A program made the position numbers and the translations under genes. Below the pieces are notes generated by a model that saw only the letters and a program-made list of their open reading frames with translations, ran no database searches and was not told where the DNA came from. DNA of 64,000 nucleotides from Halpernia frigidisoli (lineage in GTDB: Bacteria > Bacteroidota > Bacteroidia > Flavobacteriales > Weeksellaceae). Shown piece by piece: positions 1-64,000 of this stretch. The stretch spans positions 310,001 to 374,000 of the forward strand of contig NZ_FOQT01000004.1 of NCBI RefSeq assembly GCF_900113805.1. The letters run 5' to 3'. The stretch's first letter is position 1; each line of letters starts with the position of its first letter.

Positions 1-66
1 CCTTTTCATGGCTTTTCCCAAAAGCAGAAAATATTCCCCAATGGAAGTAAACAGTCTTTTTAACAT
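1..66 (-). CDS. MlaE-like ABC transporter permease, N-terminal fragment
   Basis: The first 22 codons of a minus-strand gene leave the window at its left edge. They read MLKRLFTSIGEYFLLLGKAM and then K-R. This is the usual start of Bacteroidetes MlaE-family permeases, the membrane part of an ABC system that moves phospholipid between the outer and inner membranes. Only the amphipathic N-terminal helix is visible, so the call rests on resemblance. An MlaD substrate-binding partner lies elsewhere in the window at 14057-15007. The gene starts 38 bases beyond the start codon of no other gene and probably has its promoter in 67-103. Confidence 0.6.
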   Translation of the reverse strand, partial: MLKRLFTSIGEYFLLLGKAMKR

Positions 67-103
67 AGCGCTAAATTAGTGTTTTTTTATGTTATCAAAT
101 TGA

Positions 104-1471
104 TTAATGAGCGTTTTTATCACCTTTTATTAACAATAATATCGTTTTTAAAGCAATGACAAGATCTAAACTTAATGTCCAGTTTTTAACATAAAAAGAA
201 TCGGATAAAATTCTTTTTTGCATTTCAAAATCAATATTTTCTCCGTCACCACGCAGGCCATTAACCTGTGCTAAACCTGAAATACCTGGCTTCACATGAC
301 TTCTAAGGGAGTATCTTATAATTTTTTGTTTAAAATGATCATCTACAAGCAACATATGAGGTCGCGGTCCAATGATCGACATTTCTCCTTTTAAAACATT
401 TATGAACTGCGGTGTTTCATCGAGGCTTGTTCTACGTAAAAATTTACCGATAGAAGTTATTCTTTTATCATCGATTGAAGTGGTTTTTTCATCACAGGAA
501 TTATTGATCTTCATAGTACGGAATTTCAAACAGGTGAATATTTTGTCATGATAACCATAACGTTTTTGCTTAAAAATTGCAGAACCTTTGCCTTGAGATT
601 TTATTAAAAGTGCAATGAGCGGAAAAAGCCAAAGACCAATCACAAGTAAGAAGATCAGCGAAAATAAAATGTCAAAAACTCTTTTGATCAAATAATTAGT
701 TAAATAATCCAATGGAAATTTAAATTGTGTCAAAATCGGTTGCATTCCAACATATTCAAGCTCATACTTTAAAAAAGCATTTTGAATAATATTGGGTACT
801 AATGATATTAAAACCTTGTTTTTTTCTGCAGCGTTAAAAATTTCAGATTCTAGATTTTTGTCTATTTCAGAATTTTCAGAAGGTAAAATTAAAGTATGAA
901 TTCCGTTAGTTTTCCAGAATTTTTCCAGATTTTCTACCGTTGGGTTTTCTTTGAAATTAAAAAATTTAAAACCATAATCTTTTCTTTCTATAAGGACACT
1001 TTTCAAATAATCGGTAGAATCGTTTTCCGATAAAAACATAATATTTCTATGGTTAAAACCAAAAGTCCGAAGATATTTTAAAGTAAAAAAAGAGATACTT
1101 TTTATAATTGACAGTGAAACAAAAAGAGAGACACCAACCTGAAAACGGTCTTCCTTTAAAAAAGGGTTGTTGCTGACTTTTGCCAGCAAAATAACGCCTA
1201 CTATAAAAAGAAAAATATGCGTGATGATTCGCTCGAGATAAATCGTGAAAGTAAGATTACGCGGAATAGAGTAAAGTTTTGTCCTTCCACTGAGCAAAAT
1301 CCAGAAAGAAATCAGGATTATAAGTGAGATAATATTTAGCTCAGAAATGCCATCATTTTCGTTAAAATCTGTTTTTCTCCAAAATAAATAAATAAAAACA
1401 ACTGAGAGCACGACAATATCCAGCGTGATAAATGTACTTTTGAAGTAGCGCGAATATCGAAGTCTCTGCAT
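104..1471 (-). CDS. Polyprenyl-phosphate sugar-1-phosphate transferase
   Basis: This 455-residue protein belongs to the exopolysaccharide polyprenyl glycosylphosphotransferase family (WcaJ/WbaP type). These enzymes move a hexose-1-phosphate from a nucleotide sugar to undecaprenyl phosphate and so start synthesis of a surface polysaccharide at the inner membrane. Residues about 15-130 hold four or five membrane segments, and a cytoplasmic nucleotide-binding-like domain follows. From about residue 262 comes the catalytic domain, entered by a membrane helix (IKRVFDILFSLIFLLV). Family motifs seen are KFRTM, TSLDETPQ and IGPRP. The length is normal for the family. Downstream on the same strand lies the MlaE-like gene. 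The sugar cannot be told from sequence alone. Confidence 0.9.
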   Translation of the reverse strand: MQRLRYSRYFKSTFITLDIVVLSVVFIYLFWRKTDFNENDGISELNIISLIILISFWILLSGRTKLYSIPRNLTFTIYLERIITHIFLFIVGVILLAKVSNNPFLKEDRFQVGVSLFVSLSIIKSISFFTLKYLRTFGFNHRNIMFLSENDSTDYLKSVLIERKDYGFKFFNFKENPTVENLEKFWKTNGIHTLILPSENSEIDKNLESEIFNAAEKNKVLISLVPNIIQNAFLKYELEYVGMQPILTQFKFPLDYLTNYLIKRVFDILFSLIFLLVIGLWLFPLIALLIKSQGKGSAIFKQKRYGYHDKIFTCLKFRTMKINNSCDEKTTSIDDKRITSIGKFLRRTSLDETPQFINVLKGEMSIIGPRPHMLLVDDHFKQKIIRYSLRSHVKPGISGLAQVNGLRGDGENIDFEMQKRILSDSFYVKNWTLSLDLVIALKTILLLIKGDKNAH

Positions 1472-1495
1472 CTAAATTTTATTTGAAAAATAAAT

Positions 1496-2125
1496 TTACG
1501 GAATATTTAAATACTTGTGGGTTTGCACAGAAACCTGCCATTTTGGATTTTTCATCACAAAATCCGTCATTTTCGGATACATTTCATCGCGTTTGCTCCA
1601 CTCGCTTTGAAGGTATAATTTGCAGTTATCATTTACTTTTTCAGCTTGTTCCGCAGCAAAAATAAAGTCATTATTATTAAAAATGATTACTTTTAATTCA
1701 TGAGCTACTTCATAAATGTCATTTTTGGGAAGACCTGTCTTCTTTGGAGAAAGCGTTATCCAATCAAGAATGCCGCTCATTTCGTAAGCACCAGAAGTTT
1801 CAATATGAATAGTGCAGCCTAAATTTTTTAATTGTTGTGTTAAAGGATTAAGATTCCACATCAGAGGTTCACCACCAGTTAAAACTATTGTTTTGCAATT
1901 TGAGGCAGCAATTTCTGCAATTTGTGAAGTTTCCATTAAAGGATGTTTTGCAGGATCCCAACTTTCTTTGACGTCGCACCAGTGACAGCCAACATCGCAA
2001 CCGCCCAATCTTATAAAATAGGCCGCTTTTCCTGTGTAGGCACCTTCACCTTGAATGGTATAAAAATGTTCCATCACGGGAAGTAATTCGCCGCTTTCTA
2101 ATCTTATTTTTTCTAAATCTGTCAT
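1496..2125 (-). CDS. queE: 7-carboxy-7-deazaguanine synthase QueE
   Basis: A radical SAM enzyme of 209 residues. It converts 6-carboxytetrahydropterin to 7-carboxy-7-deazaguanine in synthesis of the tRNA base queuosine. The glycine-rich approach GEGAYTGKAAYFIRLGG leads to the [4Fe-4S] cysteines C43, C47 and C50 (CX3CX2C), followed by D and KESW. The motif TGGEPLMWN is the SAM-binding GGE strand. The size fits the short QueE form. It ends 24 bases before the start of the sugar transferase gene and is probably transcribed on its own or with folD. Confidence 0.93.
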   Translation of the reverse strand: MTDLEKIRLESGELLPVMEHFYTIQGEGAYTGKAAYFIRLGGCDVGCHWCDVKESWDPAKHPLMETSQIAEIAASNCKTIVLTGGEPLMWNLNPLTQQLKNLGCTIHIETSGAYEMSGILDWITLSPKKTGLPKNDIYEVAHELKVIIFNNNDFIFAAEQAEKVNDNCKLYLQSEWSKRDEMYPKMTDFVMKNPKWQVSVQTHKYLNIP

Positions 2126-2221
2126 TTGAAATTAAATATACCGCGCTTTATCAGCGGCACTTTCTGTTTTTGGAATAAATATGTTTTAATTCCTTTTTAT
2201 TATTAAATTTATTTAAAAAAA

Positions 2222-3106
2222 TCAATCATTATAGACTGATGTTTTATAAGCTAAAAGAGTGTTTTTCAATAGCATAGCGCGAGTCATCGGACCTACGCCA
2301 CCAGGAACGGGTGTAATCCACGACGCTTTTTCTGCGCAACTTTCAAAATCAACGTCGCCTGCTAAATGATAACCTTTTACTGAATCGTCATCAACTCTAG
2401 TGATCCCAACATCCACAATAATTGCATCTTTCTTGATCATTTCACTTTTCAAAAAACCCGGATCACCTAAAGCAGTGATCACAATATCAGCACTTTGAGT
2501 GAATTTTTCAATATGCGGCGTATAACTGTGGGTAAGCGTCACCGTTGAGTTTCCTGGAAAATCTTTTCTTCCCATTAATATACTCATTGGTTTTCCCACA
2601 ATTCTGCTTCTCCCGATAATTACACAGTGCTTGCCTTTGGTTTCAATACCATAACGTTCTAGTAATGTGAGTATTCCGAAAGGTGTAGCCGGTAGAAAAG
2701 TATCCATTTCCAGTGCCATTTTACCAAAATTTTCCGGGTGAAAACCGTCGACATCTTTCCGTGGATCGATCGCCATAATAATTTTTTCCTGATCAATTTG
2801 TTTTGGCAAAGGAAGCTGAACAATAAAACCATCAACAGATTTGCTTTGATTTAATTCTTCAATTTTTTCTAAAAGTTCTGCTTCAGAAACAGTCGCCGGG
2901 AATTTTAGTAAACTTGATCGGAATCCAACATCCTCACAATCTTTCACTTTGCTGTTAACATACGCCTGGCTAGCTCCGTTGTTTCCAACAAGAATTGCAA
3001 CAAGATGCGGCGCTCTTTTTTTATTATCAAGAATTTTTTCTACTTCAGCTTTTATTTCGTGTTTTATATCCTTTGAAATTTTAAGACCGTCAAGTATTTT
3101 TGCCAT
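2222..3106 (-). CDS. folD: Bifunctional methylenetetrahydrofolate dehydrogenase/cyclohydrolase FolD
   Basis: At 294 residues this is a full-length FolD. It interconverts 5,10-methylene-THF and 10-formyl-THF using NADP in the cytoplasm and supplies one-carbon units for purines and initiator tRNA. Signature segments are VQLPLPKQID in the catalytic domain, the nucleotide-binding loop GRSRIVGKP near residue 165, and PVPGGVGPMTRAMLL near residue 265. A 36-bp gap separates it from pgi upstream, so co-transcription with pgi is likely. Confidence 0.97.
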   Translation of the reverse strand: MAKILDGLKISKDIKHEIKAEVEKILDNKKRAPHLVAILVGNNGASQAYVNSKVKDCEDVGFRSSLLKFPATVSEAELLEKIEELNQSKSVDGFIVQLPLPKQIDQEKIIMAIDPRKDVDGFHPENFGKMALEMDTFLPATPFGILTLLERYGIETKGKHCVIIGRSRIVGKPMSILMGRKDFPGNSTVTLTHSYTPHIEKFTQSADIVITALGDPGFLKSEMIKKDAIIVDVGITRVDDDSVKGYHLAGDVDFESCAEKASWITPVPGGVGPMTRAMLLKNTLLAYKTSVYND

Positions 3107-3142
3107 AATTTTTATTTAATTAATTTCCGTTTTTTACACTAA

Positions 3143-4783
3143 TTATTTATTGTTTTTATAATAATTAACTAAAGCATTAGTAGAAGAATCATGTGAAGTT
3201 ACTTGCTCATTATCAAGGAGTTTCGGTAGTATTTTTCCTGCTAAAACTTTTCCTAATTCTACACCAAATTGATCAAAACTAAAGATGTTCCAAATAATTC
3301 CCTGAACAAATATTTTGTGCTCATAAAGCGCAATTAACTGTCCCAAAGAAAAAGGTGTTAATTCTTTAAAAAACAAAGAGTTCGTAGGGGAATCTCCTGT
3401 GAAGACCTTATAAGGTGAAAGTTTAGAAATTTCTTCTTCTGTTTTACCTTCTTTTTTTAATTCTTCAATCACTTCATCCTCTGTTTTACCAAAAGCCAAA
3501 GCTTCTGTTTGTGCGAAAAAATTAGCGAGTAATTTCGGTTGATGATCACCTAAATTGTTGCAGGATTCAATATAAGCTATAAAATCTGCAGGTATTAATT
3601 CTGTTCCCTGATGGATAAGTTGGTAAAAAGCGTGTTGTCCATTGGTTCCTGGTTCGCCCCAGATTACCGGTCCGGTTTCGTACTCAACAAAATCACCGTT
3701 TCTGTCTACACATTTTCCATTACTTTCCATATCTCCCTGTTGTAAATAGGCTGCAAAACGGTCTAAATACTGAGAATAGGGAAGAATAGCAACAGTTCCA
3801 GCGTCGTAAAAATTACGGTACCAGATTCCCAATAATCCCATTATTACAGGAATATTTTCAGAAAATTTTGTAGTTTTAAAATGAATATCGGTCTCGTTTG
3901 CACCTTTTAACAGTTGTTCAAAATTTTCATAACCCACAAATAGAACTATGCTCAAACCTATGGCACTCCACAAAGAATATCTGCCACCTACCCAATCCCA
4001 AAACTGGAAAATATTTTCTTCAGCTATTCCAAATTCTTTTACAGCTTTGATATTAGTTGAAAGGGCAACAAAATGTTTCGCAACGTCATTTTCTTTTCCT
4101 GCTTTTAAAAACCAATCTTTCGCAGAGTTGGCATTCGTCATTGTTTCCTGCGTGGTAAAAGTTTTTGACGCTACGATAAAAAGTGTCGTTTCGGGATTAA
4201 GATCTTTTACCGTTTCAACCAAATGATTACCGTCAATATTTGATATAAAATGAACATTTAATCTTGTTTTGAAATGTTTCAATGCCGAACAAACCATAAC
4301 TGGTCCAAGGTCAGAACCGCCAATTCCGATGTTTACGATATCTGTAATTTCTTTTCCGCTAAAACCTTTGTGATCGCCAGAAATGATCTTTTCTGAAAAA
4401 GTTTTCATTTGATCTAAAACTTTTTTGATCTCTGGTTTTATATTTTCGCCGTCCACCAAGATAGGCTCCGGGGAAAAATCTCTTAATGCAGTGTGAAGAA
4501 CTGCGCGATGCTCTGTTTCGTTAATAATTTCACCAGAAAACATTGCTTTTATTGCTTCTTCAAGTTTGCATTCTTCAGCTAAATTTAAAAGAAGTTCAAG
4601 CGTTTTTTTGTCAATTAAATTTTTAGAAAAATCGAATAAATAATCTTCGTGCTGTATTGAAAATTTGGAAAAACGTTCTGAATCATAATTAAAAAGCGAG
4701 CGCATTTCAAAATCATTTGTTGCGAAATGTTCTTGTAAATTTTTCCAGGATTTAGTATTTAAAGGATTTATTTTTGGTAGCAT
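3143..4783 (-). CDS. pgi: Glucose-6-phosphate isomerase
   Basis: This 546-residue enzyme interconverts glucose-6-phosphate and fructose-6-phosphate in glycolysis and gluconeogenesis. It has the long bacterial/eukaryotic form. Conserved blocks are the phosphate-binding [17 protein letters not shown] near residue 205, the signature [13 protein letters not shown] near 266, and the C-terminal [14 protein letters not shown] near 500. It is the first gene of the run pgi-folD. A perfect -7 box (TAAATTTG on the minus strand) lies at 4836-4843, about 55 bases before the start codon. Confidence 0.97.
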
Positions 4784-4835
4784 TTTGTGATTTTAAATTA
4801 AAAGCATTTAAATTTTTAGCAAGTAGAAATAGTTG

Positions 4836-4843
4836 CAAATTTA
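4836..4843 (-). promoter_or_regulatory. Candidate -7 box for pgi
   Basis: On the minus strand the bases read TAAATTTG, an exact match to the Bacteroidetes -7 consensus TAnnTTTG. No clear TTG -33 element stands 17-20 bases upstream, so this is only a candidate. Confidence 0.4.
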
Positions 4844-4970
4844 ATGAAAAAAAAATGCTTATTTATGATTGTTCACATACTATTGATTTATAATTAATGT
4901 GAATTTTTCTTTAAAAAAATTATATATTTACCTTAATATTTTTAAATAATATTAACATTTAATATATTTA

Positions 4971-5738
4971 ATGAAGAAAATAGGTTTCATATTTTTACTA
5001 TTTAGTATTGTATTACAATCACAAAATAAATTAGATTCAAAAATCAGAGTTTTATATGTGTCAAATTATTTGGAGAGTAAAAAGCCAAATCTCCAAAAGA
5101 TTGATAAAACGGTAGTTTTAATTGCAGGTACGGATGAATCAGTTTTTCTGACAGCCAATTCATATACATCTGATTCACTAAAGCTTGAAAATAGAGGTAT
5201 TGAGGAAGTCATGAAATATTATGAGCCACAGTACCAGTATGAAATTTTAGTGAATAAGCGTGAAATTAACTTTTATGATTCTATTTTAAATACTGAAATT
5301 GGTTATAGTGAACCAAATAAGATGAGTTGGACTTTAGAAAAAGAGTATAAAAATATTTTAGGTGTGAAATGCCAAAAAGCTACGTTGGCGAAATATGGCA
5401 GAAAGTGGATCGCTTTTTTTAGCATGAATTATCCCTTTCCCTTTGGTCCCTATAAATTCAATGGACTTCCAGGTTTAATTTTAGAAGTACATGATTTAGA
5501 CAATGAATTTAATTTTACAGCGGTTGAGATTAAAACTTTTAAGAAAGATTATCCAATTTCAAAGGTCATCAATGTAAAAAAATTTTCTAAAGATGATTTT
5601 TTAAAAGCGAAAAATAATTTAGAAAGTGACTTCACTTTTGGAGGCAAAATAAAATTGGCACCAGAATCTGCAAAATTATTTACCGACAAATATAAAGAAA
5701 ATAGAAAATTTGAAAATCCTATTGAGATTAATAATTAA
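4971..5738 (+). CDS. GLPGLI family secreted protein (orphan copy)
   Basis: A 255-residue exported protein with a signal peptide (residues 1-18, ending near LQSQ). The hallmark GLPGLI lies at residues 165-170, preceded by the family segment FPFGPYKFN and followed by LEVHD. GLPGLI proteins are widespread in Bacteroidetes; their function is not established. They often sit beside TonB-type barrels, but this copy has no barrel neighbour. A second, cassette-borne GLPGLI gene occurs at 44585-45319. The gene stands alone on the plus strand and ends at a bidirectional terminator. Confidence 0.88.
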   Translation: MKKIGFIFLLFSIVLQSQNKLDSKIRVLYVSNYLESKKPNLQKIDKTVVLIAGTDESVFLTANSYTSDSLKLENRGIEEVMKYYEPQYQYEILVNKREINFYDSILNTEIGYSEPNKMSWTLEKEYKNILGVKCQKATLAKYGRKWIAFFSMNYPFPFGPYKFNGLPGLILEVHDLDNEFNFTAVEIKTFKKDYPISKVINVKKFSKDDFLKAKNNLESDFTFGGKIKLAPESAKLFTDKYKENRKFENPIEINN

Positions 5739-5770
5739 CTGTTAGTAGTGTTATTCTCACAAAATAAAAA

Positions 5771-5798
5771 CCTCCGAAAATTTATCGGAGGCTTTTTT
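5771..5798. terminator. Bidirectional intrinsic terminator
   Basis: The arms CCTCCGA and TCGGAGG (5771-5777 and 5785-5791) enclose a 7-base loop. A T-run follows on the plus strand and an A-run precedes it. It separates the convergent GLPGLI gene (plus) and the 5815-6246 gene (minus) and can serve both. Confidence 0.85.
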
Positions 5799-5814
5799 AT
5801 TTTGGGTTCAAGTT

Positions 5815-6246
5815 CTAATTATTTCTTGCATTAAATCTTTCTGTCATAGTGCTTTCCGTAAAACGTTCCCGGCCATCATCGCTTTTGAATATTGGTGAGA
5901 AATCAAGCATAACAGATAGTTTATCGGTTGGCATATTGGGATTAAAATTATTTTTTACCCTTTTGAAAGAGCGGATCAATGCAAATTTAAAGTCATCACT
6001 GGTTTCAGGAAATACTTTTGGATGCTGAATTTTGCCATCTTTATCAAGATCAAACGTTAAAATAAATTTACCATTAACCTGATAATCAGAGGAAAATACG
6101 CCAAAACTATTTTCAACGTCTTTTTTAAATTGTGCGTCACCTCCTTTGTAAACCTCGTTTAAATCTTTACTTTCCGGCGTCGCCACAACCTGAGCTGAAG
6201 CAAATGAAGCACATATCAAACTTATTAATAATACTAACTTTTTCAT
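5815..6246 (-). CDS. Small periplasmic protein, possibly TonB-C-like
   Basis: A 143-residue protein with a clear signal peptide (MKKLVLLISLICASFASAQ). The mature part contains FILTFDLDKDGKIQHPKVFPE followed by a segment spaced like the C-terminal domain of TonB proteins (strand, D-x-D-G, helix, then FNPNMP). It lacks the membrane anchor and proline linker of a true TonB. The fold assignment is an inference and the function is unknown. It lies 28 bases after the DUF4349 lipoprotein gene on the same strand and is probably co-transcribed with it. Confidence 0.55.
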   Translation of the reverse strand: MKKLVLLISLICASFASAQVVATPESKDLNEVYKGGDAQFKKDVENSFGVFSSDYQVNGKFILTFDLDKDGKIQHPKVFPETSDDFKFALIRSFKRVKNNFNPNMPTDKLSVMLDFSPIFKSDDGRERFTESTMTERFNARNN

Positions 6247-6273
6247 GATATTTTAATTAATGTAAATTTAAGT

Positions 6274-7197
6274 TTAATTCTCTAACTCAGTGTTAATTCT
6301 CTTACTTTTTTTAAAGCCTCTTTTTTTCAAATAAATATAAATCAAAGTAAAAATGAGAATCAATGTCCAGATTGACAGTAAACCGATAACAATTTTCTGA
6401 ATTAAATAAAAGCCTTCTACAAAAGCATTTTTCACATCAAACAGAAAGTTGATTTTGTATTTATTGTCAATATTTTTACTATTTGTTATGGCAGTTTCTG
6501 CCACTCTAACTTTTGGTTCTTTTAAATAGATAGTAACATTGCTGTATTTCAGATTGTCGTCCGTTACGAAATTTGCAGTTTTTTGATAATTATTTTCCGA
6601 TTCAGTTTCATTCGATAATTTTACTTTCTCGATATTCGTCTTTAAGTTTGAGATCTCTTTTTGATTTTTTTCAAGTTTTGAAGTTTCTAATTTTGCCAAA
6701 TGCATGTTTGCCGTGATATCTTCCGCAGATATATTTCTTTGATTTAAAAATAGTTTTTGTTTATTGATAAATTCAAGAAAGTCACCTAACTTTTCTGTGG
6801 GTATTCGAACCTCCATTGTATTTTCTGTTTGAAATTTTCTCACCAGAATTGCATTTGCATCGGAAGTATTATAAGTTTCATCGGAAATAATATCAGAATT
6901 TAATTTACTTAATGTGACAAATCCTCCATTATTTTTTAGGTATTTTTCGATGTCGACGGTGGATTTATAGACATCTTGTACTTCCATATTTACGTCAGCA
7001 GATCTTACAAATTTCTTTCCTTCAATGTTTTGTGTGGCGGCGGAAGATATTTCGGCAGACGCACTATCCGTAGCAACCATCGCATCATTTTGAGAATAAC
7101 CTGCGTCAGCCGTGTTTACCGATTCAGTTTTTTTGCAGGAATTTAGAAAGAAAATTGCTAAAAAAATTAAAGCAGTTTTTGAATTTAAATGTTTCAT
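6274..7197 (-). CDS. DUF4349 lipoprotein
   Basis: A 307-residue lipoprotein. The signal sequence ends in the lipobox LNSC with acylated Cys near residue 21. Residues about 60-240 match the DUF4349 pattern: a conserved start (KKFVRSADVNMEV), a paired beta core, and a coiled-coil insert rich in K, E and N near residues 170-205. A C-terminal membrane helix (VIGLLSIWTLILIFTLIYIY) is followed by a basic tail. The family is common in Bacteroidetes and Firmicutes and has no settled role. Confidence 0.8.
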   Translation of the reverse strand: MKHLNSKTALIFLAIFFLNSCKKTESVNTADAGYSQNDAMVATDSASAEISSAATQNIEGKKFVRSADVNMEVQDVYKSTVDIEKYLKNNGGFVTLSKLNSDIISDETYNTSDANAILVRKFQTENTMEVRIPTEKLGDFLEFINKQKLFLNQRNISAEDITANMHLAKLETSKLEKNQKEISNLKTNIEKVKLSNETESENNYQKTANFVTDDNLKYSNVTIYLKEPKVRVAETAITNSKNIDNKYKINFLFDVKNAFVEGFYLIQKIVIGLLSIWTLILIFTLIYIYLKKRGFKKSKRINTELEN

Positions 7198-7326
7198 AAT
7201 ATTTGGTTTTAAAATTATGAAAGTAAATTTCTGAAACTTGTTCTCCGTTCTTTTGTAAAATAGTTGTTTAAAGTCTGTAAAAACTTAATTTAATTTAAAC
7301 ATTTGATATTCAAAGGTTTGTAAAAA

Positions 7327-7359
7327 AAATACCCTTGAAATAATTTCCAAAGGTATTTT
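7327..7359 (-). terminator. Intrinsic terminator of the DoxX gene
   Basis: An imperfect 14-base stem (AAATACCCTTGAAA facing TTTCCAAAGGTATTT) with a TAAT loop. On the minus strand it is followed by a run of eight T, just after the end of the DoxX gene. Confidence 0.75.
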
Positions 7360-7385
7360 ACAAAATTTTAAAGAGCGAACTTATT

Positions 7386-7766
7386 TTAACTAAAAATCGC
7401 TTTCAGTTTATGTTTGTTATCAAGCAGAATCCAGATGTTAATAATAAAAAGTGCCACAGAAATGCCGATTCCAACGGCAGCCGGTGCAACCGTGAAATTA
7501 TGGGCTAAAATGCCAATTATCACCGGCAATAAAATGATTGCGCCCAAAGTTCTTGTTTTTGGAAAAAGTACTAAAATACCGCCAACAACTTCCATTAATC
7601 CAACTAAAGGAAGCAACCACGGCACTTGCATAAATGCTGCAAAAGCTTTTTTTGCTTCTTCCGGCATATCCGTCTGCATTGGCATGTAATGAAAAAATTT
7701 GTCGAGTCCTGCGTTAATGAACATTAATGCAAATAAAATGAATACAATTGTTTTTAAAATTTTCAT
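7386..7766 (-). CDS. DoxX-like small membrane protein
   Basis: A 126-residue protein with four predicted membrane segments. It has the DoxX family layout: an N-terminal helix with a conserved NAGLDKFFHY, then PWLLPLVGLMEVVGGILVLF. DoxX proteins are integral inner-membrane proteins, some linked to thiol or redox stress. The substrate here is unknown. It sits 24 bases downstream of the AI-2E family transporter gene and is probably in the same transcript. Confidence 0.8.
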   Translation of the reverse strand: MKILKTIVFILFALMFINAGLDKFFHYMPMQTDMPEEAKKAFAAFMQVPWLLPLVGLMEVVGGILVLFPKTRTLGAIILLPVIIGILAHNFTVAPAAVGIGISVALFIINIWILLDNKHKLKAIFS

Positions 7767-7790
7767 GGTTTTAGTTTTTAAGGTTTTCTT

Positions 7791-8909
7791 TTAGTCTTTT
7801 TCTTCCAAAGTAATTTTTTTACTGATCTTTAATCTTCTTTTTGGGCGCGTGGTCACTACTTCTTCATCGCCTAAAAGTTCGCCCCAAGGTTTTAAAGTAT
7901 CTATTCTTTCTAAAATTATTTTTAAAATCGCAAGAAAAGGAATTCCCAGAAACATACCGGAAATACCCCATAAACTTTCACCTATCAAAATAATGATAAA
8001 CGAAAAAAGTGCGTTGATTTTTACTTTTGAACCAACTACAAAAGGCAAAATAATATTGCTGTCAATAAGGTGAACGCCAATATAACCCATTATCACGAAC
8101 AAAAACTTTGATGATCCGCCCATTGCAAAACTGATGAAACTTGCGAAAATAGCTGCGATAAAAATTCCCACGTAAGGAATGACATTTAAAATCCCCGTAA
8201 GAACGCCGAGTAACAAGGCATATTTCACATCTAAAACGGTCAAAACCAAACTCGTCATTGCAGCGACGATGAAAATCTCTATGAATAAACCTGTGATGTA
8301 TTTCTTAATAATTTTTTGAACTTCCTTTGTGATGTCTTCAACTTTACTGCGGTGCTCGTCCTGAAAAACATTCGTGATAAAACCATAAAGAACGCGGCGA
8401 TAATTTAAAATAAAAATAAAAAATATCACACTAAACACGAAAAAAGCCATACTGGAAGAAAAAACTGCCAACGTAGTTCCTAATATTATAGTACTGGAGG
8501 AAATCAGTTTGTCACCGGCTTCATTTAAATATTTTAATTGTTTATTAAAATTTATATTAAAATTGTGAGAAACATAAGTTTGAAGTTGACCAAAGGATTG
8601 AATCACCTGCTTTTGCAGTTTTGGCCAATCGTCACTTAGATCTGAAAACTGAGCACCAAAAAAATAGATAAGTCCTCCCAAAAATGAGATCATAATTAAA
8701 ACAGAAACCATGGTAGAAAGGCTTCTGTTGAATTTCAACTTTCTTTCCAGAAAATTGGCAAACGGCAAAAATAAAAGGGAGATCAACAACGCAAAAAATA
8801 GCGGCGCTAAAATAATTTTACCAACATCCGCCAGATAACCAATGCAGATGATACTTACAAGAACTAAAGCGAGTTTGAGGAGAAAAGGTAGATTTATTCT
8901 TTGCAGCAT
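7791..8909 (-). CDS. AI-2E family transporter (UPF0118)
   Basis: A 372-residue inner-membrane protein with about eight hydrophobic helices and the family segment near residues 230-330 (GILNVIPYVGIFIAAI, then GVHLIDSNIILPFVVGSK and GESLWGISGMFLGIPFLAILKI). Members include TqsA and Na+/H+ antiporter-like proteins, so the name does not prove autoinducer export. A perfect -7 box (TATATTTG on the minus strand, 8927-8934) lies 18 bases before the start. DoxX follows closely. Confidence 0.87.
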   Translation of the reverse strand: MLQRINLPFLLKLALVLVSIICIGYLADVGKIILAPLFFALLISLLFLPFANFLERKLKFNRSLSTMVSVLIMISFLGGLIYFFGAQFSDLSDDWPKLQKQVIQSFGQLQTYVSHNFNINFNKQLKYLNEAGDKLISSSTIILGTTLAVFSSSMAFFVFSVIFFIFILNYRRVLYGFITNVFQDEHRSKVEDITKEVQKIIKKYITGLFIEIFIVAAMTSLVLTVLDVKYALLLGVLTGILNVIPYVGIFIAAIFASFISFAMGGSSKFLFVIMGYIGVHLIDSNIILPFVVGSKVKINALFSFIIILIGESLWGISGMFLGIPFLAILKIILERIDTLKPWGELLGDEEVVTTRPKRRLKISKKITLEEKD

Positions 8910-8926
8910 ATTTATATTTATTAAAG

Positions 8927-8934
8927 CAAATATA
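8927..8934 (-). promoter_or_regulatory. -7 box for the AI-2E transporter/DoxX unit
   Basis: TATATTTG on the minus strand matches TAnnTTTG exactly. The predicted transcript starts about 10 bases before the ATG. The -33 region is not clear. Confidence 0.5.
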
Positions 8935-8955
8935 CTTTAAATAAGCAAAAAAAAA

Positions 8956-8984
8956 CCACTGCAAAAAAATTATTTAGGCAGTGG
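8956..8984 (-). terminator. Intrinsic terminator of lon
   Basis: The arms CCACTGC and GCAGTGG flank a 15-base AT-rich loop. On the minus strand it is followed by a run of nine T, 25 bases after the lon stop codon. Confidence 0.85.
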
Positions 8985-9008
8985 ATTTTAGAGGTTTTTC
9001 TAAAAGAA

Positions 9009-11426
9009 TTATTTTTCTAAAGCAAGGTCAATTACTTCGCTCATTCTTTCTATATAATTGATTTTTAGGTTTTTAAGATAATCTTTTTTAATTTCTTCCA
9101 CGTCTTTTCTGTTTGCCTCACAAAGAATTATTTCTACGATTCCAGCGCGGTTTGCAGCAAGAAGTTTTTCTTTAATACCGCCAACAGGTAAAACTTTTCC
9201 ACGGAGAGTTATTTCGCCCGTCATCGCAAGGTGGGATTTTATTTTTTTATTTTTAAAACTGGATACAATTGACGTAAGCATTGCAATTCCGGCAGACGGA
9301 CCGTCTTTTGGCGTCGCACCTTCCGGCACGTGAACGTGGATGTTTTTTTTCTGCAGATCTTCCGCAGAAATGCCCAGTTCATCGTGTTTTGCTTTTATGT
9401 ATTCTAAAGCAATTGTGGCAGATTCTTTCATCACATTACCAAGATTTCCGGTCATCGTCAGATTTCCTTTTCCTTCACTTAAAATACTTTCGATAAACAA
9501 AATATCGCCGCCAACGCTCGTCCAGGCTAATCCTGTCACAACACCGGGAACACTTGTGATTTCTGATAGATTTTTTGGTCTTGGAACGCCTAAAATTTCG
9601 TCGATTTTTTCAATGGTAATTACTGGATTATACGCTTTCTCCATGGCAGTTTGCAAAGCGACCCATCGGCAAATTGAGGCGAGTTTTTTCTCTAAATTTC
9701 TTACGCCACTTTCAGACGTGTGTGCGTCAACAATATGCTTTAATTCTGCGTTGCCAAGTTTTAAAGATTTAATGTTTAAACCGTTTTCTTCCAGTTGTTT
9801 TTTGATCAAATGGCGTTTAGCAATTTCAACTTTCTCCTCTAATGTATAACCTGCAATTTCGATGATTTCCATTCTGTCCAAAAGCGGCGTTTGAATAGAA
9901 GAAAGTGAATTTGCTGTTGCGATAAACATTACTTTAGATAAATCATAACCCATTTCTAAGAAATTATCATAGAAACTGTTATTTTGTTCCGGATCCAAAA
10001 CTTCCAGTAAAGCTGAACTCGGATCTCCATGAGCGCTGCTTGTAATTTTGTCGATCTCATCTAAAACAATCACCGGATTTGAAGTTCCTGCTTTCTTTAT
10101 TGATTGCAAAATTCTTCCCGCCATCGCACCAATGTAAGTTTTTCTGTGTCCACGGATCTCACTTTCATCGTGAAGTCCGCCTAACGAAACACGCACATAT
10201 TTTCTGCCTAAAGCATCTGCAATTGATTTTCCAAGTGAAGTTTTTCCAACTCCGGGAGGGCCGACCAGACATAAGATCGGCGACTTCATGTTATTTTTCA
10301 ATTTTAAAACCGCCATGTGTTCTAAAATTCTTTTCTTGATATCTTCTAAACCAAAATGTGCCTTATCTAAAACTTTTTCCGCTTTTATAATATTAAAAAC
10401 ATCTTTTGTGTAAGTTTCCCACGGAAGATCTGTGAAAAAATCCAGATAATTTCTTTGTACGTTATAATCCGGTGAATTTGGATTTTGACGCTGAAGTCGG
10501 TTTATTTCTTTCTGAAAATGAAGTTCAACTTCTTCATTCCATTTGGTGTTTTTCGTTTTAAGCAACAATTCTTCGACATCAGATTCCGGACCGCCGCCTA
10601 ATTCTTCCTGAATAGTTCTAATTTGTTGATTTAAAAAATATTCTTTTTGCTGCTGATCGAGATCTTTGCTGGTTTTTTGATGAATTGCATTTTTTAACTC
10701 AAGTCTGCGGAAATCTTCATGCATTAATTCATAGCATTTTTTCGCGCGAAGCATCAGACTTTTTTCTTCCAGTAAAACTTGCTTAAGTTTTGATGTGAAG
10801 TTGGCATTTGTACAGATGAAATTGAGAAGATCCTCATTTTCATTCATGTTTTTAATGGCAAAGTTTGCGGCATTTGGAATATTTGGATCGAGCTCGATCA
10901 TTTTGATAGCTAAATCTTTAATATTGTCGATCAAAGCTTCAAACTCTTCTTTATCTTTGGGCAAAGCATCTTTTAGTTTTGTGATCTCTGCCGTGAAAAA
11001 CGGTTTTGTCGCCACATAGTTTTTCACTTTAAATCTACCAACGCCGCGTGTGATTGCCGTTATATTCCCTTCTGGAAGTTTAATGATCTTTAAAATCTTT
11101 GCGATCGTTCCGACAGTGTAAAGATCTTTCTCTAAAGGATTTTCAATGTCGCCATTTCTTTGACTAATAATTCCGATCAGTTCATTATTTTCCTGCGCAC
11201 TTTCCAGCAAATTTTTTGAAATCTGTCTGCCTGCCGTAATAGGAATGACCACTTTTGGGAACATTACCATATTTCGAACGGGCAAAATCGGGAATATTTT
11301 TTGGTTTTTATCTGTCGGAGTTATGTTTCTCTCGTCAATTTCCTCAGCCACGATGCTGAATCCATCTTCTAAAATATCTGTGAAGTCTATATCTTCAAAT
11401 TCTTCCATAGTAAGTTTGAATGACAA
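9009..11426 (-). CDS. lon: Lon protease (endopeptidase La)
   Basis: An ATP-dependent cytoplasmic serine protease for damaged and regulatory proteins. The longest reading is 805 residues. An N-terminal LAN domain (FPILPVRNMVMFPKVVIPI) is followed by a helical region, the AAA+ module with Walker A GPPGVGKTS and Walker B IVLDEIDK, and the protease domain with Ser711 (DGPSAG) and Lys752 (GGIKEK). The ATG at 11408 (MEEFEDIDF) could be the real start instead of 11426. A near-perfect palindrome overlaps the upstream start. The gene stands alone with its own terminator. Confidence 0.97.
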   Translation of the reverse strand: MSFKLTMEEFEDIDFTDILEDGFSIVAEEIDERNITPTDKNQKIFPILPVRNMVMFPKVVIPITAGRQISKNLLESAQENNELIGIISQRNGDIENPLEKDLYTVGTIAKILKIIKLPEGNITAITRGVGRFKVKNYVATKPFFTAEITKLKDALPKDKEEFEALIDNIKDLAIKMIELDPNIPNAANFAIKNMNENEDLLNFICTNANFTSKLKQVLLEEKSLMLRAKKCYELMHEDFRRLELKNAIHQKTSKDLDQQQKEYFLNQQIRTIQEELGGGPESDVEELLLKTKNTKWNEEVELHFQKEINRLQRQNPNSPDYNVQRNYLDFFTDLPWETYTKDVFNIIKAEKVLDKAHFGLEDIKKRILEHMAVLKLKNNMKSPILCLVGPPGVGKTSLGKSIADALGRKYVRVSLGGLHDESEIRGHRKTYIGAMAGRILQSIKKAGTSNPVIVLDEIDKITSSAHGDPSSALLEVLDPEQNNSFYDNFLEMGYDLSKVMFIATANSLSSIQTPLLDRMEIIEIAGYTLEEKVEIAKRHLIKKQLEENGLNIKSLKLGNAELKHIVDAHTSESGVRNLEKKLASICRWVALQTAMEKAYNPVITIEKIDEILGVPRPKNLSEITSVPGVVTGLAWTSVGGDILFIESILSEGKGNLTMTGNLGNVMKESATIALEYIKAKHDELGISAEDLQKKNIHVHVPEGATPKDGPSAGIAMLTSIVSSFKNKKIKSHLAMTGEITLRGKVLPVGGIKEKLLAANRAGIVEIILCEANRKDVEEIKKDYLKNLKINYIERMSEVIDLALEK

Positions 11427-11434
11427 ATTGTCAT
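11420..11434. promoter_or_regulatory. Palindrome at the lon start codon
   Basis: The 15 bases ATGACAAATTGTCAT form 7-base inverted arms (ATGACAA/TTGTCAT) around one central base. The left end includes the first possible lon ATG. It could be an operator or a leader hairpin that limits initiation. There is no direct evidence for either. Confidence 0.4.
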
Positions 11435-11787
11435 TTTTTAATTCTTGTTAATGCCCTTTTAAAATTTTGAATTTAAAAAAAGCCTGTGATTGTTTCAAAT
11501 TATATTTTGCCAATTCCTATGCCATTCAAAATAGTAAAAAATTATGGGTCAAAATTTCCAGTTTTAAAGGTTAATCCTTTTTAAATATAAAGAAAAAACC
11601 GCGCAAATTTCAAATGACGAAACTTTTTTGATAAAGATAAAATGCAAATTTAAATACTATATTTTTAAAAAAGAAAATAGTGTTGGAAGGTTTTTGGGTA
11701 AAAATTTTTAATAAAAAAATTAAAAGTTTTCTAATATTTTAAAAATGTGTATTTTCGCGGATTGATTATCATTAAATAAATACAAAA
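11435..11787. other. Divergent intergenic region between lon and the SurA-like gene
   Basis: About 350 bases of AT-rich DNA without a plausible gene. On the minus strand a perfect -7 box (TAAATTTG, 11645-11652) would give lon a leader of over 200 bases. On the plus strand TATTTTCG at 11751-11758, one base off consensus, could serve the SurA-like gene. No terminator, tRNA or repeat was seen. Confidence 0.5.
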
Positions 11788-13938
11788 ATGGCAGTTTTAG
11801 GAGAGATTAGAAAGAGACCTTGGCTTTTGATGGGTGCGATTGCAGTAGCGCTTTTGGCGTTTTTAGTAAATCCAGCAAGTATTGAAAAAGTTTTCGGCAG
11901 AAATCCTGATGTTTTAGGGAAAGTAAACGGAGATGCAATCACAAGGGAAGAATTTAACAATCAGCTTTATGTTTTGCAAAGCCAGGCTCAACAACAGGGG
12001 CAAACTGACAAAGGATTAGAAGAACAGGCGTGGCAAATGATGGTGCAATCTAAACTAATTGCGCAGCAGTTTGAAAAAATGGGATTGAAACTTACTGATG
12101 ATATGTTCTGGAGTCAACTTCAGTTTGATCCTTTATTTGCAAAAAATAAAGAAAATTTTGATGAAAAAGGAAATTTTAAATCTGCAGATATTAAAAAGCA
12201 AATTGAAGATTTGGAAACCAGCGGCAATGTTGAAGGTTTAGCAGGCTGGAATAAGATGAAAGGCGCAATACAATACAGAATGATGGCGCGTCAGCTTTTC
12301 GCAAATATTTCAAATGGTATTACGGTCAGTAAAAAAGAAGCCGGTCAAATGGTGAAGATGCGTGATGAAAACGCAGTGATCGATTATGTGAAAGTAGATT
12401 ATGCAGCTTATGCTAAAAAAAATCCGATAAAAGTAACGACTGAAGATCTTAAAGCTTACATCGATAAACATAAAATAATGTTTAAAGCTGATGCTTCCAG
12501 AAATATTGGTCTTGTTTATTTTCCTTCTGCTCCAAGCTCGGAAGATGATGCGACTACTTTAAAAGAGATCACAAAACTTTACACTGGAGGGACAGAAAGC
12601 AATGGCGCAGAAAACTTTCAAAATACGAAAAGTGATTCTGCTTTTATTGCATTAAATTCTGATCTTCCTTATAATGCGCAATATTTTTCTCAAGAGCAAT
12701 TGCCTTTAGGTATTAAAGCGCAAGCTGCAACAGCAAGTATTGGTCAATCATTTGGTCCTTATAAAGAGCAATCATTATATGTGGTTTCTAAAATTTTAGA
12801 TAAAAAACCTTCAGATTCTACGCTTTCAAGACACATATTGGTTTCTTATACAGGAAATCAGGCTGCAGGTGGTGCAACAAGAACGAAGGAAGAAGCTAAA
12901 AAACTGGCTGATTCTATAGGAAATATTTTAAAAAGCCAACCGGCAAAGTTTACTGAATTTTTAAAATATTCTTCTGATCCAGGATCTGCAGCACAAGGCG
13001 GAAGTGTGGGCTGGACGACACCTGCGACACCATTCGTAAAACCTTATTTAGACTTTTTAGCTAATAATTCTAAAGGTGCAACCGGTGTTGTAGAATCTCA
13101 GTTTGGTTATCACATTATTAATATAGAAGATAAAAAATCTGGTGCGATGAGCTATAAATTAGCAAATCTTGTAAAAGAAATTAAACCTTCTGACAAAACT
13201 GATAATAAAGTCTACAGTGACGCAACGAAATTTATTCAGCAGGTGCAAGGTAAATCTTTTAATGATTTTGCGAATATTGCCAAAAAGAACAATTTTAATT
13301 TTTCCAATCCTAAAACTGTAAAAAGATTTGACGGAAAATTACAGGGAATTGGAAGCGATAAAGATGAAGACGTAATAGCTTGGGCTTTCGATAAAAAAAC
13401 TAAAAAAGGTGATAGTGACATCTTTTCAATAGAAGGAACAGGTGGCAAAATTGTGGCATTTGTAAATGGAGTACAGGAAGCGGGAACAGCAGATCCGGAA
13501 TCTGTAAGAGACCAGATCGAGCCAATAGTAATGAATGAATTACTAGGTAAAAAAATTGCTGAAAAAATCGCGAATGCAAAACCATCTTCATTAGATCAGG
13601 TCGCTAAAATGTTTGGCGTAGCAAAAGCAAATGCGCAGGTTAATGTTTTAAACCCAACAGTTGGCGGAGCAATGGAGCCAAAAGTGGCAGGAGCAGCATT
13701 TGGTGTGGGTAATAATAAAATTTCAAACGCGGTAGAAGGAATGACAGGTGTTTATGTTGTTCAAAGAAAATCGATCACTACGAATAAACAGCCAGGCGAT
13801 GAAAAACAAATTCTTCAGGCAATTACACAGCAAAATTCTCAGCAATTTGGTCAGGCTTTTCTAAAAAGTTTGCAGGACAACTCTGATATTAAAGATTACA
13901 GAATAGAGGTTTTTGGTAAAGTACAGGAACAGCAGTAA
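11788..13938 (+). CDS. Membrane-anchored peptidyl-prolyl isomerase, SurA/PpiD-like
   Basis: A 716-residue periplasmic folding factor tethered by one N-terminal membrane helix (about residues 11-27, LLMGAIAVALLAFLV). The first 200 residues form a SurA-N chaperone domain, beginning with VLGKVNGDAITREEFNN. A parvulin-type PPIC domain lies near residues 345-460 (LSRHILVSY, then GGSVGWTTPATPFV and ESQFGYHIINIEDKK). Further chaperone-like sequence reaches the C-terminus. The layout is that of PpiD, which assists outer-membrane protein folding at the inner membrane. The gene is monocistronic, with a strong terminator behind it. Confidence 0.92.
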   Translation: MAVLGEIRKRPWLLMGAIAVALLAFLVNPASIEKVFGRNPDVLGKVNGDAITREEFNNQLYVLQSQAQQQGQTDKGLEEQAWQMMVQSKLIAQQFEKMGLKLTDDMFWSQLQFDPLFAKNKENFDEKGNFKSADIKKQIEDLETSGNVEGLAGWNKMKGAIQYRMMARQLFANISNGITVSKKEAGQMVKMRDENAVIDYVKVDYAAYAKKNPIKVTTEDLKAYIDKHKIMFKADASRNIGLVYFPSAPSSEDDATTLKEITKLYTGGTESNGAENFQNTKSDSAFIALNSDLPYNAQYFSQEQLPLGIKAQAATASIGQSFGPYKEQSLYVVSKILDKKPSDSTLSRHILVSYTGNQAAGGATRTKEEAKKLADSIGNILKSQPAKFTEFLKYSSDPGSAAQGGSVGWTTPATPFVKPYLDFLANNSKGATGVVESQFGYHIINIEDKKSGAMSYKLANLVKEIKPSDKTDNKVYSDATKFIQQVQGKSFNDFANIAKKNNFNFSNPKTVKRFDGKLQGIGSDKDEDVIAWAFDKKTKKGDSDIFSIEGTGGKIVAFVNGVQEAGTADPESVRDQIEPIVMNELLGKKIAEKIANAKPSSLDQVAKMFGVAKANAQVNVLNPTVGGAMEPKVAGAAFGVGNNKISNAVEGMTGVYVVQRKSITTNKQPGDEKQILQAITQQNSQQFGQAFLKSLQDNSDIKDYRIEVFGKVQEQQ

Positions 13939-13954
13939 TTTTTTTAAAAATAAA

Positions 13955-13985
13955 AAAAAGCGACTTTTTAAAAGTCGCTTTTTTT
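13955..13985 (+). terminator. Intrinsic terminator after the SurA-like gene
   Basis: A perfect stem AAGCGACTTTT/AAAAGTCGCTT around one base, with A-run before and T-run after. It may act in both directions. Confidence 0.9.
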
Positions 13986-14010
13986 GTGCATCAATCATAC
14001 TAATTTTGAA

Positions 14011-14038
14011 TTGAATTAGTGAAATTATACTATATTTG
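14011..14038 (+). promoter_or_regulatory. Promoter of the MlaD gene
   Basis: TTG at 14011-14013 and TATATTTG at 14031-14038 are separated by 17 bases. Both match the Bacteroidetes consensus TTG-N17-TAnnTTTG. The transcript should start near 14043, about 14 bases before the ATG. Confidence 0.75.
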
Positions 14039-14056
14039 TTAATTCAAAAAAAATAA

Positions 14057-15007
14057 ATGAAATTTTCAAAAGAACTTAAAGCAGGCCTTATCGCCTTACT
14101 AGCTATAATTGGCTTCGTTATACTTTTCCAGTTTATGAAAGGTAAAAATCTGTTTTCTACCAATGATACTTATTATGTAAAATACGGCAACGTAGAAGGG
14201 TTAGCAAAATCTAATCCTGTGTCCATTAATGGTTTAAAAGTAGGGCAGGTAGATGATATTATGCCGATTACTTTGCCTGACGGTAAAATTTATTTCGTCG
14301 TTAAATTAAGCATGGATGATGGATTTAGATTTTCAAAGAAATCTGTTGTGGAAATTTTTGAACCAAGTTTAATGGGTGGCAAAGAATTACGTATTAATCT
14401 GGCTTACGGTGAACCTGTTGCAAAGGATGGTGATACTTTATCCGGGAATTTTAAACTTTCTATGCTCAACAGTCTGTCATCACAGATCGGCCCGGTAAAA
14501 GATCAACTTCAGACGGTATTAAAAAGTGTAGATTCTGTTGCAAACAGTACTAATCAATTGCTAAACGCGCAAAACAGAGAAGAAATAAAAACATTGCTGC
14601 GAAATCTTAATAGGACAGTTTTGTCCTTTGAAAGTACTTCTAAATCTACTAATGCGCTTCTGGCGGATAATAATCCAAAATTAGGTAAGGTTTTAGATAA
14701 CGCAAATTTGGCGACAGTTGGTGCCAAAAGTACTATTGACAAATTTGGAAATATTGCCCAAAATGTAGATGTTAATAAGTTGAACAATACTATTGATAAA
14801 CTTAGTGTAACTGCAGATAAATTGAATGGTGTAATTTCAGGTATACAAAATGGTGAAGGTTCTTTGGGTAAATTGACCAAAGATGAAGAACTTTACAACA
14901 ATCTTAAAAAAACATCCGCGAATTTAAATACTTTAGTTGAAGATGTGAAAGCTAATCCAAAACGCTACATTAATTTTTCAGTTTTTGGTAAAAATAATAA
15001 AGATTAA
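14057..15007 (+). CDS. MlaD family (MCE domain) protein
   Basis: A 316-residue substrate-binding component of an Mla/Mce lipid-transport ABC system. One membrane helix (residues about 10-27, LIALLAIIGFVILFQFM) anchors it in the inner membrane. The MCE domain follows at about residues 38-120 (YVKYGNVEGLAKSNPVSINGLKVGQV, given here only in outline, then GGKELRINLAYG). A long helical tail rich in N and K reaches residue 300. The matching permease start is at the left window edge. Here the gene lies 14 bases before a Fe-S oxidoreductase gene, so both share a transcript. Confidence 0.9.
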   Translation: MKFSKELKAGLIALLAIIGFVILFQFMKGKNLFSTNDTYYVKYGNVEGLAKSNPVSINGLKVGQVDDIMPITLPDGKIYFVVKLSMDDGFRFSKKSVVEIFEPSLMGGKELRINLAYGEPVAKDGDTLSGNFKLSMLNSLSSQIGPVKDQLQTVLKSVDSVANSTNQLLNAQNREEIKTLLRNLNRTVLSFESTSKSTNALLADNNPKLGKVLDNANLATVGAKSTIDKFGNIAQNVDVNKLNNTIDKLSVTADKLNGVISGIQNGEGSLGKLTKDEELYNNLKKTSANLNTLVEDVKANPKRYINFSVFGKNNKD

Positions 15008-15021
15008 AACCATAATCAGAT

Positions 15022-16350
15022 ATGGAATATATTGTTAATATTATTTTCTTTATTGCAATAGTAATTGGTTTCGGATTATTTGCTAAAAGCTTACGCGAAA
15101 TTTACCGTAATATAAAATTAGGAAAGGCAATAAACAGAAGTGATAGACCTGCTGAACGATGGGCTGTGATGGGAAAAATCGCTTTGGGGCAAACCAGAAT
15201 GGTGAAAAGACCAATTGCAGGAATTCTTCATGTGATAGTTTATGTCGGTTTTATCATAATTAATCTTGAGCTCTTAGAAATTATTATTGATGGTCTCTTC
15301 GGAACACATCGTTTCTTAGCTGAAATTTTAGGTCAAAATATTTATGGTTTTTTAACCGCAACTTTAGAGATTTTCGCGGTTCTAGTACTTGTAGCTGTTG
15401 TTTTATTCTTTGTTAGAAGAAATTTCTATAGTATCAAAAGATTTCAGATGAAAGAGCTGTTCGGGTGGCCGAAAGAAGATGCAAACTGGATTTTAATAAT
15501 TGAATTTGCTTTGATGGTAGCTTTTTTAACCATGAATACCTCTGATTTGGTTTTGCAACAAAAAGGAGCATTTCCAGCGCATGGAAATTTTCCATTCAGT
15601 TCGAATTTTTTAGCGCCGCTATTTACAGGTTTTAGTGTAAATTCTTTAGAGATCATTGAAAGATCTGCCTGGTGGTTTCATATTCTTGGTATTTTATTTT
15701 TTATGAATTACCTCTATTATTCTAAACATTTACATATAATTTTAGCCTTTCCAAATACATGGTATGCGAAATTGCAGCCGACTGGTGAACTGGATAATTT
15801 AGCTTCTGTGACAAAGGAAATTAAATTAATGATGGACCCTAATGCAGATCCATACGCAGCTCAACCGGATGTTGATCCCAACGCAATCCCTGAGAAATTT
15901 GGGGCAAGTGATATCTTTGATTTAAATCAGGTACAGCTTCTAAATGCTTATACCTGCACAGAATGTGGACGATGCACCTCTGTTTGTCCGGCAAATATTA
16001 CAGGAAAAAAATTATCTCCGCGGAAAATAATGATGGATACGCGTGACAGACTTGAAGAAGTTGGAAAAAACATCAATAAGAATGGAAAATTCGTTGATGA
16101 TGGTAAAAAGTTACTAAATGATCATATTTTACCGGAAGAAATCTGGGCTTGTACAACATGCAATGCTTGTACGGAAGCCTGTCCTATTTTAATTGACCCT
16201 CTTTCTATAATCGTTGAAATGCGTCGGTTTTTAGTAATGGAACAATCTGCTGCACCGAAAGAGTTAAATGCAATGATGACTAATGTTGAAAATAATGCTG
16301 CGCCTTGGCAGTTCAATCAGGCAGATCGCTTGAACTGGGCAAAAGAGTAG
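15022..16350 (+). CDS. Membrane Fe-S oxidoreductase subunit (HdrC/GlpC-like)
   Basis: A 442-residue protein with about five or six membrane segments in residues 1-245, resembling a cytochrome b-type anchor, and a C-terminal diferredoxin domain. Two [4Fe-4S] motifs are complete: C312, C315, C318, C322 (CTECGRCTSVCP) and C377, C380, C383, C387 (CTTCNACTEACP). It probably passes electrons between a quinone and the CCG-domain partner encoded at 16863-17648. The substrate is not known. The gene follows mlaD by 14 bases. Confidence 0.88.
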   Translation: MEYIVNIIFFIAIVIGFGLFAKSLREIYRNIKLGKAINRSDRPAERWAVMGKIALGQTRMVKRPIAGILHVIVYVGFIIINLELLEIIIDGLFGTHRFLAEILGQNIYGFLTATLEIFAVLVLVAVVLFFVRRNFYSIKRFQMKELFGWPKEDANWILIIEFALMVAFLTMNTSDLVLQQKGAFPAHGNFPFSSNFLAPLFTGFSVNSLEIIERSAWWFHILGILFFMNYLYYSKHLHIILAFPNTWYAKLQPTGELDNLASVTKEIKLMMDPNADPYAAQPDVDPNAIPEKFGASDIFDLNQVQLLNAYTCTECGRCTSVCPANITGKKLSPRKIMMDTRDRLEEVGKNINKNGKFVDDGKKLLNDHILPEEIWACTTCNACTEACPILIDPLSIIVEMRRFLVMEQSAAPKELNAMMTNVENNAAPWQFNQADRLNWAKE

Positions 16351-16379
16351 TCTAATTTAGATTTTTAAGATAAAGTTAG

Positions 16380-16838
16380 ATGGCAGAGATTATTTCATTT
16401 CAGCAAAAATATGCAGACGATTTTAAAAAGTTAAATATCATTTGGTTACAGAAGTTTTTTGTAGTTGAAGATTATGATAATGAAGTTTTATCAAATCCGC
16501 AAAAGTATATTTTAGATAAAGGTGGAAATATTTATTTTGCTGTTGAAAATGAGAAAGCCATTGGAACATTCGCATTAATGTATAATGATTACGGCGAGTT
16601 GGAATTTACGAAAATGGCAGTTTTAGAGGCTGAAAAAGGAAAAGGCTTCGGAAATTTATTAATGCAGCATTGTATTGAGGAAGCAAAAAAAATGAACTGC
16701 GAAAATTTATTTCTATATTCAAATACGAAATTAGAACCTGCAAACAACCTTTATAAAAAGTTTGGCTTTACAGAAATTCCCGTAGAAAAATCAGAATACG
16801 CAAGATGTAATATTAAAATGATAAAACATTTAAAATAA
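16380..16838 (+). CDS. GNAT family N-acetyltransferase
   Basis: A 152-residue acetyltransferase of the GNAT fold. The acetyl-CoA loop appears as EKGKGFGNLLMQHCIEEAKK near residues 84-103, preceded by the strand ELEFTKMAVLEA and followed by NNLYKKFGF. The substrate cannot be inferred. It is placed between the two Fe-S oxidoreductase genes with gaps of 29 and 24 bases, so it is co-transcribed with them. Confidence 0.9.
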   Translation: MAEIISFQQKYADDFKKLNIIWLQKFFVVEDYDNEVLSNPQKYILDKGGNIYFAVENEKAIGTFALMYNDYGELEFTKMAVLEAEKGKGFGNLLMQHCIEEAKKMNCENLFLYSNTKLEPANNLYKKFGFTEIPVEKSEYARCNIKMIKHLK

Positions 16839-16862
16839 TAATTAAAAATCTATCATTTAAAA

Positions 16863-17648
16863 ATGGATTTCAATATAAAAACAATGGCAGAATATGCCGC
16901 GGAAGGAAAATCACCTGAAGTTCTATTTTTTGTAGGCTGTATGGGAAGTTTTGATGACAGGGCAAAAAAAATTACAAAAGCTTTTTGTAAAATTTTACAT
17001 AAAGCAGAAATAGAATTTGCGGTTTTAGGACAAGAAGAGAGTTGCAACGGCGATCCCGCAAAACGCGCCGGAAACGAGTTTGTTTTTCAAATGATGGCTT
17101 TTACCAACATAGAAATCCTGAACAGCTACGGCGTAAAAAAAATTGTGACAGCTTGTCCTCACTGTTTTAATATTCTCAAAAATGAATATCCACAATTAGG
17201 TGGAAATTATGAAGTTTTGCACCACACGCAATTTTTAAGCAAACTTATTGAGGATGGAAGATTAAAAATTGAAGGCGGAACATTTAAAGGAAGAAGAATC
17301 ACATTTCACGATCCTTGTTATTTAGGACGTGGAAACGGTGAATATGAAGCGCCGAGATTACTTCTGGAAAAACTGGATGCTGAACTTGTAGAAATGAAAC
17401 GCTGCAAAAGTAACGGTCTTTGCTGCGGTGCCGGCGGTGCGCAAATGTTTAAAGAACCGGAAAAAGGTGATAAAGATATCAATATTGAAAGAACGGAGGA
17501 AGCGCTGGCGGAAAATCCAAAAATTATTGCGACCGGTTGTCCTTTTTGTAATACGATGATGACAGATGGTGTAAAACATTTTAATAAGAATACCGAGGTA
17601 GAAGTTCGCGATATTGTTGAACTTTTAGCCGAAGCAGAAGATCTTTAA
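16863..17648 (+). CDS. CCG-domain Fe-S oxidoreductase subunit (HdrB-like)
   Basis: A 261-residue soluble protein with two cysteine-rich CCG modules, as in HdrB, GlpC and LutA-type proteins. Visible elements are FVGCMGSFDDRAKK, ESCNGDPAKRAG, CPHCFNILKNEYP, DPCYLGRGNGEYE, the paired-cysteine LCCGAGGAQMF and TGCPFCNTMM. Such modules bind an unusual [4Fe-4S] cluster and reduce disulfides or handle hydroxyacids. It most likely forms a complex with the 15022-16350 membrane protein. Its stop codon overlaps the next start by one base (TAATG). Confidence 0.88.
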   Translation: MDFNIKTMAEYAAEGKSPEVLFFVGCMGSFDDRAKKITKAFCKILHKAEIEFAVLGQEESCNGDPAKRAGNEFVFQMMAFTNIEILNSYGVKKIVTACPHCFNILKNEYPQLGGNYEVLHHTQFLSKLIEDGRLKIEGGTFKGRRITFHDPCYLGRGNGEYEAPRLLLEKLDAELVEMKRCKSNGLCCGAGGAQMFKEPEKGDKDINIERTEEALAENPKIIATGCPFCNTMMTDGVKHFNKNTEVEVRDIVELLAEAEDL

Positions 17649-17824
17649 TGAAAAAAAATGCACCGTATATTTTGATGATTTCGGGGGTTATTTTATTTAT
17701 TTTAAGTCTTTGGTCCGCACATTTTATCCTGTCTGAAATTAATTATTATAACGCTGCAGCGAGTGTATTAATAGTTTTATTAGGTTTTGTTGAATTAAAT
17801 AAGAAAAAGAAAAATGAAAATTGA
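17648..17824 (+). CDS. Small two-helix membrane protein (58 aa)
   Basis: A 58-residue reading frame that starts on the last base of the preceding stop codon and ends 11 bases inside the next gene, so it is translationally coupled at both ends. The protein reads MKKNAPYILMISGVILFILS, then a short periplasmic turn with LSEINYYNAA, then a second hydrophobic helix (SVLIVLLGFVEL) and a lysine-rich tail. The compact helix-turn-helix and the coupling support a real gene. The function is unknown; it could be an accessory subunit of the Fe-S membrane complex. Confidence 0.7.
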   Translation: MKKNAPYILMISGVILFILSLWSAHFILSEINYYNAAASVLIVLLGFVELNKKKKNEN

Positions 17825-18305
17825 TGAGTCAACAATTGTAGAAACGAATGACTATCGCGTCATCGTTTATCCTGCATCCAGACCTTTTTCTGCACGAGAA
17901 AGTAAAGTTATCACAGAGAAGATCTATGATTTTTTGGCTTCCTGGGCAGCGCATGGCAAACCACTTTCTTCATCATTTAAGATTGAAAAAAATCAGTTTA
18001 TAATAGTTTGTGTTGATGAAGAAAAAGAAGCGGCTTCCGGCTGTTCCATTGATGCTTTAGGAACAGTAATCCGAAAGCTTGATCAGGAATTTCAGCTTGG
18101 TTTATTTGACAGAATGAAGGCAAGTTTCGTCGAAAATGGTGAAGTAAAAACTTTAAAATTGCAGGATTTTCGTAAAGGTTTAAAAGAAGGAGAAATTTCT
18201 GAAAATATTGAAGTTTTTGATTTTTCTAAAGATTCTTACATCAGTTTTTTAAGTGATTTCTTATTACCTTTAAAAAGAAGTTGGGCTAATATATACTTGC
18301 CATAA
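17814..18305 (+). CDS. Conserved flavobacterial protein, often misnamed ABC transporter ATPase
   Basis: A 163-residue soluble protein well known in Flavobacteriia next to the Fe-S oxidoreductase genes. It contains PASRPFSARESKVITEKIYD and KRSWANIYLP at its end. Databases often label it ABC transporter ATPase, but no Walker A, Walker B or ABC signature is present and the length is too short. The conserved arginines and FDR motif suggest ligand binding. Its start overlaps the small membrane protein gene by 11 bases. The function is unknown. Confidence 0.75.
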   Translation: MKIDESTIVETNDYRVIVYPASRPFSARESKVITEKIYDFLASWAAHGKPLSSSFKIEKNQFIIVCVDEEKEAASGCSIDALGTVIRKLDQEFQLGLFDRMKASFVENGEVKTLKLQDFRKGLKEGEISENIEVFDFSKDSYISFLSDFLLPLKRSWANIYLP

Positions 18306-18377
18306 TGCAATAATATTTAAATTTGAAGCTGTTTTTATTTAAAGTAAATTAAAATTTATGTTTAAAAATTTCCGTTT

Positions 18378-19511
18378 TTGAAATATAAAATTCTTTTTAT
18401 ATCATCCTGGTTTCCGAATAAGCTAGAACCAACCAACGGAAATTTTGTGCAAAAGCACGCTGAAGCTGTGGCACTTTACAATGACGTGGAAATCCTGCAT
18501 GCTGTTGGAGATTTTTATCAGAAAGAAAAATTTTTGATCGACGATAAAACGGTTAATGGATTGCGCACGCTTATCGTTTACTACAAAAATACACACAATC
18601 CACTTCTTAACTTTGCGCGTAGAATGTCAGCGTATAAAAGGGGTTTTGGCAAACTCCAAAAGCCTGATCTTGTTCACGCAAATGTTTTACATAATTCAAT
18701 GCTTTTCGCGATTTATTTAAAGAAAAAGCACAAAATATCTTTCATAGTTTCTGAACACTGGTCGGCTTTTCGTAAGGAAGCCTATTATAAAACTCCAACA
18801 AATATTAAATATTTTGCCAGAAAGATTGCAAATGAAGCGGCCATTATTTCACCGGTAAGTAATGATTTAAAGAAGGGACTTCAGCATTTGGGCATAGATG
18901 CAACGTATAAAGTTGTTCCTAATACGGTTGATACCAGTTTGTTTTACCCAAAGAGTTCAGATAATCCGGTTTTTACTTTTTTACATATTTCTAATCTTGT
19001 ACCTTTAAAAAATGCTGATAAAATTCTTTTGGCAGCTTTAAAACTTTTTGAAAATGGCTATAAATTTAAGATCAAGATCGGTGGTGACGGGACAGATGTT
19101 CAGCTTTCAACCCTAAAAAAAATAGCTGAATCTTCAAATTTTTCTCAAAATATTGAAATTTTTGGTTTGCAGAAGTCTTGTGAAGTTGCTGAAAAAATGA
19201 GAAATGCAGATTGTTTTATTCTTTTTAGTGATAATGAAAATCAACCTTGTGTTATTCCGGAAGCTTTTGCAAGCGGTATTTCGGTCATTTCTACTAGTGT
19301 TGGCGGAATTTCTGAATTTTTTCCTAAAGGATTTGGAATTTTACTCGATGAGCCTAAACAAAAACTTTTGCAAAATGCTATGGTGGAAATTATGAACAAA
19401 AAGACAGATAATGCTCAAAAAGAAATTATGGTTGATTATGTTAAAAATAATTTTTCTCTGGAAAAGATTGGCGTCAGTTTTAGTGAACTTTACAGTCAAA
19501 TTTTAAAATAA
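18378..19511 (+). CDS. GT4-family glycosyltransferase
   Basis: A 377-residue retaining glycosyltransferase of the GT-B fold. The start is a TTG, because the only nearby upstream ATG (18358) reads into a stop after seven codons. The N-terminal Rossmann domain includes SSWFPNKLEPTNGNFVQKHA. The C-terminal donor domain shows ISNLVPLKNADKIL, IGGDGTDVQL and the EX7E region VIPEAFASGISVISTSVGG. It probably adds a sugar to a lipid-linked surface glycan. The flippase gene follows with no gap. Confidence 0.9.
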   Translation: MKYKILFISSWFPNKLEPTNGNFVQKHAEAVALYNDVEILHAVGDFYQKEKFLIDDKTVNGLRTLIVYYKNTHNPLLNFARRMSAYKRGFGKLQKPDLVHANVLHNSMLFAIYLKKKHKISFIVSEHWSAFRKEAYYKTPTNIKYFARKIANEAAIISPVSNDLKKGLQHLGIDATYKVVPNTVDTSLFYPKSSDNPVFTFLHISNLVPLKNADKILLAALKLFENGYKFKIKIGGDGTDVQLSTLKKIAESSNFSQNIEIFGLQKSCEVAEKMRNADCFILFSDNENQPCVIPEAFASGISVISTSVGGISEFFPKGFGILLDEPKQKLLQNAMVEIMNKKTDNAQKEIMVDYVKNNFSLEKIGVSFSELYSQILK

Positions 19512-20759
19512 TTGAAAAGTTTACAACAGTTCATTAAAGATTTTTTTACCAATGAAGGGCATCACGTTTTTTTATCTCTTTTAATTGCAAAAATTTGCGG
19601 TTTTCTAGGCTCACTTTTTATCATTCACCTCTTATCGGAAAGTGATTTCGGACGCGTAAGTATTGTAAGCTCTGTTTTTTTTATTTTTTTAGCATTCAGT
19701 GGTTTTGGAAGTCAGCAAATTTTATTAAGATATGGTTCTGTAGCGCAAGATTTAGAAGAGAAAAACGCGCTTTCAAGTTATCTTTTTAGAAAAGGTTTTT
19801 TTTACCAGCTTTTGCTCAGTGTGCTTTTTTTTATTGTAAGTGTTTTCTACATCACCCGTTACGAAGATATTTTTTTTATTTTTTTGCTATTTAATATTCG
19901 TCTGATCGGTTCATATTTTTTAATTCATATTCAATGTGAGTTTCGTATTTCCGGAAAGAATAAAGATTTTGCAACAGTTAGTAATGCCGTGAATATTCTA
20001 GGTCTTATTTTGCTTTTTGTTTTATCTAAATATTTTGGACTAAATGGTTATTTGTTTGCCATCGCATTTACGCCATTTGTTTCTCTTTTTTGGTTAAAAA
20101 AATCACCTAAATCAATTACATTAAAATCATTTCGGTTTAAAAAAAAAGAACTCTGGAATTTTGGAATTTTAGCAGGCGGTAGCGCACTTTTATCGGATAT
20201 GCTTTTCTCTGCGGATGTCTTGTTGCTAAGTTTTTTAATGACGGAAACAGCAGTTGCCAATTATAAAGTAGCAATTTTAATTCCGTCAAACATCACTTTT
20301 TTGGCGGCGACATTTATGCAGACCGATTATTCTCTTTTAGCAAAAAATAGTAAAAATAAAAGCTTTTTAAAAAATTATATTTTAAATTTCTATAAAATAT
20401 TTGTGCCTGTTTCTGCCGTCATTTTTTTGGTGGGTTTTATATTTAAAACAAAAATCATTAGCTTTTTTTTTAGTGAGAAATATTCCGGAAACGAAATGGT
20501 ATTTGCTGTTTTACTTGCTGGTTTTTCGCTGAATATGCTTTTACGAAATCTTTATGGAACGCTGATTTCCGCGGTTGGTTTGATGAAATTTAATACATTT
20601 ATCTCACTTCTGAATATTATTTTTCTGGTGATTTTTGCTTTTATATTTGTAAATAAACTTGGGATTTTAGGAATGGCGGTAAGTTTGTCCTTAAGTATGT
20701 TTCTCAGCGGTATTTTATTTCTGATTTCGTTTCATCTTTATTGGAAAACTTTAAAATAA
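19512..20759 (+). CDS. Wzx-like polysaccharide flippase
   Basis: A 415-residue inner-membrane protein with about 12 membrane segments. It is a member of the MOP/MATE exporter group that flips undecaprenyl-linked oligosaccharides. The N-terminus ISLLIAKICGFLGS-like run (residues about 20-40) and SESDFGRVSIVSSVF fit the family. The TTG start lies directly after the stop of the GT4 gene, so translation is coupled. Together the two genes point to surface glycan assembly. Confidence 0.85.
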   Translation: MKSLQQFIKDFFTNEGHHVFLSLLIAKICGFLGSLFIIHLLSESDFGRVSIVSSVFFIFLAFSGFGSQQILLRYGSVAQDLEEKNALSSYLFRKGFFYQLLLSVLFFIVSVFYITRYEDIFFIFLLFNIRLIGSYFLIHIQCEFRISGKNKDFATVSNAVNILGLILLFVLSKYFGLNGYLFAIAFTPFVSLFWLKKSPKSITLKSFRFKKKELWNFGILAGGSALLSDMLFSADVLLLSFLMTETAVANYKVAILIPSNITFLAATFMQTDYSLLAKNSKNKSFLKNYILNFYKIFVPVSAVIFLVGFIFKTKIISFFFSEKYSGNEMVFAVLLAGFSLNMLLRNLYGTLISAVGLMKFNTFISLLNIIFLVIFAFIFVNKLGILGMAVSLSLSMFLSGILFLISFHLYWKTLK

Positions 20760-20770
20760 AATTATCTTTG
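20741..20770 (+). promoter_or_regulatory. Promoter giving a nearly leaderless transcript
   Basis: TTG at 20741-20743 lies inside the flippase gene end. TATCTTTG at 20763-20770 is an exact -7 box with 19 bases spacing. Transcription would begin at about 20776, which is the ATG of the next gene. Confidence 0.7.
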
Positions 20771-20775
20771 CATCA

Positions 20776-21372
20776 ATGAAATCATTTTTTACAAGATTTT
20801 CGACTAAACCATCTATTATATTTGGGAAATACTGTTTTAAGAAAGATAACAGTAGAAATTTTTATTTAAAAAATGCAATATCTATTGCTCTGATCTGTTC
20901 TTTATTATTTGTTTCCTGTCGTGGCAATGAAGAGGATTTGCAACAGGTTGACCAGATCATCAACTTATATTACAAAGATGTTTCTGGCAAAGATTTGCTG
21001 AACACAGAACTTCCGGGAACTTTCACATCGGTAAGATTTTTAGATTTAAATGGAGCTACTGATCAAGTGCCGATCAATTCGTTTTCCCTTAAAAAGACGG
21101 TTGATAATATTAATTATATAGATTATGATTCCGGCGCTGTTCGAGTTTTGAAGGATTCTTTAAACCCACAAAATAAAACTTACCAGTCCGATTTTATTAT
21201 TAGTTTAACCAGAAATATAGATGCTACAACGACTTCCACAATTCAGGATACCGTTAAAATAGAATATTCCTGGACGCCAACTTTATTTCAAATCTCTAAA
21301 TTTTATTACAGTAAAAATTTAGTTTTTACTAAAGTTCAAGGGCAGCCTAATAATATCACGATCATTAAATAA
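20776..21372 (+). CDS. Hypothetical lipoprotein
   Basis: A 198-residue protein with an unusually long N-terminal region before the signal hydrophobic stretch. The lipobox is LFVSC with Cys near residue 49, followed by RGNEEDLQQ. No other in-frame ATG lies between, so a 48-residue signal segment seems real. The promoter sits so close that the mRNA would have almost no leader. The mature domain resembles flavobacterial lipoproteins of about 150 residues found beside serS. The function is unknown. Confidence 0.65.
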   Translation: MKSFFTRFSTKPSIIFGKYCFKKDNSRNFYLKNAISIALICSLLFVSCRGNEEDLQQVDQIINLYYKDVSGKDLLNTELPGTFTSVRFLDLNGATDQVPINSFSLKKTVDNINYIDYDSGAVRVLKDSLNPQNKTYQSDFIISLTRNIDATTTSTIQDTVKIEYSWTPTLFQISKFYYSKNLVFTKVQGQPNNITIIK

Positions 21373-21424
21373 TACCACGTTGCAGGAAAATCTTACATTA
21401 TTCTGCTAAAAATAAAATTCAGTT

Positions 21425-22693
21425 ATGTTACAAGTCAGTTATTTAAAGGAAAATAAAGAAGCCGTTTTAGAAGGGTTAAAAAAGCGAAATTTTAAAAATC
21501 CCGAACTTGTTGATCATGCAATAAATGAAGATCAAAAGCGAAAAAGTGTGCAGTCGAATTTGGATGAAAATCTGTCGGAAATGAACAAAATTTCCAAAGA
21601 GATCGGTATTTTAATGAAAGATGGTAAAAAAGACGAAGCTGAAAGAGCAAAATCTAAAACAGCTGATTTTAAGGAAAAAATCCAGGTTTATCAGCAGGAA
21701 CTTAAAGATTCTGAACAAAATTTATTAAATATTTTATACCAAATTCCAAATATTCCTTATGAAAAAGTAAAAGCCGGAAGCTCTGAAACTGATAATGAAA
21801 TTATTTTTCAGTCGCAGGAAGTAGAAGCTTTGGGTGAAGGAGCTATTCCACATTGGGAACTAGCAAAACAATACAATATTATCGATTTTGAACTGGGTGT
21901 AAAAATCGCCGGCGCAGGTTTTCCCGTTTATTTGGGAAAAGGCGCGAGATTGCAACGAAGTTTGGTTCAATATTTTTTAGATAAAAACACGGACGCAGGT
22001 TACTTAGAAGTAAATCCGCCGCACGTTGTGAACGAAGCGTCTGGATATGGAACCGGACAATTGCCTGATAAAGAGGGACAAATGTATTTTATTGGTGAAG
22101 ATCAATTGTATTTAATTCCAACTGCGGAAGTTCCGGTTACAAATATTTATCGCGATGTGATCGTTGATGAAAAAGACCTTCCAATTATGATGACCGCATT
22201 TTCCCAATGTTACAGACGTGAAGCGGGCAGTTACGGCGCTCATGTTCGTGGTTTGAATAGATTGCATCAATTTGAAAAAGTAGAAATCGTACGTTTAGAA
22301 AAACCTGAAAATTCTTACGAATCTTTAGAAGGTATGGTAAAACACGTGCAAAGTATTTTGGAAGATCTGGAATTACCCTACAGAATACTTCGTCTTTGCG
22401 GCGGCGATACTGGTTTTGCAGCGGCAATGACTTATGACTTCGAAGTTTGGAGCGCAGCACAGGAAAAATGGCTGGAAGTTTCTTCAGTTTCAAATTTTGA
22501 AACTTTTCAGGCAAACCGTCTAAAATGCCGTTACAAAAGTGAAGGCAAGACCCAATTGGTTCATACTTTAAACGGTTCTGCTATGGCTTTGCCACGAATT
22601 ATGGCAGCCTTGTTAGAGAATAATCAAACTGAAAATGGGATTAGAATTCCTGCGAAAATTGCGGCTTATACAAAATTTGATTTTTTAAATTAA
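21425..22693 (+). CDS. serS: Seryl-tRNA synthetase
   Basis: A 422-residue class II aminoacyl-tRNA synthetase that charges tRNA-Ser. The N-terminal coiled-coil arm (residues about 30-105) is rich in K and E. The catalytic core shows motif 2 (FSQCYRREAGSYGAHVRGL, with RLHQFEKVE) and motif 3 (LNGSAMALPRIMAALLEN). The length is typical. It ends at a terminator shared with the convergent glycosyltransferase gene. Confidence 0.98.
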   Translation: MLQVSYLKENKEAVLEGLKKRNFKNPELVDHAINEDQKRKSVQSNLDENLSEMNKISKEIGILMKDGKKDEAERAKSKTADFKEKIQVYQQELKDSEQNLLNILYQIPNIPYEKVKAGSSETDNEIIFQSQEVEALGEGAIPHWELAKQYNIIDFELGVKIAGAGFPVYLGKGARLQRSLVQYFLDKNTDAGYLEVNPPHVVNEASGYGTGQLPDKEGQMYFIGEDQLYLIPTAEVPVTNIYRDVIVDEKDLPIMMTAFSQCYRREAGSYGAHVRGLNRLHQFEKVEIVRLEKPENSYESLEGMVKHVQSILEDLELPYRILRLCGGDTGFAAAMTYDFEVWSAAQEKWLEVSSVSNFETFQANRLKCRYKSEGKTQLVHTLNGSAMALPRIMAALLENNQTENGIRIPAKIAAYTKFDFLN

Positions 22694-22714
22694 ATCAATA
22701 TTTCAAATAAACTG

Positions 22715-22747
22715 AAAATGACCGCAGTTCTAGTGTGGTCATTTTTT
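22715..22747. terminator. Bidirectional terminator between serS and the GT2 gene
   Basis: The arms AAAATGACC and GGTCATTTT, with partial inner pairing (GCA/TGT), form a hairpin between two convergent genes. It is followed by T-runs on both strands. Confidence 0.75.
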
Positions 22748-23462
22748 ATTTAATATCTTTTATAAAAAGGTAATTAAAACTTTCCTTTAAAATTCCAAAA
22801 CCATATTCTAAAGAATTTTTAAAGCTGATACTGCTGGATTCTTCCGAATAAATCGTCGGGCAGGAAATCTCGCCAATTGAAAATTTATTTTTTATAATTG
22901 CCAGTAAAAATTGGTTGTCAAAGATAAAATTGTTGCTAAATTTTTGATAATTAATTTCTTTCAAGACATCAATAGAATAAGCTCGAAAGCCGGTATGGTA
23001 TTCTGAAAGTTTAGAATTGGTAACTAAATTTTGAAGTAAAGTCAAAGTTCTGTTGGCGATATATTTGTAAATGGGCATTCCGTTTTTAACCGCGCCGGAA
23101 GTGATAATTCTGGAAGCAATAACTACAACATAAATCTTTGTGCGAAGCATTTCGGCAATTGGTCTGCACAATTCCGGAGTATATTGTCCGTCGCCATGAA
23201 CCATTATGACATATTTAAAAGCAGAATTTTTCGCGAAATCATATAGAGATTTTTGATTTGCGCCATAACCTAAATTTTGTTCGTGTTCTAAAATATTAAT
23301 TTTAGGAAAAGATTTTTTTATCAATTTTAAGCCGTTATCTGTCGAGTAATCATCGCAAATAACAATGTTTTCAAAGCCTTGATTTAAAATTTTTTCAATG
23401 ACTTCTAAAACTGTTTTTTCGCCGTTGTAAAGAGGAATTACAATTAGAAATTCGCTGTACAT
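22746..23462 (-). CDS. GT2-family glycosyltransferase (dolichol-P-mannose synthase-like)
   Basis: A 238-residue GT-A enzyme. The family features are VIPLYNGEKTVLEVIEKIL at the N-terminus, the DD pair in VICDDYSTDNG, and the metal site HGDGQY near residue 90. It lacks a C-terminal membrane segment. Such enzymes make polyprenyl-phosphate sugars used as donors by GT-C enzymes. The start codon overlaps the stop of the TMTC-like gene by one base, so it is made in step with those proteins. Confidence 0.85.
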   Translation of the reverse strand: MYSEFLIVIPLYNGEKTVLEVIEKILNQGFENIVICDDYSTDNGLKLIKKSFPKINILEHEQNLGYGANQKSLYDFAKNSAFKYVIMVHGDGQYTPELCRPIAEMLRTKIYVVVIASRIITSGAVKNGMPIYKYIANRTLTLLQNLVTNSKLSEYHTGFRAYSIDVLKEINYQKFSNNFIFDNQFLLAIIKNKFSIGEISCPTIYSEESSSISFKNSLEYGFGILKESFNYLFIKDIK

Positions 23463-25738
23463 TATTGTAATTTTTGTAGTTCTGAAATGGTTTTTGCCAT
23501 TTCCTGCTGTTTGTTTTGAGCGCGGTAATTTTCAATCAGAAAATTTAATGTCCTCTTGGATAATTCTTTCTTTTTTGGATCATCATCCGACATCATTTTG
23601 TTGATTTTTACGACTTTTAAAAATAATTTTTCTGACTCATTTAGTTTGGATAAAGGAAGTTTTCCCGCAAAGACAAACTTCTGAACGATCAAGGCATAAT
23701 TTTCCACATAATCGCGATTTTTAGGATCATTTTTGTAGGCTTTTTCGGTATAAAAAAAAGACTTTTGCTGATCTTCTTTCATATTATAAGCCGTTCCCAA
23801 AAGAAAATCTGCGTAAGAATTTTTTGCATCTGTTTTTTCGGCTAAAAGAAGATATTTCAGCGCTTCGTCTAAATTATTGAAATCCTGACCATAAATTTTT
23901 CCTAAACTTGAATATGATAGACTTTTAAAGGTATTTAGGTCATTCAAATATTGCAAAGGTTTATAAGTGTCTGTGATTTTATAGGCGGCTTCTGCGGTTT
24001 TTAAATATTGAAGTCTTTCATTTGCAGTAAAAGATTCTTCGTCACCAAGCATTTTATTTGTTCTCGCCAGATTAAACCAAACCAAACCATACATCGGATA
24101 AATATCTAAGGCTTCCTTGTAATATGGAAGTGAAGATTTCAGCAGTTCAATATTTTCAAACTTTTCATCTGATGTTAATTCGCGCTGTTCTTCTTTTGCA
24201 AGTACTAATTTATTAATTACTTTTTCTAAAACAATTTCCCCATAATCTGACTTTACTTTTGCGCTGTTTTTTGAAATTTTAATGTCGTGGGAAAATAAAG
24301 TAAAATTGTCTCTCCAATCGAAATTTCTTTTAAAAGTAATTCCAATAAAAAATGAGGATAAAATAAAAACAGCAACTAAAATAATTTTAATGCCAAATTT
24401 ATCCTTTAAAAAAACGATCAAACTTGAAAACGCAATGATAATTCCCAAAGATGGCATAAACATAAAACGCTCGCCCATATTTGTTCCGATCGGGAAGAAC
24501 AGATTTGAAACGATTGAAAATGTGATGAAGTAAAATAAAATGCCATAACTGTAAATCCGTTTTTTTCTAAAACCAAGAATGGCGAAAATTATTAAACCAA
24601 AAATGGCGAAAAGTCCGAACAAAACACCAATATCTGAAAATGATTTCAGTTCAATTTGCCGTGGATAATAATCGTAGGTTAACGGTGTAGGAAGAATTAA
24701 TAATTTTAAATATTTTCCATAAGTATAAATATTGGTCGCCAGTTCATTTTCATAAGGCATTTTCTGAATACTTTCTAAAGATGGATTTTGAAGAACTTTT
24801 ACGTCAGAATTTTCCAAAAGTGTTTTAAATTCTGCGTTTTCATTCATTATTAAAAATGGATTGTTCATTAAATCCATATTCTGGGCAGTTTTTAAGTTTA
24901 AATTTCCTGTGGCATTAATTCTTAAACCTAAATAAACAGCGAATGGAATTAATAAAATTCCAAAAATTAAAACTATTTTCGACAGTTTTAGATTGCTGAA
25001 AAACCAAATCGTAAGCGGAATAATTGCGATAAACATTATCGAATTTTCTTTTGCTAAAAAACCTAAAAAAAGAAACCCTGAACCGATAAAAATTTCAAGA
25101 ATTTTTTTCGACGATTCTCTAGTAAATGCCTTAAAAAAATAAGTCGCAGAAAGCAGAGAAAAGAGAAGTGATAAAATCTCATCACTTCCTTTCACATTTG
25201 CTACGGCTTCGGTATGAAGCGGATGAACCGTAAAAATAAGCGCGGCTAAAAATGCCAAAAGATATCTTTCCTTCTGGAATTCAAAAATTAAAATCAGAAA
25301 TTTATATAAGATAAAACACAGTAATGCATATAAAATAATATTTAAAATGTGCATTAAGTTCGGAAAAGTAGTGCGTTCGCTTAAGTCGTTTAATAGATTT
25401 CCTTTCTTATCTTTTTGTATTTTTCCAGTTAAAATATTGACGTTTGGTCTAGCGAAGATTTCCGAAAAAACAGCGTAAATCATCGGTGTAAGCGGTCGCC
25501 ATCTTCCGCCGGAAACGGCGTTGGTATTATTTCCCGAACTTCCGTACATGAAATCGTGGGTGAAAATATCAGGAATGCCGGAAATCCCGCGCTGTACCAA
25601 TTGGTTTTTATGAATGACAACAACATCGTCAACTGCCCATTTATTGGGAATCGTATTCGCATAAATAATTCCAGCAAGAACAGCAATGAAAATTCCTGTT
25701 CGTTTAGTGTTGCTAATAAAATCCAATAATTTATTCAT
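23462..25738 (-). CDS. TMTC-like GT-C glycosyltransferase with C-terminal TPRs
   Basis: A 758-residue inner-membrane protein. The N-terminal half has about nine to eleven membrane helices, an acidic first loop motif WAVDDVVVIHKN and the second motif HPLHTEAVANVKGSDEILS, both like animal TMTC O-mannosyltransferases. The C-terminal 270 residues form TPR-like helices (for example SSLPYYKEALDIYPMYGLVW). It probably transfers a sugar from a lipid donor in the periplasm, with TPRs binding the protein acceptor. It shares one base with each neighbour: YfhO before and GT2 after. Confidence 0.78.
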   Translation of the reverse strand: MNKLLDFISNTKRTGIFIAVLAGIIYANTIPNKWAVDDVVVIHKNQLVQRGISGIPDIFTHDFMYGSSGNNTNAVSGGRWRPLTPMIYAVFSEIFARPNVNILTGKIQKDKKGNLLNDLSERTTFPNLMHILNIILYALLCFILYKFLILIFEFQKERYLLAFLAALIFTVHPLHTEAVANVKGSDEILSLLFSLLSATYFFKAFTRESSKKILEIFIGSGFLFLGFLAKENSIMFIAIIPLTIWFFSNLKLSKIVLIFGILLIPFAVYLGLRINATGNLNLKTAQNMDLMNNPFLIMNENAEFKTLLENSDVKVLQNPSLESIQKMPYENELATNIYTYGKYLKLLILPTPLTYDYYPRQIELKSFSDIGVLFGLFAIFGLIIFAILGFRKKRIYSYGILFYFITFSIVSNLFFPIGTNMGERFMFMPSLGIIIAFSSLIVFLKDKFGIKIILVAVFILSSFFIGITFKRNFDWRDNFTLFSHDIKISKNSAKVKSDYGEIVLEKVINKLVLAKEEQRELTSDEKFENIELLKSSLPYYKEALDIYPMYGLVWFNLARTNKMLGDEESFTANERLQYLKTAEAAYKITDTYKPLQYLNDLNTFKSLSYSSLGKIYGQDFNNLDEALKYLLLAEKTDAKNSYADFLLGTAYNMKEDQQKSFFYTEKAYKNDPKNRDYVENYALIVQKFVFAGKLPLSKLNESEKLFLKVVKINKMMSDDDPKKKELSKRTLNFLIENYRAQNKQQEMAKTISELQKLQ

Positions 25739-28050
25739 TATTTTATTTGTCGAAGATTATTTCTTTTATGAAAGAAGATTAAAATTATAAGCAGGAAAGC
25801 AGAAATTAAAGAAATAGAGATTCCCGATTTTTTGTAAGACGGGGAAAATTTAAACTCAATTTTGTGGTTTCCTTTTTCTAAAAACAAGAAAGTGAGTCCA
25901 CCAAATGCTTTTTTTAAAATCACTGGTTTTCCGTTGTCTTTTGCTTCCCAACCTTTATCAAAAGGCATCGACAAAAATAAGAATTGATTTTTTGGTAAAT
26001 TTATATTTCCTGAAAAATTGTTGTCTGAAAACTTCGACAGGTTTAAATAGTTTTCTTTTCGGTTTTCTAAATCTTCATTAAACTTTGTTTGCTTATGATC
26101 GTAAACGTAATTTTTAAACTGATTCAAATCTTCATTATCAACAATCAAAGTTTTCAAAGAAAATTCTTCTTTTTGATTTTTTGTTAAATTTTTAAACTCA
26201 TTGATTCCCAGCACAGAATCGAAACAGACGCCAAACGGTAAGAATTTGGAATCTTTTAAGGTTTTAAAAATACCGTTGTCATCAACTTCAGAAAAGCCCA
26301 AAGGTTGAAGATAATCGCCTTTATTTTTTGCTGAAAGAAAATATTTGACGGAACAAAGTTTCATTAAAATTGGTGAATCTTCAATGCCTTTTACAAATCT
26401 GGATTCAATCTCATTATTGGGTTTTATAACATCAAATAATTTTAAAAAATTGATATAATTATTATTGTTAAAAGAGTTGTAAGCCGCAGAAGAATTATAA
26501 TTTTGAATTTTCGCCTCATTGTAAGAAGCGTAAACCGAAACTCCGGAATAAAAATCTTTTTCCAAACGAAAAAACGAAGGATCATTTTTATTTATTTCTG
26601 AAATGGTTTTAAAAGAAGAATCTTTGTAGCCTTTATTTTCTATGTCATTAAAATTGCAAATTTCCCTTTTGGAAAGAATTTGTGAGGAAGACAGAAGCAA
26701 TTCAATTCCTAAAAAAATGATCAAAATAATTCCGAAATTTTTTGTTGAAAATTTGTCTTTAAAAAGAAAAGCTAACACGTAAATTATAATAAAAAATATT
26801 GGTATTAGAAAAGAAGACTGGGTTTCGATTTTCAAATTTAAATAGCCTAATATCAAAATAAATATCATTAAAACACAAAAAATTAACAAAGGTTTTAAAG
26901 AAAATTTATTTTGCGAAAGAATTTTAGAGAAAATAAAAGAGGAAATTAATATTAAAATCAAGGCAAAAAATGAGTTTAAAATTCGATAATAATCGCCGGA
27001 ATTTATCCAAATTAACTGTCTTAAAACCGGAAAAATAAAAATTAAGACCATTCCCAAAATTGCATAGAGCGAAATGATTTTTGCTTTTTTATTCAAAATA
27101 GAAATCTGAGAAAGCAGAATTAACGTGAAAATACTGCAATATAAAAATGGCGCTTCAAAGTAATTTCTGTATTCTGTGAAATGATTAACGTCTCCCAAAA
27201 TATTAGGTGAAAATATTCTGTAAACGAAGGACAGGAATTCGCCTTTTGAAACCAAGATGTCTGATGATTTTTCAAAACTCGAAACACTTCCAGAACCTCT
27301 CGGACTTTGAAACATTAAATCAATACTGCTGAAAAGCATCCAACTGCTTAAACCTATTCCTAAAATTGTGTAAAGTACTGAATAAAGAAATTCTTTGTAA
27401 ACTAATTTTAAAGAATTATTTTTTAGATAATTGATAATGAGGAAATAAACGCAGAAAATGATCAAAGAAAAATACAAATTAAGCGGATAACTCACGCCAA
27501 TTAAAAAGAAAACCAGGCTTAACCAAAAATATTTTTTTTGACTAAACGCTTTTTCCAAAGCAAATAAGAGAATCGCAAAATGAAAAGCAACGGGCGAAAA
27601 TAAGGTAACCGACCACGACGCGCTTAGCAGAAAATAACCCGAAAATGCCCACGCTAAACTCCCAAAGATCTTTGCATAGAAATACAAACGATGTTCATTT
27701 AAAAATAAAAACATGAAAAGTCCGGCGAGATAAATATAAACCAACGGTAAAATCAGCATCATCGTTTCAGGCGAGACAGAAGTGATTTTAAATAAAAACC
27801 AGGAAATTGGTTCGAAAGAATAGGGATAAAGATTTTCTCCCAAACCATTATGAAGAGACCAGCCGGGAAGAAATCCTTCTTTGGCAGCGAGCATTCTGTT
27901 GTAGAGCAAAGGATATTCGTTCACGTAAGAATCTGAGCCAAGATCTTTAAAAATAAAGTGAAGATCACCAAAGATAAATTCCCGGAAAATTAAAATTTCC
28001 AGAAATAACATTAAAAAAGTAAAGAATAAAAGTTGTTTAGATTTTACCAT
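25738..28050 (-). CDS. YfhO family membrane protein
   Basis: A 770-residue protein with about 13 membrane helices followed by a soluble domain (residues about 480-740) and a last membrane helix near 745. The family motif GDLHFIFKDLGSDSY lies in the first loop. YfhO proteins are GT-C-like and are linked to glycosylation of lipoteichoic acid or other surface polymers in firmicutes. As first gene of the operon it is preceded by a promoter at 28070-28098. The sugar and acceptor here are unknown. Confidence 0.82.
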   Translation of the reverse strand: MVKSKQLLFFTFLMLFLEILIFREFIFGDLHFIFKDLGSDSYVNEYPLLYNRMLAAKEGFLPGWSLHNGLGENLYPYSFEPISWFLFKITSVSPETMMLILPLVYIYLAGLFMFLFLNEHRLYFYAKIFGSLAWAFSGYFLLSASWSVTLFSPVAFHFAILLFALEKAFSQKKYFWLSLVFFLIGVSYPLNLYFSLIIFCVYFLIINYLKNNSLKLVYKEFLYSVLYTILGIGLSSWMLFSSIDLMFQSPRGSGSVSSFEKSSDILVSKGEFLSFVYRIFSPNILGDVNHFTEYRNYFEAPFLYCSIFTLILLSQISILNKKAKIISLYAILGMVLIFIFPVLRQLIWINSGDYYRILNSFFALILILISSFIFSKILSQNKFSLKPLLIFCVLMIFILILGYLNLKIETQSSFLIPIFFIIIYVLAFLFKDKFSTKNFGIILIIFLGIELLLSSSQILSKREICNFNDIENKGYKDSSFKTISEINKNDPSFFRLEKDFYSGVSVYASYNEAKIQNYNSSAAYNSFNNNNYINFLKLFDVIKPNNEIESRFVKGIEDSPILMKLCSVKYFLSAKNKGDYLQPLGFSEVDDNGIFKTLKDSKFLPFGVCFDSVLGINEFKNLTKNQKEEFSLKTLIVDNEDLNQFKNYVYDHKQTKFNEDLENRKENYLNLSKFSDNNFSGNINLPKNQFLFLSMPFDKGWEAKDNGKPVILKKAFGGLTFLFLEKGNHKIEFKFSPSYKKSGISISLISAFLLIILIFFHKRNNLRQIK

Positions 28051-28069
28051 GAAAACTTAGAAAACACCT

Positions 28070-28098
28070 CAAATTTAAATAAAAAAACCGCACCTCAA
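28070..28098 (-). promoter_or_regulatory. Promoter of the YfhO-TMTC-GT2 operon, inside a terminator
   Basis: On the minus strand TAAATTTG (28070-28077) and TTG (28096-28098) are 18 bases apart. The -33 element lies in the loop of the terminator hairpin of the preceding gene. Confidence 0.65.
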
Positions 28099-28117
28099 AT
28101 GTAAAATCAAGGTGCGG
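28088..28117 (-). terminator. Intrinsic terminator of the C1q-like gene
   Basis: The arms CCGCACCT and AGGTGCGG flank a 14-base loop. On the minus strand a run of seven T follows. Confidence 0.85.
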
Positions 28118-28134
28118 AAATTTATTTGAAAAAT

Positions 28135-29211
28135 CTATTTTATTTTTACAATTTTAATGTAACTAACTTTAGAAGCAGCTAGATCGACACCTATAACTGT
28201 ACTTCCAGATCCTGCGCGTACAAGGAAAAAATCATTTGCATTCATGTAAACCAGGCGCTGTAAAGTTCCTCTCTGTTTATGGGGTACCTGATTTACGGTT
28301 GAACCGTTTGCACCCACTCCGTAATAACTGGTTTCAACATTCCCCAAACCGTTAAAATCTAACATTGGATAAGAAAACATTACATTTCCTACTAACTGAA
28401 TATCTACAAAGTATAAACCTGCTGTAGTTGCGGTAAATTTACTGATATTCGGATTCATCGTACCAGCCTGCTGAGTCTGTGCTACATTTGGATCTGTAAC
28501 TGTAGTAAATGTGTTATTACCAGTAAGCGTAGCCGGCGACGTGTTGGAAGAAAACACAACACCCGATGGTAAATTGAGTGAACTTCCCACGGCGGTTGTT
28601 TGTGCTACTGTAATTGTTGCATAAACCTCATAACTTGCACCGCCGGAAGAAGAATTTCCCCAGGAAAGATTGGCGCCATCAGTTGTTAATACTTTTCCGG
28701 CGTTACTTGTTTGATCGGGTAGAGTTGTGCCGGTTGCAGGCGTTGTCCATTGTGCGTTGTAATTTGTACCGTCAGTTTTAGACAAAACCTGTCCTGTAGT
28801 TCCGCCTGTTGGTACACCGTTTTTTGCATTTAAAGCATAAGGAACGCTAAGTAATTGCTGTGTGCCGGCAATGTTGTAATTGGTTCCGCCTGCAGGATCT
28901 ATTTCTGTTTTAATGAAATATTTGTCAGAAGCCCAGTCGATGGTAGAAAAAGTACCGCTTACAACTGTTCCTGCGCCTAATTGTGCATCTACAAGACCGT
29001 TTGCGTTGGTGGTTTTCGTCTGAGTTTCAGAGTAAACTACTGTTCCCGTCGTTGTTGTTTTTAGAACAGAAAATTTAATCCCGACAGATTGGTTTTTTAC
29101 CACATCGTTTGTAGAATTTCTTACGATTGATTGGTAACTTACTAAGTTTGGCGTTTGTGCGAAGATAAATGTCGCTACAAATAACGCGGCGAGGGTAAAG
29201 ATATTTTTCAT
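28135..29211 (-). CDS. Secreted surface protein with C-terminal C1q-like domain
   Basis: A 358-residue exported protein with a signal peptide (residues 1-18, ending IFAQ). Residues 19-135 match a flavobacterial N-terminal module (PNLVSYQSIVRNSTNDVV, then SVPYALNAKNG) seen in many tail-fibre-like surface proteins. A Thr/Gly-rich linker leads to a beta-rich C-terminal domain (about 195-358) of C1q/TNF type. No T9SS sorting tail is present. The partner gene upstream is 11 bases away, so the two form an operon. The ligand is unknown. Confidence 0.7.
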   Translation of the reverse strand: MKNIFTLAALFVATFIFAQTPNLVSYQSIVRNSTNDVVKNQSVGIKFSVLKTTTTGTVVYSETQTKTTNANGLVDAQLGAGTVVSGTFSTIDWASDKYFIKTEIDPAGGTNYNIAGTQQLLSVPYALNAKNGVPTGGTTGQVLSKTDGTNYNAQWTTPATGTTLPDQTSNAGKVLTTDGANLSWGNSSSGGASYEVYATITVAQTTAVGSSLNLPSGVVFSSNTSPATLTGNNTFTTVTDPNVAQTQQAGTMNPNISKFTATTAGLYFVDIQLVGNVMFSYPMLDFNGLGNVETSYYGVGANGSTVNQVPHKQRGTLQRLVYMNANDFFLVRAGSGSTVIGVDLAASKVSYIKIVKIK

Positions 29212-29222
29212 TTTTATTTAAA

Positions 29223-29699
29223 TTATTTCTTGATGATTTTATAAGTTTTTATAATTGTTCCGTTTTCTTTTACAGAAAATATGTATAAACCCGCCGGGTA
29301 AGAAGACATTTCTACAGAAGAATCTGCGCTTAATGTTTTTTTAGATTGAATTTTTGAACCTTTTGCGTCAAATAACTCATAACTATAATTTTGTAAGTTT
29401 TTGGCGTCAATTTTAAGATTCAGTTTGTCAGTAACCGGATTGGGAAAAACCGACATTTGAAGATTTATAAAATCATTTTCAATACCCAAAGTAGAGGTGA
29501 TCTCAAAAGGAATCTGTGTCCCGGAAATTGTTGAACCTCCCGAGCCTGATTGCGGCTGGTAAAAAACATTGCCAAACGCATAACTTGCGCTTCCGCCGCT
29601 ACCGGTGAGATTTCCACCCGCGGTAATTTCTGAAGTTTGTGCGTTGATGGCGCATATTCCCATAACTGGAAATAGTAGGAGTAAAATTTTCTTTTTCAT
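29223..29699 (-). CDS. Very small T9SS type A sorting-domain protein
   Basis: A 158-residue exported protein. After the signal peptide (MKKKILLLLFPVMGICAINAQ without its last residues) come about 60 residues rich in G and S, including GSGGSASYAFGNVFYQP. The type A C-terminal domain follows, starting with SVFPNPVTDKLNL and ending YKIIKK. Almost the whole protein is sorting tail, so it is unusual cargo. Similar tiny T9SS genes occur next to large surface proteins in flavobacteria, as here. Confidence 0.75.
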   Translation of the reverse strand: MKKKILLLLFPVMGICAINAQTSEITAGGNLTGSGGSASYAFGNVFYQPQSGSGGSTISGTQIPFEITSTLGIENDFINLQMSVFPNPVTDKLNLKIDAKNLQNYSYELFDAKGSKIQSKKTLSADSSVEMSSYPAGLYIFSVKENGTIIKTYKIIKK

Positions 29700-29728
29700 A
29701 GTATAGATTATTATATATTTATTATAAA

Positions 29729-29759
29729 AGCCTCCAGGACTTTAGAAATCCTGAAGGCT
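29729..29759 (-). terminator. Hairpin upstream of the T9SS gene
   Basis: The arms AGCCTCCAGGA and TCCTGAAGGCT pair with one mismatch around nine bases. On the minus strand only four T follow. It lies in the leader of the T9SS gene or ends an unidentified upstream transcript. Confidence 0.5.
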
Positions 29760-29926
29760 TAATTTTCGTTATAAAATAGTTGTTAAAATCTGAAATATTT
29801 TTTTTTAAAAATTCTTTCAATATTTTATTTACTTTTTTCTAAAACTTAATTAAGATAATTTCATCATTTGTGTTTTACGAATTCTTAATTATGTTGCAAA
29901 TTTGTACTTAAAATTTGTTAATTAGG

Positions 29927-29948
29927 CTATACCTTGGTATAGTTTTTC
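29927..29948 (+). terminator. Plus-strand terminator without an obvious gene
   Basis: CTATACC-TT-GGTATAG is a perfect seven-base stem followed by five T. No plus-strand gene precedes it within 2 kb. Confidence 0.7.
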
Positions 29949-29960
29949 TGTAAAAAACAA

Positions 29961-29986
29961 AAAAAACTATCAATTAGATAGTTTTT
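29961..29986. terminator. Bidirectional terminator in the gene-free interval
   Basis: AACTATC and GATAGTT enclose five bases. A-run before and T-run after make it usable on both strands; on the minus strand the T-run is the longer. Confidence 0.65.
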
Positions 29987-30410
29987 AAGTGGTTATTAAA
30001 TATTTCTTTATTAATAGACTAGCTTTTTGAAAAGTGCTTTCTTGTTTCTTAATTTAAAATATAACAGATCTTAATAGCTTGATATTTCATAGTAATTTTT
30101 GTAATAAAAAGTTTTCAGCAATCTGTATAATATTTCATCCTTCAGAAATTGTTGTTGAAATAGATTTCGTTTACTTAGTTTTTAAAATAATATTTTGCTC
30201 AAAAGTAATTTGATTAAAAATTTTAAAAACACTAAAAAGCTTTTCATGAACCTAATAATAGTAAATCCAAAGGAATAGGAAATTAATTAATTTGATGGAT
30301 TTGAAGACAATCGCACTAGAGATTTATTAGATAAAATGAAAGTTAATATCTAATAATTTATGAATTATAAAATTGATTTTGATCTTTCAATTTTATTTAT
30401 TACGGAAAGA

Positions 30411-31145
30411 TTAATGGCACATTTCACCCATTTTCATCGGTGAATTTTTATCATGAACGTGAAGCGAACTCGCTGCGGGAGAAATGTAAGGAATATTTAA
30501 TTCCAATCCTCGAAGGATGAATAATCCGCCTAAGATGATCATTACAAAAGGAATCACCTTTAAAACTTTAATTCTAAAAGCGGTTGTCATTAAATTACCT
30601 ACCAAGACTATGGCAAACATAAAAGGCAAAGTTCCTAAACCAAAAAGTGCCATAAAACCTGCGCTTTGCAAAATTCCTCCTGCGGCCAAACTTGCCGTTA
30701 AAGCCATATAAACCATTCCGCAAGGTAAAAATCCATTTAGAATTCCTGTTGAGAATCTCGATCTGTAATCTGCTTTTTGTAATAATTTACCCAAATTCAT
30801 CTTTACTTTGTATAAAAATTTAGATAAAAAAGGGATTTTTGAGGCGAAGTCTTTTCCGCCAAAAGAAAAAACAGCCATTGTAATTAATAATATACCAACT
30901 AAAATAGTGAGATAAGATTGAAAACCAGCAAGTTTAAAACTTTGCCCAACGATTCCTAAAACAGCGCCCAGAAAAGAATAAGTAGTGATTCTGCCGAATT
31001 GGTAAGTGAGATTTTGCAGGTAGTAATTGGTGGCCTGTTTTTTCGTTAAACCCATAGAAAGTGCAATTGGACCGCACATTCCGATACAGTGGAAACCGGA
31101 AGCAAATCCCAAAGCCAAAGCCGAAAACATCAAGGTTATTTCCAT
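30411..31145 (-). CDS. Sulfite exporter TauE/SafE family protein (cbb3-linked)
   Basis: A 244-residue inner-membrane protein with six membrane segments and the motif GFHCIGMCGPIALSMG near residue 17, typical of the SafE-type proteins found at the end of cbb3 oxidase clusters (also called CcoS-associated or SulP-like transporters). Cys and His in this motif suggest metal handling, possibly copper for the oxidase. It overlaps the FixH gene by 10 bases and ends the cluster. The C-terminus is rich in His and Met. Confidence 0.82.
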   Translation of the reverse strand: MEITLMFSALALGFASGFHCIGMCGPIALSMGLTKKQATNYYLQNLTYQFGRITTYSFLGAVLGIVGQSFKLAGFQSYLTILVGILLITMAVFSFGGKDFASKIPFLSKFLYKVKMNLGKLLQKADYRSRFSTGILNGFLPCGMVYMALTASLAAGGILQSAGFMALFGLGTLPFMFAIVLVGNLMTTAFRIKVLKVIPFVMIILGGLFILRGLELNIPYISPAASSLHVHDKNSPMKMGEMCH

Positions 31146-31591
31146 GATACATCGTAATCTACCTGATAATTTATTTTATCTTTTATCCATTTTAACTTCA
31201 AAGTGTAAGAGCCAACCGCTAAGATCTTCGCAGGAATTGTGAAAGAGTGAAAAGAGGAAAGTTCCAGATCTTTTTTTACATCAAGATTAGCATCGTTGGT
31301 ACGAAAAAGCAAGTATTGCACTTTGTCATCATTTGGTTTTATATTCTCCGGAAAAGTAAGCGTTATGCCCTGTTTATCCTGAGAAAAAGAAGGTTTTGCA
31401 GCAAGTTTATCAGCATTATTTTTAGCGTTAATGACATCCTGATAAGCAAGCTCATCTTCATAATAATGATCTGAAACAACTTCTGCGTTTTGCTGCCCAT
31501 GAGGAAAAATCAAGATCATTAAAGTAATAAAAATTACGAAAGACGCCAAAGCCAACGCGATACCGTGTCCCCAGTTAAATTTTTTGAACAT
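31136..31591 (-). CDS. ccoH: FixH/CcoH cytochrome cbb3 assembly protein
   Basis: A 151-residue protein with an N-terminal membrane helix (residues about 9-28) and a periplasmic beta-rich domain. The family features are the WGHGIALAL start and YYEDELAYQDVINAKNNADK near residue 42. CcoH helps the maturation of the cbb3 oxidase in the inner membrane. It lies 5 bases after ccoG and overlaps the TauE/SafE gene. Confidence 0.88.
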   Translation of the reverse strand: MFKKFNWGHGIALALASFVIFITLMILIFPHGQQNAEVVSDHYYEDELAYQDVINAKNNADKLAAKPSFSQDKQGITLTFPENIKPNDDKVQYLLFRTNDANLDVKKDLELSSFHSFTIPAKILAVGSYTLKLKWIKDKINYQVDYDVSWK

Positions 31592-31596
31592 AATTT

Positions 31597-33048
31597 TTAA
31601 AATTGAAGTTTAAAAGGACCTTCAAAATAAGTTTTAAAACTGTCTAAAAGTTTTCCATCCCTATCATAAACGCCAATGGTGATATTCTGCTTTGAAGCGG
31701 TAATATCTTTTAGAGGAAACGCAATATTAACAGAACCTTTCGTCATTTGATCTTTTTTGAGTAAGATTTTAGTGCTGTTACCTGAAGTTATAACGCCATT
31801 TACCGGTTCAATTATTTTGATGGAAACCAACTGGTCTTTATTTGCTTTATTTAAAAAAGTATAATTATAAATATTACTGATCTCACCGTCGCGTATAAAA
31901 TAACTTGACCCGGAAGGTTTAATAAATTTCGCCTCCATATCGCCTCTGCTGTAAAGTAAAAACCCTAAAAATCCGACCAACAAAAGTAAAAGAACAGAGT
32001 AAGCCTTCATTCTACTGGAAAATTTAAAAGGAATTTCGTCTTCAATTTCCTGTTCAGTAGCGTATCGAATTAAACCGGGCGGAAGTCCAACTTTTACCAT
32101 AACATCATCACACGCATCGATGCATGCAGTGCAATTTATACATTCCAATTGCTGCCCGTCGCGGATATCAATTCCTGTGGGACAAACCACAACACATTGG
32201 TGACAATCAATACAATCTCCTTTGCCTTCTGCTTTTCTGTCTTCACCTTTTCGGTAGCTGGCGCGGTTTTCACCTCTTTTGAAATCGTAATAGACATTAA
32301 TAGTTTGTTTATCTATCAATACGCCCTGCAATCTGCCGTAAGGACAAACCATGGTGCAAACCTGTTCTCTGAACCAAGCAAAAACGAGATAAAATGCGGT
32401 CGTGAAAACAACCATTACCAAAAAATTTGTTGGATTTTCAATTGGGCCTTCCTGCATTATGCGGAAAACTTCTCTGTAACCAACAATATACATGAACATT
32501 AAATGGGAAATCACCAGCGAAATAACGATGTAGATGCTCCATTTAAGCGCACGTTTCATTATTTTTTCTGAATTCCACTCTTGCTTATCAAGTCTGATCT
32601 GTTTATTTCTGTCGCCTTCGATTAGGTATTCAATTTTACGGAACACCATTTCCATAAAAATTGTTTGCGGACAAACCCAACCACAGAAGATCCTGCCAAA
32701 AACGACCGTAAAAAGTATCACGAAAATCATTCCCGTGATAGTTCCTAATGCGAGAATGAAAAAATCCTGAACGTAGAAGGGTTGACCTAAAATGAAAAAT
32801 TGACGGTCGAGAACATTAAATAAGAAAAAAGGATTTCCATTAATGGTGATAAATGGCACAGCAAAAAAAACTATGAGTAAAAAATAACCCACCAACATTC
32901 TATAGTTGGTAAATTTTCCGGAAGGTTTACGCGGGAAAACCCACTTTCTCTTCCCAGACTGTTCCATTGTACTTACTGAATCTCTAAAAGTTTCAGCATC
33001 TACAACCTGTCCCTGTCCGCCTCTGTATTGTTTTTCTGTTTCTGACAT
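31597..33048 (-). CDS. ccoG: Cytochrome cbb3 oxidase accessory protein CcoG
   Basis: A 483-residue polyferredoxin-type membrane protein. CcoG reduces copper for delivery to the CuB site of the oxidase. After four or five membrane helices comes the motif FGRIFCGWVCPQTIF and then two [4Fe-4S] sites, CIDCHQCVVVCPTGID and CINCTACIDACDDVM, followed by a periplasmic Ig-like C-terminal domain. It follows ccoP by 46 bases. Confidence 0.95.
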   Translation of the reverse strand: MSETEKQYRGGQGQVVDAETFRDSVSTMEQSGKRKWVFPRKPSGKFTNYRMLVGYFLLIVFFAVPFITINGNPFFLFNVLDRQFFILGQPFYVQDFFILALGTITGMIFVILFTVVFGRIFCGWVCPQTIFMEMVFRKIEYLIEGDRNKQIRLDKQEWNSEKIMKRALKWSIYIVISLVISHLMFMYIVGYREVFRIMQEGPIENPTNFLVMVVFTTAFYLVFAWFREQVCTMVCPYGRLQGVLIDKQTINVYYDFKRGENRASYRKGEDRKAEGKGDCIDCHQCVVVCPTGIDIRDGQQLECINCTACIDACDDVMVKVGLPPGLIRYATEQEIEDEIPFKFSSRMKAYSVLLLLLVGFLGFLLYSRGDMEAKFIKPSGSSYFIRDGEISNIYNYTFLNKANKDQLVSIKIIEPVNGVITSGNSTKILLKKDQMTKGSVNIAFPLKDITASKQNITIGVYDRDGKLLDSFKTYFEGPFKLQF

Positions 33049-33094
33049 TTTTTTACCGTATTTATTATAAATATAAAAAATTCGGTCTTAGTTT

Positions 33095-33973
33095 TTATTT
33101 TTGCCAATTGGCAAGCGTACCCTGAGGTTTCGCACCACCTTGTGCAACTGTGATTGGTGCCTGTTCCTGATTGATGTGGTAAACGTATGCTGCTACTTTT
33201 TCTATGTCATTACCGGAAACGACACCATTTTTTCCCCAGGCCTGCATTGCGGAGTTATTTGGTGAACCATTTTCTACCATCCAGAATATATTTTTAAATA
33301 ATGTTTTTTCCGGTTGATTGATCCAAAATTTATCAGTCAAATTTGGTCCGATGCCACCTTTTCCACCTTCACCATGACAGGAAACGCAGTTTGTTTGAAA
33401 AACTTCTTTACCTGCTTCCCAATTGTCTTCAGAGAAGACTGCTGTTTCTAGTGTAGCTTGTGGCACATTTTTCATATATTCTGCTACAGATGCAGTTTGC
33501 TGTTTGTATTCATCATCATATTCTTTTACCGGATGAGCAAAATCTGTTAACCAATAAGAAGCCATATAAATGATACAAAATGCACAGCCAAAATAGAAAA
33601 GACCAAGCCACCATTTTGGGAGCTGATTATCCAGTTCCATAATCCCATCAAAACCGTGGTCAATAAGAATATCTTTTTCTTCGCTTACAGATTGTTGCTT
33701 GAAAGCACTTTGGTATAAAGCGAGAAAATAATTTTTCTTTTTTTCCTCTAAATAAACTGCTTTTTCTTCGTCAGTTAATTTGTTAAATTTCTGATTCTCG
33801 ATGAGGTCACCAATTGCGCTTTGTATCAGAACTAGTATTGCACCGATTACTATAGTTCCCCAAAATAATGGTGAACCTAGAAAACGATAATTTTGCACAA
33901 GTAAATAAAATGCAATAATTACGAGCACTGAGACGATTATTATCGTAATATATACTGGATTTCTTTGTTTCAT
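33095..33973 (-). CDS. ccoP: cbb3 oxidase subunit III (CcoP) with one haem c
   Basis: A 292-residue membrane-bound cytochrome c. Two N-terminal membrane segments (residues about 8-26 and 35-55) are followed by the CcoP N-terminal motif (DHGFDGIMELDNQLPKWWLG) and a membrane helix near 122-142. A single haem c site, CVSCH, lies at residues 196-200. Canonical CcoP is dihaem; only one CXXCH is present here and the protein is correspondingly shorter at its end. It passes electrons to the CcoNO fusion. The ccoQ-like gene lies 6 bases upstream. Confidence 0.93.
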   Translation of the reverse strand: MKQRNPVYITIIIVSVLVIIAFYLLVQNYRFLGSPLFWGTIVIGAILVLIQSAIGDLIENQKFNKLTDEEKAVYLEEKKKNYFLALYQSAFKQQSVSEEKDILIDHGFDGIMELDNQLPKWWLGLFYFGCAFCIIYMASYWLTDFAHPVKEYDDEYKQQTASVAEYMKNVPQATLETAVFSEDNWEAGKEVFQTNCVSCHGEGGKGGIGPNLTDKFWINQPEKTLFKNIFWMVENGSPNNSAMQAWGKNGVVSGNDIEKVAAYVYHINQEQAPITVAQGGAKPQGTLANWQK

Positions 33974-33979
33974 AATGGC

Positions 33980-34186
33980 TTAATTTTTTTTAAAAAATGG
34001 GTCATTTTCGTCTGTATCATCTTGTAAAGGAGCATTTGCTTCTTCGTCATAATGTTTCTTTGGTCTTGAAAAAACGTAAAATATTAATCCTAAAAAACAT
34101 GCAAGGAAAATAAACATCGATATTGTTTGGTATAAACCAACATTTTCCCCGCTAGATAAAATATCTTTAAAGTTTTGAGGTATCAT
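33980..34186 (-). CDS. ccoQ: CcoQ-like small cbb3 subunit
   Basis: A 68-residue protein with one membrane helix (residues about 20-40, TISMFIFLACFLGLIFYVF), then RPKKHYDEEANAPLQDD. The position between ccoN/O and ccoP and the acidic tail fit CcoQ, which stabilises the oxidase complex. Confidence 0.85.
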   Translation of the reverse strand: MIPQNFKDILSSGENVGLYQTISMFIFLACFLGLIFYVFSRPKKHYDEEANAPLQDDTDENDPFFKKN

Positions 34187-34205
34187 TTTTACTTTAATTT
34201 AACGG

Positions 34206-36485
34206 TTAGTTTGTACTTGCAGTTTTTACTTCAGTTGTTTTAATATCCGTTCCAAGTCTTTGAAGGTATGAAATTAAAGCAACAATCTCTCTTTTTTCTA
34301 AAGGAACAAATTTGGATCCTTCTGCTAATTTCCTTTTTGCAAATTCACCTTTTACGTCATCGGCCTCATTATAGATCTGTTTTACAATATGATTTGCCTG
34401 ATTATCTGCCCATACATCTGCTGTATCAATTTCAGCTTTAGTGTAAGGCACATCATAAACGTCTTTCATATACTGGATTTTTGTCACAAGCTGACTTCTA
34501 TCCAAAGTATTTGAAATTAACCACGGAAATCTTGGCATAATTGATCCGGCGGAGGTTACTCTTGGATTAAGCATGTGCTTAAAATGCCAGGAACTCGGTC
34601 TTACGCCGCCTTCACGCTGCAAATCTGGTCCAGTTCTTTTGGAACCCCAAAGAAATGGTCTGTCATAAACAAATTCTCCTGCTTTGGAATATTGTCCGTT
34701 TTTACCGTTAAATCTTACAATTTCATCACGGAAAGGTCTGATCATCTGGGAGTGACAGGCATTACAACCTTCACGAATATAAAGATCTCTACCCTCAAGC
34801 TCTAATGGGCTGTAAGGTTTTACCGCAGAAATCGTAGGTACGTTTGATTTTATTGTTAAAGTTGGAACAATTTCAAAGAAACCTCCAATTGCAACTACAA
34901 ATAGAGACATTACAGTTAACAAAACCGGCAATCTTTCGATCCATAAATGGACACCTTCACCTTCTTTTCTTTTATTTGAAATTTTAGCCAAAGCCGGCGC
35001 TTCTGCAGGAACATCTTTTTGAAATGAACCTTGTCTTACTGTTCCAACAACATTTACACACATCAAGACTACACCTGCAATGTAGAAAAAACCACCCACA
35101 AATCTCATTTGATAATAAGGAATGATCGCTGAAACTGTATCTAACCAGTTTTTGTATAAGAGTGTTCCGTCCGGGTTAAACTGTTTCCACATCAAACCTT
35201 GCGTAAAACCAGCAATATAAAGTGGCACTGCGTAGAAAATAATTCCTAAAGTTCCCAGCCAAAAATGCCAGTTTGCCAATTTAGTAGACCATAATTTCGT
35301 TCTCCACATGATTGGAAGCAAATAGTAGATCATACCAAACGTCATGAAACCATTCCATCCTAATGCACCAACGTGAACGTGACCAATTACCCAATCAGTA
35401 AAGTGACCAATTTTATTTAAAGTTTTTGTTGCTAAAAGCGGTCCTTCAAAAGTCGCCATACCGTAGCATGTAAGCGCAACTACGAAAAATTTCAGCACCG
35501 GATTCTCCCGTACTTTATCCCAGGCTCCTCTTAAAGTTAATAATCCATTAAGCATTCCACCCCAGGATGGCGCGATTAGCATTATCGAAAATCCTGTTGC
35601 CAAAGCTTGTGCCCAAGCAGGGATTGCTGTGTATTGTAAATGGTGAGGTCCTGCCCAGATATAAACGAAAATTAAAGACCAAAAGTGAATAATTGACAAT
35701 TTATAGGAAAATACAGGTCTGTCTGCCGCTTTTGGTAAAAAATAGTACATTAAACCAAGAATCGGCGTCGTTAAAACAAATGCAACAGCATTGTGACCGT
35801 ACCACCATTGAACTAAAGCATCTTTTACACCTGCGTATGCAGAATAAGATTTCCACCCGCCAAATGTTAACGGAACTTCTAAGTTATTGAAAACGTGGAG
35901 CATTGCGATCGCAACCCAGGTACCAATATAGAACCAAATGGCTACATAAAGGTGACGGACACGTCTTTTTGCAATGGTCATGAACATATTGATTCCAAAA
36001 ACCAACCAGATCACCAATATTAAAATATCAATCGGCCATTCATGTTCCGCGTATTCCTTTGAAGTGTTGATTCCGTACATGAAAGTCACCAATGAGCAGA
36101 CGATCATAAACTGCCATCCCCAGAAATGTATCCAAGATAATGTATCACTCCACATTCTGCTTTTAAGTAATCTTTGAAGGGAATAATAAGCACCAGCGCA
36201 AAAACCATTCATCACGAAAGCGAAAATAACGGTGTTCGTGTGCATCATTCTCAATCTTCCAAAGCCAAATTTACCCTGAGAATTGATCAAGCCCTGTAAA
36301 TTTCCTGAAGACAAACTCTTTATCGTTAAATCATCTGTACCGAATAAAAATTCTGGTAATTCCGGGTAAAATAAAAGTAATGCTACCGTAAGCCCAAGAA
36401 GCATCCCGAGGAGCCCAAAAACTACTGTGGCATAGAGAAAAGCGCGGACAATACTATTGTCATAACTAAATTTCTGTGTTTCCAT
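34206..36485 (-). CDS. ccoN: Fused cbb3 oxidase subunits I and II (CcoN-CcoO)
   Basis: A 759-residue fusion protein. Residues 1 to about 480 form CcoN, the catalytic haem-copper subunit with 12 or more membrane helices (motifs WWYGHNAVAFVLTTPILGLMYY in part, GPHHLQYTAIPAWAQ, and HVHVGALGWNG with haem and CuB histidines). From about 530 onward lies CcoO, with haem c site CNACH at 574-578 and a methionine ligand region (GSIMPRFPW). The fusion is a Bacteroidetes trait. The complex reduces oxygen at low oxygen levels at the inner membrane. It starts 16 bases after ccoS. Confidence 0.95.
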   Translation of the reverse strand: METQKFSYDNSIVRAFLYATVVFGLLGMLLGLTVALLLFYPELPEFLFGTDDLTIKSLSSGNLQGLINSQGKFGFGRLRMMHTNTVIFAFVMNGFCAGAYYSLQRLLKSRMWSDTLSWIHFWGWQFMIVCSLVTFMYGINTSKEYAEHEWPIDILILVIWLVFGINMFMTIAKRRVRHLYVAIWFYIGTWVAIAMLHVFNNLEVPLTFGGWKSYSAYAGVKDALVQWWYGHNAVAFVLTTPILGLMYYFLPKAADRPVFSYKLSIIHFWSLIFVYIWAGPHHLQYTAIPAWAQALATGFSIMLIAPSWGGMLNGLLTLRGAWDKVRENPVLKFFVVALTCYGMATFEGPLLATKTLNKIGHFTDWVIGHVHVGALGWNGFMTFGMIYYLLPIMWRTKLWSTKLANWHFWLGTLGIIFYAVPLYIAGFTQGLMWKQFNPDGTLLYKNWLDTVSAIIPYYQMRFVGGFFYIAGVVLMCVNVVGTVRQGSFQKDVPAEAPALAKISNKRKEGEGVHLWIERLPVLLTVMSLFVVAIGGFFEIVPTLTIKSNVPTISAVKPYSPLELEGRDLYIREGCNACHSQMIRPFRDEIVRFNGKNGQYSKAGEFVYDRPFLWGSKRTGPDLQREGGVRPSSWHFKHMLNPRVTSAGSIMPRFPWLISNTLDRSQLVTKIQYMKDVYDVPYTKAEIDTADVWADNQANHIVKQIYNEADDVKGEFAKRKLAEGSKFVPLEKREIVALISYLQRLGTDIKTTEVKTASTN

Positions 36486-36501
36486 ATTTATTTAAATATC
36501 A

Positions 36502-36708
36502 CTATTTTTTTTCTTTTTTATCCAAATCTGAAGGTTTTTCTTCCGTAAGTTTTGGATTTTCCTTTATAACTTCGTTGTCCATTAAAATGCGTACAGCAGG
36601 CGATTCATCATCTTCAAACTGTCCGTTTTTTGCCCCAATAATAAAAATTATTAAAAATACCGCAGCTACTGAAACGCTGCAAATAATCATTAAATAAAGT
36701 ATATCCAT
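36502..36708 (-). CDS. ccoS: cbb3 oxidase assembly protein CcoS
   Basis: A 68-residue protein with one membrane helix at the N-terminus (MDILYLMIICSVSVAAVFLI) and the family continuation WxxxNGQFEDDESPAVRIL-like segment, seen here as KNGQFEDDESPAVRILMDN. CcoS is needed for cofactor insertion into the oxidase. The gene is the first of the ccoS-ccoNO-ccoQ-ccoP run. A possible -7 box (TAAATTTG, 36808-36815, minus) lies about 100 bases upstream. Confidence 0.9.
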   Translation of the reverse strand: MDILYLMIICSVSVAAVFLIIFIIGAKNGQFEDDESPAVRILMDNEVIKENPKLTEEKPSDLDKKEKK

Positions 36709-36807
36709 AATGGCTTACAAAAATAAGAAGAATAATCTTCAAAAGGTAGTATTTAAAATGATTTTAGTCATCAAATGTTAATTCCTGTTAAAATAAAATT
36801 AATTGCG

Positions 36808-36815
36808 CAAATTTA
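36808..36815 (-). promoter_or_regulatory. Candidate -7 box for the ccoS-ccoNO operon
   Basis: TAAATTTG on the minus strand matches TAnnTTTG. No consensus -33 lies upstream, as expected for an activator-dependent promoter. The 36709-36978 gap otherwise shows no gene. Confidence 0.4.
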
Positions 36816-36978
36816 CTCAAAAAAGGCTCGTATTTACCACCGTTTTGTAATTTAGAAAAACTTTAAATAAACAGAAAATTTTTAAAATTTACCTAATTTA
36901 AAATTTTTTAGATTTAAAAAAAAGCATCGTTTTTTTTAATATTTATCCATGAAAAAATGATGATTTTTAAATTCTAAA

Positions 36979-39354
36979 TTATATTTCAAAATACTTTCTA
37001 CTTCTTAACCATGTTGCCGCAGAAGTAAAAATAACCACACTTATCGAACTTATCGGCATCAAAATAGCAGCGCGCAATGGTGATAAATTGCCAGTAACGG
37101 CAAATGCTAAACCGATCACATTATACATTAAACTGATCACAAAAGTTATTTTCACAATTTTAATCGCATCCTGGCAAAGGTTAAAATAATCATTTATTTT
37201 GGTAATTTTCTTACCATCCATGATTACGTCGGATGATGGCGTGAAAGAATTACTGTCGTCCGCAATCGCAATTCCTACATTACTTTGTTTTAAAGCGCCT
37301 GCGTCGTTTAATCCATCGCCGATCATCGCCACATTTTCTCCGGAATTCTGAAGATTTTGAATGTATTGCAATTTATCTTCCGGGTTTTGGTTAAATTTTA
37401 GCTCAGTTGCATTGCTGATAATTTGCTCTAAAACGCTTTTTTCAGATGCGTTATCACCGCTCAAAATATTAATTTTAAATCTTTTTAAAGCAGAAAACAT
37501 TTCCTTTAACTGCGATCGGTATTCATTTTTAAAAATAAATTTACCTAAAAACTCATCGTTCTTTTTAATGTAAACGGCCGTTTCCAGATCGATCGAATTT
37601 TCATTAACAAAACCCGCAGAACCAATTTTGTAAACGTGATTTCTGACTTTTCCGGTGTAACCTTTCCCGGCAATTTCCACATAATTTTCTATCTCAAAAT
37701 AGGGATCTTTTACCTCAATAAAATCATAAAGCGATTTCGAAAGTGGATGTGTCGAATTTTTAATTAAAGTTTTGATGTTTTCCAGATCCAAATCAGAAAT
37801 TTCTTTTCCGTTAAATTTAATATCAGATTTTTTATTATGTGTAATTGTTCCCGTTTTGTCAAAAACCAAAGTATTTACTTTTGCGATTTTTTCTATGGTT
37901 AAAGCATCTTTTACGTAAAATTTATTACGACCTAAAATCCGCATTATATGTCCAAAAGTAAAAGGCGCAGAAAGTGCCAAAGCGCAAGGACAAGCCACAA
38001 TTAAAATAGCACAAACCACCTGAAAACTTTTTTCAAAATCAACTCTGATCCAGTAAATTCCGGCTAAAAGTGTAATTCCTAAAATAATAATTGTAAAATA
38101 TTTACTCAGATTATTCGTCATCGTATCAAGTCCGGATTCTATTTTTCTAAAAGTTTCCTTATTCCAAAGTTGTGTCAGATAACTTTGGTTGACGTTTTTA
38201 ATGACTTCCAACTCTAAAATTGCACCGACTTGTTTTCCGCCGGCAAAGATTTTATCGCCTGCTTTTTTCGGAATTGAGGCTGATTCGCCGGTTATAAAAC
38301 TATTGTCAATATTCGCTTCACCTTTAATTAAAACTGCATCAACGGGAATTATTTCCTGATTTCGAACCATTATTCTGTCGCCCACTTTTAATTCAGACAA
38401 CAAAATATTTTGCTGAACGCCATTAAAATCAACTTTTGTAACGGCGATCGGGTAAAAAGATTTATAATCTCTGTCGTAAGAAAGTGCGCTGTAAGTTCGT
38501 TTCTGGAAATATTTACCTAAAAGCATGAAGAAAATTAAGCCACATAAAGTATCAAAATATCCCGAGCCATAATCAGTGATCACTTCATATAAACTTCTTC
38601 CAAAAAGTACAAAAATCCCGATGACGATCGGAACATCAATGTTGATCATTTTGTTTTTTAAACCATACCAGGCTGATTTATAGTAGTCTGAAGCTGAATA
38701 GAAAACGACAGGAAAAGCCACCAAAAACATCAAAAAGCGAAATAAATTTTTATATTGATAAAAGTAAACATCATTTCCCCCAACATATTCCGGCCAGCTG
38801 AAGAACATACCGTTTCCAAAGGCAAAACCTGCAATCGCGATCTTAATGATCAAAGTTTTATCTAAAAATTCTTCTTTTTTTTCGGCAGTTTCTAAACTTA
38901 TAATTGGTTTATAACCCAGATTCGTCAGAAATTTTGCCAATTTACTTAAAGGTAATTCCTCTGAATTAAAGGAAATCTGAACAGTTTTTCTTGTAAAATT
39001 AACCTGAGAGTAGTGAATGTTTTTCTCTAAAGTCTGCAAACTTTCTAAAAGCCAAATACATGAAGAACAGTGAATTACTGGAATTTTAAAAGTGACCAAA
39101 GTGGTTTTTCCTTCTGAAAAACTAACGACTTTATCAAAAACTTCAGGTGTGTCAAGATAATCAAACTGGTCATTATTTTCAGAATTTGGCCGAACGCCGG
39201 AATTTTTATTTAGCTCATAAAAATTTCCTAAATCATTGATATTTAGGATTTCATAAACGGATTTACAGCCGTTACAGCAAAATTCTTTCTCATCGAAAAA
39301 GATGCGTTCCTTTTCAAATTCTTGTCCACAATGAAAACAATTGGTTTGATTCAT
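36979..39354 (-). CDS. ccoI: Copper-exporting P-type ATPase CcoI
   Basis: A 791-residue heavy-metal P-type ATPase that supplies copper to the cbb3 oxidase. An N-terminal zinc-ribbon-like module (NCFHCGQEF, FCCNGCKSVYEIL) is followed by a metal-binding domain with HCSSCIWLLE, membrane helices with the ion motif CPCALALSAP, the phosphorylation site DKTGTITH and the hinge GDGLNDAGAL. It is divergent from the Crp/Fnr gene and 270 bases upstream of ccoS on the same strand. A -7 box (TAATTTTG, 39371-39378) lies just before its start. Confidence 0.94.
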   Translation of the reverse strand: MNQTNCFHCGQEFEKERIFFDEKEFCCNGCKSVYEILNINDLGNFYELNKNSGVRPNSENNDQFDYLDTPEVFDKVVSFSEGKTTLVTFKIPVIHCSSCIWLLESLQTLEKNIHYSQVNFTRKTVQISFNSEELPLSKLAKFLTNLGYKPIISLETAEKKEEFLDKTLIIKIAIAGFAFGNGMFFSWPEYVGGNDVYFYQYKNLFRFLMFLVAFPVVFYSASDYYKSAWYGLKNKMINIDVPIVIGIFVLFGRSLYEVITDYGSGYFDTLCGLIFFMLLGKYFQKRTYSALSYDRDYKSFYPIAVTKVDFNGVQQNILLSELKVGDRIMVRNQEIIPVDAVLIKGEANIDNSFITGESASIPKKAGDKIFAGGKQVGAILELEVIKNVNQSYLTQLWNKETFRKIESGLDTMTNNLSKYFTIIILGITLLAGIYWIRVDFEKSFQVVCAILIVACPCALALSAPFTFGHIMRILGRNKFYVKDALTIEKIAKVNTLVFDKTGTITHNKKSDIKFNGKEISDLDLENIKTLIKNSTHPLSKSLYDFIEVKDPYFEIENYVEIAGKGYTGKVRNHVYKIGSAGFVNENSIDLETAVYIKKNDEFLGKFIFKNEYRSQLKEMFSALKRFKINILSGDNASEKSVLEQIISNATELKFNQNPEDKLQYIQNLQNSGENVAMIGDGLNDAGALKQSNVGIAIADDSNSFTPSSDVIMDGKKITKINDYFNLCQDAIKIVKITFVISLMYNVIGLAFAVTGNLSPLRAAILMPISSISVVIFTSAATWLRSRKYFEI

Positions 39355-39370
39355 CTATCTTATTGATTTG

Positions 39371-39378
39371 CAAAATTA
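39371..39378 (-). promoter_or_regulatory. -7 box for ccoI
   Basis: TAATTTTG on the minus strand matches TAnnTTTG. It lies about 17 bases before the ccoI start codon. Confidence 0.45.
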
Positions 39379-39390
39379 TAATATTTAAAG

Positions 39391-39421
39391 TTGCATCACG
39401 ATCTTAAAAGCTCTATTTTTG
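39391..39421 (+). promoter_or_regulatory. Promoter of the Crp/Fnr regulator gene
   Basis: TTG (39391-39393) and TATTTTTG (39414-39421) are separated by 20 bases. The -7 box covers the TTG codons at 39419-39424, which shows that translation should begin further down, at the ATG at 39440. Confidence 0.7.
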
Positions 39422-39439
39422 TTGATAAATGTCATTAAT

Positions 39440-40153
39440 ATGTCTTTAGAACAACAGCAAAGCGTTTTGGAAAATTTTCAAAAAGTTTTTAATGAAGAAT
39501 CTTTTAAACAAAATCTGTCCGAAGACGATTTTAAAAAATACCTGTCCGAAAAACAGGAATTGAGTTTTAAAAAAGGACACCTTCTTTTTGAAGATGGGAA
39601 AAAACCAAAAGGTGTTCATTACATAAAAAAAGGAACTTTAAAACTGTCAAAATCCGGTGTTTACGGTAAAGAACAGATTCTTCGGTTTGTAAAAGAAGGT
39701 GACTTAATTGGCTATCGGTCAATACTTTGTGGCGAAGATTTTCAGGCAAGCGCGGAAGCAATGTCAGATATAGAAGTTACTTTTCTCCCCACAGAAATCT
39801 TCATGCATCTCTTAGCTGTTGATACAAAACTCTGTTTTTCAATGTTGCAAAAAATTGCTTTTGAATTGGGTGAATCTTCAAATACAGTGACTTTTTTAGC
39901 CCAAAAAACTGTTCGTGAAAGGTTGGCGGAGATCTTACTTTTGCTGGAGCAAAAATTAGGAACAAACCCTGAAGGTTTTATCCAAATATCTTTAACCCGA
40001 GAAGAAATTGCAAACATAATTGGAACGGCAACAGAAAGCGCGATTCGTTTAATATCTGAATTTAAAAACGACCAATTGATTGAAGTAGAGGGCAGAAATA
40101 TTAAGATCATAAACCACGAAAAATTGATGAAAGTAGGGCACGTGACTTTGTAG
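39440..40153 (+). CDS. Crp/Fnr family transcriptional regulator
   Basis: A regulator of 237 residues when started at the ATG 39440. The longer frame from TTG 39419 is excluded by the overlapping promoter box. A cyclic-nucleotide-binding-like domain ([22 protein letters not shown], shown in part) is followed by a dimer helix and a C-terminal winged helix with [20 protein letters not shown]. The N-terminal FNR cysteines that hold an oxygen-sensing [4Fe-4S] cluster are absent. It lies divergent from ccoI, so it is a likely regulator of the cbb3 genes; its signal is unknown. Confidence 0.88.
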
Positions 40154-40203
40154 ATTTAAGTCACAAATCACTCATTATTAATTACACATTACTTACAAAA
40201 AAT

Positions 40204-41019
40204 ATGTCTGTACACTCAGAAATAAAAAGAATCACCACAGAAACTTTACGCAAAATGAAGTTTGACAAAGAAAAAATCACGATGCTTACGGCGTATGATT
40301 TTACGACGGCTAAAATGGTTGATGCTGGTGGAGTAGATGCAATTTTAGTTGGAGATTCTGCCTCAAATGTTATGGCGGGGCACGAAACTACGTTGCCGAT
40401 TACTTTAGACCAAATGATTTATCACGCGCAATGTGTAGTTCGCGGCGTAGAAAAAGCATTGGTTGTAGTAGATTTGCCTTTTGGCTCTTACCAAAGTGAT
40501 TCTCATAAAGCTTTAGAATCTGCAGTTCGGATCATGAAAGAATCGGGCGCACATGCGATAAAGTTGGAAGGTGGTGTGGAAGTAGAAAAATCTATAAAGA
40601 AAATTGTGAATGCAGGAATTCCTGTGATGGGACATTTGGGTTTAACGCCACAAAGTATTTACCAGTTCGGAACTTATAAAGTGCGTGCAAAAGATGATGA
40701 AGAAGCAGAAAAACTTTTATCTGACGCCAAACTTTTAGAAGAATTGGGTTGTTTTGCTTTGGTTTTAGAGAAAATTCCGGCACATTTAGCCAAAAAAGTT
40801 TCTGAGAGCATAACGATCCCAACAATTGGAATTGGCGCAGGAGCAGATTGTGACGGTCAGGTTTTGGTTTACCACGATATGGTTGGAATGAACCAGGGTT
40901 TTTCTCCAAAATTTTTACGAAGATATTTAGATTTGTACACAGAAATCACGGGCGCAGTTTCGCAATATGTGAAAGATGTGAAAGACCAAAATTTCCCTAA
41001 CGAAAAAGAAAGTTATTAA
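40204..41019 (+). CDS. panB: 3-methyl-2-oxobutanoate hydroxymethyltransferase
   Basis: A 271-residue enzyme of pantothenate synthesis that forms ketopantoate from alpha-ketoisovalerate and methylene-THF. Family motifs are [36 protein letters not shown] (magnesium-binding Asp), KLEGG and [17 protein letters not shown]. The stop codon overlaps the next start by one base (TAATGA). Confidence 0.97.
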
Positions 41020-41345
41020 TGAACAATCAACGCAGTAAACAAGCTATTTTATCATTTGCCGCTTTGGCGTGCCTTTTAATAGGATGGCTACAACCATTCT
41101 CACCACCCGTAAATTATTTTATTTACAACCAATTATTCTACGTTTTAATAGGCGCAAGTTTCTTTTTTCAAGCGCCAACTTTGTCTAATCCTAAAATGAT
41201 TTATCCAATGTACGCTGCTGCTGCACTTTGTGTAATCGGCGCATTTATCCCGGAAAACATGGGAATGGTTAACTATATAAAGACAATTGGACTTTTAGGC
41301 GGTGTTATCATTTCATTGGTTGCGAGGCCAAGGGTTCAGCGTTAA
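41019..41345 (+). CDS. Small four-helix membrane protein
   Basis: A 108-residue hydrophobic protein with about four membrane segments. It begins [20 protein letters not shown] and contains PPVNYFIYNQLFYVLIGASFF and a GLLGGVIISLV end helix. It is translationally coupled to panB. I do not recognise the family and no function can be given. Confidence 0.7.
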   Translation: MNNQRSKQAILSFAALACLLIGWLQPFSPPVNYFIYNQLFYVLIGASFFFQAPTLSNPKMIYPMYAAAALCVIGAFIPENMGMVNYIKTIGLLGGVIISLVARPRVQR

Positions 41346-41361
41346 TCGCTAAAAAGTATTT

Positions 41362-41934
41362 ATGAAATTTTTTTCAACTTTCATTCTGTTGTTATTTTTC
41401 GGAAAAGTTGCCGCTCAAAATTCAAATAGTTTACCAAAAGATCAATTTTATTTAGAATCTACAGTTTTAGCTTTACGTAGCACACACACAAATTATTTTA
41501 ATGGTTTTAGTTTGCTTTTTGGCGATCATTTAAATCAGAAATTTAATCTTGCTTTGGGTTACGAATACTCCGGTAGTAAATTCCATAATGATAATGATTG
41601 GCGGTTGTATAATTTGAGTTTTAACGTCATCTTGATCAGAGAGCAGTTCACGTTATTTTCAAAGAAAAAATTTAATCTTTCCGCTGATTTTCGGGAAGGA
41701 CTCTCATTTATAAAATACGTGAAAGAAGAACCTTTAGTTCGTAAAAATTACCGGTACAGAGTGAAAGAAAAAGGCCTTTATCTCTATGGAGGCATTGATG
41801 CTAAATATGAAGTCTCAAAATGTATTGCCATAGTCTCAGATTTAGGAATTAAAGGATTGCACATGTCTACTAATGTCTATGAAGTTAATCCACATGGATT
41901 AAACTTTATGGTAGGTTTGCAGGTAAAAATTTAA
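41362..41934 (+). CDS. Exported beta-rich protein of unknown function
   Basis: A 190-residue protein with a signal peptide (MKFFSTFILLLFFGKVAAQ). The mature part shows alternating aromatic/hydrophobic strands (FYLESTVLALRSTHTNYFNG, then NLALGYEYSGSKFHNDNDW) that end in MVGLQVKI, like a small outer-membrane barrel. The family is not recognised. It is 16 bases after the small membrane protein gene and is the last gene before the foreign-looking block. Confidence 0.6.
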   Translation: MKFFSTFILLLFFGKVAAQNSNSLPKDQFYLESTVLALRSTHTNYFNGFSLLFGDHLNQKFNLALGYEYSGSKFHNDNDWRLYNLSFNVILIREQFTLFSKKKFNLSADFREGLSFIKYVKEEPLVRKNYRYRVKEKGLYLYGGIDAKYEVSKCIAIVSDLGIKGLHMSTNVYEVNPHGLNFMVGLQVKI

Positions 41935-41945
41935 GTATAAAATAA

Positions 41946-41970
41946 ATGGAGGAACAAATTCCTTTTGAAG
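41946..41970 (+). pseudogene. Apparent remnant of the rluA 5' end
   Basis: These 25 bases start ATG GAG GAA CAA ATT and encode MEEQIPFE. The intact rluA gene at 46272 starts MQDQILFE; 20 of the 25 bases are identical (positions 41946-41970 against 46272-46296), and both end in TTTGAAG. The frame goes on for 35 codons but loses all likeness to RluA. It lies exactly between the panB group and the peptide cassette. An AGGAA-CAAA-TTCCT hairpin in the same bases is an alternative reason for the sequence. Confidence 0.45.
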
Positions 41971-41985
41971 TTGCATTTAATGAAT

Positions 41986-44604
41986 CTATAAATTATAAAT
42001 CAATTTTAGTGTTACATATCTGCGTAAAACATAAATTTTATTTTCAGAAATAAAAGATTCAGAAATTGAATTTGTTATATTCCTTTGACTATTAAAAATA
42101 TTGTTTACCATTAGTTCAAAACTTAAAGGAATTTTGATTGGAGTGTAACTCAAATTAAAATCTCCCTGAATAATTTTATTCTTATTTCCATTATCTGTTG
42201 ATGTTTCAATATTTTTAAAAGATGTTTTCAAAATAAAATACGTTAAGAAAGTTGAACTCAAATTTGCCGTAAAAATCTTTGTTCTATATTTTGATATCCC
42301 ATCATTGAAGGCAACTTCATTGTTATTAATAAAATAGTGAAGTTCAAAATTAGGTGCTTTTCGATATTTGGAAACAAACGCGAATTCAATTTCGCTATTT
42401 TTACCTTTGCTTAATGAATTTTGACCTTCCAAAATTCTTACGGAATGTAGAATCCCATAGTCAAACTTTGTATAAAAATTAATTTTGTACAATACTTTTT
42501 CCACTTTGGCAGAAATGCTCGATTTTTCAAATGGGTTTCTGACATATTTTGGCGTAAAGTATTGTATTCCATTAATGATTTCTAAAGCGGAAACCAAACC
42601 ATTTTCATTGTAGGAGTAAGATGGACTTATACTAAACCCAAATTTAGAATAACCATAATAACGATAGTAAATCGCCGATAAATTGTGTGAAGAAAGGAAA
42701 TATTGATTTACAATATTTCCTTGAAAAAAAACATTAAAATTATTTACAATGAGGTTTGATGTGTAATTTTTGATTGGAATTAAATAGTTGTTTTTTCGAT
42801 AACTAAAATTTAAGTAATTATATTCGCTCCATTTTTTGTCAATCTCTAAATATGGTAAAACCTGATATTTATTTTCATTTTTGTTTTGGGATAGTTGAAA
42901 AAATAAATTGCTTAACTGCGCGCCCACTTTAATATTTAGTTTATTTTTGAAATAACTATACTCGGGAATCAACCCAATTTTAAAAGTAGATAATTTAATA
43001 TCATTTAGGAAGTTTGGCGTAAGATTAAAAGTTTCGGATTGGTATAAATAGTTCGTGTCCTGAAGTAAAAGGCTTACGTTAAAACTGGAATTTTTATAAT
43101 TTTTGCTGATTTTACTCTGGGAATTTATATTGTATATTTTATTATTTTCAATGGATTGTAGTGAGTTTTTCTCATCAGAATTTTTAGAAAGCCAGGTGTC
43201 ATCAGTATCTGCACTTTGAAATGATAAATTTATATCATGGGTAAGTTGCAGGGAATTGTTGATTTTCTGATCAATATGCGTGTTATTTTTTAATGATAAT
43301 GACGCGTTATTAGAATCCGTTAATAAATCGTAGGCCAAAACTGAACTCACAAAATCATTATTGATATTACTTTTATTTGGCGTAGAACTTAACACCAAGT
43401 GATTTCTGAGGTAAAATTTGTCGTTTGGTGCATATTTGTAAGACATGTCCGTGTAAAACAAAGAGGAATTATTTGAACCACTAATTTTACTCAAATCAAA
43501 ATAAGAATTATCTAAAGTTTTATTTTGATTTTCCTGGATGGTATTTGTGTTGATATTTGAATATAAAAAAAGCATCTCAATTTTTGATTTCTTACCAATA
43601 CTTTTGTTAAAATTCAGAGTTGAAAAATTATTTTTTACTGAATTAAAATTTTCATTTGGTAGCGCAAGCGCAATAATGTTTTGGTCCAAACTTGAAAAAA
43701 AATCTTCCGAATTATCCATCATTGCATTTGTGCCACCCTTTAATGCAAAATAATCCGTTATGCTAAATGATTTTTCGCCAATATTGTTGCTGTTTCCAAT
43801 AAATGAATAACTTCTTGCTTTGTTGAAATTAAATAAATTAGCGTGTGCATAATAATTTTTTTGCACGCCGCCGCCAAGAGAGAGGTCTCCAAATAAAATA
43901 TTTTGTTTGTCGTTTTTTAGTTTTATGTTTAGTACCGATTTATTAGTAGGATTATTTTTATTTTTTACACTACTTTCATTATAATTATCAATCACTTCTA
44001 CATTTTCTAAAGAATTTGCAGATATATTATCAATGGCTAATTTTGTGTTATTATTAAAAAAACTTTGGCCTTCAACCAAAGTTCCTGTTATAGATTTGCC
44101 GTTTACTTTCACAGCACCATTTTTATCTACCTCAAAACCGGGCAGTTTTTCTAAAACATCCTTTAGTTTTTTTTCTGTACCATCTATGAAACTTGCAACG
44201 TGGAAAACTGTCGTATCTTGCTTTATTATAATTGGAGCAGAAATATTAACTTCTTCAATTGACGTCGTTTGCTCAGTAGAGAGTGTGAAGTCGGTTTTAC
44301 CTTCTTGAGAATTACTAATCTGGAATTTGAAATTTTCTTTTTGAAGTTGAGGTATCTCAAGCGCGTAGGGAACATCTTTTACTAAAAAAGTCTCGTAGTA
44401 CCCCTTTTCATTTGTACTATCAAAAATATTTTTATTGCTATTATCTGCTGGTTTAAAAATAATGATTTTATTTGAGAGTGGTTTATTATTTGCGTTTTTT
44501 ATAAAACCAAACATTTTCCGCTCTTGCGAAAAGAAAATGTTTGCAATAATTAGAAAAAATATAGTTATTAATTTACTATTCAATTTATAAATTTTTAGAT
44601 TCAT
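41986..44604 (-). CDS. Outer-membrane barrel with carboxypeptidase-regulatory-like N-domain
   Basis: An 872-residue protein. After a signal peptide (ending IFFSQ, about residue 27) comes a carboxypeptidase-regulatory-like beta domain (residues about 30-110). A plug-like region (VFHVASFIDGTEKKLKDVLE, then GFEVDKNGAVKVNGKSITG) and a long barrel of alternating strands follow, ending LKLIYNL. It belongs to the TonB-dependent-receptor-like barrels that flavobacteria pair with GLPGLI proteins. It overlaps the GLPGLI gene by 20 bases. The composition is rich in N, K and S, more than in nearby genes. Confidence 0.78.
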   Translation of the reverse strand: MNLKIYKLNSKLITIFFLIIANIFFSQERKMFGFIKNANNKPLSNKIIIFKPADNSNKNIFDSTNEKGYYETFLVKDVPYALEIPQLQKENFKFQISNSQEGKTDFTLSTEQTTSIEEVNISAPIIIKQDTTVFHVASFIDGTEKKLKDVLEKLPGFEVDKNGAVKVNGKSITGTLVEGQSFFNNNTKLAIDNISANSLENVEVIDNYNESSVKNKNNPTNKSVLNIKLKNDKQNILFGDLSLGGGVQKNYYAHANLFNFNKARSYSFIGNSNNIGEKSFSITDYFALKGGTNAMMDNSEDFFSSLDQNIIALALPNENFNSVKNNFSTLNFNKSIGKKSKIEMLFLYSNINTNTIQENQNKTLDNSYFDLSKISGSNNSSLFYTDMSYKYAPNDKFYLRNHLVLSSTPNKSNINNDFVSSVLAYDLLTDSNNASLSLKNNTHIDQKINNSLQLTHDINLSFQSADTDDTWLSKNSDEKNSLQSIENNKIYNINSQSKISKNYKNSSFNVSLLLQDTNYLYQSETFNLTPNFLNDIKLSTFKIGLIPEYSYFKNKLNIKVGAQLSNLFFQLSQNKNENKYQVLPYLEIDKKWSEYNYLNFSYRKNNYLIPIKNYTSNLIVNNFNVFFQGNIVNQYFLSSHNLSAIYYRYYGYSKFGFSISPSYSYNENGLVSALEIINGIQYFTPKYVRNPFEKSSISAKVEKVLYKINFYTKFDYGILHSVRILEGQNSLSKGKNSEIEFAFVSKYRKAPNFELHYFINNNEVAFNDGISKYRTKIFTANLSSTFLTYFILKTSFKNIETSTDNGNKNKIIQGDFNLSYTPIKIPLSFELMVNNIFNSQRNITNSISESFISENKIYVLRRYVTLKLIYNL

Positions 44605-45319
44605 ATTTTAAATACTCGCTAATTGTCACTTTTTTTCCTTTTTCTGATACTTTTTCTACTTCAGTGTCTTTTGGATTTAATTCTAAATTTTGCAAATACG
44701 TCGTAAATGTTTTATTGTCTGTCACGATAATCACTAATCCTGGTAAACCAGAAAACTGATAAGGGCCCGCTTTTATTGGGATTGAAGGACAAAACCATGC
44801 TTCAATAGGTCTTGATTCTATTTTGGCATCTTTAAAAACATCATTATAAGTTGTATTTGCCTTATAACATTCATAATTTCCAATTTTCTTTTGTTCATTT
44901 GTAATATTCCATATTACATCTTGTTTTGTATAAGTAACCAAAAATGCACTTCCTTTAAATTCTTTATCGTTTATAATTTCACCAGTATTTAAATTAGTGA
45001 AATAATTACCAGCAACTTTTGAAATAATATAAGCGATATTAATTCCAGATTCATTTTCATTTTTTGGTTGTAATAGGAATGAACTTATAGAATCTCTGAT
45101 CTTTAATTGAAAAACTGCTTTTTTATCGTTGTTATTCATCAAAAGTTCAATCGCGTTGTCAAAATATTTTTCTGCCATCTTTGGGTGTTCTTTCATCATT
45201 TCTTTCTTATCTAATTTTTTAGTGAAAGTATTGATCATCACATAATCTGCTTTTATGTTTGTTTGAGCGAAAAATAAATAGGGTGCTAATATAAAGAGTA
45301 GTAATTTTTTTGATTTCAT
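44585..45319 (-). CDS. GLPGLI family secreted protein (cassette copy)
   Basis: A 244-residue protein with a signal peptide (residues 1-19, LAPYLFFAQ). The hallmark appears as SGLPGLVIIVTD with GLPGLV at residues 191-196, preceded by IPIKAGPYQF. Its role is unknown. It is the middle gene of the peptide cassette, 82 bases after the peptide gene and overlapping the barrel gene by 20 bases, which suggests joint function with the barrel. Confidence 0.87.
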   Translation of the reverse strand: MKSKKLLLFILAPYLFFAQTNIKADYVMINTFTKKLDKKEMMKEHPKMAEKYFDNAIELLMNNNDKKAVFQLKIRDSISSFLLQPKNENESGINIAYIISKVAGNYFTNLNTGEIINDKEFKGSAFLVTYTKQDVIWNITNEQKKIGNYECYKANTTYNDVFKDAKIESRPIEAWFCPSIPIKAGPYQFSGLPGLVIIVTDNKTFTTYLQNLELNPKDTEVEKVSEKGKKVTISEYLKYESKNL

Positions 45320-45336
45320 TCTTGGGTTTTTATTTA

Positions 45337-45371
45337 AAAATAGCTATCTTATTATGCAAGATAGCTATTTT
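45337..45371 (-). terminator. Strong hairpin after the peptide gene (attenuator)
   Basis: A perfect 14-base stem (AAAATAGCTATCTT/AAGATAGCTATTTT) with a 7-base loop lies between the peptide and GLPGLI genes. Five T follow on the minus strand. It should stop most transcripts so that the peptide is made in excess over the downstream proteins. Confidence 0.8.
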
Positions 45372-45400
45372 GGTTGAATAATTGTGGGTGATTTTTGCTC

Positions 45401-45763
45401 TTAAGCAGGAGTTAAAGCTGCAGGTTGTGGCTTACCTCCAAAGATTGCAGTACATCCTGCAGTGGTAGAAAGTCCAATTGCCGCAGCTCCAGCAGCCCCA
45501 ACTCCTAATTTTATTGCGGCAGCTTCTGCAATAGCTCCAGCTAAATTACAATACCATCTATCGTTTGGACCATCATCATCAGAAAGCATAAAGTAAGTTT
45601 GTCCGTTATTTCCAACAAAAGTTTGTGCTTCTGCTTTAGATAGATTTAGAAAATTTACAGATGTAGTTTCTTGTAAATTTACATTTTTTACTTCACTCGT
45701 TTTTGCAAACGCGGAAGTGCTTACAGCTAAAGCTAAAAAGCTTCCAAAAATAATTTTTTTCAT
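45401..45763 (-). CDS. Secreted Gly/Ala-rich two-cysteine peptide precursor
   Basis: A 120-residue precursor when started at ATG 45763, which begins a clean signal peptide (MKKIIFGSFLALAVSTSAFA). A longer frame from 45817 only adds codons upstream of it. The mature part has a polar segment, an acidic stretch SDDDGPNDRWYC, and a Gly/Ala-rich helical segment at residues 75-110 (ending CTAIFGG). The two cysteines are C72 and C104 and could form a disulfide. This looks like a bacteriocin or a surface peptide with a glycine-zipper segment. No homolog is known to me. It is the first gene of the cassette, divergent from the XRE gene. Confidence 0.65.
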   Translation of the reverse strand: MKKIIFGSFLALAVSTSAFAKTSEVKNVNLQETTSVNFLNLSKAEAQTFVGNNGQTYFMLSDDDGPNDRWYCNLAGAIAEAAAIKLGVGAAGAAAIGLSTTAGCTAIFGGKPQPAALTPA

Positions 45764-45825
45764 AATAATTAATATTTTTTTGATTAATGTCTTACAAACT
45801 TCACAAAAAATATCCAAAAACAGTG

Positions 45826-45863
45826 TTGCGAAAGTAATGCAAATATAGTTGCGCTAAAGCAAC
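45826..45863. promoter_or_regulatory. Palindromic operator between the peptide and XRE genes
   Basis: GTTGC-GCTAAA-GCAAC (45848-45863) is a perfect inverted repeat. A second related site, TTGC-N9-GCAA, lies at 45826-45842. The repeats overlap the -7 box of the peptide gene (TATATTTG on minus, 45840-45847) and lie just upstream of the XRE -7 box (45876-45883). A regulator bound here could control both genes. Confidence 0.65.
45840..45847 (-). promoter_or_regulatory. -7 box of the peptide operon
   Basis: TATATTTG on the minus strand is a perfect match to TAnnTTTG, giving a leader of about 70 bases before ATG 45763. It lies between the two operator repeats. Confidence 0.6.
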
Positions 45864-45875
45864 ATTATTTTTATT

Positions 45876-45883
45876 TATATTTG
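45876..45883 (+). promoter_or_regulatory. -7 box of the XRE gene
   Basis: TATATTTG on the plus strand matches TAnnTTTG. The transcript would begin about 11 bases before the ATG at 45899. Confidence 0.6.
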
Positions 45884-45898
45884 TCACAAAATTAAACT

Positions 45899-46249
45899 AT
45901 GTCTGTAAGTACAAATCTAAGAATTTTACGAAGTAAAAAGAAATTATCTCAACAAGAAGTTGCAGACCATTTAGAGATTGATAGAAATACTTACATAAAA
46001 TGGGAAAATGGAACAGCGGATATAAAATCACAACACATGCCAAAAATAGCGGAAGTTTTTAACGTAGAAATTGCAGATTTATTTAAAGAAGATCAAAAAT
46101 TATCAATCACAAATAATTTTAATAACAAAGACAATTCAAATGGTCAAAAAGATTTGCAACAAGGAATTATTATAAATATTTCAGATACTGAAGTGGCAAA
46201 AAAGCTATCAATTCAATTAGAAACTATAATTAGTAGTTTTAAAAAATAG
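45899..46249 (+). CDS. XRE-family transcriptional regulator
   Basis: A 116-residue protein with a Cro/CI-type helix-turn-helix at residues about 5-60 (NLRILRSKKKLSQQEVADHL, then EIDRNTYIKWENG). The rest is an Asn-rich linker and a C-terminal helix that may dimerise. It faces the peptide operon across the palindromic operator and probably represses or tunes it and itself. The rluA gene starts 22 bases after it. Confidence 0.88.
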   Translation: MSVSTNLRILRSKKKLSQQEVADHLEIDRNTYIKWENGTADIKSQHMPKIAEVFNVEIADLFKEDQKLSITNNFNNKDNSNGQKDLQQGIIINISDTEVAKKLSIQLETIISSFKK

Positions 46250-46271
46250 GCGACTAATCTAACAAAACTAA

Positions 46272-46946
46272 ATGCAAGATCAAATTCTCTTTGAAGACAA
46301 TCATCTTTTAATTATCAATAAAAAAGCAGGACAACTTGTGCAAGGTGATAAAACAGGAGACGAATCTTTGTTGGATTCTCTTAAGAATTATATTAAAATA
46401 AAAGAAAATAAGCCCGGAAATGTTTTTCTTGGTTTGGTTCATAGAATAGATAGACCCACCTCCGGCTGCGTTATTTATGCTAAAACTTCGAAGGCGTTAA
46501 CGCGCCTGACTGTAATGGTGAAAAACCGTGAAGTACAAAAAACGTATTGGGCGGTGGTCCCGAAAGCGGAAATCCCGGAAACGCAGAGACTGGTTCATTT
46601 TTTAAAAAAGAATGAAAAGAATAACAAATCTACTGTTTTCCCGAAACCTACTGAAGGTGCAAAAGAATCAATTCTAAATTATAAAGTCGCAAAAATTTTA
46701 GATAATTTTCAATTGCTGGAAGTTGATTTAGAAACCGGAAGACACCATCAGATCCGCGCCCAATTATCTAAAATTGGAGTGCCCATAAAAGGTGACTTAA
46801 AGTACGGTTCTGCAAGATCCAATGCAGATGGTGGAATTCACTTACATGCCAGAAATTTAGAATTTCTTCATCCTGTGACGCAACATAAAATTTCTGTGAC
46901 AGCGCCTGTTCCGCAAAACGATGCGGTTTGGAAGGCTTGTGAATAG
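46272..46946 (+). CDS. RluA family pseudouridine synthase
   Basis: A 224-residue rRNA or tRNA pseudouridine synthase. The catalytic aspartate is Asp60 in HRIDRPTSG. Other motifs are LETGRHHQIRAQLSKIG and HLHARNLEFLHPV. No S4 domain precedes the core, which is normal for the short form. The starting residues MQDQILFE resemble the sequence at 41946 on the far side of the peptide cassette. Confidence 0.92.
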   Translation: MQDQILFEDNHLLIINKKAGQLVQGDKTGDESLLDSLKNYIKIKENKPGNVFLGLVHRIDRPTSGCVIYAKTSKALTRLTVMVKNREVQKTYWAVVPKAEIPETQRLVHFLKKNEKNNKSTVFPKPTEGAKESILNYKVAKILDNFQLLEVDLETGRHHQIRAQLSKIGVPIKGDLKYGSARSNADGGIHLHARNLEFLHPVTQHKISVTAPVPQNDAVWKACE

Positions 46947-47157
46947 ATTTGAAAGATAATTCAAAAAATAATCTTTTGATTTTTATATGATTTTGGTTAT
47001 TTTATGTTCGGTTACTTACAATTAGATAGATGTAATCAAAGTAATAGAACACTGGCTATCATTATTTAAAAACTAAAATTAATTATTACACAAGTTTTTA
47101 TTTAATATAAATTCATACTAATTAATGTATTTTTACAAAAAATAACACTAATTTTTA

Positions 47158-47916
47158 ATGATGAAAAAACCTTTGATCTATCTTTTTCTATTTTTCGCTG
47201 TATTTTCGCATGCGCAAAGCGTAGGAATTAATTCTAATAATCCCAGAGCAACGCTTGATGTAGTGGGTTCACCATTAGATGTAACTAAATCAGATGGAAT
47301 CATTGCTCCCAGAATTACGCTGGCCCAACTGAATGCAAAGACCAGTTACGCCGCGGCACAAACTGCTTCTCTTATTTATGTTAACGATATAACAGGTCCA
47401 ACAGGTGTCACAACAGCATTAGTAACGACAGTTGGATATTATTTTTTTGATGGAACAATTTGGCAAAGTGTTTTACAGAAATCAGCAGTCTTCACAGCTT
47501 CCTTAGGAACAGGTTCAGGTTCACAGATCAACGCTACGATTGCTGCGGGCGGTTTTAATACAGTACCATTAAATGTAACAAAAAATGTCGGAGGAGGTGT
47601 TTGGAGTGGCGCTCCAAATTACACTTACAATGTTCCCATTACAGGTACATATATCATTAAATCTAGTATAAGACTTACAGATGGTAGTGCTTCAAGAAAT
47701 ATTTTTCAATCTGTTGGAACTTCTAATACTGATGTTCCTGAGGGAATTTGGCAGACAAATCCAGCTCCGGTTGGAACTGCGCGCTGGACAATGCTTTACA
47801 CAAGAATTGCCTTTTTTACTAAAGGTGATTTATTAAGATTATACATTTATTCCGATGGCGCAATTGCGAATTTATCTGATGCTTCCTTAAATATTGCATT
47901 ACTAAATCAAAATTAA
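47158..47916 (+). CDS. Secreted surface protein with C1q-like C-terminal domain
   Basis: A 252-residue exported protein. The signal peptide (MMKKPLIYLFLFFAVFSHAQ) is followed by the module SVGINSNNPRATLDVVGSPL, a common start of flavobacterial tail-fibre-like proteins. The C-terminal half (about 120-252) is a beta sandwich of the C1q/TNF type, ending NIALLNQN. It parallels the C-terminal part of the 28135-29211 protein but has no sorting tail. It stands alone with its own terminator. Confidence 0.7.
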   Translation: MMKKPLIYLFLFFAVFSHAQSVGINSNNPRATLDVVGSPLDVTKSDGIIAPRITLAQLNAKTSYAAAQTASLIYVNDITGPTGVTTALVTTVGYYFFDGTIWQSVLQKSAVFTASLGTGSGSQINATIAAGGFNTVPLNVTKNVGGGVWSGAPNYTYNVPITGTYIIKSSIRLTDGSASRNIFQSVGTSNTDVPEGIWQTNPAPVGTARWTMLYTRIAFFTKGDLLRLYIYSDGAIANLSDASLNIALLNQN

Positions 47917-47934
47917 TTTTATTAGAAATAAAAA

Positions 47935-47958
47935 AATGCTCCAAATATCTGGAGCATT
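47935..47958. terminator. Bidirectional terminator
   Basis: ATGCTCCA and TGGAGCAT pair around six bases, with A- and T-runs outside. It ends the plus-strand surface gene and the minus-strand barrel gene. Confidence 0.9.
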
Positions 47959-47978
47959 TTTAGTTAAAAGCATTTTTA

Positions 47979-50117
47979 TTATTGAACCGGGATTAAACCC
48001 CCGTCATCTTTTTTATCTTTTTCCAGTAAATTTTGATCTACTTTTGCATTTTTATTCTTTGTCGGAATTTTATAATTTAGAGAAAAACCGAAATTTCTTG
48101 TGTCAGATTTACTTGACAGATAAACAAATGGTAAACTTGAGATTGAATGTAAAGCGGTTTGCTGTGTATTAAAAATATCATTTGCAAAAAGAGAAACGCT
48201 TAATCTGTCATTCATAAATTTACGGGAAAGATTTAGATCTAATGAATTACTAAAAGGTTTGTCACCAACGAAATAATAATAATTTCCATTTGGGGTAAGA
48301 TAATTATAACTCGCAACAAATTTTATCTTTTTTGGAAGAATGATTTGAGAATTAAAATTAAAAACCCAAAATCCTTTTGTGCTGATATTTGGTAATTCAT
48401 GCAGCTGATACGCCGCGTAAATGTAAACATAACTGACGTTATCCGGATTGATGTTAAACTTCATCAGCTCGCTGAAAGGTGTATTGAATATTAGAAAAGG
48501 AACGGGAAAACCCACATTAAAATTATGAATTTTTAATTCTGAAACGTTGTCCTGTGAATTTATCACTACGTCTGTATTGGTTTTTAAATCAGTGATGCGG
48601 GATAATTTTTGCACCACCTGATTTTTTGCAACACTTAAATTATAACCTATAAAAACATAATCTACTGCGCTTAATTTCACTTCATAATTGTCATAAATAG
48701 TGGGTTGCAGGTTTGGATTTCCCGTAGATTGAGAATTCGGTCCCTGAAAAGTAGTATTGTTTGGATTTAAAACAGAGATGCTTGGCAAAGAAATTTTCTT
48801 ATTATAATTTAAAGCAAAAAATACCTGTTTGGCAAAATTATACTGTAAACTCGCATTTGGAAATAATTTAAATTTTTTAAAACCAGTCAAATCTTCATAT
48901 CTTTTTGTCGAGCCGTTATAAGCTGTTCCTGAAATATCATAGTTTTCACCACGTGTTCCGAGGATCAGATCAATATTTTTTAAAGTGGCCTGAAACTCCA
49001 AATAACCCGCCGCGTTTAATTTTTGATAATCTAGATTTAAAAAATTAAAACCTGCAGTTTTAAAATTTTGCTGATCGTAAAGTGTTCCGAAACTTATTTT
49101 ACCATCATCCAGAATTTTTAATGGTTGAGAATAATCGATCCTGAAATTGGCGATCTTTGTTATGGAAGAATTATCCAAAACTGTCTGTGATAAATTCTGA
49201 TCAAGCTGATTAAACTGTGAATCTCCTCTGGTGTAAGTTCCTTTAAAATCAAGCTTCTTTGCTTTGTCCGTAAATCTTTTTTGGTACGTAATTACGCCTT
49301 CATTTCGATAGCTTTCAGATTGCAATAAAGCGTTTTGTATGTAAGGAATTCCCTTTGAGGTGCCTGAACTTATATTTTCAGTGTCACCGCTATTATTATA
49401 AAAATCGTAGTTTAAGAGCAAGCGGTCTTTCCCTAAATCAAATGTGAGCGCTGTTTTTAGAAAATAGCCACGGTTTACAGGGTCAGAATTTATGAAAGCT
49501 AAATTATCCTGATTTGATGTATTTAAACCTTCACGGTAATTTTGTCCCGCGTTAATTTGCCAACCAAAAATATTATTTCTTGCGTTTAAACTAATGGAAT
49601 TATTTGTTCTGCTCCGAAATTTATCATAATTCGTAAAGTTGTAATTTCCTGAATAAGTTGCCGTTAAATATTTATTTGAGTTTTTTCCTGTAATAATATT
49701 TAAAATAGCACCGCCGGAAGTCGCAGGGAATTCTGCGCCGGGTTGCGTGATAATTTCTATACGATCCACAGAGTTTGCCGGCAAACCTTCCAGAAAAGCA
49801 TTAAGTTCATTACTGGAAATATTTAGCGGACGTCCATCCAGATAAACATCAAGTTGTTTCCCCTGATAAAGCATTCCTGCAACATCAGAAACTATTAAAC
49901 CGGGCAATTTCTTCATGCCTTCCATCACGGTTCCGGAATTTAAATTAGGTTGCTCAGAAAAATCAAAAATAGTTCTGTCTGCTTTCTGTTCAACGGCTTT
50001 TTTTACTTTGGTAATAGTGACCTCTTCGATGTTTTTCTCTTTATTTTCGGCAGGTTTTTCCTGAGAAAATACTACCACTGAACATAGAATCGAGAAAATT
50101 AGTAAATGTTTTTTCAT
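47979..50117 (-). CDS. Outer-membrane TonB-type receptor/barrel (OMP_b-brl family)
   Basis: A 712-residue protein with a signal peptide (residues 1-18, VVFSQ). A plug-like start (VTITKVKKAVEQKADRTIFD, then LPGLIVSDVAGMLYQGKQLDVYLDGRPL in outline) is followed by the PGAEFPATSGGAILNIIT segment and a long barrel. It has no carboxypeptidase-like N-domain. The substrate is unknown and no partner lipoprotein is next to it. Confidence 0.8.
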   Translation of the reverse strand: MKKHLLIFSILCSVVVFSQEKPAENKEKNIEEVTITKVKKAVEQKADRTIFDFSEQPNLNSGTVMEGMKKLPGLIVSDVAGMLYQGKQLDVYLDGRPLNISSNELNAFLEGLPANSVDRIEIITQPGAEFPATSGGAILNIITGKNSNKYLTATYSGNYNFTNYDKFRSRTNNSISLNARNNIFGWQINAGQNYREGLNTSNQDNLAFINSDPVNRGYFLKTALTFDLGKDRLLLNYDFYNNSGDTENISSGTSKGIPYIQNALLQSESYRNEGVITYQKRFTDKAKKLDFKGTYTRGDSQFNQLDQNLSQTVLDNSSITKIANFRIDYSQPLKILDDGKISFGTLYDQQNFKTAGFNFLNLDYQKLNAAGYLEFQATLKNIDLILGTRGENYDISGTAYNGSTKRYEDLTGFKKFKLFPNASLQYNFAKQVFFALNYNKKISLPSISVLNPNNTTFQGPNSQSTGNPNLQPTIYDNYEVKLSAVDYVFIGYNLSVAKNQVVQKLSRITDLKTNTDVVINSQDNVSELKIHNFNVGFPVPFLIFNTPFSELMKFNINPDNVSYVYIYAAYQLHELPNISTKGFWVFNFNSQIILPKKIKFVASYNYLTPNGNYYYFVGDKPFSNSLDLNLSRKFMNDRLSVSLFANDIFNTQQTALHSISSLPFVYLSSKSDTRNFGFSLNYKIPTKNKNAKVDQNLLEKDKKDDGGLIPVQ

Positions 50118-50166
50118 GTAGTTTTTTAATAATAATAGGTTTGTACAAATCTGTTTTTGTTACATT

Positions 50167-50196
50167 AAAAAAACCATTTAATTTCTTAAATGGTTT
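50167..50196 (-). terminator. Intrinsic terminator of the GH1 gene
   Basis: A long AT-rich stem (AAACCATTTA/TAAATGGTTT) around a short loop. On the minus strand a T-run follows. Confidence 0.75.
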
Positions 50197-50206
50197 TTAC
50201 TTTTTA

Positions 50207-51718
<1,512 letters not shown>

Positions 51719-51725
51719 TTATTAT

Positions 51726-51733
51726 CAAATTTA
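51726..51733 (-). promoter_or_regulatory. Candidate -7 box of the GH1 gene
   Basis: TAAATTTG on the minus strand matches TAnnTTTG. No -33 consensus is seen. The 51734-51933 interval shows no gene. Confidence 0.45.
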
Positions 51734-51933
51734 ATCATATTTCCATTGTATTCAGATTTTTTTTGTTTAATCTGCAATAAAAAATAGAAAATAGTCGATT
51801 CACTTTCTATTAAAAAAATTTGAGAATTCATTGATAATCTATTAATCAAGGTTAAAAGCTTTTGTTTTAAAAATAATTGGAAAAAGTTTCAAAATTAAAT
51901 TTGATTATCATCCTTTTCAAAAATAAAATAAAA

Positions 51934-51959
51934 AAATCCCTCTCTTTCGAAAGGGATTT
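51934..51959 (-). terminator. Intrinsic terminator of acn
   Basis: AAATCCCT and AGGGATTT pair around a 10-base loop, with an A-run at the left that becomes a T-run on the minus strand. Confidence 0.85.
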
Positions 51960-51984
51960 AAAATTATAAATAATTTAAAAGAAA

Positions 51985-54261
51985 TTATGCATTTCTTGCT
52001 GCTTCCGCTGCAATCAAATTTAAGGCAGAACCGGCTTTATACCAAGCAATTTGCGCTTCGTTGTAAGTATGGTTTGTAAGAACAACATCTTTAGTTCCGT
52101 CAGCATGAACCAACTCTAAAGTCAACTGTTTTCCGGTTGCAAACTGATCAAGATCTAGGAAATTAACAGTGTCTTTTTCCTGAAATTTATCGTAATCTGC
52201 TTTGTCTGCGAAGGTTAAACCAAGCATTCCCTGTTTCTTCAAATTCGTTTCATGAATTCTGGCGAAAGATTTAACTAAAACGGCTTTTACGCCCAAATGT
52301 CTCGGTTCCATCGCCGCGTGTTCTCTGGAAGAACCTTCGCCGTAATTTTCATCACCAACTACGATTGTAGGAACTCCGGCTGCTTTATATGCTCTCGCAA
52401 CTGCGGGAACTTCGCCAAATTCACCAGTAAGTAAATTTTGAACTTTATTCGTTTCCATGTTATAAGCGTTTATCGCGCCGATCAACATATTGTTTGAGAT
52501 ATTATCAAGATGTCCTCTATATTTTAACCAAGGTCCAGCCATGGAAATATGATCAGTCGTACATTTTCCAAAAGCTTTAATTAAAACTTTAGCATTGGTA
52601 ATGTTTTTTCCGTCCCAGGCATCGAAAGGTGTTAAAAGTTGTAAACGATCAGAATCAGGACTCACGTTAATTTTTACAGAGCTTCCATCTTCAGAAGGTG
52701 ATTGATAACCATTGTCACCAACGGCGAAACCTTTACTTGGCAATTCGCTTCCGGAAGGTTCATTTAATTTTATCTGTTCGCCATTTTCAGCAGTTAAAGT
52801 ATCTGTTATTGGGTTAAAATCTAATCTTCCCGCAATCGCGATTGCTGCAACTAATTCAGGAGAAGCTACGAATGCATTTGTATTTGGATTTCCATCAGCT
52901 CTCTTGGCAAAATTTCTGTTAAAAGAATGAATGATCGAGTTTTTCTCCCCTTTTTCCGCACCTTCTCTGTCCCATTGTCCGATACAAGGTCCACAAGCGT
53001 TGGTGAAAATTCTGGCGTTTTCAAATTTTCTAAATGAATCTAAGAATCCGTCTCTTTCTGCAGTAAATCTTACCTGCTCAGAACCTGGATTAATTCCTAA
53101 AATTGCTTTAGGTTTTACACCTTTTGCCACGGCATCTTCTACTACAGAAGCTGCTCGGGAAAGATCTTCATAAGAAGAATTTGTACAAGAGCCTATCAGC
53201 GCCCATTCTATATCAAGTGGCCAGCCGTTTGCGATGGCTTTATCATGGAATTCTGCAACTGGTGTTGCTAAATCCGGCGTGAAAGGACCGTTAAGATGAG
53301 GTGTTAATTCATCTAAATTAATTTCTATAACCTGATCGAAATACATTTCTGGGTTTGCGTAAACTTCAGCATCACCTGTTAAATGTTCTGCAATTTTATC
53401 AGCCGCATCAACTACATCCTGTCTTCCTGTGGCAGAAAGATATCTACGCATAGAATCATCATAACCAAAAGTAGAAGTGGTTGCGCCAATTTCTGCGCCC
53501 ATGTTACAAATAGTTCCTTTTCCTGTCGCAGAAAGAGAAATTGCTCCGTCACCAAAATATTCTACGATGCAACCTGTTCCACCTTTTACAGTAAGAATTC
53601 CGGCTACTTTTAAAATAATATCTTTTGCTGAAGTCCAGCCGTTTAATCTTCCTGTTAATTTAATTCCTATTAATTTCGGCATTTTTAATTCCCAGGCCAT
53701 TCCGGCCATTACGTCAACTGCATCTGCGCCACCAACACCGATTGCGACCATTCCTAAACCACCGGCATTTACTGTGTGAGAATCAGTTCCTATCATCATT
53801 CCACCAGGGAATGCATAATTTTCTAAAACAACCTGGTGGATAATTCCTGCACCTGGTTTCCAAAATCCGATACCATATTTATCACAAACTGAACTTAAAA
53901 AACTAAAAACTTCAGAATTTTTATTAATTCCTTCCTGTAAATCTGCGGTTGCACCAACTCTTGCTTGTATCAGGTGATCTGCGTGCGCTGTAGAAGGAAC
54001 CGCAACTTTAGCTTTTCCGGCTTGCATAAATTGCAAAAGAGCCATTTGTGCCGTCGCATCCTGCATTGCTACACGATCCGGTGCGAAATCCACGTAAGAG
54101 TTTCCGCGTTCAAAATTTTGTGACGCAGAACCTTCCCAAAGATGGGAATAAAGAATTTTTTCTGAAAGTGTTAAAGGTTTTCCTACAACGTTTCTTGCTG
54201 CTGCAATGCGCTCAGGAAAGCGTTCGTACACTTTTTTAATCATGTCAATATCGAAAGTCAT
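51985..54261 (-). CDS. acn: Aconitate hydratase
   Basis: A 758-residue aconitase of the mitochondrial type. It interconverts citrate and isocitrate in the TCA cycle. Cluster cysteines lie in [14 protein letters not shown] near residue 361 and in [13 protein letters not shown] near residue 426. The domain 4 loop [20 protein letters not shown] is intact. The start [15 protein letters not shown] is the usual one. A -7 box (TAAATTTG, 54296-54303, minus) lies about 35 bases upstream. Confidence 0.97.
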
Positions 54262-54295
54262 ATGCTGTAATTTTTGCTTTAAAGTTTTAGAAGTC

Positions 54296-54303
54296 CAAAT
54301 TTA
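54296..54303 (-). promoter_or_regulatory. -7 box of acn
   Basis: TAAATTTG on the minus strand matches TAnnTTTG. No -33 TTG at the expected distance. Confidence 0.45.
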
Positions 54304-54444
54304 AGAAATTATAAATTGAAAATGTGATAATTTTATAGAGATAAGATATTTATACTATTGCCAAAGATTATTAATGTTAGCAATTTTCATTAAAATGAAA
54401 GAAATAGTATGTTAATTATTACCGAAAAAAAATCCGAAATAAAT

Positions 54445-54753
54445 TCACAAATAGATTTTTTCTTCCCGGCATCTGTCCAAAATATATTTTTTTAAATTTA
54501 AAATAGATTCCTGATATTGTGGTTCTTCATAGCCAAAACGCTCATGTTCAATTTGTTCTTTTTCGAGGGCGTTGCAACCTTTTATTACTTCCTGCAACAT
54601 ATCTTTCATCGCTAATTCTTTGTTGCTGGCTTTCTCAAATTTAAATTCAATATTTTCCTCTTCAAGTTCATTGCAATATTCCAAAAGATCCATCACTTCC
54701 GGCTCATCTAATAAAGAAAGATTATTATTAAAAAGTTCTCGCGGAGATTTCAT
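54445..54753 (-). CDS. Small acidic protein of unknown function
   Basis: A 102-residue cytoplasmic protein, rich in E, L and N, with MKSPRELFNNNLSLLDEPEVMDLLEYCNEL-type start (first block MKSPRELFNNNLSLLDEPEV) and a helical C-terminus ending RCREEKIYL. It is probably all helix. I do not recognise the family. It is divergent from the CD225 gene and stands alone. Confidence 0.65.
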   Translation of the reverse strand: MKSPRELFNNNLSLLDEPEVMDLLEYCNELEEENIEFKFEKASNKELAMKDMLQEVIKGCNALEKEQIEHERFGYEEPQYQESILNLKKYILDRCREEKIYL

Positions 54754-54847
54754 CGTAATAATATTGAAAGGTTTTAAAACAAATTTATAAATTTTGAAAT
54801 CAATATTTAAAAATTGTAAAGATTTAATATATTTACAAAAAATAACT

Positions 54848-55141
54848 ATGGAAAATTACAGTAATCCCGTTCAAAATCAAAGTGGAATCCCGCCTAAAAC
54901 CTGGCTGGTAGAATCAATTTTAGTCACAATTTTTTGTTGCCAGATTTTGGGCATCATCAGTATAATTTATTCTGCTGGTGTAGAATCTAAATTCTACAGA
55001 GGCGATGTTGCAGGTGCAGAAAGTGCCTCCAGAACTGCTAAAACGTTAGTGATGGTAAGTGTAGGTATAGGTTTGGTAAGTATTGTGATATTTGTTGCAT
55101 TGGGTGGCATGGCAATTTTATCAGGAATGATGAACCGTTAA
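54848..55141 (+). CDS. CD225/dispanin family membrane protein
   Basis: A 97-residue protein. The ATG at 54848 (MENYSNPVQ) is preferred over a TTG at 54794, because it gives the usual N-terminus. Two membrane helices flank a loop with the family pattern: PPKTWLVESILVTIFCCQIL, SIIYSAGVESKFYRGDVAGA and KTLVMVSVGIGLVSIVIF. These are bacterial relatives of interferon-induced transmembrane proteins with unknown role. The gene ends one base into the next start. Confidence 0.82.
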   Translation: MENYSNPVQNQSGIPPKTWLVESILVTIFCCQILGIISIIYSAGVESKFYRGDVAGAESASRTAKTLVMVSVGIGLVSIVIFVALGGMAILSGMMNR

Positions 55142-55521
55142 TGTGGATCAGGGAAAATAAATTATTATTTCTATTAATTGTATTATTATTAGCTTTCGGA
55201 TTTGCATTTTATTATTTCGTAGATCCGCTTTCTAATAATTTTATAATTAAATGTCCTTTTAAAGCTGTTACCGGTTTAGATTGTCCGGGTTGCGGCAGTC
55301 AGCGGGCGATTCATGAACTGCTTCATGGCAACTTCAGAAAAGCATTTTCATATAATCCACTATTTATAATTGCGCTTCCTTATGCTTTTGTTGGAATTTT
55401 ATTTGAATGGTTTTCTTTAAAATATAAATTCCCGAAAACCCGCAAAATTCTTTTTGGTAAAAATGCAATCTATATAGTTGCGACTGTTATCATCGCCTTT
55501 TTCATTTTGCGAAATTTTTAA
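55141..55521 (+). CDS. DUF2752 membrane protein
   Basis: A 126-residue protein with three membrane segments. The family signature CPFKAVTGLDCPGCGSQRAI is followed by HGNFRKAFSYNPL. The four conserved cysteines suggest metal or disulfide binding. Flavobacteria often have this family beside CD225 proteins, and here the two genes overlap by one base. The function is not known. Confidence 0.85.
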   Translation: MWIRENKLLFLLIVLLLAFGFAFYYFVDPLSNNFIIKCPFKAVTGLDCPGCGSQRAIHELLHGNFRKAFSYNPLFIIALPYAFVGILFEWFSLKYKFPKTRKILFGKNAIYIVATVIIAFFILRNF

Positions 55522-55547
55522 TTATTATTTTTGGCGTTTATTTTGTA

Positions 55548-56240
55548 ATGAAGCCTTTTATGAAAAATTTTGTCTTATTCTTTTTATTTTATTCCGTCAG
55601 TATATTTTCTGCGCAAAGCGACAGTTTATCGGTCAATAAAATCCCGGATCTTATTCCTCAAAAAATTAATGGCAATTTTGGATATGTTAATCATAAAAGC
55701 AAATTTGTGATTGCACCAAAATATAATCTTGCGATGTTTTTCAACACCGACTGTAATTTGCTGAATTCTAAAAATAAAAAAGTAAGACCTTTCGGCAGTG
55801 CAGATTTTGCTACGGTAGAAGAAAATAAAATAGCTTATAGAATTGATAAAAAAGGCAAAAAAGTATACAAATATTTAAAACAGGATTTAGCAACTTGTCC
55901 TGTGGAATATAAAGCTCAAAAATACAAAGCTTACATCATGCAGGGATTTTATGGATTGGTCGATAAAGATTCTGTTAATGAAGGAAATTATAAAGATTTC
56001 GTTATTTATCCACAATTTCAAAGGCTGCATGTGATGGAAGGAAATGATATTGATAATCCAATGATCGTAGCAGTTTACAACAACAAATTTGGCGTTATAG
56101 ACAAAAACGCAAAAGTTATTATTCCTTTTATTTATGCGGATATTAAATTAAATTTTTCCTGGCTTTTAGGCAAAATGTTTGAAGTAAGCGTTGATAATAA
56201 GGAATACTTCTACGTAGATGAAAATAATGTGGCTTACTAA
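55548..56240 (+). CDS. Secreted WG-repeat protein
   Basis: A 230-residue exported protein, starting at 55548 or the ATG 55560 (MKNFVLFFLFYSVSIFSAQ). At least three WG-like repeats are seen: GNFGYVNHKSKFVIAPKYN, FYGLVDKDS leading to FVIYPQFQ, and NKFGVIDKNAKVIIPFIYAD. Such repeats usually form beta blades in surface proteins. It follows the DUF2752 gene by 26 bases. A repeat element begins 40 bases after its end. Confidence 0.72.
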   Translation: MKPFMKNFVLFFLFYSVSIFSAQSDSLSVNKIPDLIPQKINGNFGYVNHKSKFVIAPKYNLAMFFNTDCNLLNSKNKKVRPFGSADFATVEENKIAYRIDKKGKKVYKYLKQDLATCPVEYKAQKYKAYIMQGFYGLVDKDSVNEGNYKDFVIYPQFQRLHVMEGNDIDNPMIVAVYNNKFGVIDKNAKVIIPFIYADIKLNFSWLLGKMFEVSVDNKEYFYVDENNVAY

Positions 56241-56280
56241 TTTTAGTTTTTAAAAATACCTTTCTATTTATAAGAAAATT

Positions 56281-56402
56281 GCGCCCCGACTTGAACGGAA
56301 CTCCTTTTTTTTGCATTTGAAAAAAAAGAGTGGGAGTGGAAGGCGGAAATGTGCGCCGAAATAAAATTATAAATACACATTCGGCTGAGTTAAATGGGCG
56401 CC
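56281..56402. repeat. Dispersed GC-richer repeat, copy 1
   Basis: A block of about 122 bases with higher GC than its surroundings. Its first 77 bases (56281-56357) align with the reverse complement of 60936-61017, with shared blocks such as GGAAG.CGGA, CTTGA..GGA.CTC and the run of A/T between them. The outer ends GCGCCC (56281-56286) and GGGCGC (56396-56401) are inverted. An inner hairpin GCCGAA/TTCGGC lies at 56355-56385. It sits between the WG-repeat gene and the riboswitch. Confidence 0.65.
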
Positions 56403-56445
56403 TAAAAAAAATCCAATATTTTTAAATAAAATTTCAATATTTTTC

Positions 56446-56453
56446 TATATTTG
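56446..56453 (+). promoter_or_regulatory. -7 box of the thiamine-regulated receptor
   Basis: TATATTTG matches TAnnTTTG. The transcript would start near 56459, just before the riboswitch aptamer. Confidence 0.6.
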
Positions 56454-56459
56454 CACAAA

Positions 56460-56536
56460 GAAAAAAGGGGTGCTGTGAAAGGCTGAGATGATACCCAAAG
56501 AACCTGGAACAGGTAATGCTGTTTAGGGAATTTTAA
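56460..56536 (+). ncRNA. TPP riboswitch (THI box)
   Basis: The aptamer core is seen directly: GGGGTGCTGTGAAAGGCTGA, GATGATACCC, AACCTGGAACAGGTAATGCT and a closing GTTTAGGGAA. These match the thiamine pyrophosphate riboswitch consensus (GGGGTGC, GGCTGAGA, ACCC, ACCTG, GGTAATGC, AGGGAA). It lies 125 bases before the TonB-dependent receptor gene. Downstream bases 56619-56628 (CGCCCCTTTT) pair with 56463-56472 of the aptamer (AAAAGGGGTG), which could form the alternative structure of the switch. Confidence 0.93.
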
Positions 56537-56661
56537 TAATGTAACAATAAATCAATTTAACAGTGTAGCAATTGTAATTGGTAAATTGGTAAACTTTTTT
56601 ACTGTTACATTAGATTATCGCCCCTTTTATTCTAATAATTTATTTAAAAAAAATTAAAAGA

Positions 56662-58767
56662 ATGAAAGGATTTATTTTTTTAGGACTTTGTGCAGGTCCA
56701 TTATTTTTTGCACAATCTACCCAGGATTCTCTCACTACGAAAGAGATCGAGTCCGTTAATTTTACCCGCAGACTGCCGGTTGCAAAAGACATTATTAATG
56801 TTGAAAAAGATCTGAGCGGCAAAAATCTCGGTCAGGATCTACCCATTTTACTTAAGAATCAAACCTCGGTTTTATCAACTTCAGATGCTGGAAACGGCGT
56901 TGGTTACACGGGTTTTAGAATTCGTGGGGTTGGCGGTGCTTCAATTAACGTTATGTTAAATGGCGTTCCTTACAATGATTCTGAAAGTCAGGGCACTTAT
57001 TTTGTGGATGTTCCGGATCTTGCGAGTTCGGCGTCGCAAATCGTTATTCAGCGCGGCGTGGGAACTTCCAGCAATGGTGTTTCGGCTTTTGGCGCGAGTG
57101 TAAATGTTTTAACTAAAAATCCATCGGAAAAATTTTATTTAAAATCTGATGAAAGTTTTGGCTCATTTAATACTTATAAATATTCGGCGGAAATTGGTTC
57201 GGGGAAATTTTTAAATAATAAATTGTCTGTTTCGGGAAGATATTCTAAAATTCATTCTGACGGATATATTGACCGCGCTTTTTCCGATCTGGATTCTTAC
57301 CAGTTTTCTGCTTTATTTGAAGCCAATAAAACAAAATTGCGCTTTATTACTTTTGGTGGAAAGGAAAAGACGTACCAAGCTTATAATGGAATTGCACGCG
57401 AAACCTGGTTGACAGATCCAAAATTTAATATTTCAGGCGCGATTTTTAATTCTGATTATTCTCAGATCACTGGATTTTATGATGATGAAACGGATAATTA
57501 TAAACAAAACCATTATCAATTATTATGGGAACAAAATTTAAATAAAAACTGGAATTTAGAAACCACTTTTCATTACACAAAAGGGCAGGGTTACTACAAA
57601 AATTATAAACAGGACGCGGATTTTGCTAAATATAATTTGCCTAATATTTTCCTAAATAATCAGGAAATAACAAGTACAGATTTTACCCGGAAAAAGTGGC
57701 TAAATAATGATTTTTACGGCGCAGTTTCGACTTTGTATGGAAAGTTTCAAAACTTAGATCTGAATTTAGGCGCCGTTGCAAATCAATATTTTGGGCGACA
57801 TTACGGCAATGTTTCCGGTGTTCAGTTTCCACAAATTGACGAGTCTGAATATTATCGCAATTCTTCTTTAAAAAATGAAGTTTCCGGTTTTGCAAAAGCT
57901 TTGGTGAAAGCAGATCAGTTTGAATTTTTTGGCGATCTGCAATTAAGAAATATTGATTATTCTACTAAAATTCAACAGCAAGGTGATGATGAAGGTGCGG
58001 TTGTAGATAAAAACTGGCTCTTTTTTAATCCAAAAGTTGGGGTAAATTATCAAATCAACGGCGGAAAATTATTTTTGTCTTACGCGCATGCTCACCGTGA
58101 GCCAAACCGTGACGATCTTTTTTCAAACCCTGAAACGCAGCCGGAAAAACTGCACGATTTTGAAGCAGGTTTAGAAAAAACATTCGGTAAAGCCTCTTTC
58201 ACGGCTAATCTATATTATATGAATTATAAAAACCAGTTGGTTTATAATGGACAGATCAATAATGTGGGCGAATTTATCCGCATAAATTCAGGGAAAAGTT
58301 ACCGCGCAGGAATTGAAATAGCAACCATAATTCCACTTTCTGAAAAATTCCTTTTAGCTGCAAACGCCACTTTTAGTCAAAACAGAAATAGAGATTTTAC
58401 TACGGACGGGGGAAATTTAATTGGAAAAACACACATTTCACTTTCGCCTGATCTTCTGTCGAATCTTAGTTTGCAATATTCACCACTTAAAAATCTAAGC
58501 TTTAAAGTGCAAAATCAATATGTTGGCAAACAATATTTAGATAATTCTGATGATATTATTAACCGTTTAAATGATTATTTAATGACTGACCTTTCTGCGC
58601 AATATAATTTTAAGCTAAAAAAGAACGATTTTTCTTTAAATTTTTTGGTAAATAATGTTCTCGATAAAAAATACGTAAACAACGGTTTTGTTTATGAAGG
58701 TCCTTATTATTTTTCGCAAGCAGGCGTAAATTTTATGCTTGGTTTATCCTGGAAATTCACGAAATAA
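56662..58767 (+). CDS. TonB-dependent receptor under TPP control (probable thiamine uptake)
   Basis: A 701-residue outer-membrane receptor. After the signal peptide (ending FFAQS) comes a plug with DLPILLKNQTSVLSTSDAG, FRIRGVGGASINVMLNGVP and QIVIQRGVGTSSNGVSAFG, then a 22-strand barrel ending MLGLSWKFTK. The upstream THI box shows that thiamine pyrophosphate controls it, so it most likely imports thiamine or a precursor. No inner-membrane partner is next to it; that would be elsewhere. Confidence 0.9.
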   Translation: MKGFIFLGLCAGPLFFAQSTQDSLTTKEIESVNFTRRLPVAKDIINVEKDLSGKNLGQDLPILLKNQTSVLSTSDAGNGVGYTGFRIRGVGGASINVMLNGVPYNDSESQGTYFVDVPDLASSASQIVIQRGVGTSSNGVSAFGASVNVLTKNPSEKFYLKSDESFGSFNTYKYSAEIGSGKFLNNKLSVSGRYSKIHSDGYIDRAFSDLDSYQFSALFEANKTKLRFITFGGKEKTYQAYNGIARETWLTDPKFNISGAIFNSDYSQITGFYDDETDNYKQNHYQLLWEQNLNKNWNLETTFHYTKGQGYYKNYKQDADFAKYNLPNIFLNNQEITSTDFTRKKWLNNDFYGAVSTLYGKFQNLDLNLGAVANQYFGRHYGNVSGVQFPQIDESEYYRNSSLKNEVSGFAKALVKADQFEFFGDLQLRNIDYSTKIQQQGDDEGAVVDKNWLFFNPKVGVNYQINGGKLFLSYAHAHREPNRDDLFSNPETQPEKLHDFEAGLEKTFGKASFTANLYYMNYKNQLVYNGQINNVGEFIRINSGKSYRAGIEIATIIPLSEKFLLAANATFSQNRNRDFTTDGGNLIGKTHISLSPDLLSNLSLQYSPLKNLSFKVQNQYVGKQYLDNSDDIINRLNDYLMTDLSAQYNFKLKKNDFSLNFLVNNVLDKKYVNNGFVYEGPYYFSQAGVNFMLGLSWKFTK

Positions 58768-58792
58768 TTCCAAAAAATATCTAATTATAAAA

Positions 58793-58818
58793 GGCTGCCG
58801 ATTGGCAGTCTTTTTTTT
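58793..58818 (+). terminator. Intrinsic terminator of the TonB-dependent receptor gene
   Basis: GGCTGCC and GGCAGTC (one G-U pair) around four bases, followed by eight T. Confidence 0.85.
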
Positions 58819-58939
58819 ATCAAATTAAAATATTTATAAATTCAGAAATTTGCAAAGAGCCTTCTACAGGACGATTTTTCTCATTATGGGACAATGGTAA
58901 ACCGATTAACTTAAGTGAAATTTATAAGAAATTTAGCTT

Positions 58940-58966
58940 TTGAATGTGAATTATTTAATACATTTG
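58940..58966 (+). promoter_or_regulatory. Promoter of the T9SS cargo gene
   Basis: TTG (58940-58942) and TACATTTG (58959-58966) with 16 bases spacing. It places the transcript start near 58971, which supports the ATG at 58990 and rules out the longer frame from GTG 58915. Confidence 0.6.
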
Positions 58967-58989
58967 TTTTTAACAAAAAAATATTTTTT

Positions 58990-59664
58990 ATGAAAAAACT
59001 TTTATTTTCTTTCATTATTCTTGCAGGCAGTTTGTTAACAAATGCACAGCAAATGAAAATTACAATTACCGGAAGTACGGTAAAATTTACAACAAGAGTT
59101 GATAGTTCAACAGGAACAGATTGGACTTCAGCTCCTGTTTATTTGTACGCTTATTCTGAAGTAGCAGACAATTCTGCAGGTGTTTTTAAAGAACTTTTAG
59201 GTTCTTTTGGCGGCACAATTTTGGTGGACGATGGTATGGGTAATTTTAGCACAACGGTAAATTTATCGTCTTTTTATCCATCGGGAACTGTTGTAAACAA
59301 CATCAAATTTATTTACACAGCGCCGAACGGTTCTGGTGGATTTTTCCAAAATCCAGGTTCAGGAGGTTTTAGTACGACAGATGCGTCGCATACTTCTGGT
59401 TGGAGCGCTGTTACAGTTGCAAGTTTAGGTGTAAACGATTTGTCAAATGCTAAGAAAAATTCTTTCGTGGCAAATGGTAAACTTTACACAAAACAAACGG
59501 GTAATTTAGATGTTAAAGTTTATGACATGACTGGTAAAATCGTTGCACAATCTCAGGTGAAATCTTCGGATGCAGCTTTAGATCTTAATGTGAAACAAAC
59601 CGGAACTTACATTGTAAAAGTATCCAATGGAAGCCAAACAGAAACAGTGAAATTTATCAAATAA
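58990..59664 (+). CDS. T9SS type A cargo protein with beta domain
   Basis: A 224-residue protein starting at ATG 58990. It has a signal peptide (MKKLLFSFIILAGSLLTNAQ), a beta-sandwich domain (QMKITITGSTVKFTTRVDSS, then NIKFIYTAPNGSGGFFQNPG) resembling SusE/SusF-like starch-binding modules, and a type A sorting domain (about residues 145-224, GVNDLSNAKKNSF then QTGTYIVKVSNGSQTETVKF). It is secreted through T9SS to the cell surface. The ligand is not known. Confidence 0.78.
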   Translation: MKKLLFSFIILAGSLLTNAQQMKITITGSTVKFTTRVDSSTGTDWTSAPVYLYAYSEVADNSAGVFKELLGSFGGTILVDDGMGNFSTTVNLSSFYPSGTVVNNIKFIYTAPNGSGGFFQNPGSGGFSTTDASHTSGWSAVTVASLGVNDLSNAKKNSFVANGKLYTKQTGNLDVKVYDMTGKIVAQSQVKSSDAALDLNVKQTGTYIVKVSNGSQTETVKFIK

Positions 59665-59687
59665 TTTTCTTTGTTTTAAATTTTAAA

Positions 59688-59715
59688 AGACTGCTTTTTA
59701 GCGGTCTTTTTTTTT
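59688..59715 (+). terminator. Intrinsic terminator of the T9SS cargo gene
   Basis: AGACTGC and GCGGTCT (one G-U pair) around six bases, followed by eight or more T. Confidence 0.85.
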
Positions 59716-59729
59716 GATTAAATTTACTT

Positions 59730-59737
59730 TAAATTTG
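59730..59737 (+). promoter_or_regulatory. -7 box of the HU-domain protein gene
   Basis: TAAATTTG matches TAnnTTTG, eight bases before the first ATG (59746). The mRNA leader would be only two to four bases long. Confidence 0.5.
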
Positions 59738-59745
59738 CGCAAATT

Positions 59746-60423
59746 ATGATGATGACGGATCTTATCTTAAAATATTTATCGCTCAATAATCAAGTTAAAA
59801 TTTCGGGTTTTGGTATTTTTTACCAGAAAGATTCGCCTGCATTTTATGACGAAACAACTGCTGCACTTTTACCGCCGGGAAAAGAACTTTTTTTCACAGT
59901 TGATTTTGATTTAAAAGACAATGAATTTGCCCGGTTTTTTGCGGGACAAAAAAATATGACGATTGGCGAAAGCGAAGCAAAAATTCTCGAAACTGCCAAT
60001 TACTGGAAATCAACGTTAGAAAATAACAAAGAACTTGAAATTCCTGAACTCGGAAATTTTTATGTAAATGATACAGAACTTGTCTTCAAAGGAAAACGTT
60101 TGATCACTCATAATCCGGATAATTTTGGACTTGAAGAAGTAAATCTTTCGCAGTTGAAAAAAAGCACTTTTACCGAAATTTCATCAGAACCAAACGATTA
60201 TAAAAAAAGCACTAACAAAGTTTGGTGGTTGCTTTTTATCCTTCCTGCAGCAGTAATTATTTATTACGCGACGCAAAATCCCGAATTGATTTTCGGAAAA
60301 AAATCATTTCCTCAGCCAAATAAAATAAAATCGAATCCGGTAAGTAAAAAAGACAGTTTAAAAAATAAAACCGTAAAAATGGATTCTGTTTCTCTAAAAA
60401 ATACTCAAAATGCCCAAAAATAA
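59746..60423 (+). CDS. Tandem HU-like (CCDC81-type) membrane protein without SPOR
   Basis: A 225-residue protein. Residues 1 to about 75 (QVKISGFGIFYQKDSPAFYD) and about 80-140 (ELEIPELGNFYVNDTELVFK) are two HU/CCDC81-like modules. A membrane helix (VWWLLFILPAAVIIYYATQ, about 172-190) and a basic tail follow. Many Bacteroidetes relatives end in a SPOR domain that binds septal peptidoglycan; none is present here. Three tandem ATG codons open the gene. The next gene starts 14 bases before its end. Confidence 0.75.
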   Translation: MMMTDLILKYLSLNNQVKISGFGIFYQKDSPAFYDETTAALLPPGKELFFTVDFDLKDNEFARFFAGQKNMTIGESEAKILETANYWKSTLENNKELEIPELGNFYVNDTELVFKGKRLITHNPDNFGLEEVNLSQLKKSTFTEISSEPNDYKKSTNKVWWLLFILPAAVIIYYATQNPELIFGKKSFPQPNKIKSNPVSKKDSLKNKTVKMDSVSLKNTQNAQK

Positions 60424-60928
60424 AAAGACCGTTGGTGAATCGCTGACGGTGATGACAAATATCGTTTTACCCAACGAAACCAATTCCTTAAGAAATTTAT
60501 TCGGTGGAGAATTGCTTGCAAAAATGGACCGTTGCGCCGCAATTGCTGCTGCCAGACATTGCGCCAGAAGAGTTGTGACGGCTTCAGTGAACCACGTTTC
60601 TTTCGATAAACCCATTCCCGAAGGCGGAATTGTGGTTTTGGAAGCCAAAGTTTCCCGCGCATTTTCCACCTCTATGGAAATTTACGTAGACGTTTGGTTG
60701 GACGATCCCATAAGACAAACGAAAGTGCATACCAATGATGGTATTTACACTTTCGTCGCGGTCGATGAATATAACGTTCCTGTGCCAATTCCGGAGGCAA
60801 TTCCAGAAACTGATCAGGAAATCGAACGCTGGAATGCGGCGTTGCGCAGAAAAGAATTGTCTCTCATTTTAGGAGGCAGAATGAAGGCCGAAGACAGCGT
60901 AGAATTGAAAAAACTATTTTCCAAGTAA
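60410..60928 (+). CDS. Acyl-CoA thioesterase (hotdog fold)
   Basis: A 172-residue hotdog-fold enzyme that releases free fatty acid from acyl-CoA. The first part has NIVLPNETNSLRNLFGGELL with the key MDRCAAIAAARHC, then VVTASVNHVSFDKPIPEGGI. The C-terminus is rich in charged residues. It overlaps the preceding gene by 14 bases, so it is co-translated with the HU-like protein. Confidence 0.92.
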   Translation: MPKNKKTVGESLTVMTNIVLPNETNSLRNLFGGELLAKMDRCAAIAAARHCARRVVTASVNHVSFDKPIPEGGIVVLEAKVSRAFSTSMEIYVDVWLDDPIRQTKVHTNDGIYTFVAVDEYNVPVPIPEAIPETDQEIERWNAALRRKELSLILGGRMKAEDSVELKKLFSK

Positions 60929-60935
60929 ATTTTTT

Positions 60936-61017
60936 GGGCAGCTTTATCCGTCTTCCGTTCCCGCTTTTTTGCTCGTCGCTCCTCCTCACAAAAAGAGCTC
61001 CACTCAAGCCGGGCTGC
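60936..61017. repeat. Dispersed GC-richer repeat, copy 2
   Basis: An 82-base block with GGGCAGC at the left end and GGGCTGC at the right, so the ends are largely inverted (GCAGC/GCTGC). Its reverse complement aligns with 56281-56357. The inner part, CTTCCGTTCCCGCTTTTTT and GAGCTCCACTCAAGCC, matches that copy block by block. It lies between the thioesterase and the dehydrogenase genes. I recall very similar elements in other Chryseobacterium-type genomes. Confidence 0.7.
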
Positions 61018-61061
61018 AAAGTGTCGCAAATAATTCGGTAATTTTTTTAAAATAAAACTTT

Positions 61062-61991
61062 ATGATGATCTTACTTTTAGATAAAAATCATCCTTTAATA
61101 GAAGAACAACTTTCTGCCAAAGGTTTCACTTTTGAGGAAGATTTTACTTCAACTTACGAGGAGGTTTTAGAAAAAATTTCAGATTTTGAAGGTGTCATTA
61201 TCCGCAGTAGAATTCCTTTAGACGAAAATTTCCTGCGTCACGCCAAGCATTTAAAATTCATCGCGAGAGTTGGCGCAGGAATGGAAAATATTAATGTTGA
61301 AGTCGCAAAAGAATTAGGAATTTCTTTGATAAATTCGCCGGAAGGAAACCGTGATGCCGTTGCAGAACAGGTTTTAGGAATGATTTTGCTTTTAACAAAC
61401 CGGTTAATTATTTCTTCAGAAGAAGTAAAAAAAGGAATCTGGAAACGAGAAGAAAACCGTGGCGAAGAATTATTGGGCAAAACTTTCGGAATTATTGGTT
61501 ATGGAAATATGGGAAAAGCCGTTGCTAAAAGATTAAGTGGTTTTAGTACGAAAACCATATTTTATGATATTTTGCCCAATTTATCAGACGAATTTGCAAC
61601 ACAGGTTTCATTAGAAGAATTACAAAAAAATGCAGATTTTATAAGTTTACATTTGCCGATCGACAAAAGCACACATTACATTATTAATGAAGACTTCATC
61701 TCAAAAATGCAGAAAAACTTCTATATAATAAACACAGCGCGCGGAAAAAACATCGATACAGAAGCGCTTGCTAATGCTTTAAAATCCGGAAAAATAAAAG
61801 GTGCAGCTTTCGATGTTTTGGAATTCGAAAAAGCCTCCTTTGAAAATATCGAGATTGAAAACATGGATTTAGATTTCCTTTTAAATTCAGAAAAAGTTTT
61901 GATCACACCACATATTGCCGGTTGGACTATTGAAAGTAAAGAGAAACTAGCGCAGGTAATCGTTGATAAAATTCTGTTAAAGTATTCTTAA
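61062..61991 (+). CDS. D-2-hydroxyacid dehydrogenase (phosphoglycerate dehydrogenase-like)
   Basis: A 309-residue NAD(P)-dependent oxidoreductase. Features are IARVGAGMENIN (substrate-binding loop), the Rossmann motif GIIGYGNMGKAVAKRL, the catalytic region NTARGKNIDTEALANALKSG and the histidine in LITPHIAG. No C-terminal ACT domain is present. It could be serine-pathway SerA or a general hydroxyacid reductase; sequence alone does not decide. Confidence 0.88.
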   Translation: MMILLLDKNHPLIEEQLSAKGFTFEEDFTSTYEEVLEKISDFEGVIIRSRIPLDENFLRHAKHLKFIARVGAGMENINVEVAKELGISLINSPEGNRDAVAEQVLGMILLLTNRLIISSEEVKKGIWKREENRGEELLGKTFGIIGYGNMGKAVAKRLSGFSTKTIFYDILPNLSDEFATQVSLEELQKNADFISLHLPIDKSTHYIINEDFISKMQKNFYIINTARGKNIDTEALANALKSGKIKGAAFDVLEFEKASFENIEIENMDLDFLLNSEKVLITPHIAGWTIESKEKLAQVIVDKILLKYS

Positions 61992-62065
61992 TCTTTTGTG
62001 CAGGCTTAGGTTTTAAAAAGAATATTCCTAAATTCGTTTTTTCAAAAAAAAATCTGCCTTTAATA

Positions 62066-63310
62066 ATGCTGTACCGTACTTTTCTATTTTTATTTTTGGC
62101 TTTAAGCCTTTCATCCTGCAATAAAAAATCCGAGACAAATAGTAAAATTTCTGAAACCAAACTTCCAAATTTTGGAAATGTGGATGTTGACAAAATTTTC
62201 ACGGATACCAATAACAGTTTACAAAACGAAGATTCCGTAAAAAAAACAATCAGAAACTATTACGAAAATGTCTGGGAAAAAGGAAACTTAAGTGGTGGAC
62301 TTTTAGTGGCGAAAGGCAATAATATCTTATTTGAAGATTACAGAGGTTTTGGCCAAGTTAATGATAAGATGCCGATCGATAAAAATACGCCTCTGCACGT
62401 TGCATCAGTTTCCAAAACAATGACAGCAATGGCCACGATGAAATTAGTGGAAGGCGGTTTGCTGAAGTTGGACGATCATTTAACTAAGTTTTTTCCTAAA
62501 TTTCCATATCCTGAAGTCACGGTTTTTAATCTTTTAACGCAGAGAAGCGGTTTGCCAAAATATGAGCTATTTATTGAAAAAATAGATCCCGCAGCAGCAG
62601 AAATGAAGAAAAAGTATCTTACAAACCAAGATATTCTTAATCTACTTACAGCCTACAAACCTGAACTCGCAAGGCCAACAAATTCAGGATTTATGTATTG
62701 TAACACCAATTTTGCGATGTTGGCTTTGATTGTTGAAAAAGTAACAAAAATGCCTTTCCCGCAAGCAATGCAGGAAATACTTTTCAGACCTTTAAAAATG
62801 GATCATACTTATATTTATAAAGAAAAAGATTCTATAACAGCATCACGATCATTTTTTAACGGCAATAACAGACTTTATCCGTTGGACCATTTAGACTTAA
62901 TTTATGGGGATAAAAATGTGTACACCACACCACGAGATTTGTTGAATTTTTCCAAAGCGTTATATGCGAAGAATTTTCTGAGGGCTGATTTGATGAAATT
63001 AGTTTTTGAGCCGCATAGTAATGAAAACCCCGGCATTAACAACTATGGCGTAGGTTTTAGGATGAAAATTTTTGATAATGGTGAAAAACTTACCTATCAC
63101 AACGGTTGGTGGCATGGCAGTAATGCAGTATTTGCGCACCTTTTAAAATCTAATGTTACTATTATAGCAATCGGAAATAAGTATTCCTCACGCGTTTATT
63201 CGGCACTTTCTCTTTCAGGTTTATTTGAAGATTTTCCTTATGAAACTGAAAAATTATTAGAGGTGACTAATCCAAAAGACAGTTTAAAAACAGATGAAGG
63301 TGCTGAATAA
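62066..63310 (+). CDS. Class C beta-lactamase-like serine hydrolase lipoprotein
   Basis: A 414-residue lipoprotein with lipobox LSSC (Cys18). The SXXK motif is S114-V-S-K117 (HVASVSKTM), the YXN motif is YCN near residue 210, and the third motif is HNGWWHG near residue 348 in place of KTG. This family includes esterases, D-aminopeptidases and penicillin-binding proteins; it does not by itself imply antibiotic resistance. It acts in the periplasm or on the cell surface. The Ig-like lipoprotein gene follows by 47 bases. Confidence 0.88.
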   Translation: MLYRTFLFLFLALSLSSCNKKSETNSKISETKLPNFGNVDVDKIFTDTNNSLQNEDSVKKTIRNYYENVWEKGNLSGGLLVAKGNNILFEDYRGFGQVNDKMPIDKNTPLHVASVSKTMTAMATMKLVEGGLLKLDDHLTKFFPKFPYPEVTVFNLLTQRSGLPKYELFIEKIDPAAAEMKKKYLTNQDILNLLTAYKPELARPTNSGFMYCNTNFAMLALIVEKVTKMPFPQAMQEILFRPLKMDHTYIYKEKDSITASRSFFNGNNRLYPLDHLDLIYGDKNVYTTPRDLLNFSKALYAKNFLRADLMKLVFEPHSNENPGINNYGVGFRMKIFDNGEKLTYHNGWWHGSNAVFAHLLKSNVTIIAIGNKYSSRVYSALSLSGLFEDFPYETEKLLEVTNPKDSLKTDEGAE

Positions 63311-63357
63311 GGATTTTAGGCAGGAAAATCCGTAACTTCTCAGCCGATTTAAATCAT

Positions 63358-64000
63358 ATGAAAAATTATATTTTTTTAATTTTAATTGCGCTTCTCACAG
63401 CATCCTGCGCACGCGTTGGTTCACCTGTAGGTGGAACAAAAGATTCAATTGCGCCCCAATTTTTGGGTTCAAATATAGATTCTTCCAGAGTAAACGTGCC
63501 GCGCGATATTCATCAGCTGCGTTTGGATTTTGATGAATACATTACTTTAAAAGATATTTCAAAAAACTTAATAATTTCTCCACCAATCACGCAGATCTCA
63601 AAAATTTTACCTTCAAATCTTTCAACAAAATTTGTTTTGATCCAGTGGAAAGACACATTAAAGGCAAATACAACTTATAGTTTTAATTTCGGAAACGCAA
63701 TATTGGATAACAATGAGGGAAACCCGCTTCCATACTTTAATTATGCGTTTTCAACCGGTGACAAAATTGATAATCTGTACATAAGCGGCGAGGTAAAAGA
63801 TGCTTTCGCAAGTAAAAAGAAAGGTGAAGACTACAAAGACGGAAATATCGTGGTCGGACTTTTTCAGGCAAAAGATTCTATGGATTACCGTCAAAAACCA
63901 TATTACATCACAAAAGCTGATCCCGACGGCTATTTTGAACTAAATTATCTTTCGCCTGGAAAATATAAAATTGTAGCTTTTGAAGATGCGAACAGCAACT
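63358..64000 (+). CDS. Ig-like (Big_5) lipoprotein, truncated by the window edge
   Basis: A reading frame open to the right edge. It starts at ATG 63358 with a lipoprotein signal (MKNYIFLILIALLTASCARV, Cys near residue 17), then GSPVGGTKDSIAPQFLGSNI. An Ig-like Big_5 domain (about residues 30-130: RLDFDEYITLKDISKNLIIS, then TTYSFNFGNAILDNNEGNPL) and a carboxypeptidase-regulatory-like segment (GYFELNYLSPGKYKIVAFED) follow. This matches a large family of Bacteroidetes lipoproteins. The C-terminus is outside the window. Confidence 0.85.
   Translation, partial: MKNYIFLILIALLTASCARVGSPVGGTKDSIAPQFLGSNIDSSRVNVPRDIHQLRLDFDEYITLKDISKNLIISPPITQISKILPSNLSTKFVLIQWKDTLKANTTYSFNFGNAILDNNEGNPLPYFNYAFSTGDKIDNLYISGEVKDAFASKKKGEDYKDGNIVVGLFQAKDSMDYRQKPYYITKADPDGYFELNYLSPGKYKIVAFEDANSN

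What the first reader, a model, noticed from the sequence alone, without database searches (positions are those of the whole stretch)
41986..46249. Candidate undescribed peptide system: regulator, secreted peptide, GLPGLI protein and barrel
A divergent XRE regulator faces an operon of a signal-peptide-bearing small peptide, a GLPGLI protein and an 872-residue outer-membrane barrel whose gene overlaps the GLPGLI gene by 20 bases. The peptide is the abundant product by design, because a 14-bp hairpin follows it. This layout resembles bacteriocin or peptide-export operons, with the barrel and GLPGLI protein as possible outer-membrane exporter, processing or immunity parts. GLPGLI proteins have no known function, so linkage to a peptide substrate would be a first hint. 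The functional reading is inference.
Basis: partly seen in the sequence, partly recalled or inferred. Interest (0 to 1): 0.75.

Follow-up and report, generated by a model that had tools for sequence, protein, structure and literature searches.

The report
Swappable secreted-peptide cassettes with barrel transporter
A small secreted peptide, a protein of the functionless 'GLPGLI' family and an outer-membrane transporter form a cassette that recurs across Flavobacteriales; the peptide and its GLPGLI partner are exchanged while the signal peptide and transporter stay the same, which points to secreted peptides used in competition or recognition between bacteria.

Summary
In Halpernia (Weeksellaceae) a Sec-type peptide gene, a GLPGLI gene and an 872-residue barrel gene lie on a 4.9-kb insertion absent from H. 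humi. A search with related barrels alone found GLPGLI upstream of 25 of 26 new close relatives, and a small ORF before that in 24; 0 of 56 distant barrels have a GLPGLI. Independent searches linked XRE homologues (23 of 30 loci beside GLPGLI) and a hairpin after the peptide gene (36/40 cassettes against 49/150 control gaps). Structure predictions make the barrel a TonB-dependent transporter and GLPGLI a half-barrel like PNGase F-II's N-terminal domain and LolA. Peptides are short, acidic and nearly always have 2 or 4 cysteines. Between species barrel and leader stay 76-87% and 67-86% identical while peptide core and GLPGLI are mostly exchanged; their similarities co-vary beyond barrel similarity (p=0.001). 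Best reading: a polymorphic peptide with a cognate GLPGLI partner, moved by the barrel. Direction (export or import) and purpose (toxin/immunity or signal) are inference. Peptide-less GLPGLI-barrel pairs also exist, so the peptide link is clade-specific.

The parts
41346..46271 (.). 4.9-kb accessory insertion between the 108-aa ORF (ends 41345) and rluA (starts 46272)
   Evidence: H. humi (L214) has panB-108aa-rluA with the two genes directly adjacent; eleven other Weeksellaceae also lack the insert at rluA, eight of them with panB or the 108-aa ORF next to rluA
41986..44604 (-). 872-aa TonB-dependent-transporter-like barrel with N-terminal CarboxypepD_reg-like domain and plug
   Evidence: weak Plug/CarbopepD_reg; CarbopepD_reg in 43/45 relatives; AF2 pLDDT 80.9, 213 PDB matches E<=1e-3 with the 50 listed all TonB-dependent transporters
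44585..45319 (-). GLPGLI protein, 244 aa, signal peptide, no lipobox; predicted periplasmic half-barrel
   Evidence: TIGR01200 E=2.2e-39; AF2 pLDDT 84.6; PNGase F-II N-domain Z=16.1, LolA Z about 10
45337..45371 (-). RNA hairpin between peptide and GLPGLI genes
   Evidence: z=-6.6, 14-15 bp; hairpins in 36/40 equivalent gaps against 49/150 control gaps
45401..45763 (-). small secreted peptide, 120 aa: signal peptide 1-20, EVKN-type pro-segment, core with Cys72...Cys104 flanking a Gly/Ala-rich stretch
   Evidence: no family in Pfam, NCBIfam, PHROGs or PADLOC
45848..45863 (.). palindrome GTTGC-N6-GCAAC in the XRE/peptide intergenic region; candidate operator
   Evidence: only copy in the 64-kb window; not found near XRE relatives
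45899..46249 (+). XRE-family regulator, 116 aa, divergent from the peptide operon
   Evidence: HTH_19/HTH_3; homologues lie beside GLPGLI genes in 23 of 30 loci
41362..41934 (+). 190-aa signal-peptide protein, possibly a small outer-membrane protein, inside the insertion; membership in the system not shown
   Evidence: no family; no relative at any other cassette locus

Best explanation
This is a polymorphic secreted-peptide cassette. The peptide enters the periplasm by its Sec signal peptide, which is cleaved, and probably folds around one or two disulfides. The cognate GLPGLI protein, a LolA/RseB-like periplasmic half-barrel, binds that particular peptide as carrier or guard. The TonB-dependent barrel moves the peptide across the outer membrane, most likely outward. 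The hairpin after the peptide gene favours peptide over machinery mRNA, and where present the XRE protein represses the operon. Peptide core and GLPGLI are exchanged together between strains, as in a toxin/immunity or recognition pair. Shown: co-occurrence, order, hairpin, cysteine pattern, cassette exchange, accessory location. Predicted only: folds of GLPGLI and barrel. Inferred: binding, direction of transport, regulation, biological purpose.
For: Barrel search without use of the peptide: GLPGLI upstream in 25/26 new close relatives and a small ORF before it in 24/26, against GLPGLI at 0/56 distant barrels. Automatic control: small signal-peptide ORF upstream of 29/47 barrel-linked GLPGLI, 26/56 other GLPGLI, 10/357 other genes (p=1e-23). 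Cys count 2 or 4 in 55/59. Same-site exchange in Chryseobacterium L070 vs L071: upstream 85%, leader 86%, core 46%, GLPGLI 53%, barrel 77-89%, downstream 95% DNA identity; barrel pN/pS .068/.50, core .54/.62, GLPGLI .46/.59. Core-GLPGLI similarity linked after control for barrel similarity: partial r 0.36 (0.12 by rank), p=0.001. The window's own peptide core and GLPGLI have hits together in one degraded locus, G313. Arrays of 2-4 cassettes sharing one barrel; plasmid copy with 4 peptides of near-identical leader between transposases. GLPGLI and barrel folds. Precedent: the TonB-dependent transporter Oar is needed for PopC secretion (PMC6434023).
Against: TonB-dependent transporters normally import. 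GLPGLI-barrel pairs without peptide occur across Bacteroidia, so the pair has another or wider role. A first test with raw identities by rank was not significant, and L071/L072 keep a 62% core with a 39% GLPGLI. No binding, secretion or killing data exist.
Confidence: 0.45

Rival explanations
1. Toxin and immunity: the peptide is a narrow-range bacteriocin that acts in the target's periplasm or outer membrane, and GLPGLI is its immunity protein, which sequesters it; the barrel is exporter or receptor.
For: Peptide core and GLPGLI are exchanged as a pair between constant flanks; accessory island and plasmid location; many GLPGLI genes without a peptide could be orphan immunity genes (19 GLPGLI in this genome).
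Against: GLPGLI-barrel pairs without a peptide are widespread, so GLPGLI has a role beyond immunity; peptides are acidic (48/59); no killing data.
Confidence: 0.27
2. Import or scavenging: the peptide, released by another route, binds a nutrient or cofactor outside and is taken back by the barrel, with GLPGLI as periplasmic receiver.
For: TonB-dependent transporters are importers; closest solved folds are siderophore and cobalamin receptors; a periplasmic LolA-like protein could receive cargo.
Against: A ligand-carrying peptide should be conserved, but cores are mostly at shuffled-level identity while the barrel stays 76-87% identical; no other release route is encoded in the cassette.
Confidence: 0.13
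3. Kin or self recognition: peptide and GLPGLI are a ligand/receptor pair used to tell self from non-self or to signal, not to kill.
For: Polymorphic paired genes with constant machinery; XRE regulator in a subset.
Against: GLPGLI is predicted periplasmic and soluble, with no signalling domain.
Confidence: 0.1
4. Chance or annotation artefact: small signal-peptide ORFs next to GLPGLI are unrelated short genes.
For: Peptide cores mostly lack detectable homology to each other.
Against: Strong enrichment over control genes (p=1e-23), cysteine parity, conserved leader, hairpin (p=3e-11), purifying selection on the core in the close pair L072/L073 (pN .04, pS .26).
Confidence: 0.02

Closest known systems
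GLPGLI family proteins (TIGR01200 / PF09697 Porph_ging)
   Same: The window protein is a clear member (E=2.2e-39).
   Different: No function known; the paper library holds only three papers with incidental mention. Pairing with exchangeable secreted peptides is not described there.
Bacteroidetocins (class IIa-like peptides of Bacteroidetes, PMC6671954)
   Same: Small Bacteroidetes peptides with cysteines.
   Different: They have a 15-aa GG leader, ABC peptidase-transporter and thiol oxidoreductase and no immunity gene; here the leader is Sec-type and the partners are GLPGLI and a TonB-dependent barrel.
Oar-PopC secretion in Myxococcus (PMC6434023)
   Same: A TonB-dependent transporter needed to secrete a protein out of the cell.
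   Different: Cargo is a large protease without signal peptide; no GLPGLI-like partner and no polymorphic peptide.
LolA/LolB, RseB and the PNGase F-II N-terminal domain
   Same: Predicted GLPGLI fold: PNGase F-II domain Z=16.1, LolA about 10, RseB 9.2.
   Different: Very low sequence identity to LolA (4-11%); the cargo proposed here is not a lipoprotein (no lipobox Cys in the peptide).

Membership tests
GLPGLI family (TIGR01200) | Profile score above curated cut-off (50 bits) | tested here: met
   135.6 bits, E=2.2e-39
GLPGLI family (TIGR01200) | GLPGLI motif | tested here: met
   GLPGLV in the window protein; the motif's G194 is invariant and L192, P193, I/V196 nearly so in 94 relatives
TonB-dependent transporter | large barrel with N-terminal plug (fold) | tested here: met
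   AF2 model; the 50 best PDB matches of 213 with E<=1e-3 are all TonB-dependent transporters; strand count not read off exactly
TonB-dependent transporter | Pfam Plug above gathering score | tested here: not met
   window protein 14.9 bits against 23.9; Plug at E<0.01 in only 4/45 relatives; so the assignment rests on fold, not on the Pfam profile
TonB-dependent transporter | energised by TonB-ExbBD | not testable with these tools
   only a TonB-box-like segment 'SIEEVNI' before the plug
Bacteroidetocin / GG-leader bacteriocin | short GG-type leader and ABC peptidase-transporter | tested here: not met
   20-aa Sec-type signal peptide; no ABC transporter in the insertion
Bacteriocin in the broad sense | kills related bacteria, with self-immunity | not testable with these tools
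   no phenotype data
RiPP | modifying enzyme in the cluster | tested here: not met
   no enzyme family among the genes of the insertion
Type IX secretion substrate | C-terminal sorting domain | tested here: inconclusive
   no such domain found by Pfam or NCBIfam in any of 44 peptides, but short sequences may be missed
Known anti-phage defence system | match to PADLOC models other than a generic HTH | tested here: not met
   only the XRE matched, through its HTH

The most novel reading that the evidence does not exclude
A large, undescribed class of TonB-powered peptide export systems in Flavobacteriales, in which dedicated LolA-fold carriers (GLPGLI proteins) each hold one member of a polymorphic arsenal of disulfide peptides; strains swap cargo plus carrier by recombination between a constant signal peptide and a constant transporter.
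Probability: 0.35. Interest if true: 0.92.

Novelty: categorically new. Interest (0 to 1): 0.82.

Why it matters
GLPGLI proteins are numerous (19 genes in this 3-Mb genome) yet without function; this gives a first testable link to a substrate. If transport is outward, it adds TonB-driven peptide export to known secretion routes. The hypervariable peptides would be an untapped pool of bacterial interaction molecules, found in one search in Chryseobacterium, Flavobacterium, Polaribacter, Nonlabens, Maribacter, Lutibacter, Aquimarina and others.

Tried and rejected
Sequence search with the peptide alone: no full-length relative in viral contigs, genome contigs or 320 family genomes; only leader-region hits, which turned out to be the lead. 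Pfam/NCBIfam/PHROGs/PADLOC: no family for the peptides. Rank-based Mantel test with raw core identity: not significant because most cores sit at the noise floor; redone with shuffle Z-scores and close duplicates dropped. The palindrome as conserved operator: not found in relatives. Phage origin: no DNA match. Rfam and tandem repeats: nothing. 'Plasmid' hit in Riemerella: the record carries chromosomal-type genes there and no peptide cassette, set aside. Families absent from the fold lists: no inference drawn.
Full report
What is there. On the minus strand: a 120-aa peptide with a signal peptide (45401-45763), a 14-15 bp hairpin (about 45337-45371), a GLPGLI protein (44585-45319) and an 872-aa barrel (41986-44604) whose gene overlaps the GLPGLI gene by 20 bp. 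A divergent XRE gene sits at 45899-46249. The genome is a Halpernia: its only same-genus neighbour in the set, G001, has the contig of H. humi DSM 21580. In H. humi the flanking genes (108-aa ORF and rluA) are directly adjacent, and in eleven further Weeksellaceae the segment is absent at rluA, eight of them with panB or the 108-aa ORF next to it. So 41346-46271 is a 4.9-kb insertion.

The link recurs. The peptide has no full-length relative, but weak leader hits led to small ORFs directly upstream of GLPGLI-barrel pairs in other genomes. I then searched genome contigs with barrels alone. Of 29 loci whose barrels score above 300 bits, three repeat loci used for the query. Of the other 26, 25 have GLPGLI directly upstream and 24 a small ORF upstream of that; one failure (L091) is at a contig edge, and a few of the 24 have mis-called starts or no cysteine. 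None of 56 lower-scoring barrels has a GLPGLI within 800 bp upstream. With a strict automatic rule a small signal-peptide ORF precedes 29/47 barrel-linked GLPGLI genes, 26/56 other GLPGLI genes and 10/357 other genes of similar length. Named hosts include Chryseobacterium, Amniculibacterium, Nonlabens, Polaribacter, Maribacter, Lutibacter, Aquimarina, Tenacibaculum and Flavobacterium.

Limits of the link. In 295 Bacteroidia genomes many GLPGLI-barrel pairs, mostly with a longer GLPGLI protein, have no such peptide; among inspected loci the peptide was seen only in Flavobacteriales. The pair is therefore older or broader than the peptide system.

The peptides. 59 peptides have a median mature length of 71 aa and a median net charge of -4 (48 acidic); 29 have two and 26 four cysteines. 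A pro-segment of the type xVK follows the cleavage site in 13 against 0.7 expected from shuffles, although shared ancestry of some leaders contributes. No family library knows them.

Cassette exchange. At the site flanked by a YjbR-like gene and ribF (L050, L070, L071) and at related loci, barrels are 76-87% and leaders 67-86% identical between Chryseobacterium species, while cores are mostly at the shuffled level and GLPGLI is 30-39% identical. L070 against L071 at DNA level: 85% upstream, 86% leader, 46% core, 53% GLPGLI, 77-89% barrel, 95% downstream. pN/pS is low for leader and barrel in all pairs and for the core in the close pair L072/L073, so the cores are real, constrained proteins that are replaced rather than decayed. 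Core and GLPGLI similarity stay linked after control for barrel similarity (partial r 0.36, rank 0.12, p=0.001); an earlier rank test on raw identities was not significant, and L071/L072 are an exception. The window's own core and GLPGLI have hits together in one locus, G313, where an insertion sequence has broken the GLPGLI gene. Arrays of several peptide-GLPGLI cassettes share one barrel (L050, L076, L189), and a Flavobacterium plasmid carries a barrel, two GLPGLI genes and four peptides with near-identical leaders between transposases.

Hairpin and regulator. A strong hairpin lies between peptide and GLPGLI genes in 36/40 cassettes with a gap of 35-120 nt, against 49/150 control gaps and 9/26 gaps after GLPGLI (Fisher p=3e-11). 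The sequences are unrelated, so structure is what is kept. XRE homologues, searched on their own, have GLPGLI within reach in 23 of 30 loci and a signal-peptide peptide in 15, several of the latter of one Chryseobacterium type.

Folds. GLPGLI: AF2 pLDDT 84.6, pTM 0.79; best match the N-terminal domain of PNGase F-II (Foldseek E=4e-7; Z 16.1, 168 residues at 2.7 A), then LolA, RseB and EPDR1 at Z 9-10.5; by sequence 67/94 relatives match PNGase_F-II_N. Barrel: pLDDT 80.9, pTM 0.70; the 50 best matches are TonB-dependent transporters (FhuE E=8e-16). TM-scores are modest, so details of the barrel model should not be leaned on.

Reading. Constant leader and barrel with variable, co-varying peptide core and GLPGLI suggest that GLPGLI is the peptide's specific partner and the barrel is shared machinery. 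A LolA-like pocket suits a carrier or sequestering role. Export has a precedent in Oar/PopC, but import cannot be excluded. Toxin/immunity is the main rival; the existence of GLPGLI-barrel pairs without peptide argues that GLPGLI is first a transport partner. Novelty is judged against the family libraries and an open-access paper library; subscription papers were not searched.

Noticed in passing
window 41362-41934 (+): A 190-aa signal-peptide protein inside the insertion, converging on the barrel gene, with no family and no relative at any other cassette locus.
   Followed up: partly
window 4971-5738 (+): A second GLPGLI gene in the window without a peptide gene upstream; the genome holds 19 GLPGLI genes in all.
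   Followed up: partly
L050:4726-4848 and 6016-6222: Short ORFs resembling the barrel's N-terminus sit between cassettes, with long T-runs, as if tandem peptide-GLPGLI-barrel units had lost their barrels.
   Followed up: partly
L183:6203-7943 (G313): Degraded relative of the window cassette: peptide remnant with WYCxLAG...AIFG, and a GLPGLI gene interrupted by a transposase.
   Followed up: yes
L276 (plasmid NZ_CP092371.1, 26122-38478): Plasmid-borne cassette with four peptides of near-identical leader, two GLPGLI genes and a barrel, between transposase genes.
   Followed up: yes
L250-L256, L258-L264, L267-L268, L270, L272-L274: GLPGLI-barrel pairs without a detected peptide gene across Bacteroidia, mostly with longer GLPGLI proteins (about 245-320 aa).
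   Followed up: partly
L054:8002-8364; L275:5201-5608: A DCC1-like thiol-disulfide oxidoreductase gene next to a GLPGLI gene in two loci, of interest because the peptides look disulfide-bonded.
   Followed up: no
L058:1501-5462: Two GG-leader peptides with ABC-transporter and membrane-fusion-type genes near a GLPGLI and peptide gene in a Weeksellaceae genome; a different kind of peptide export side by side.
   Followed up: no
L218-L226, L235, L241: XRE-linked peptides of one type (AVWTSTCGVKHYTTF...ECG...VTINP) with a variable middle, in Chryseobacterium-type genomes.
   Followed up: partly
L064:14023-17561: Reverse order: barrel gene before a GLPGLI gene that is split by a stop codon, in the window's own genome.
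   Followed up: no
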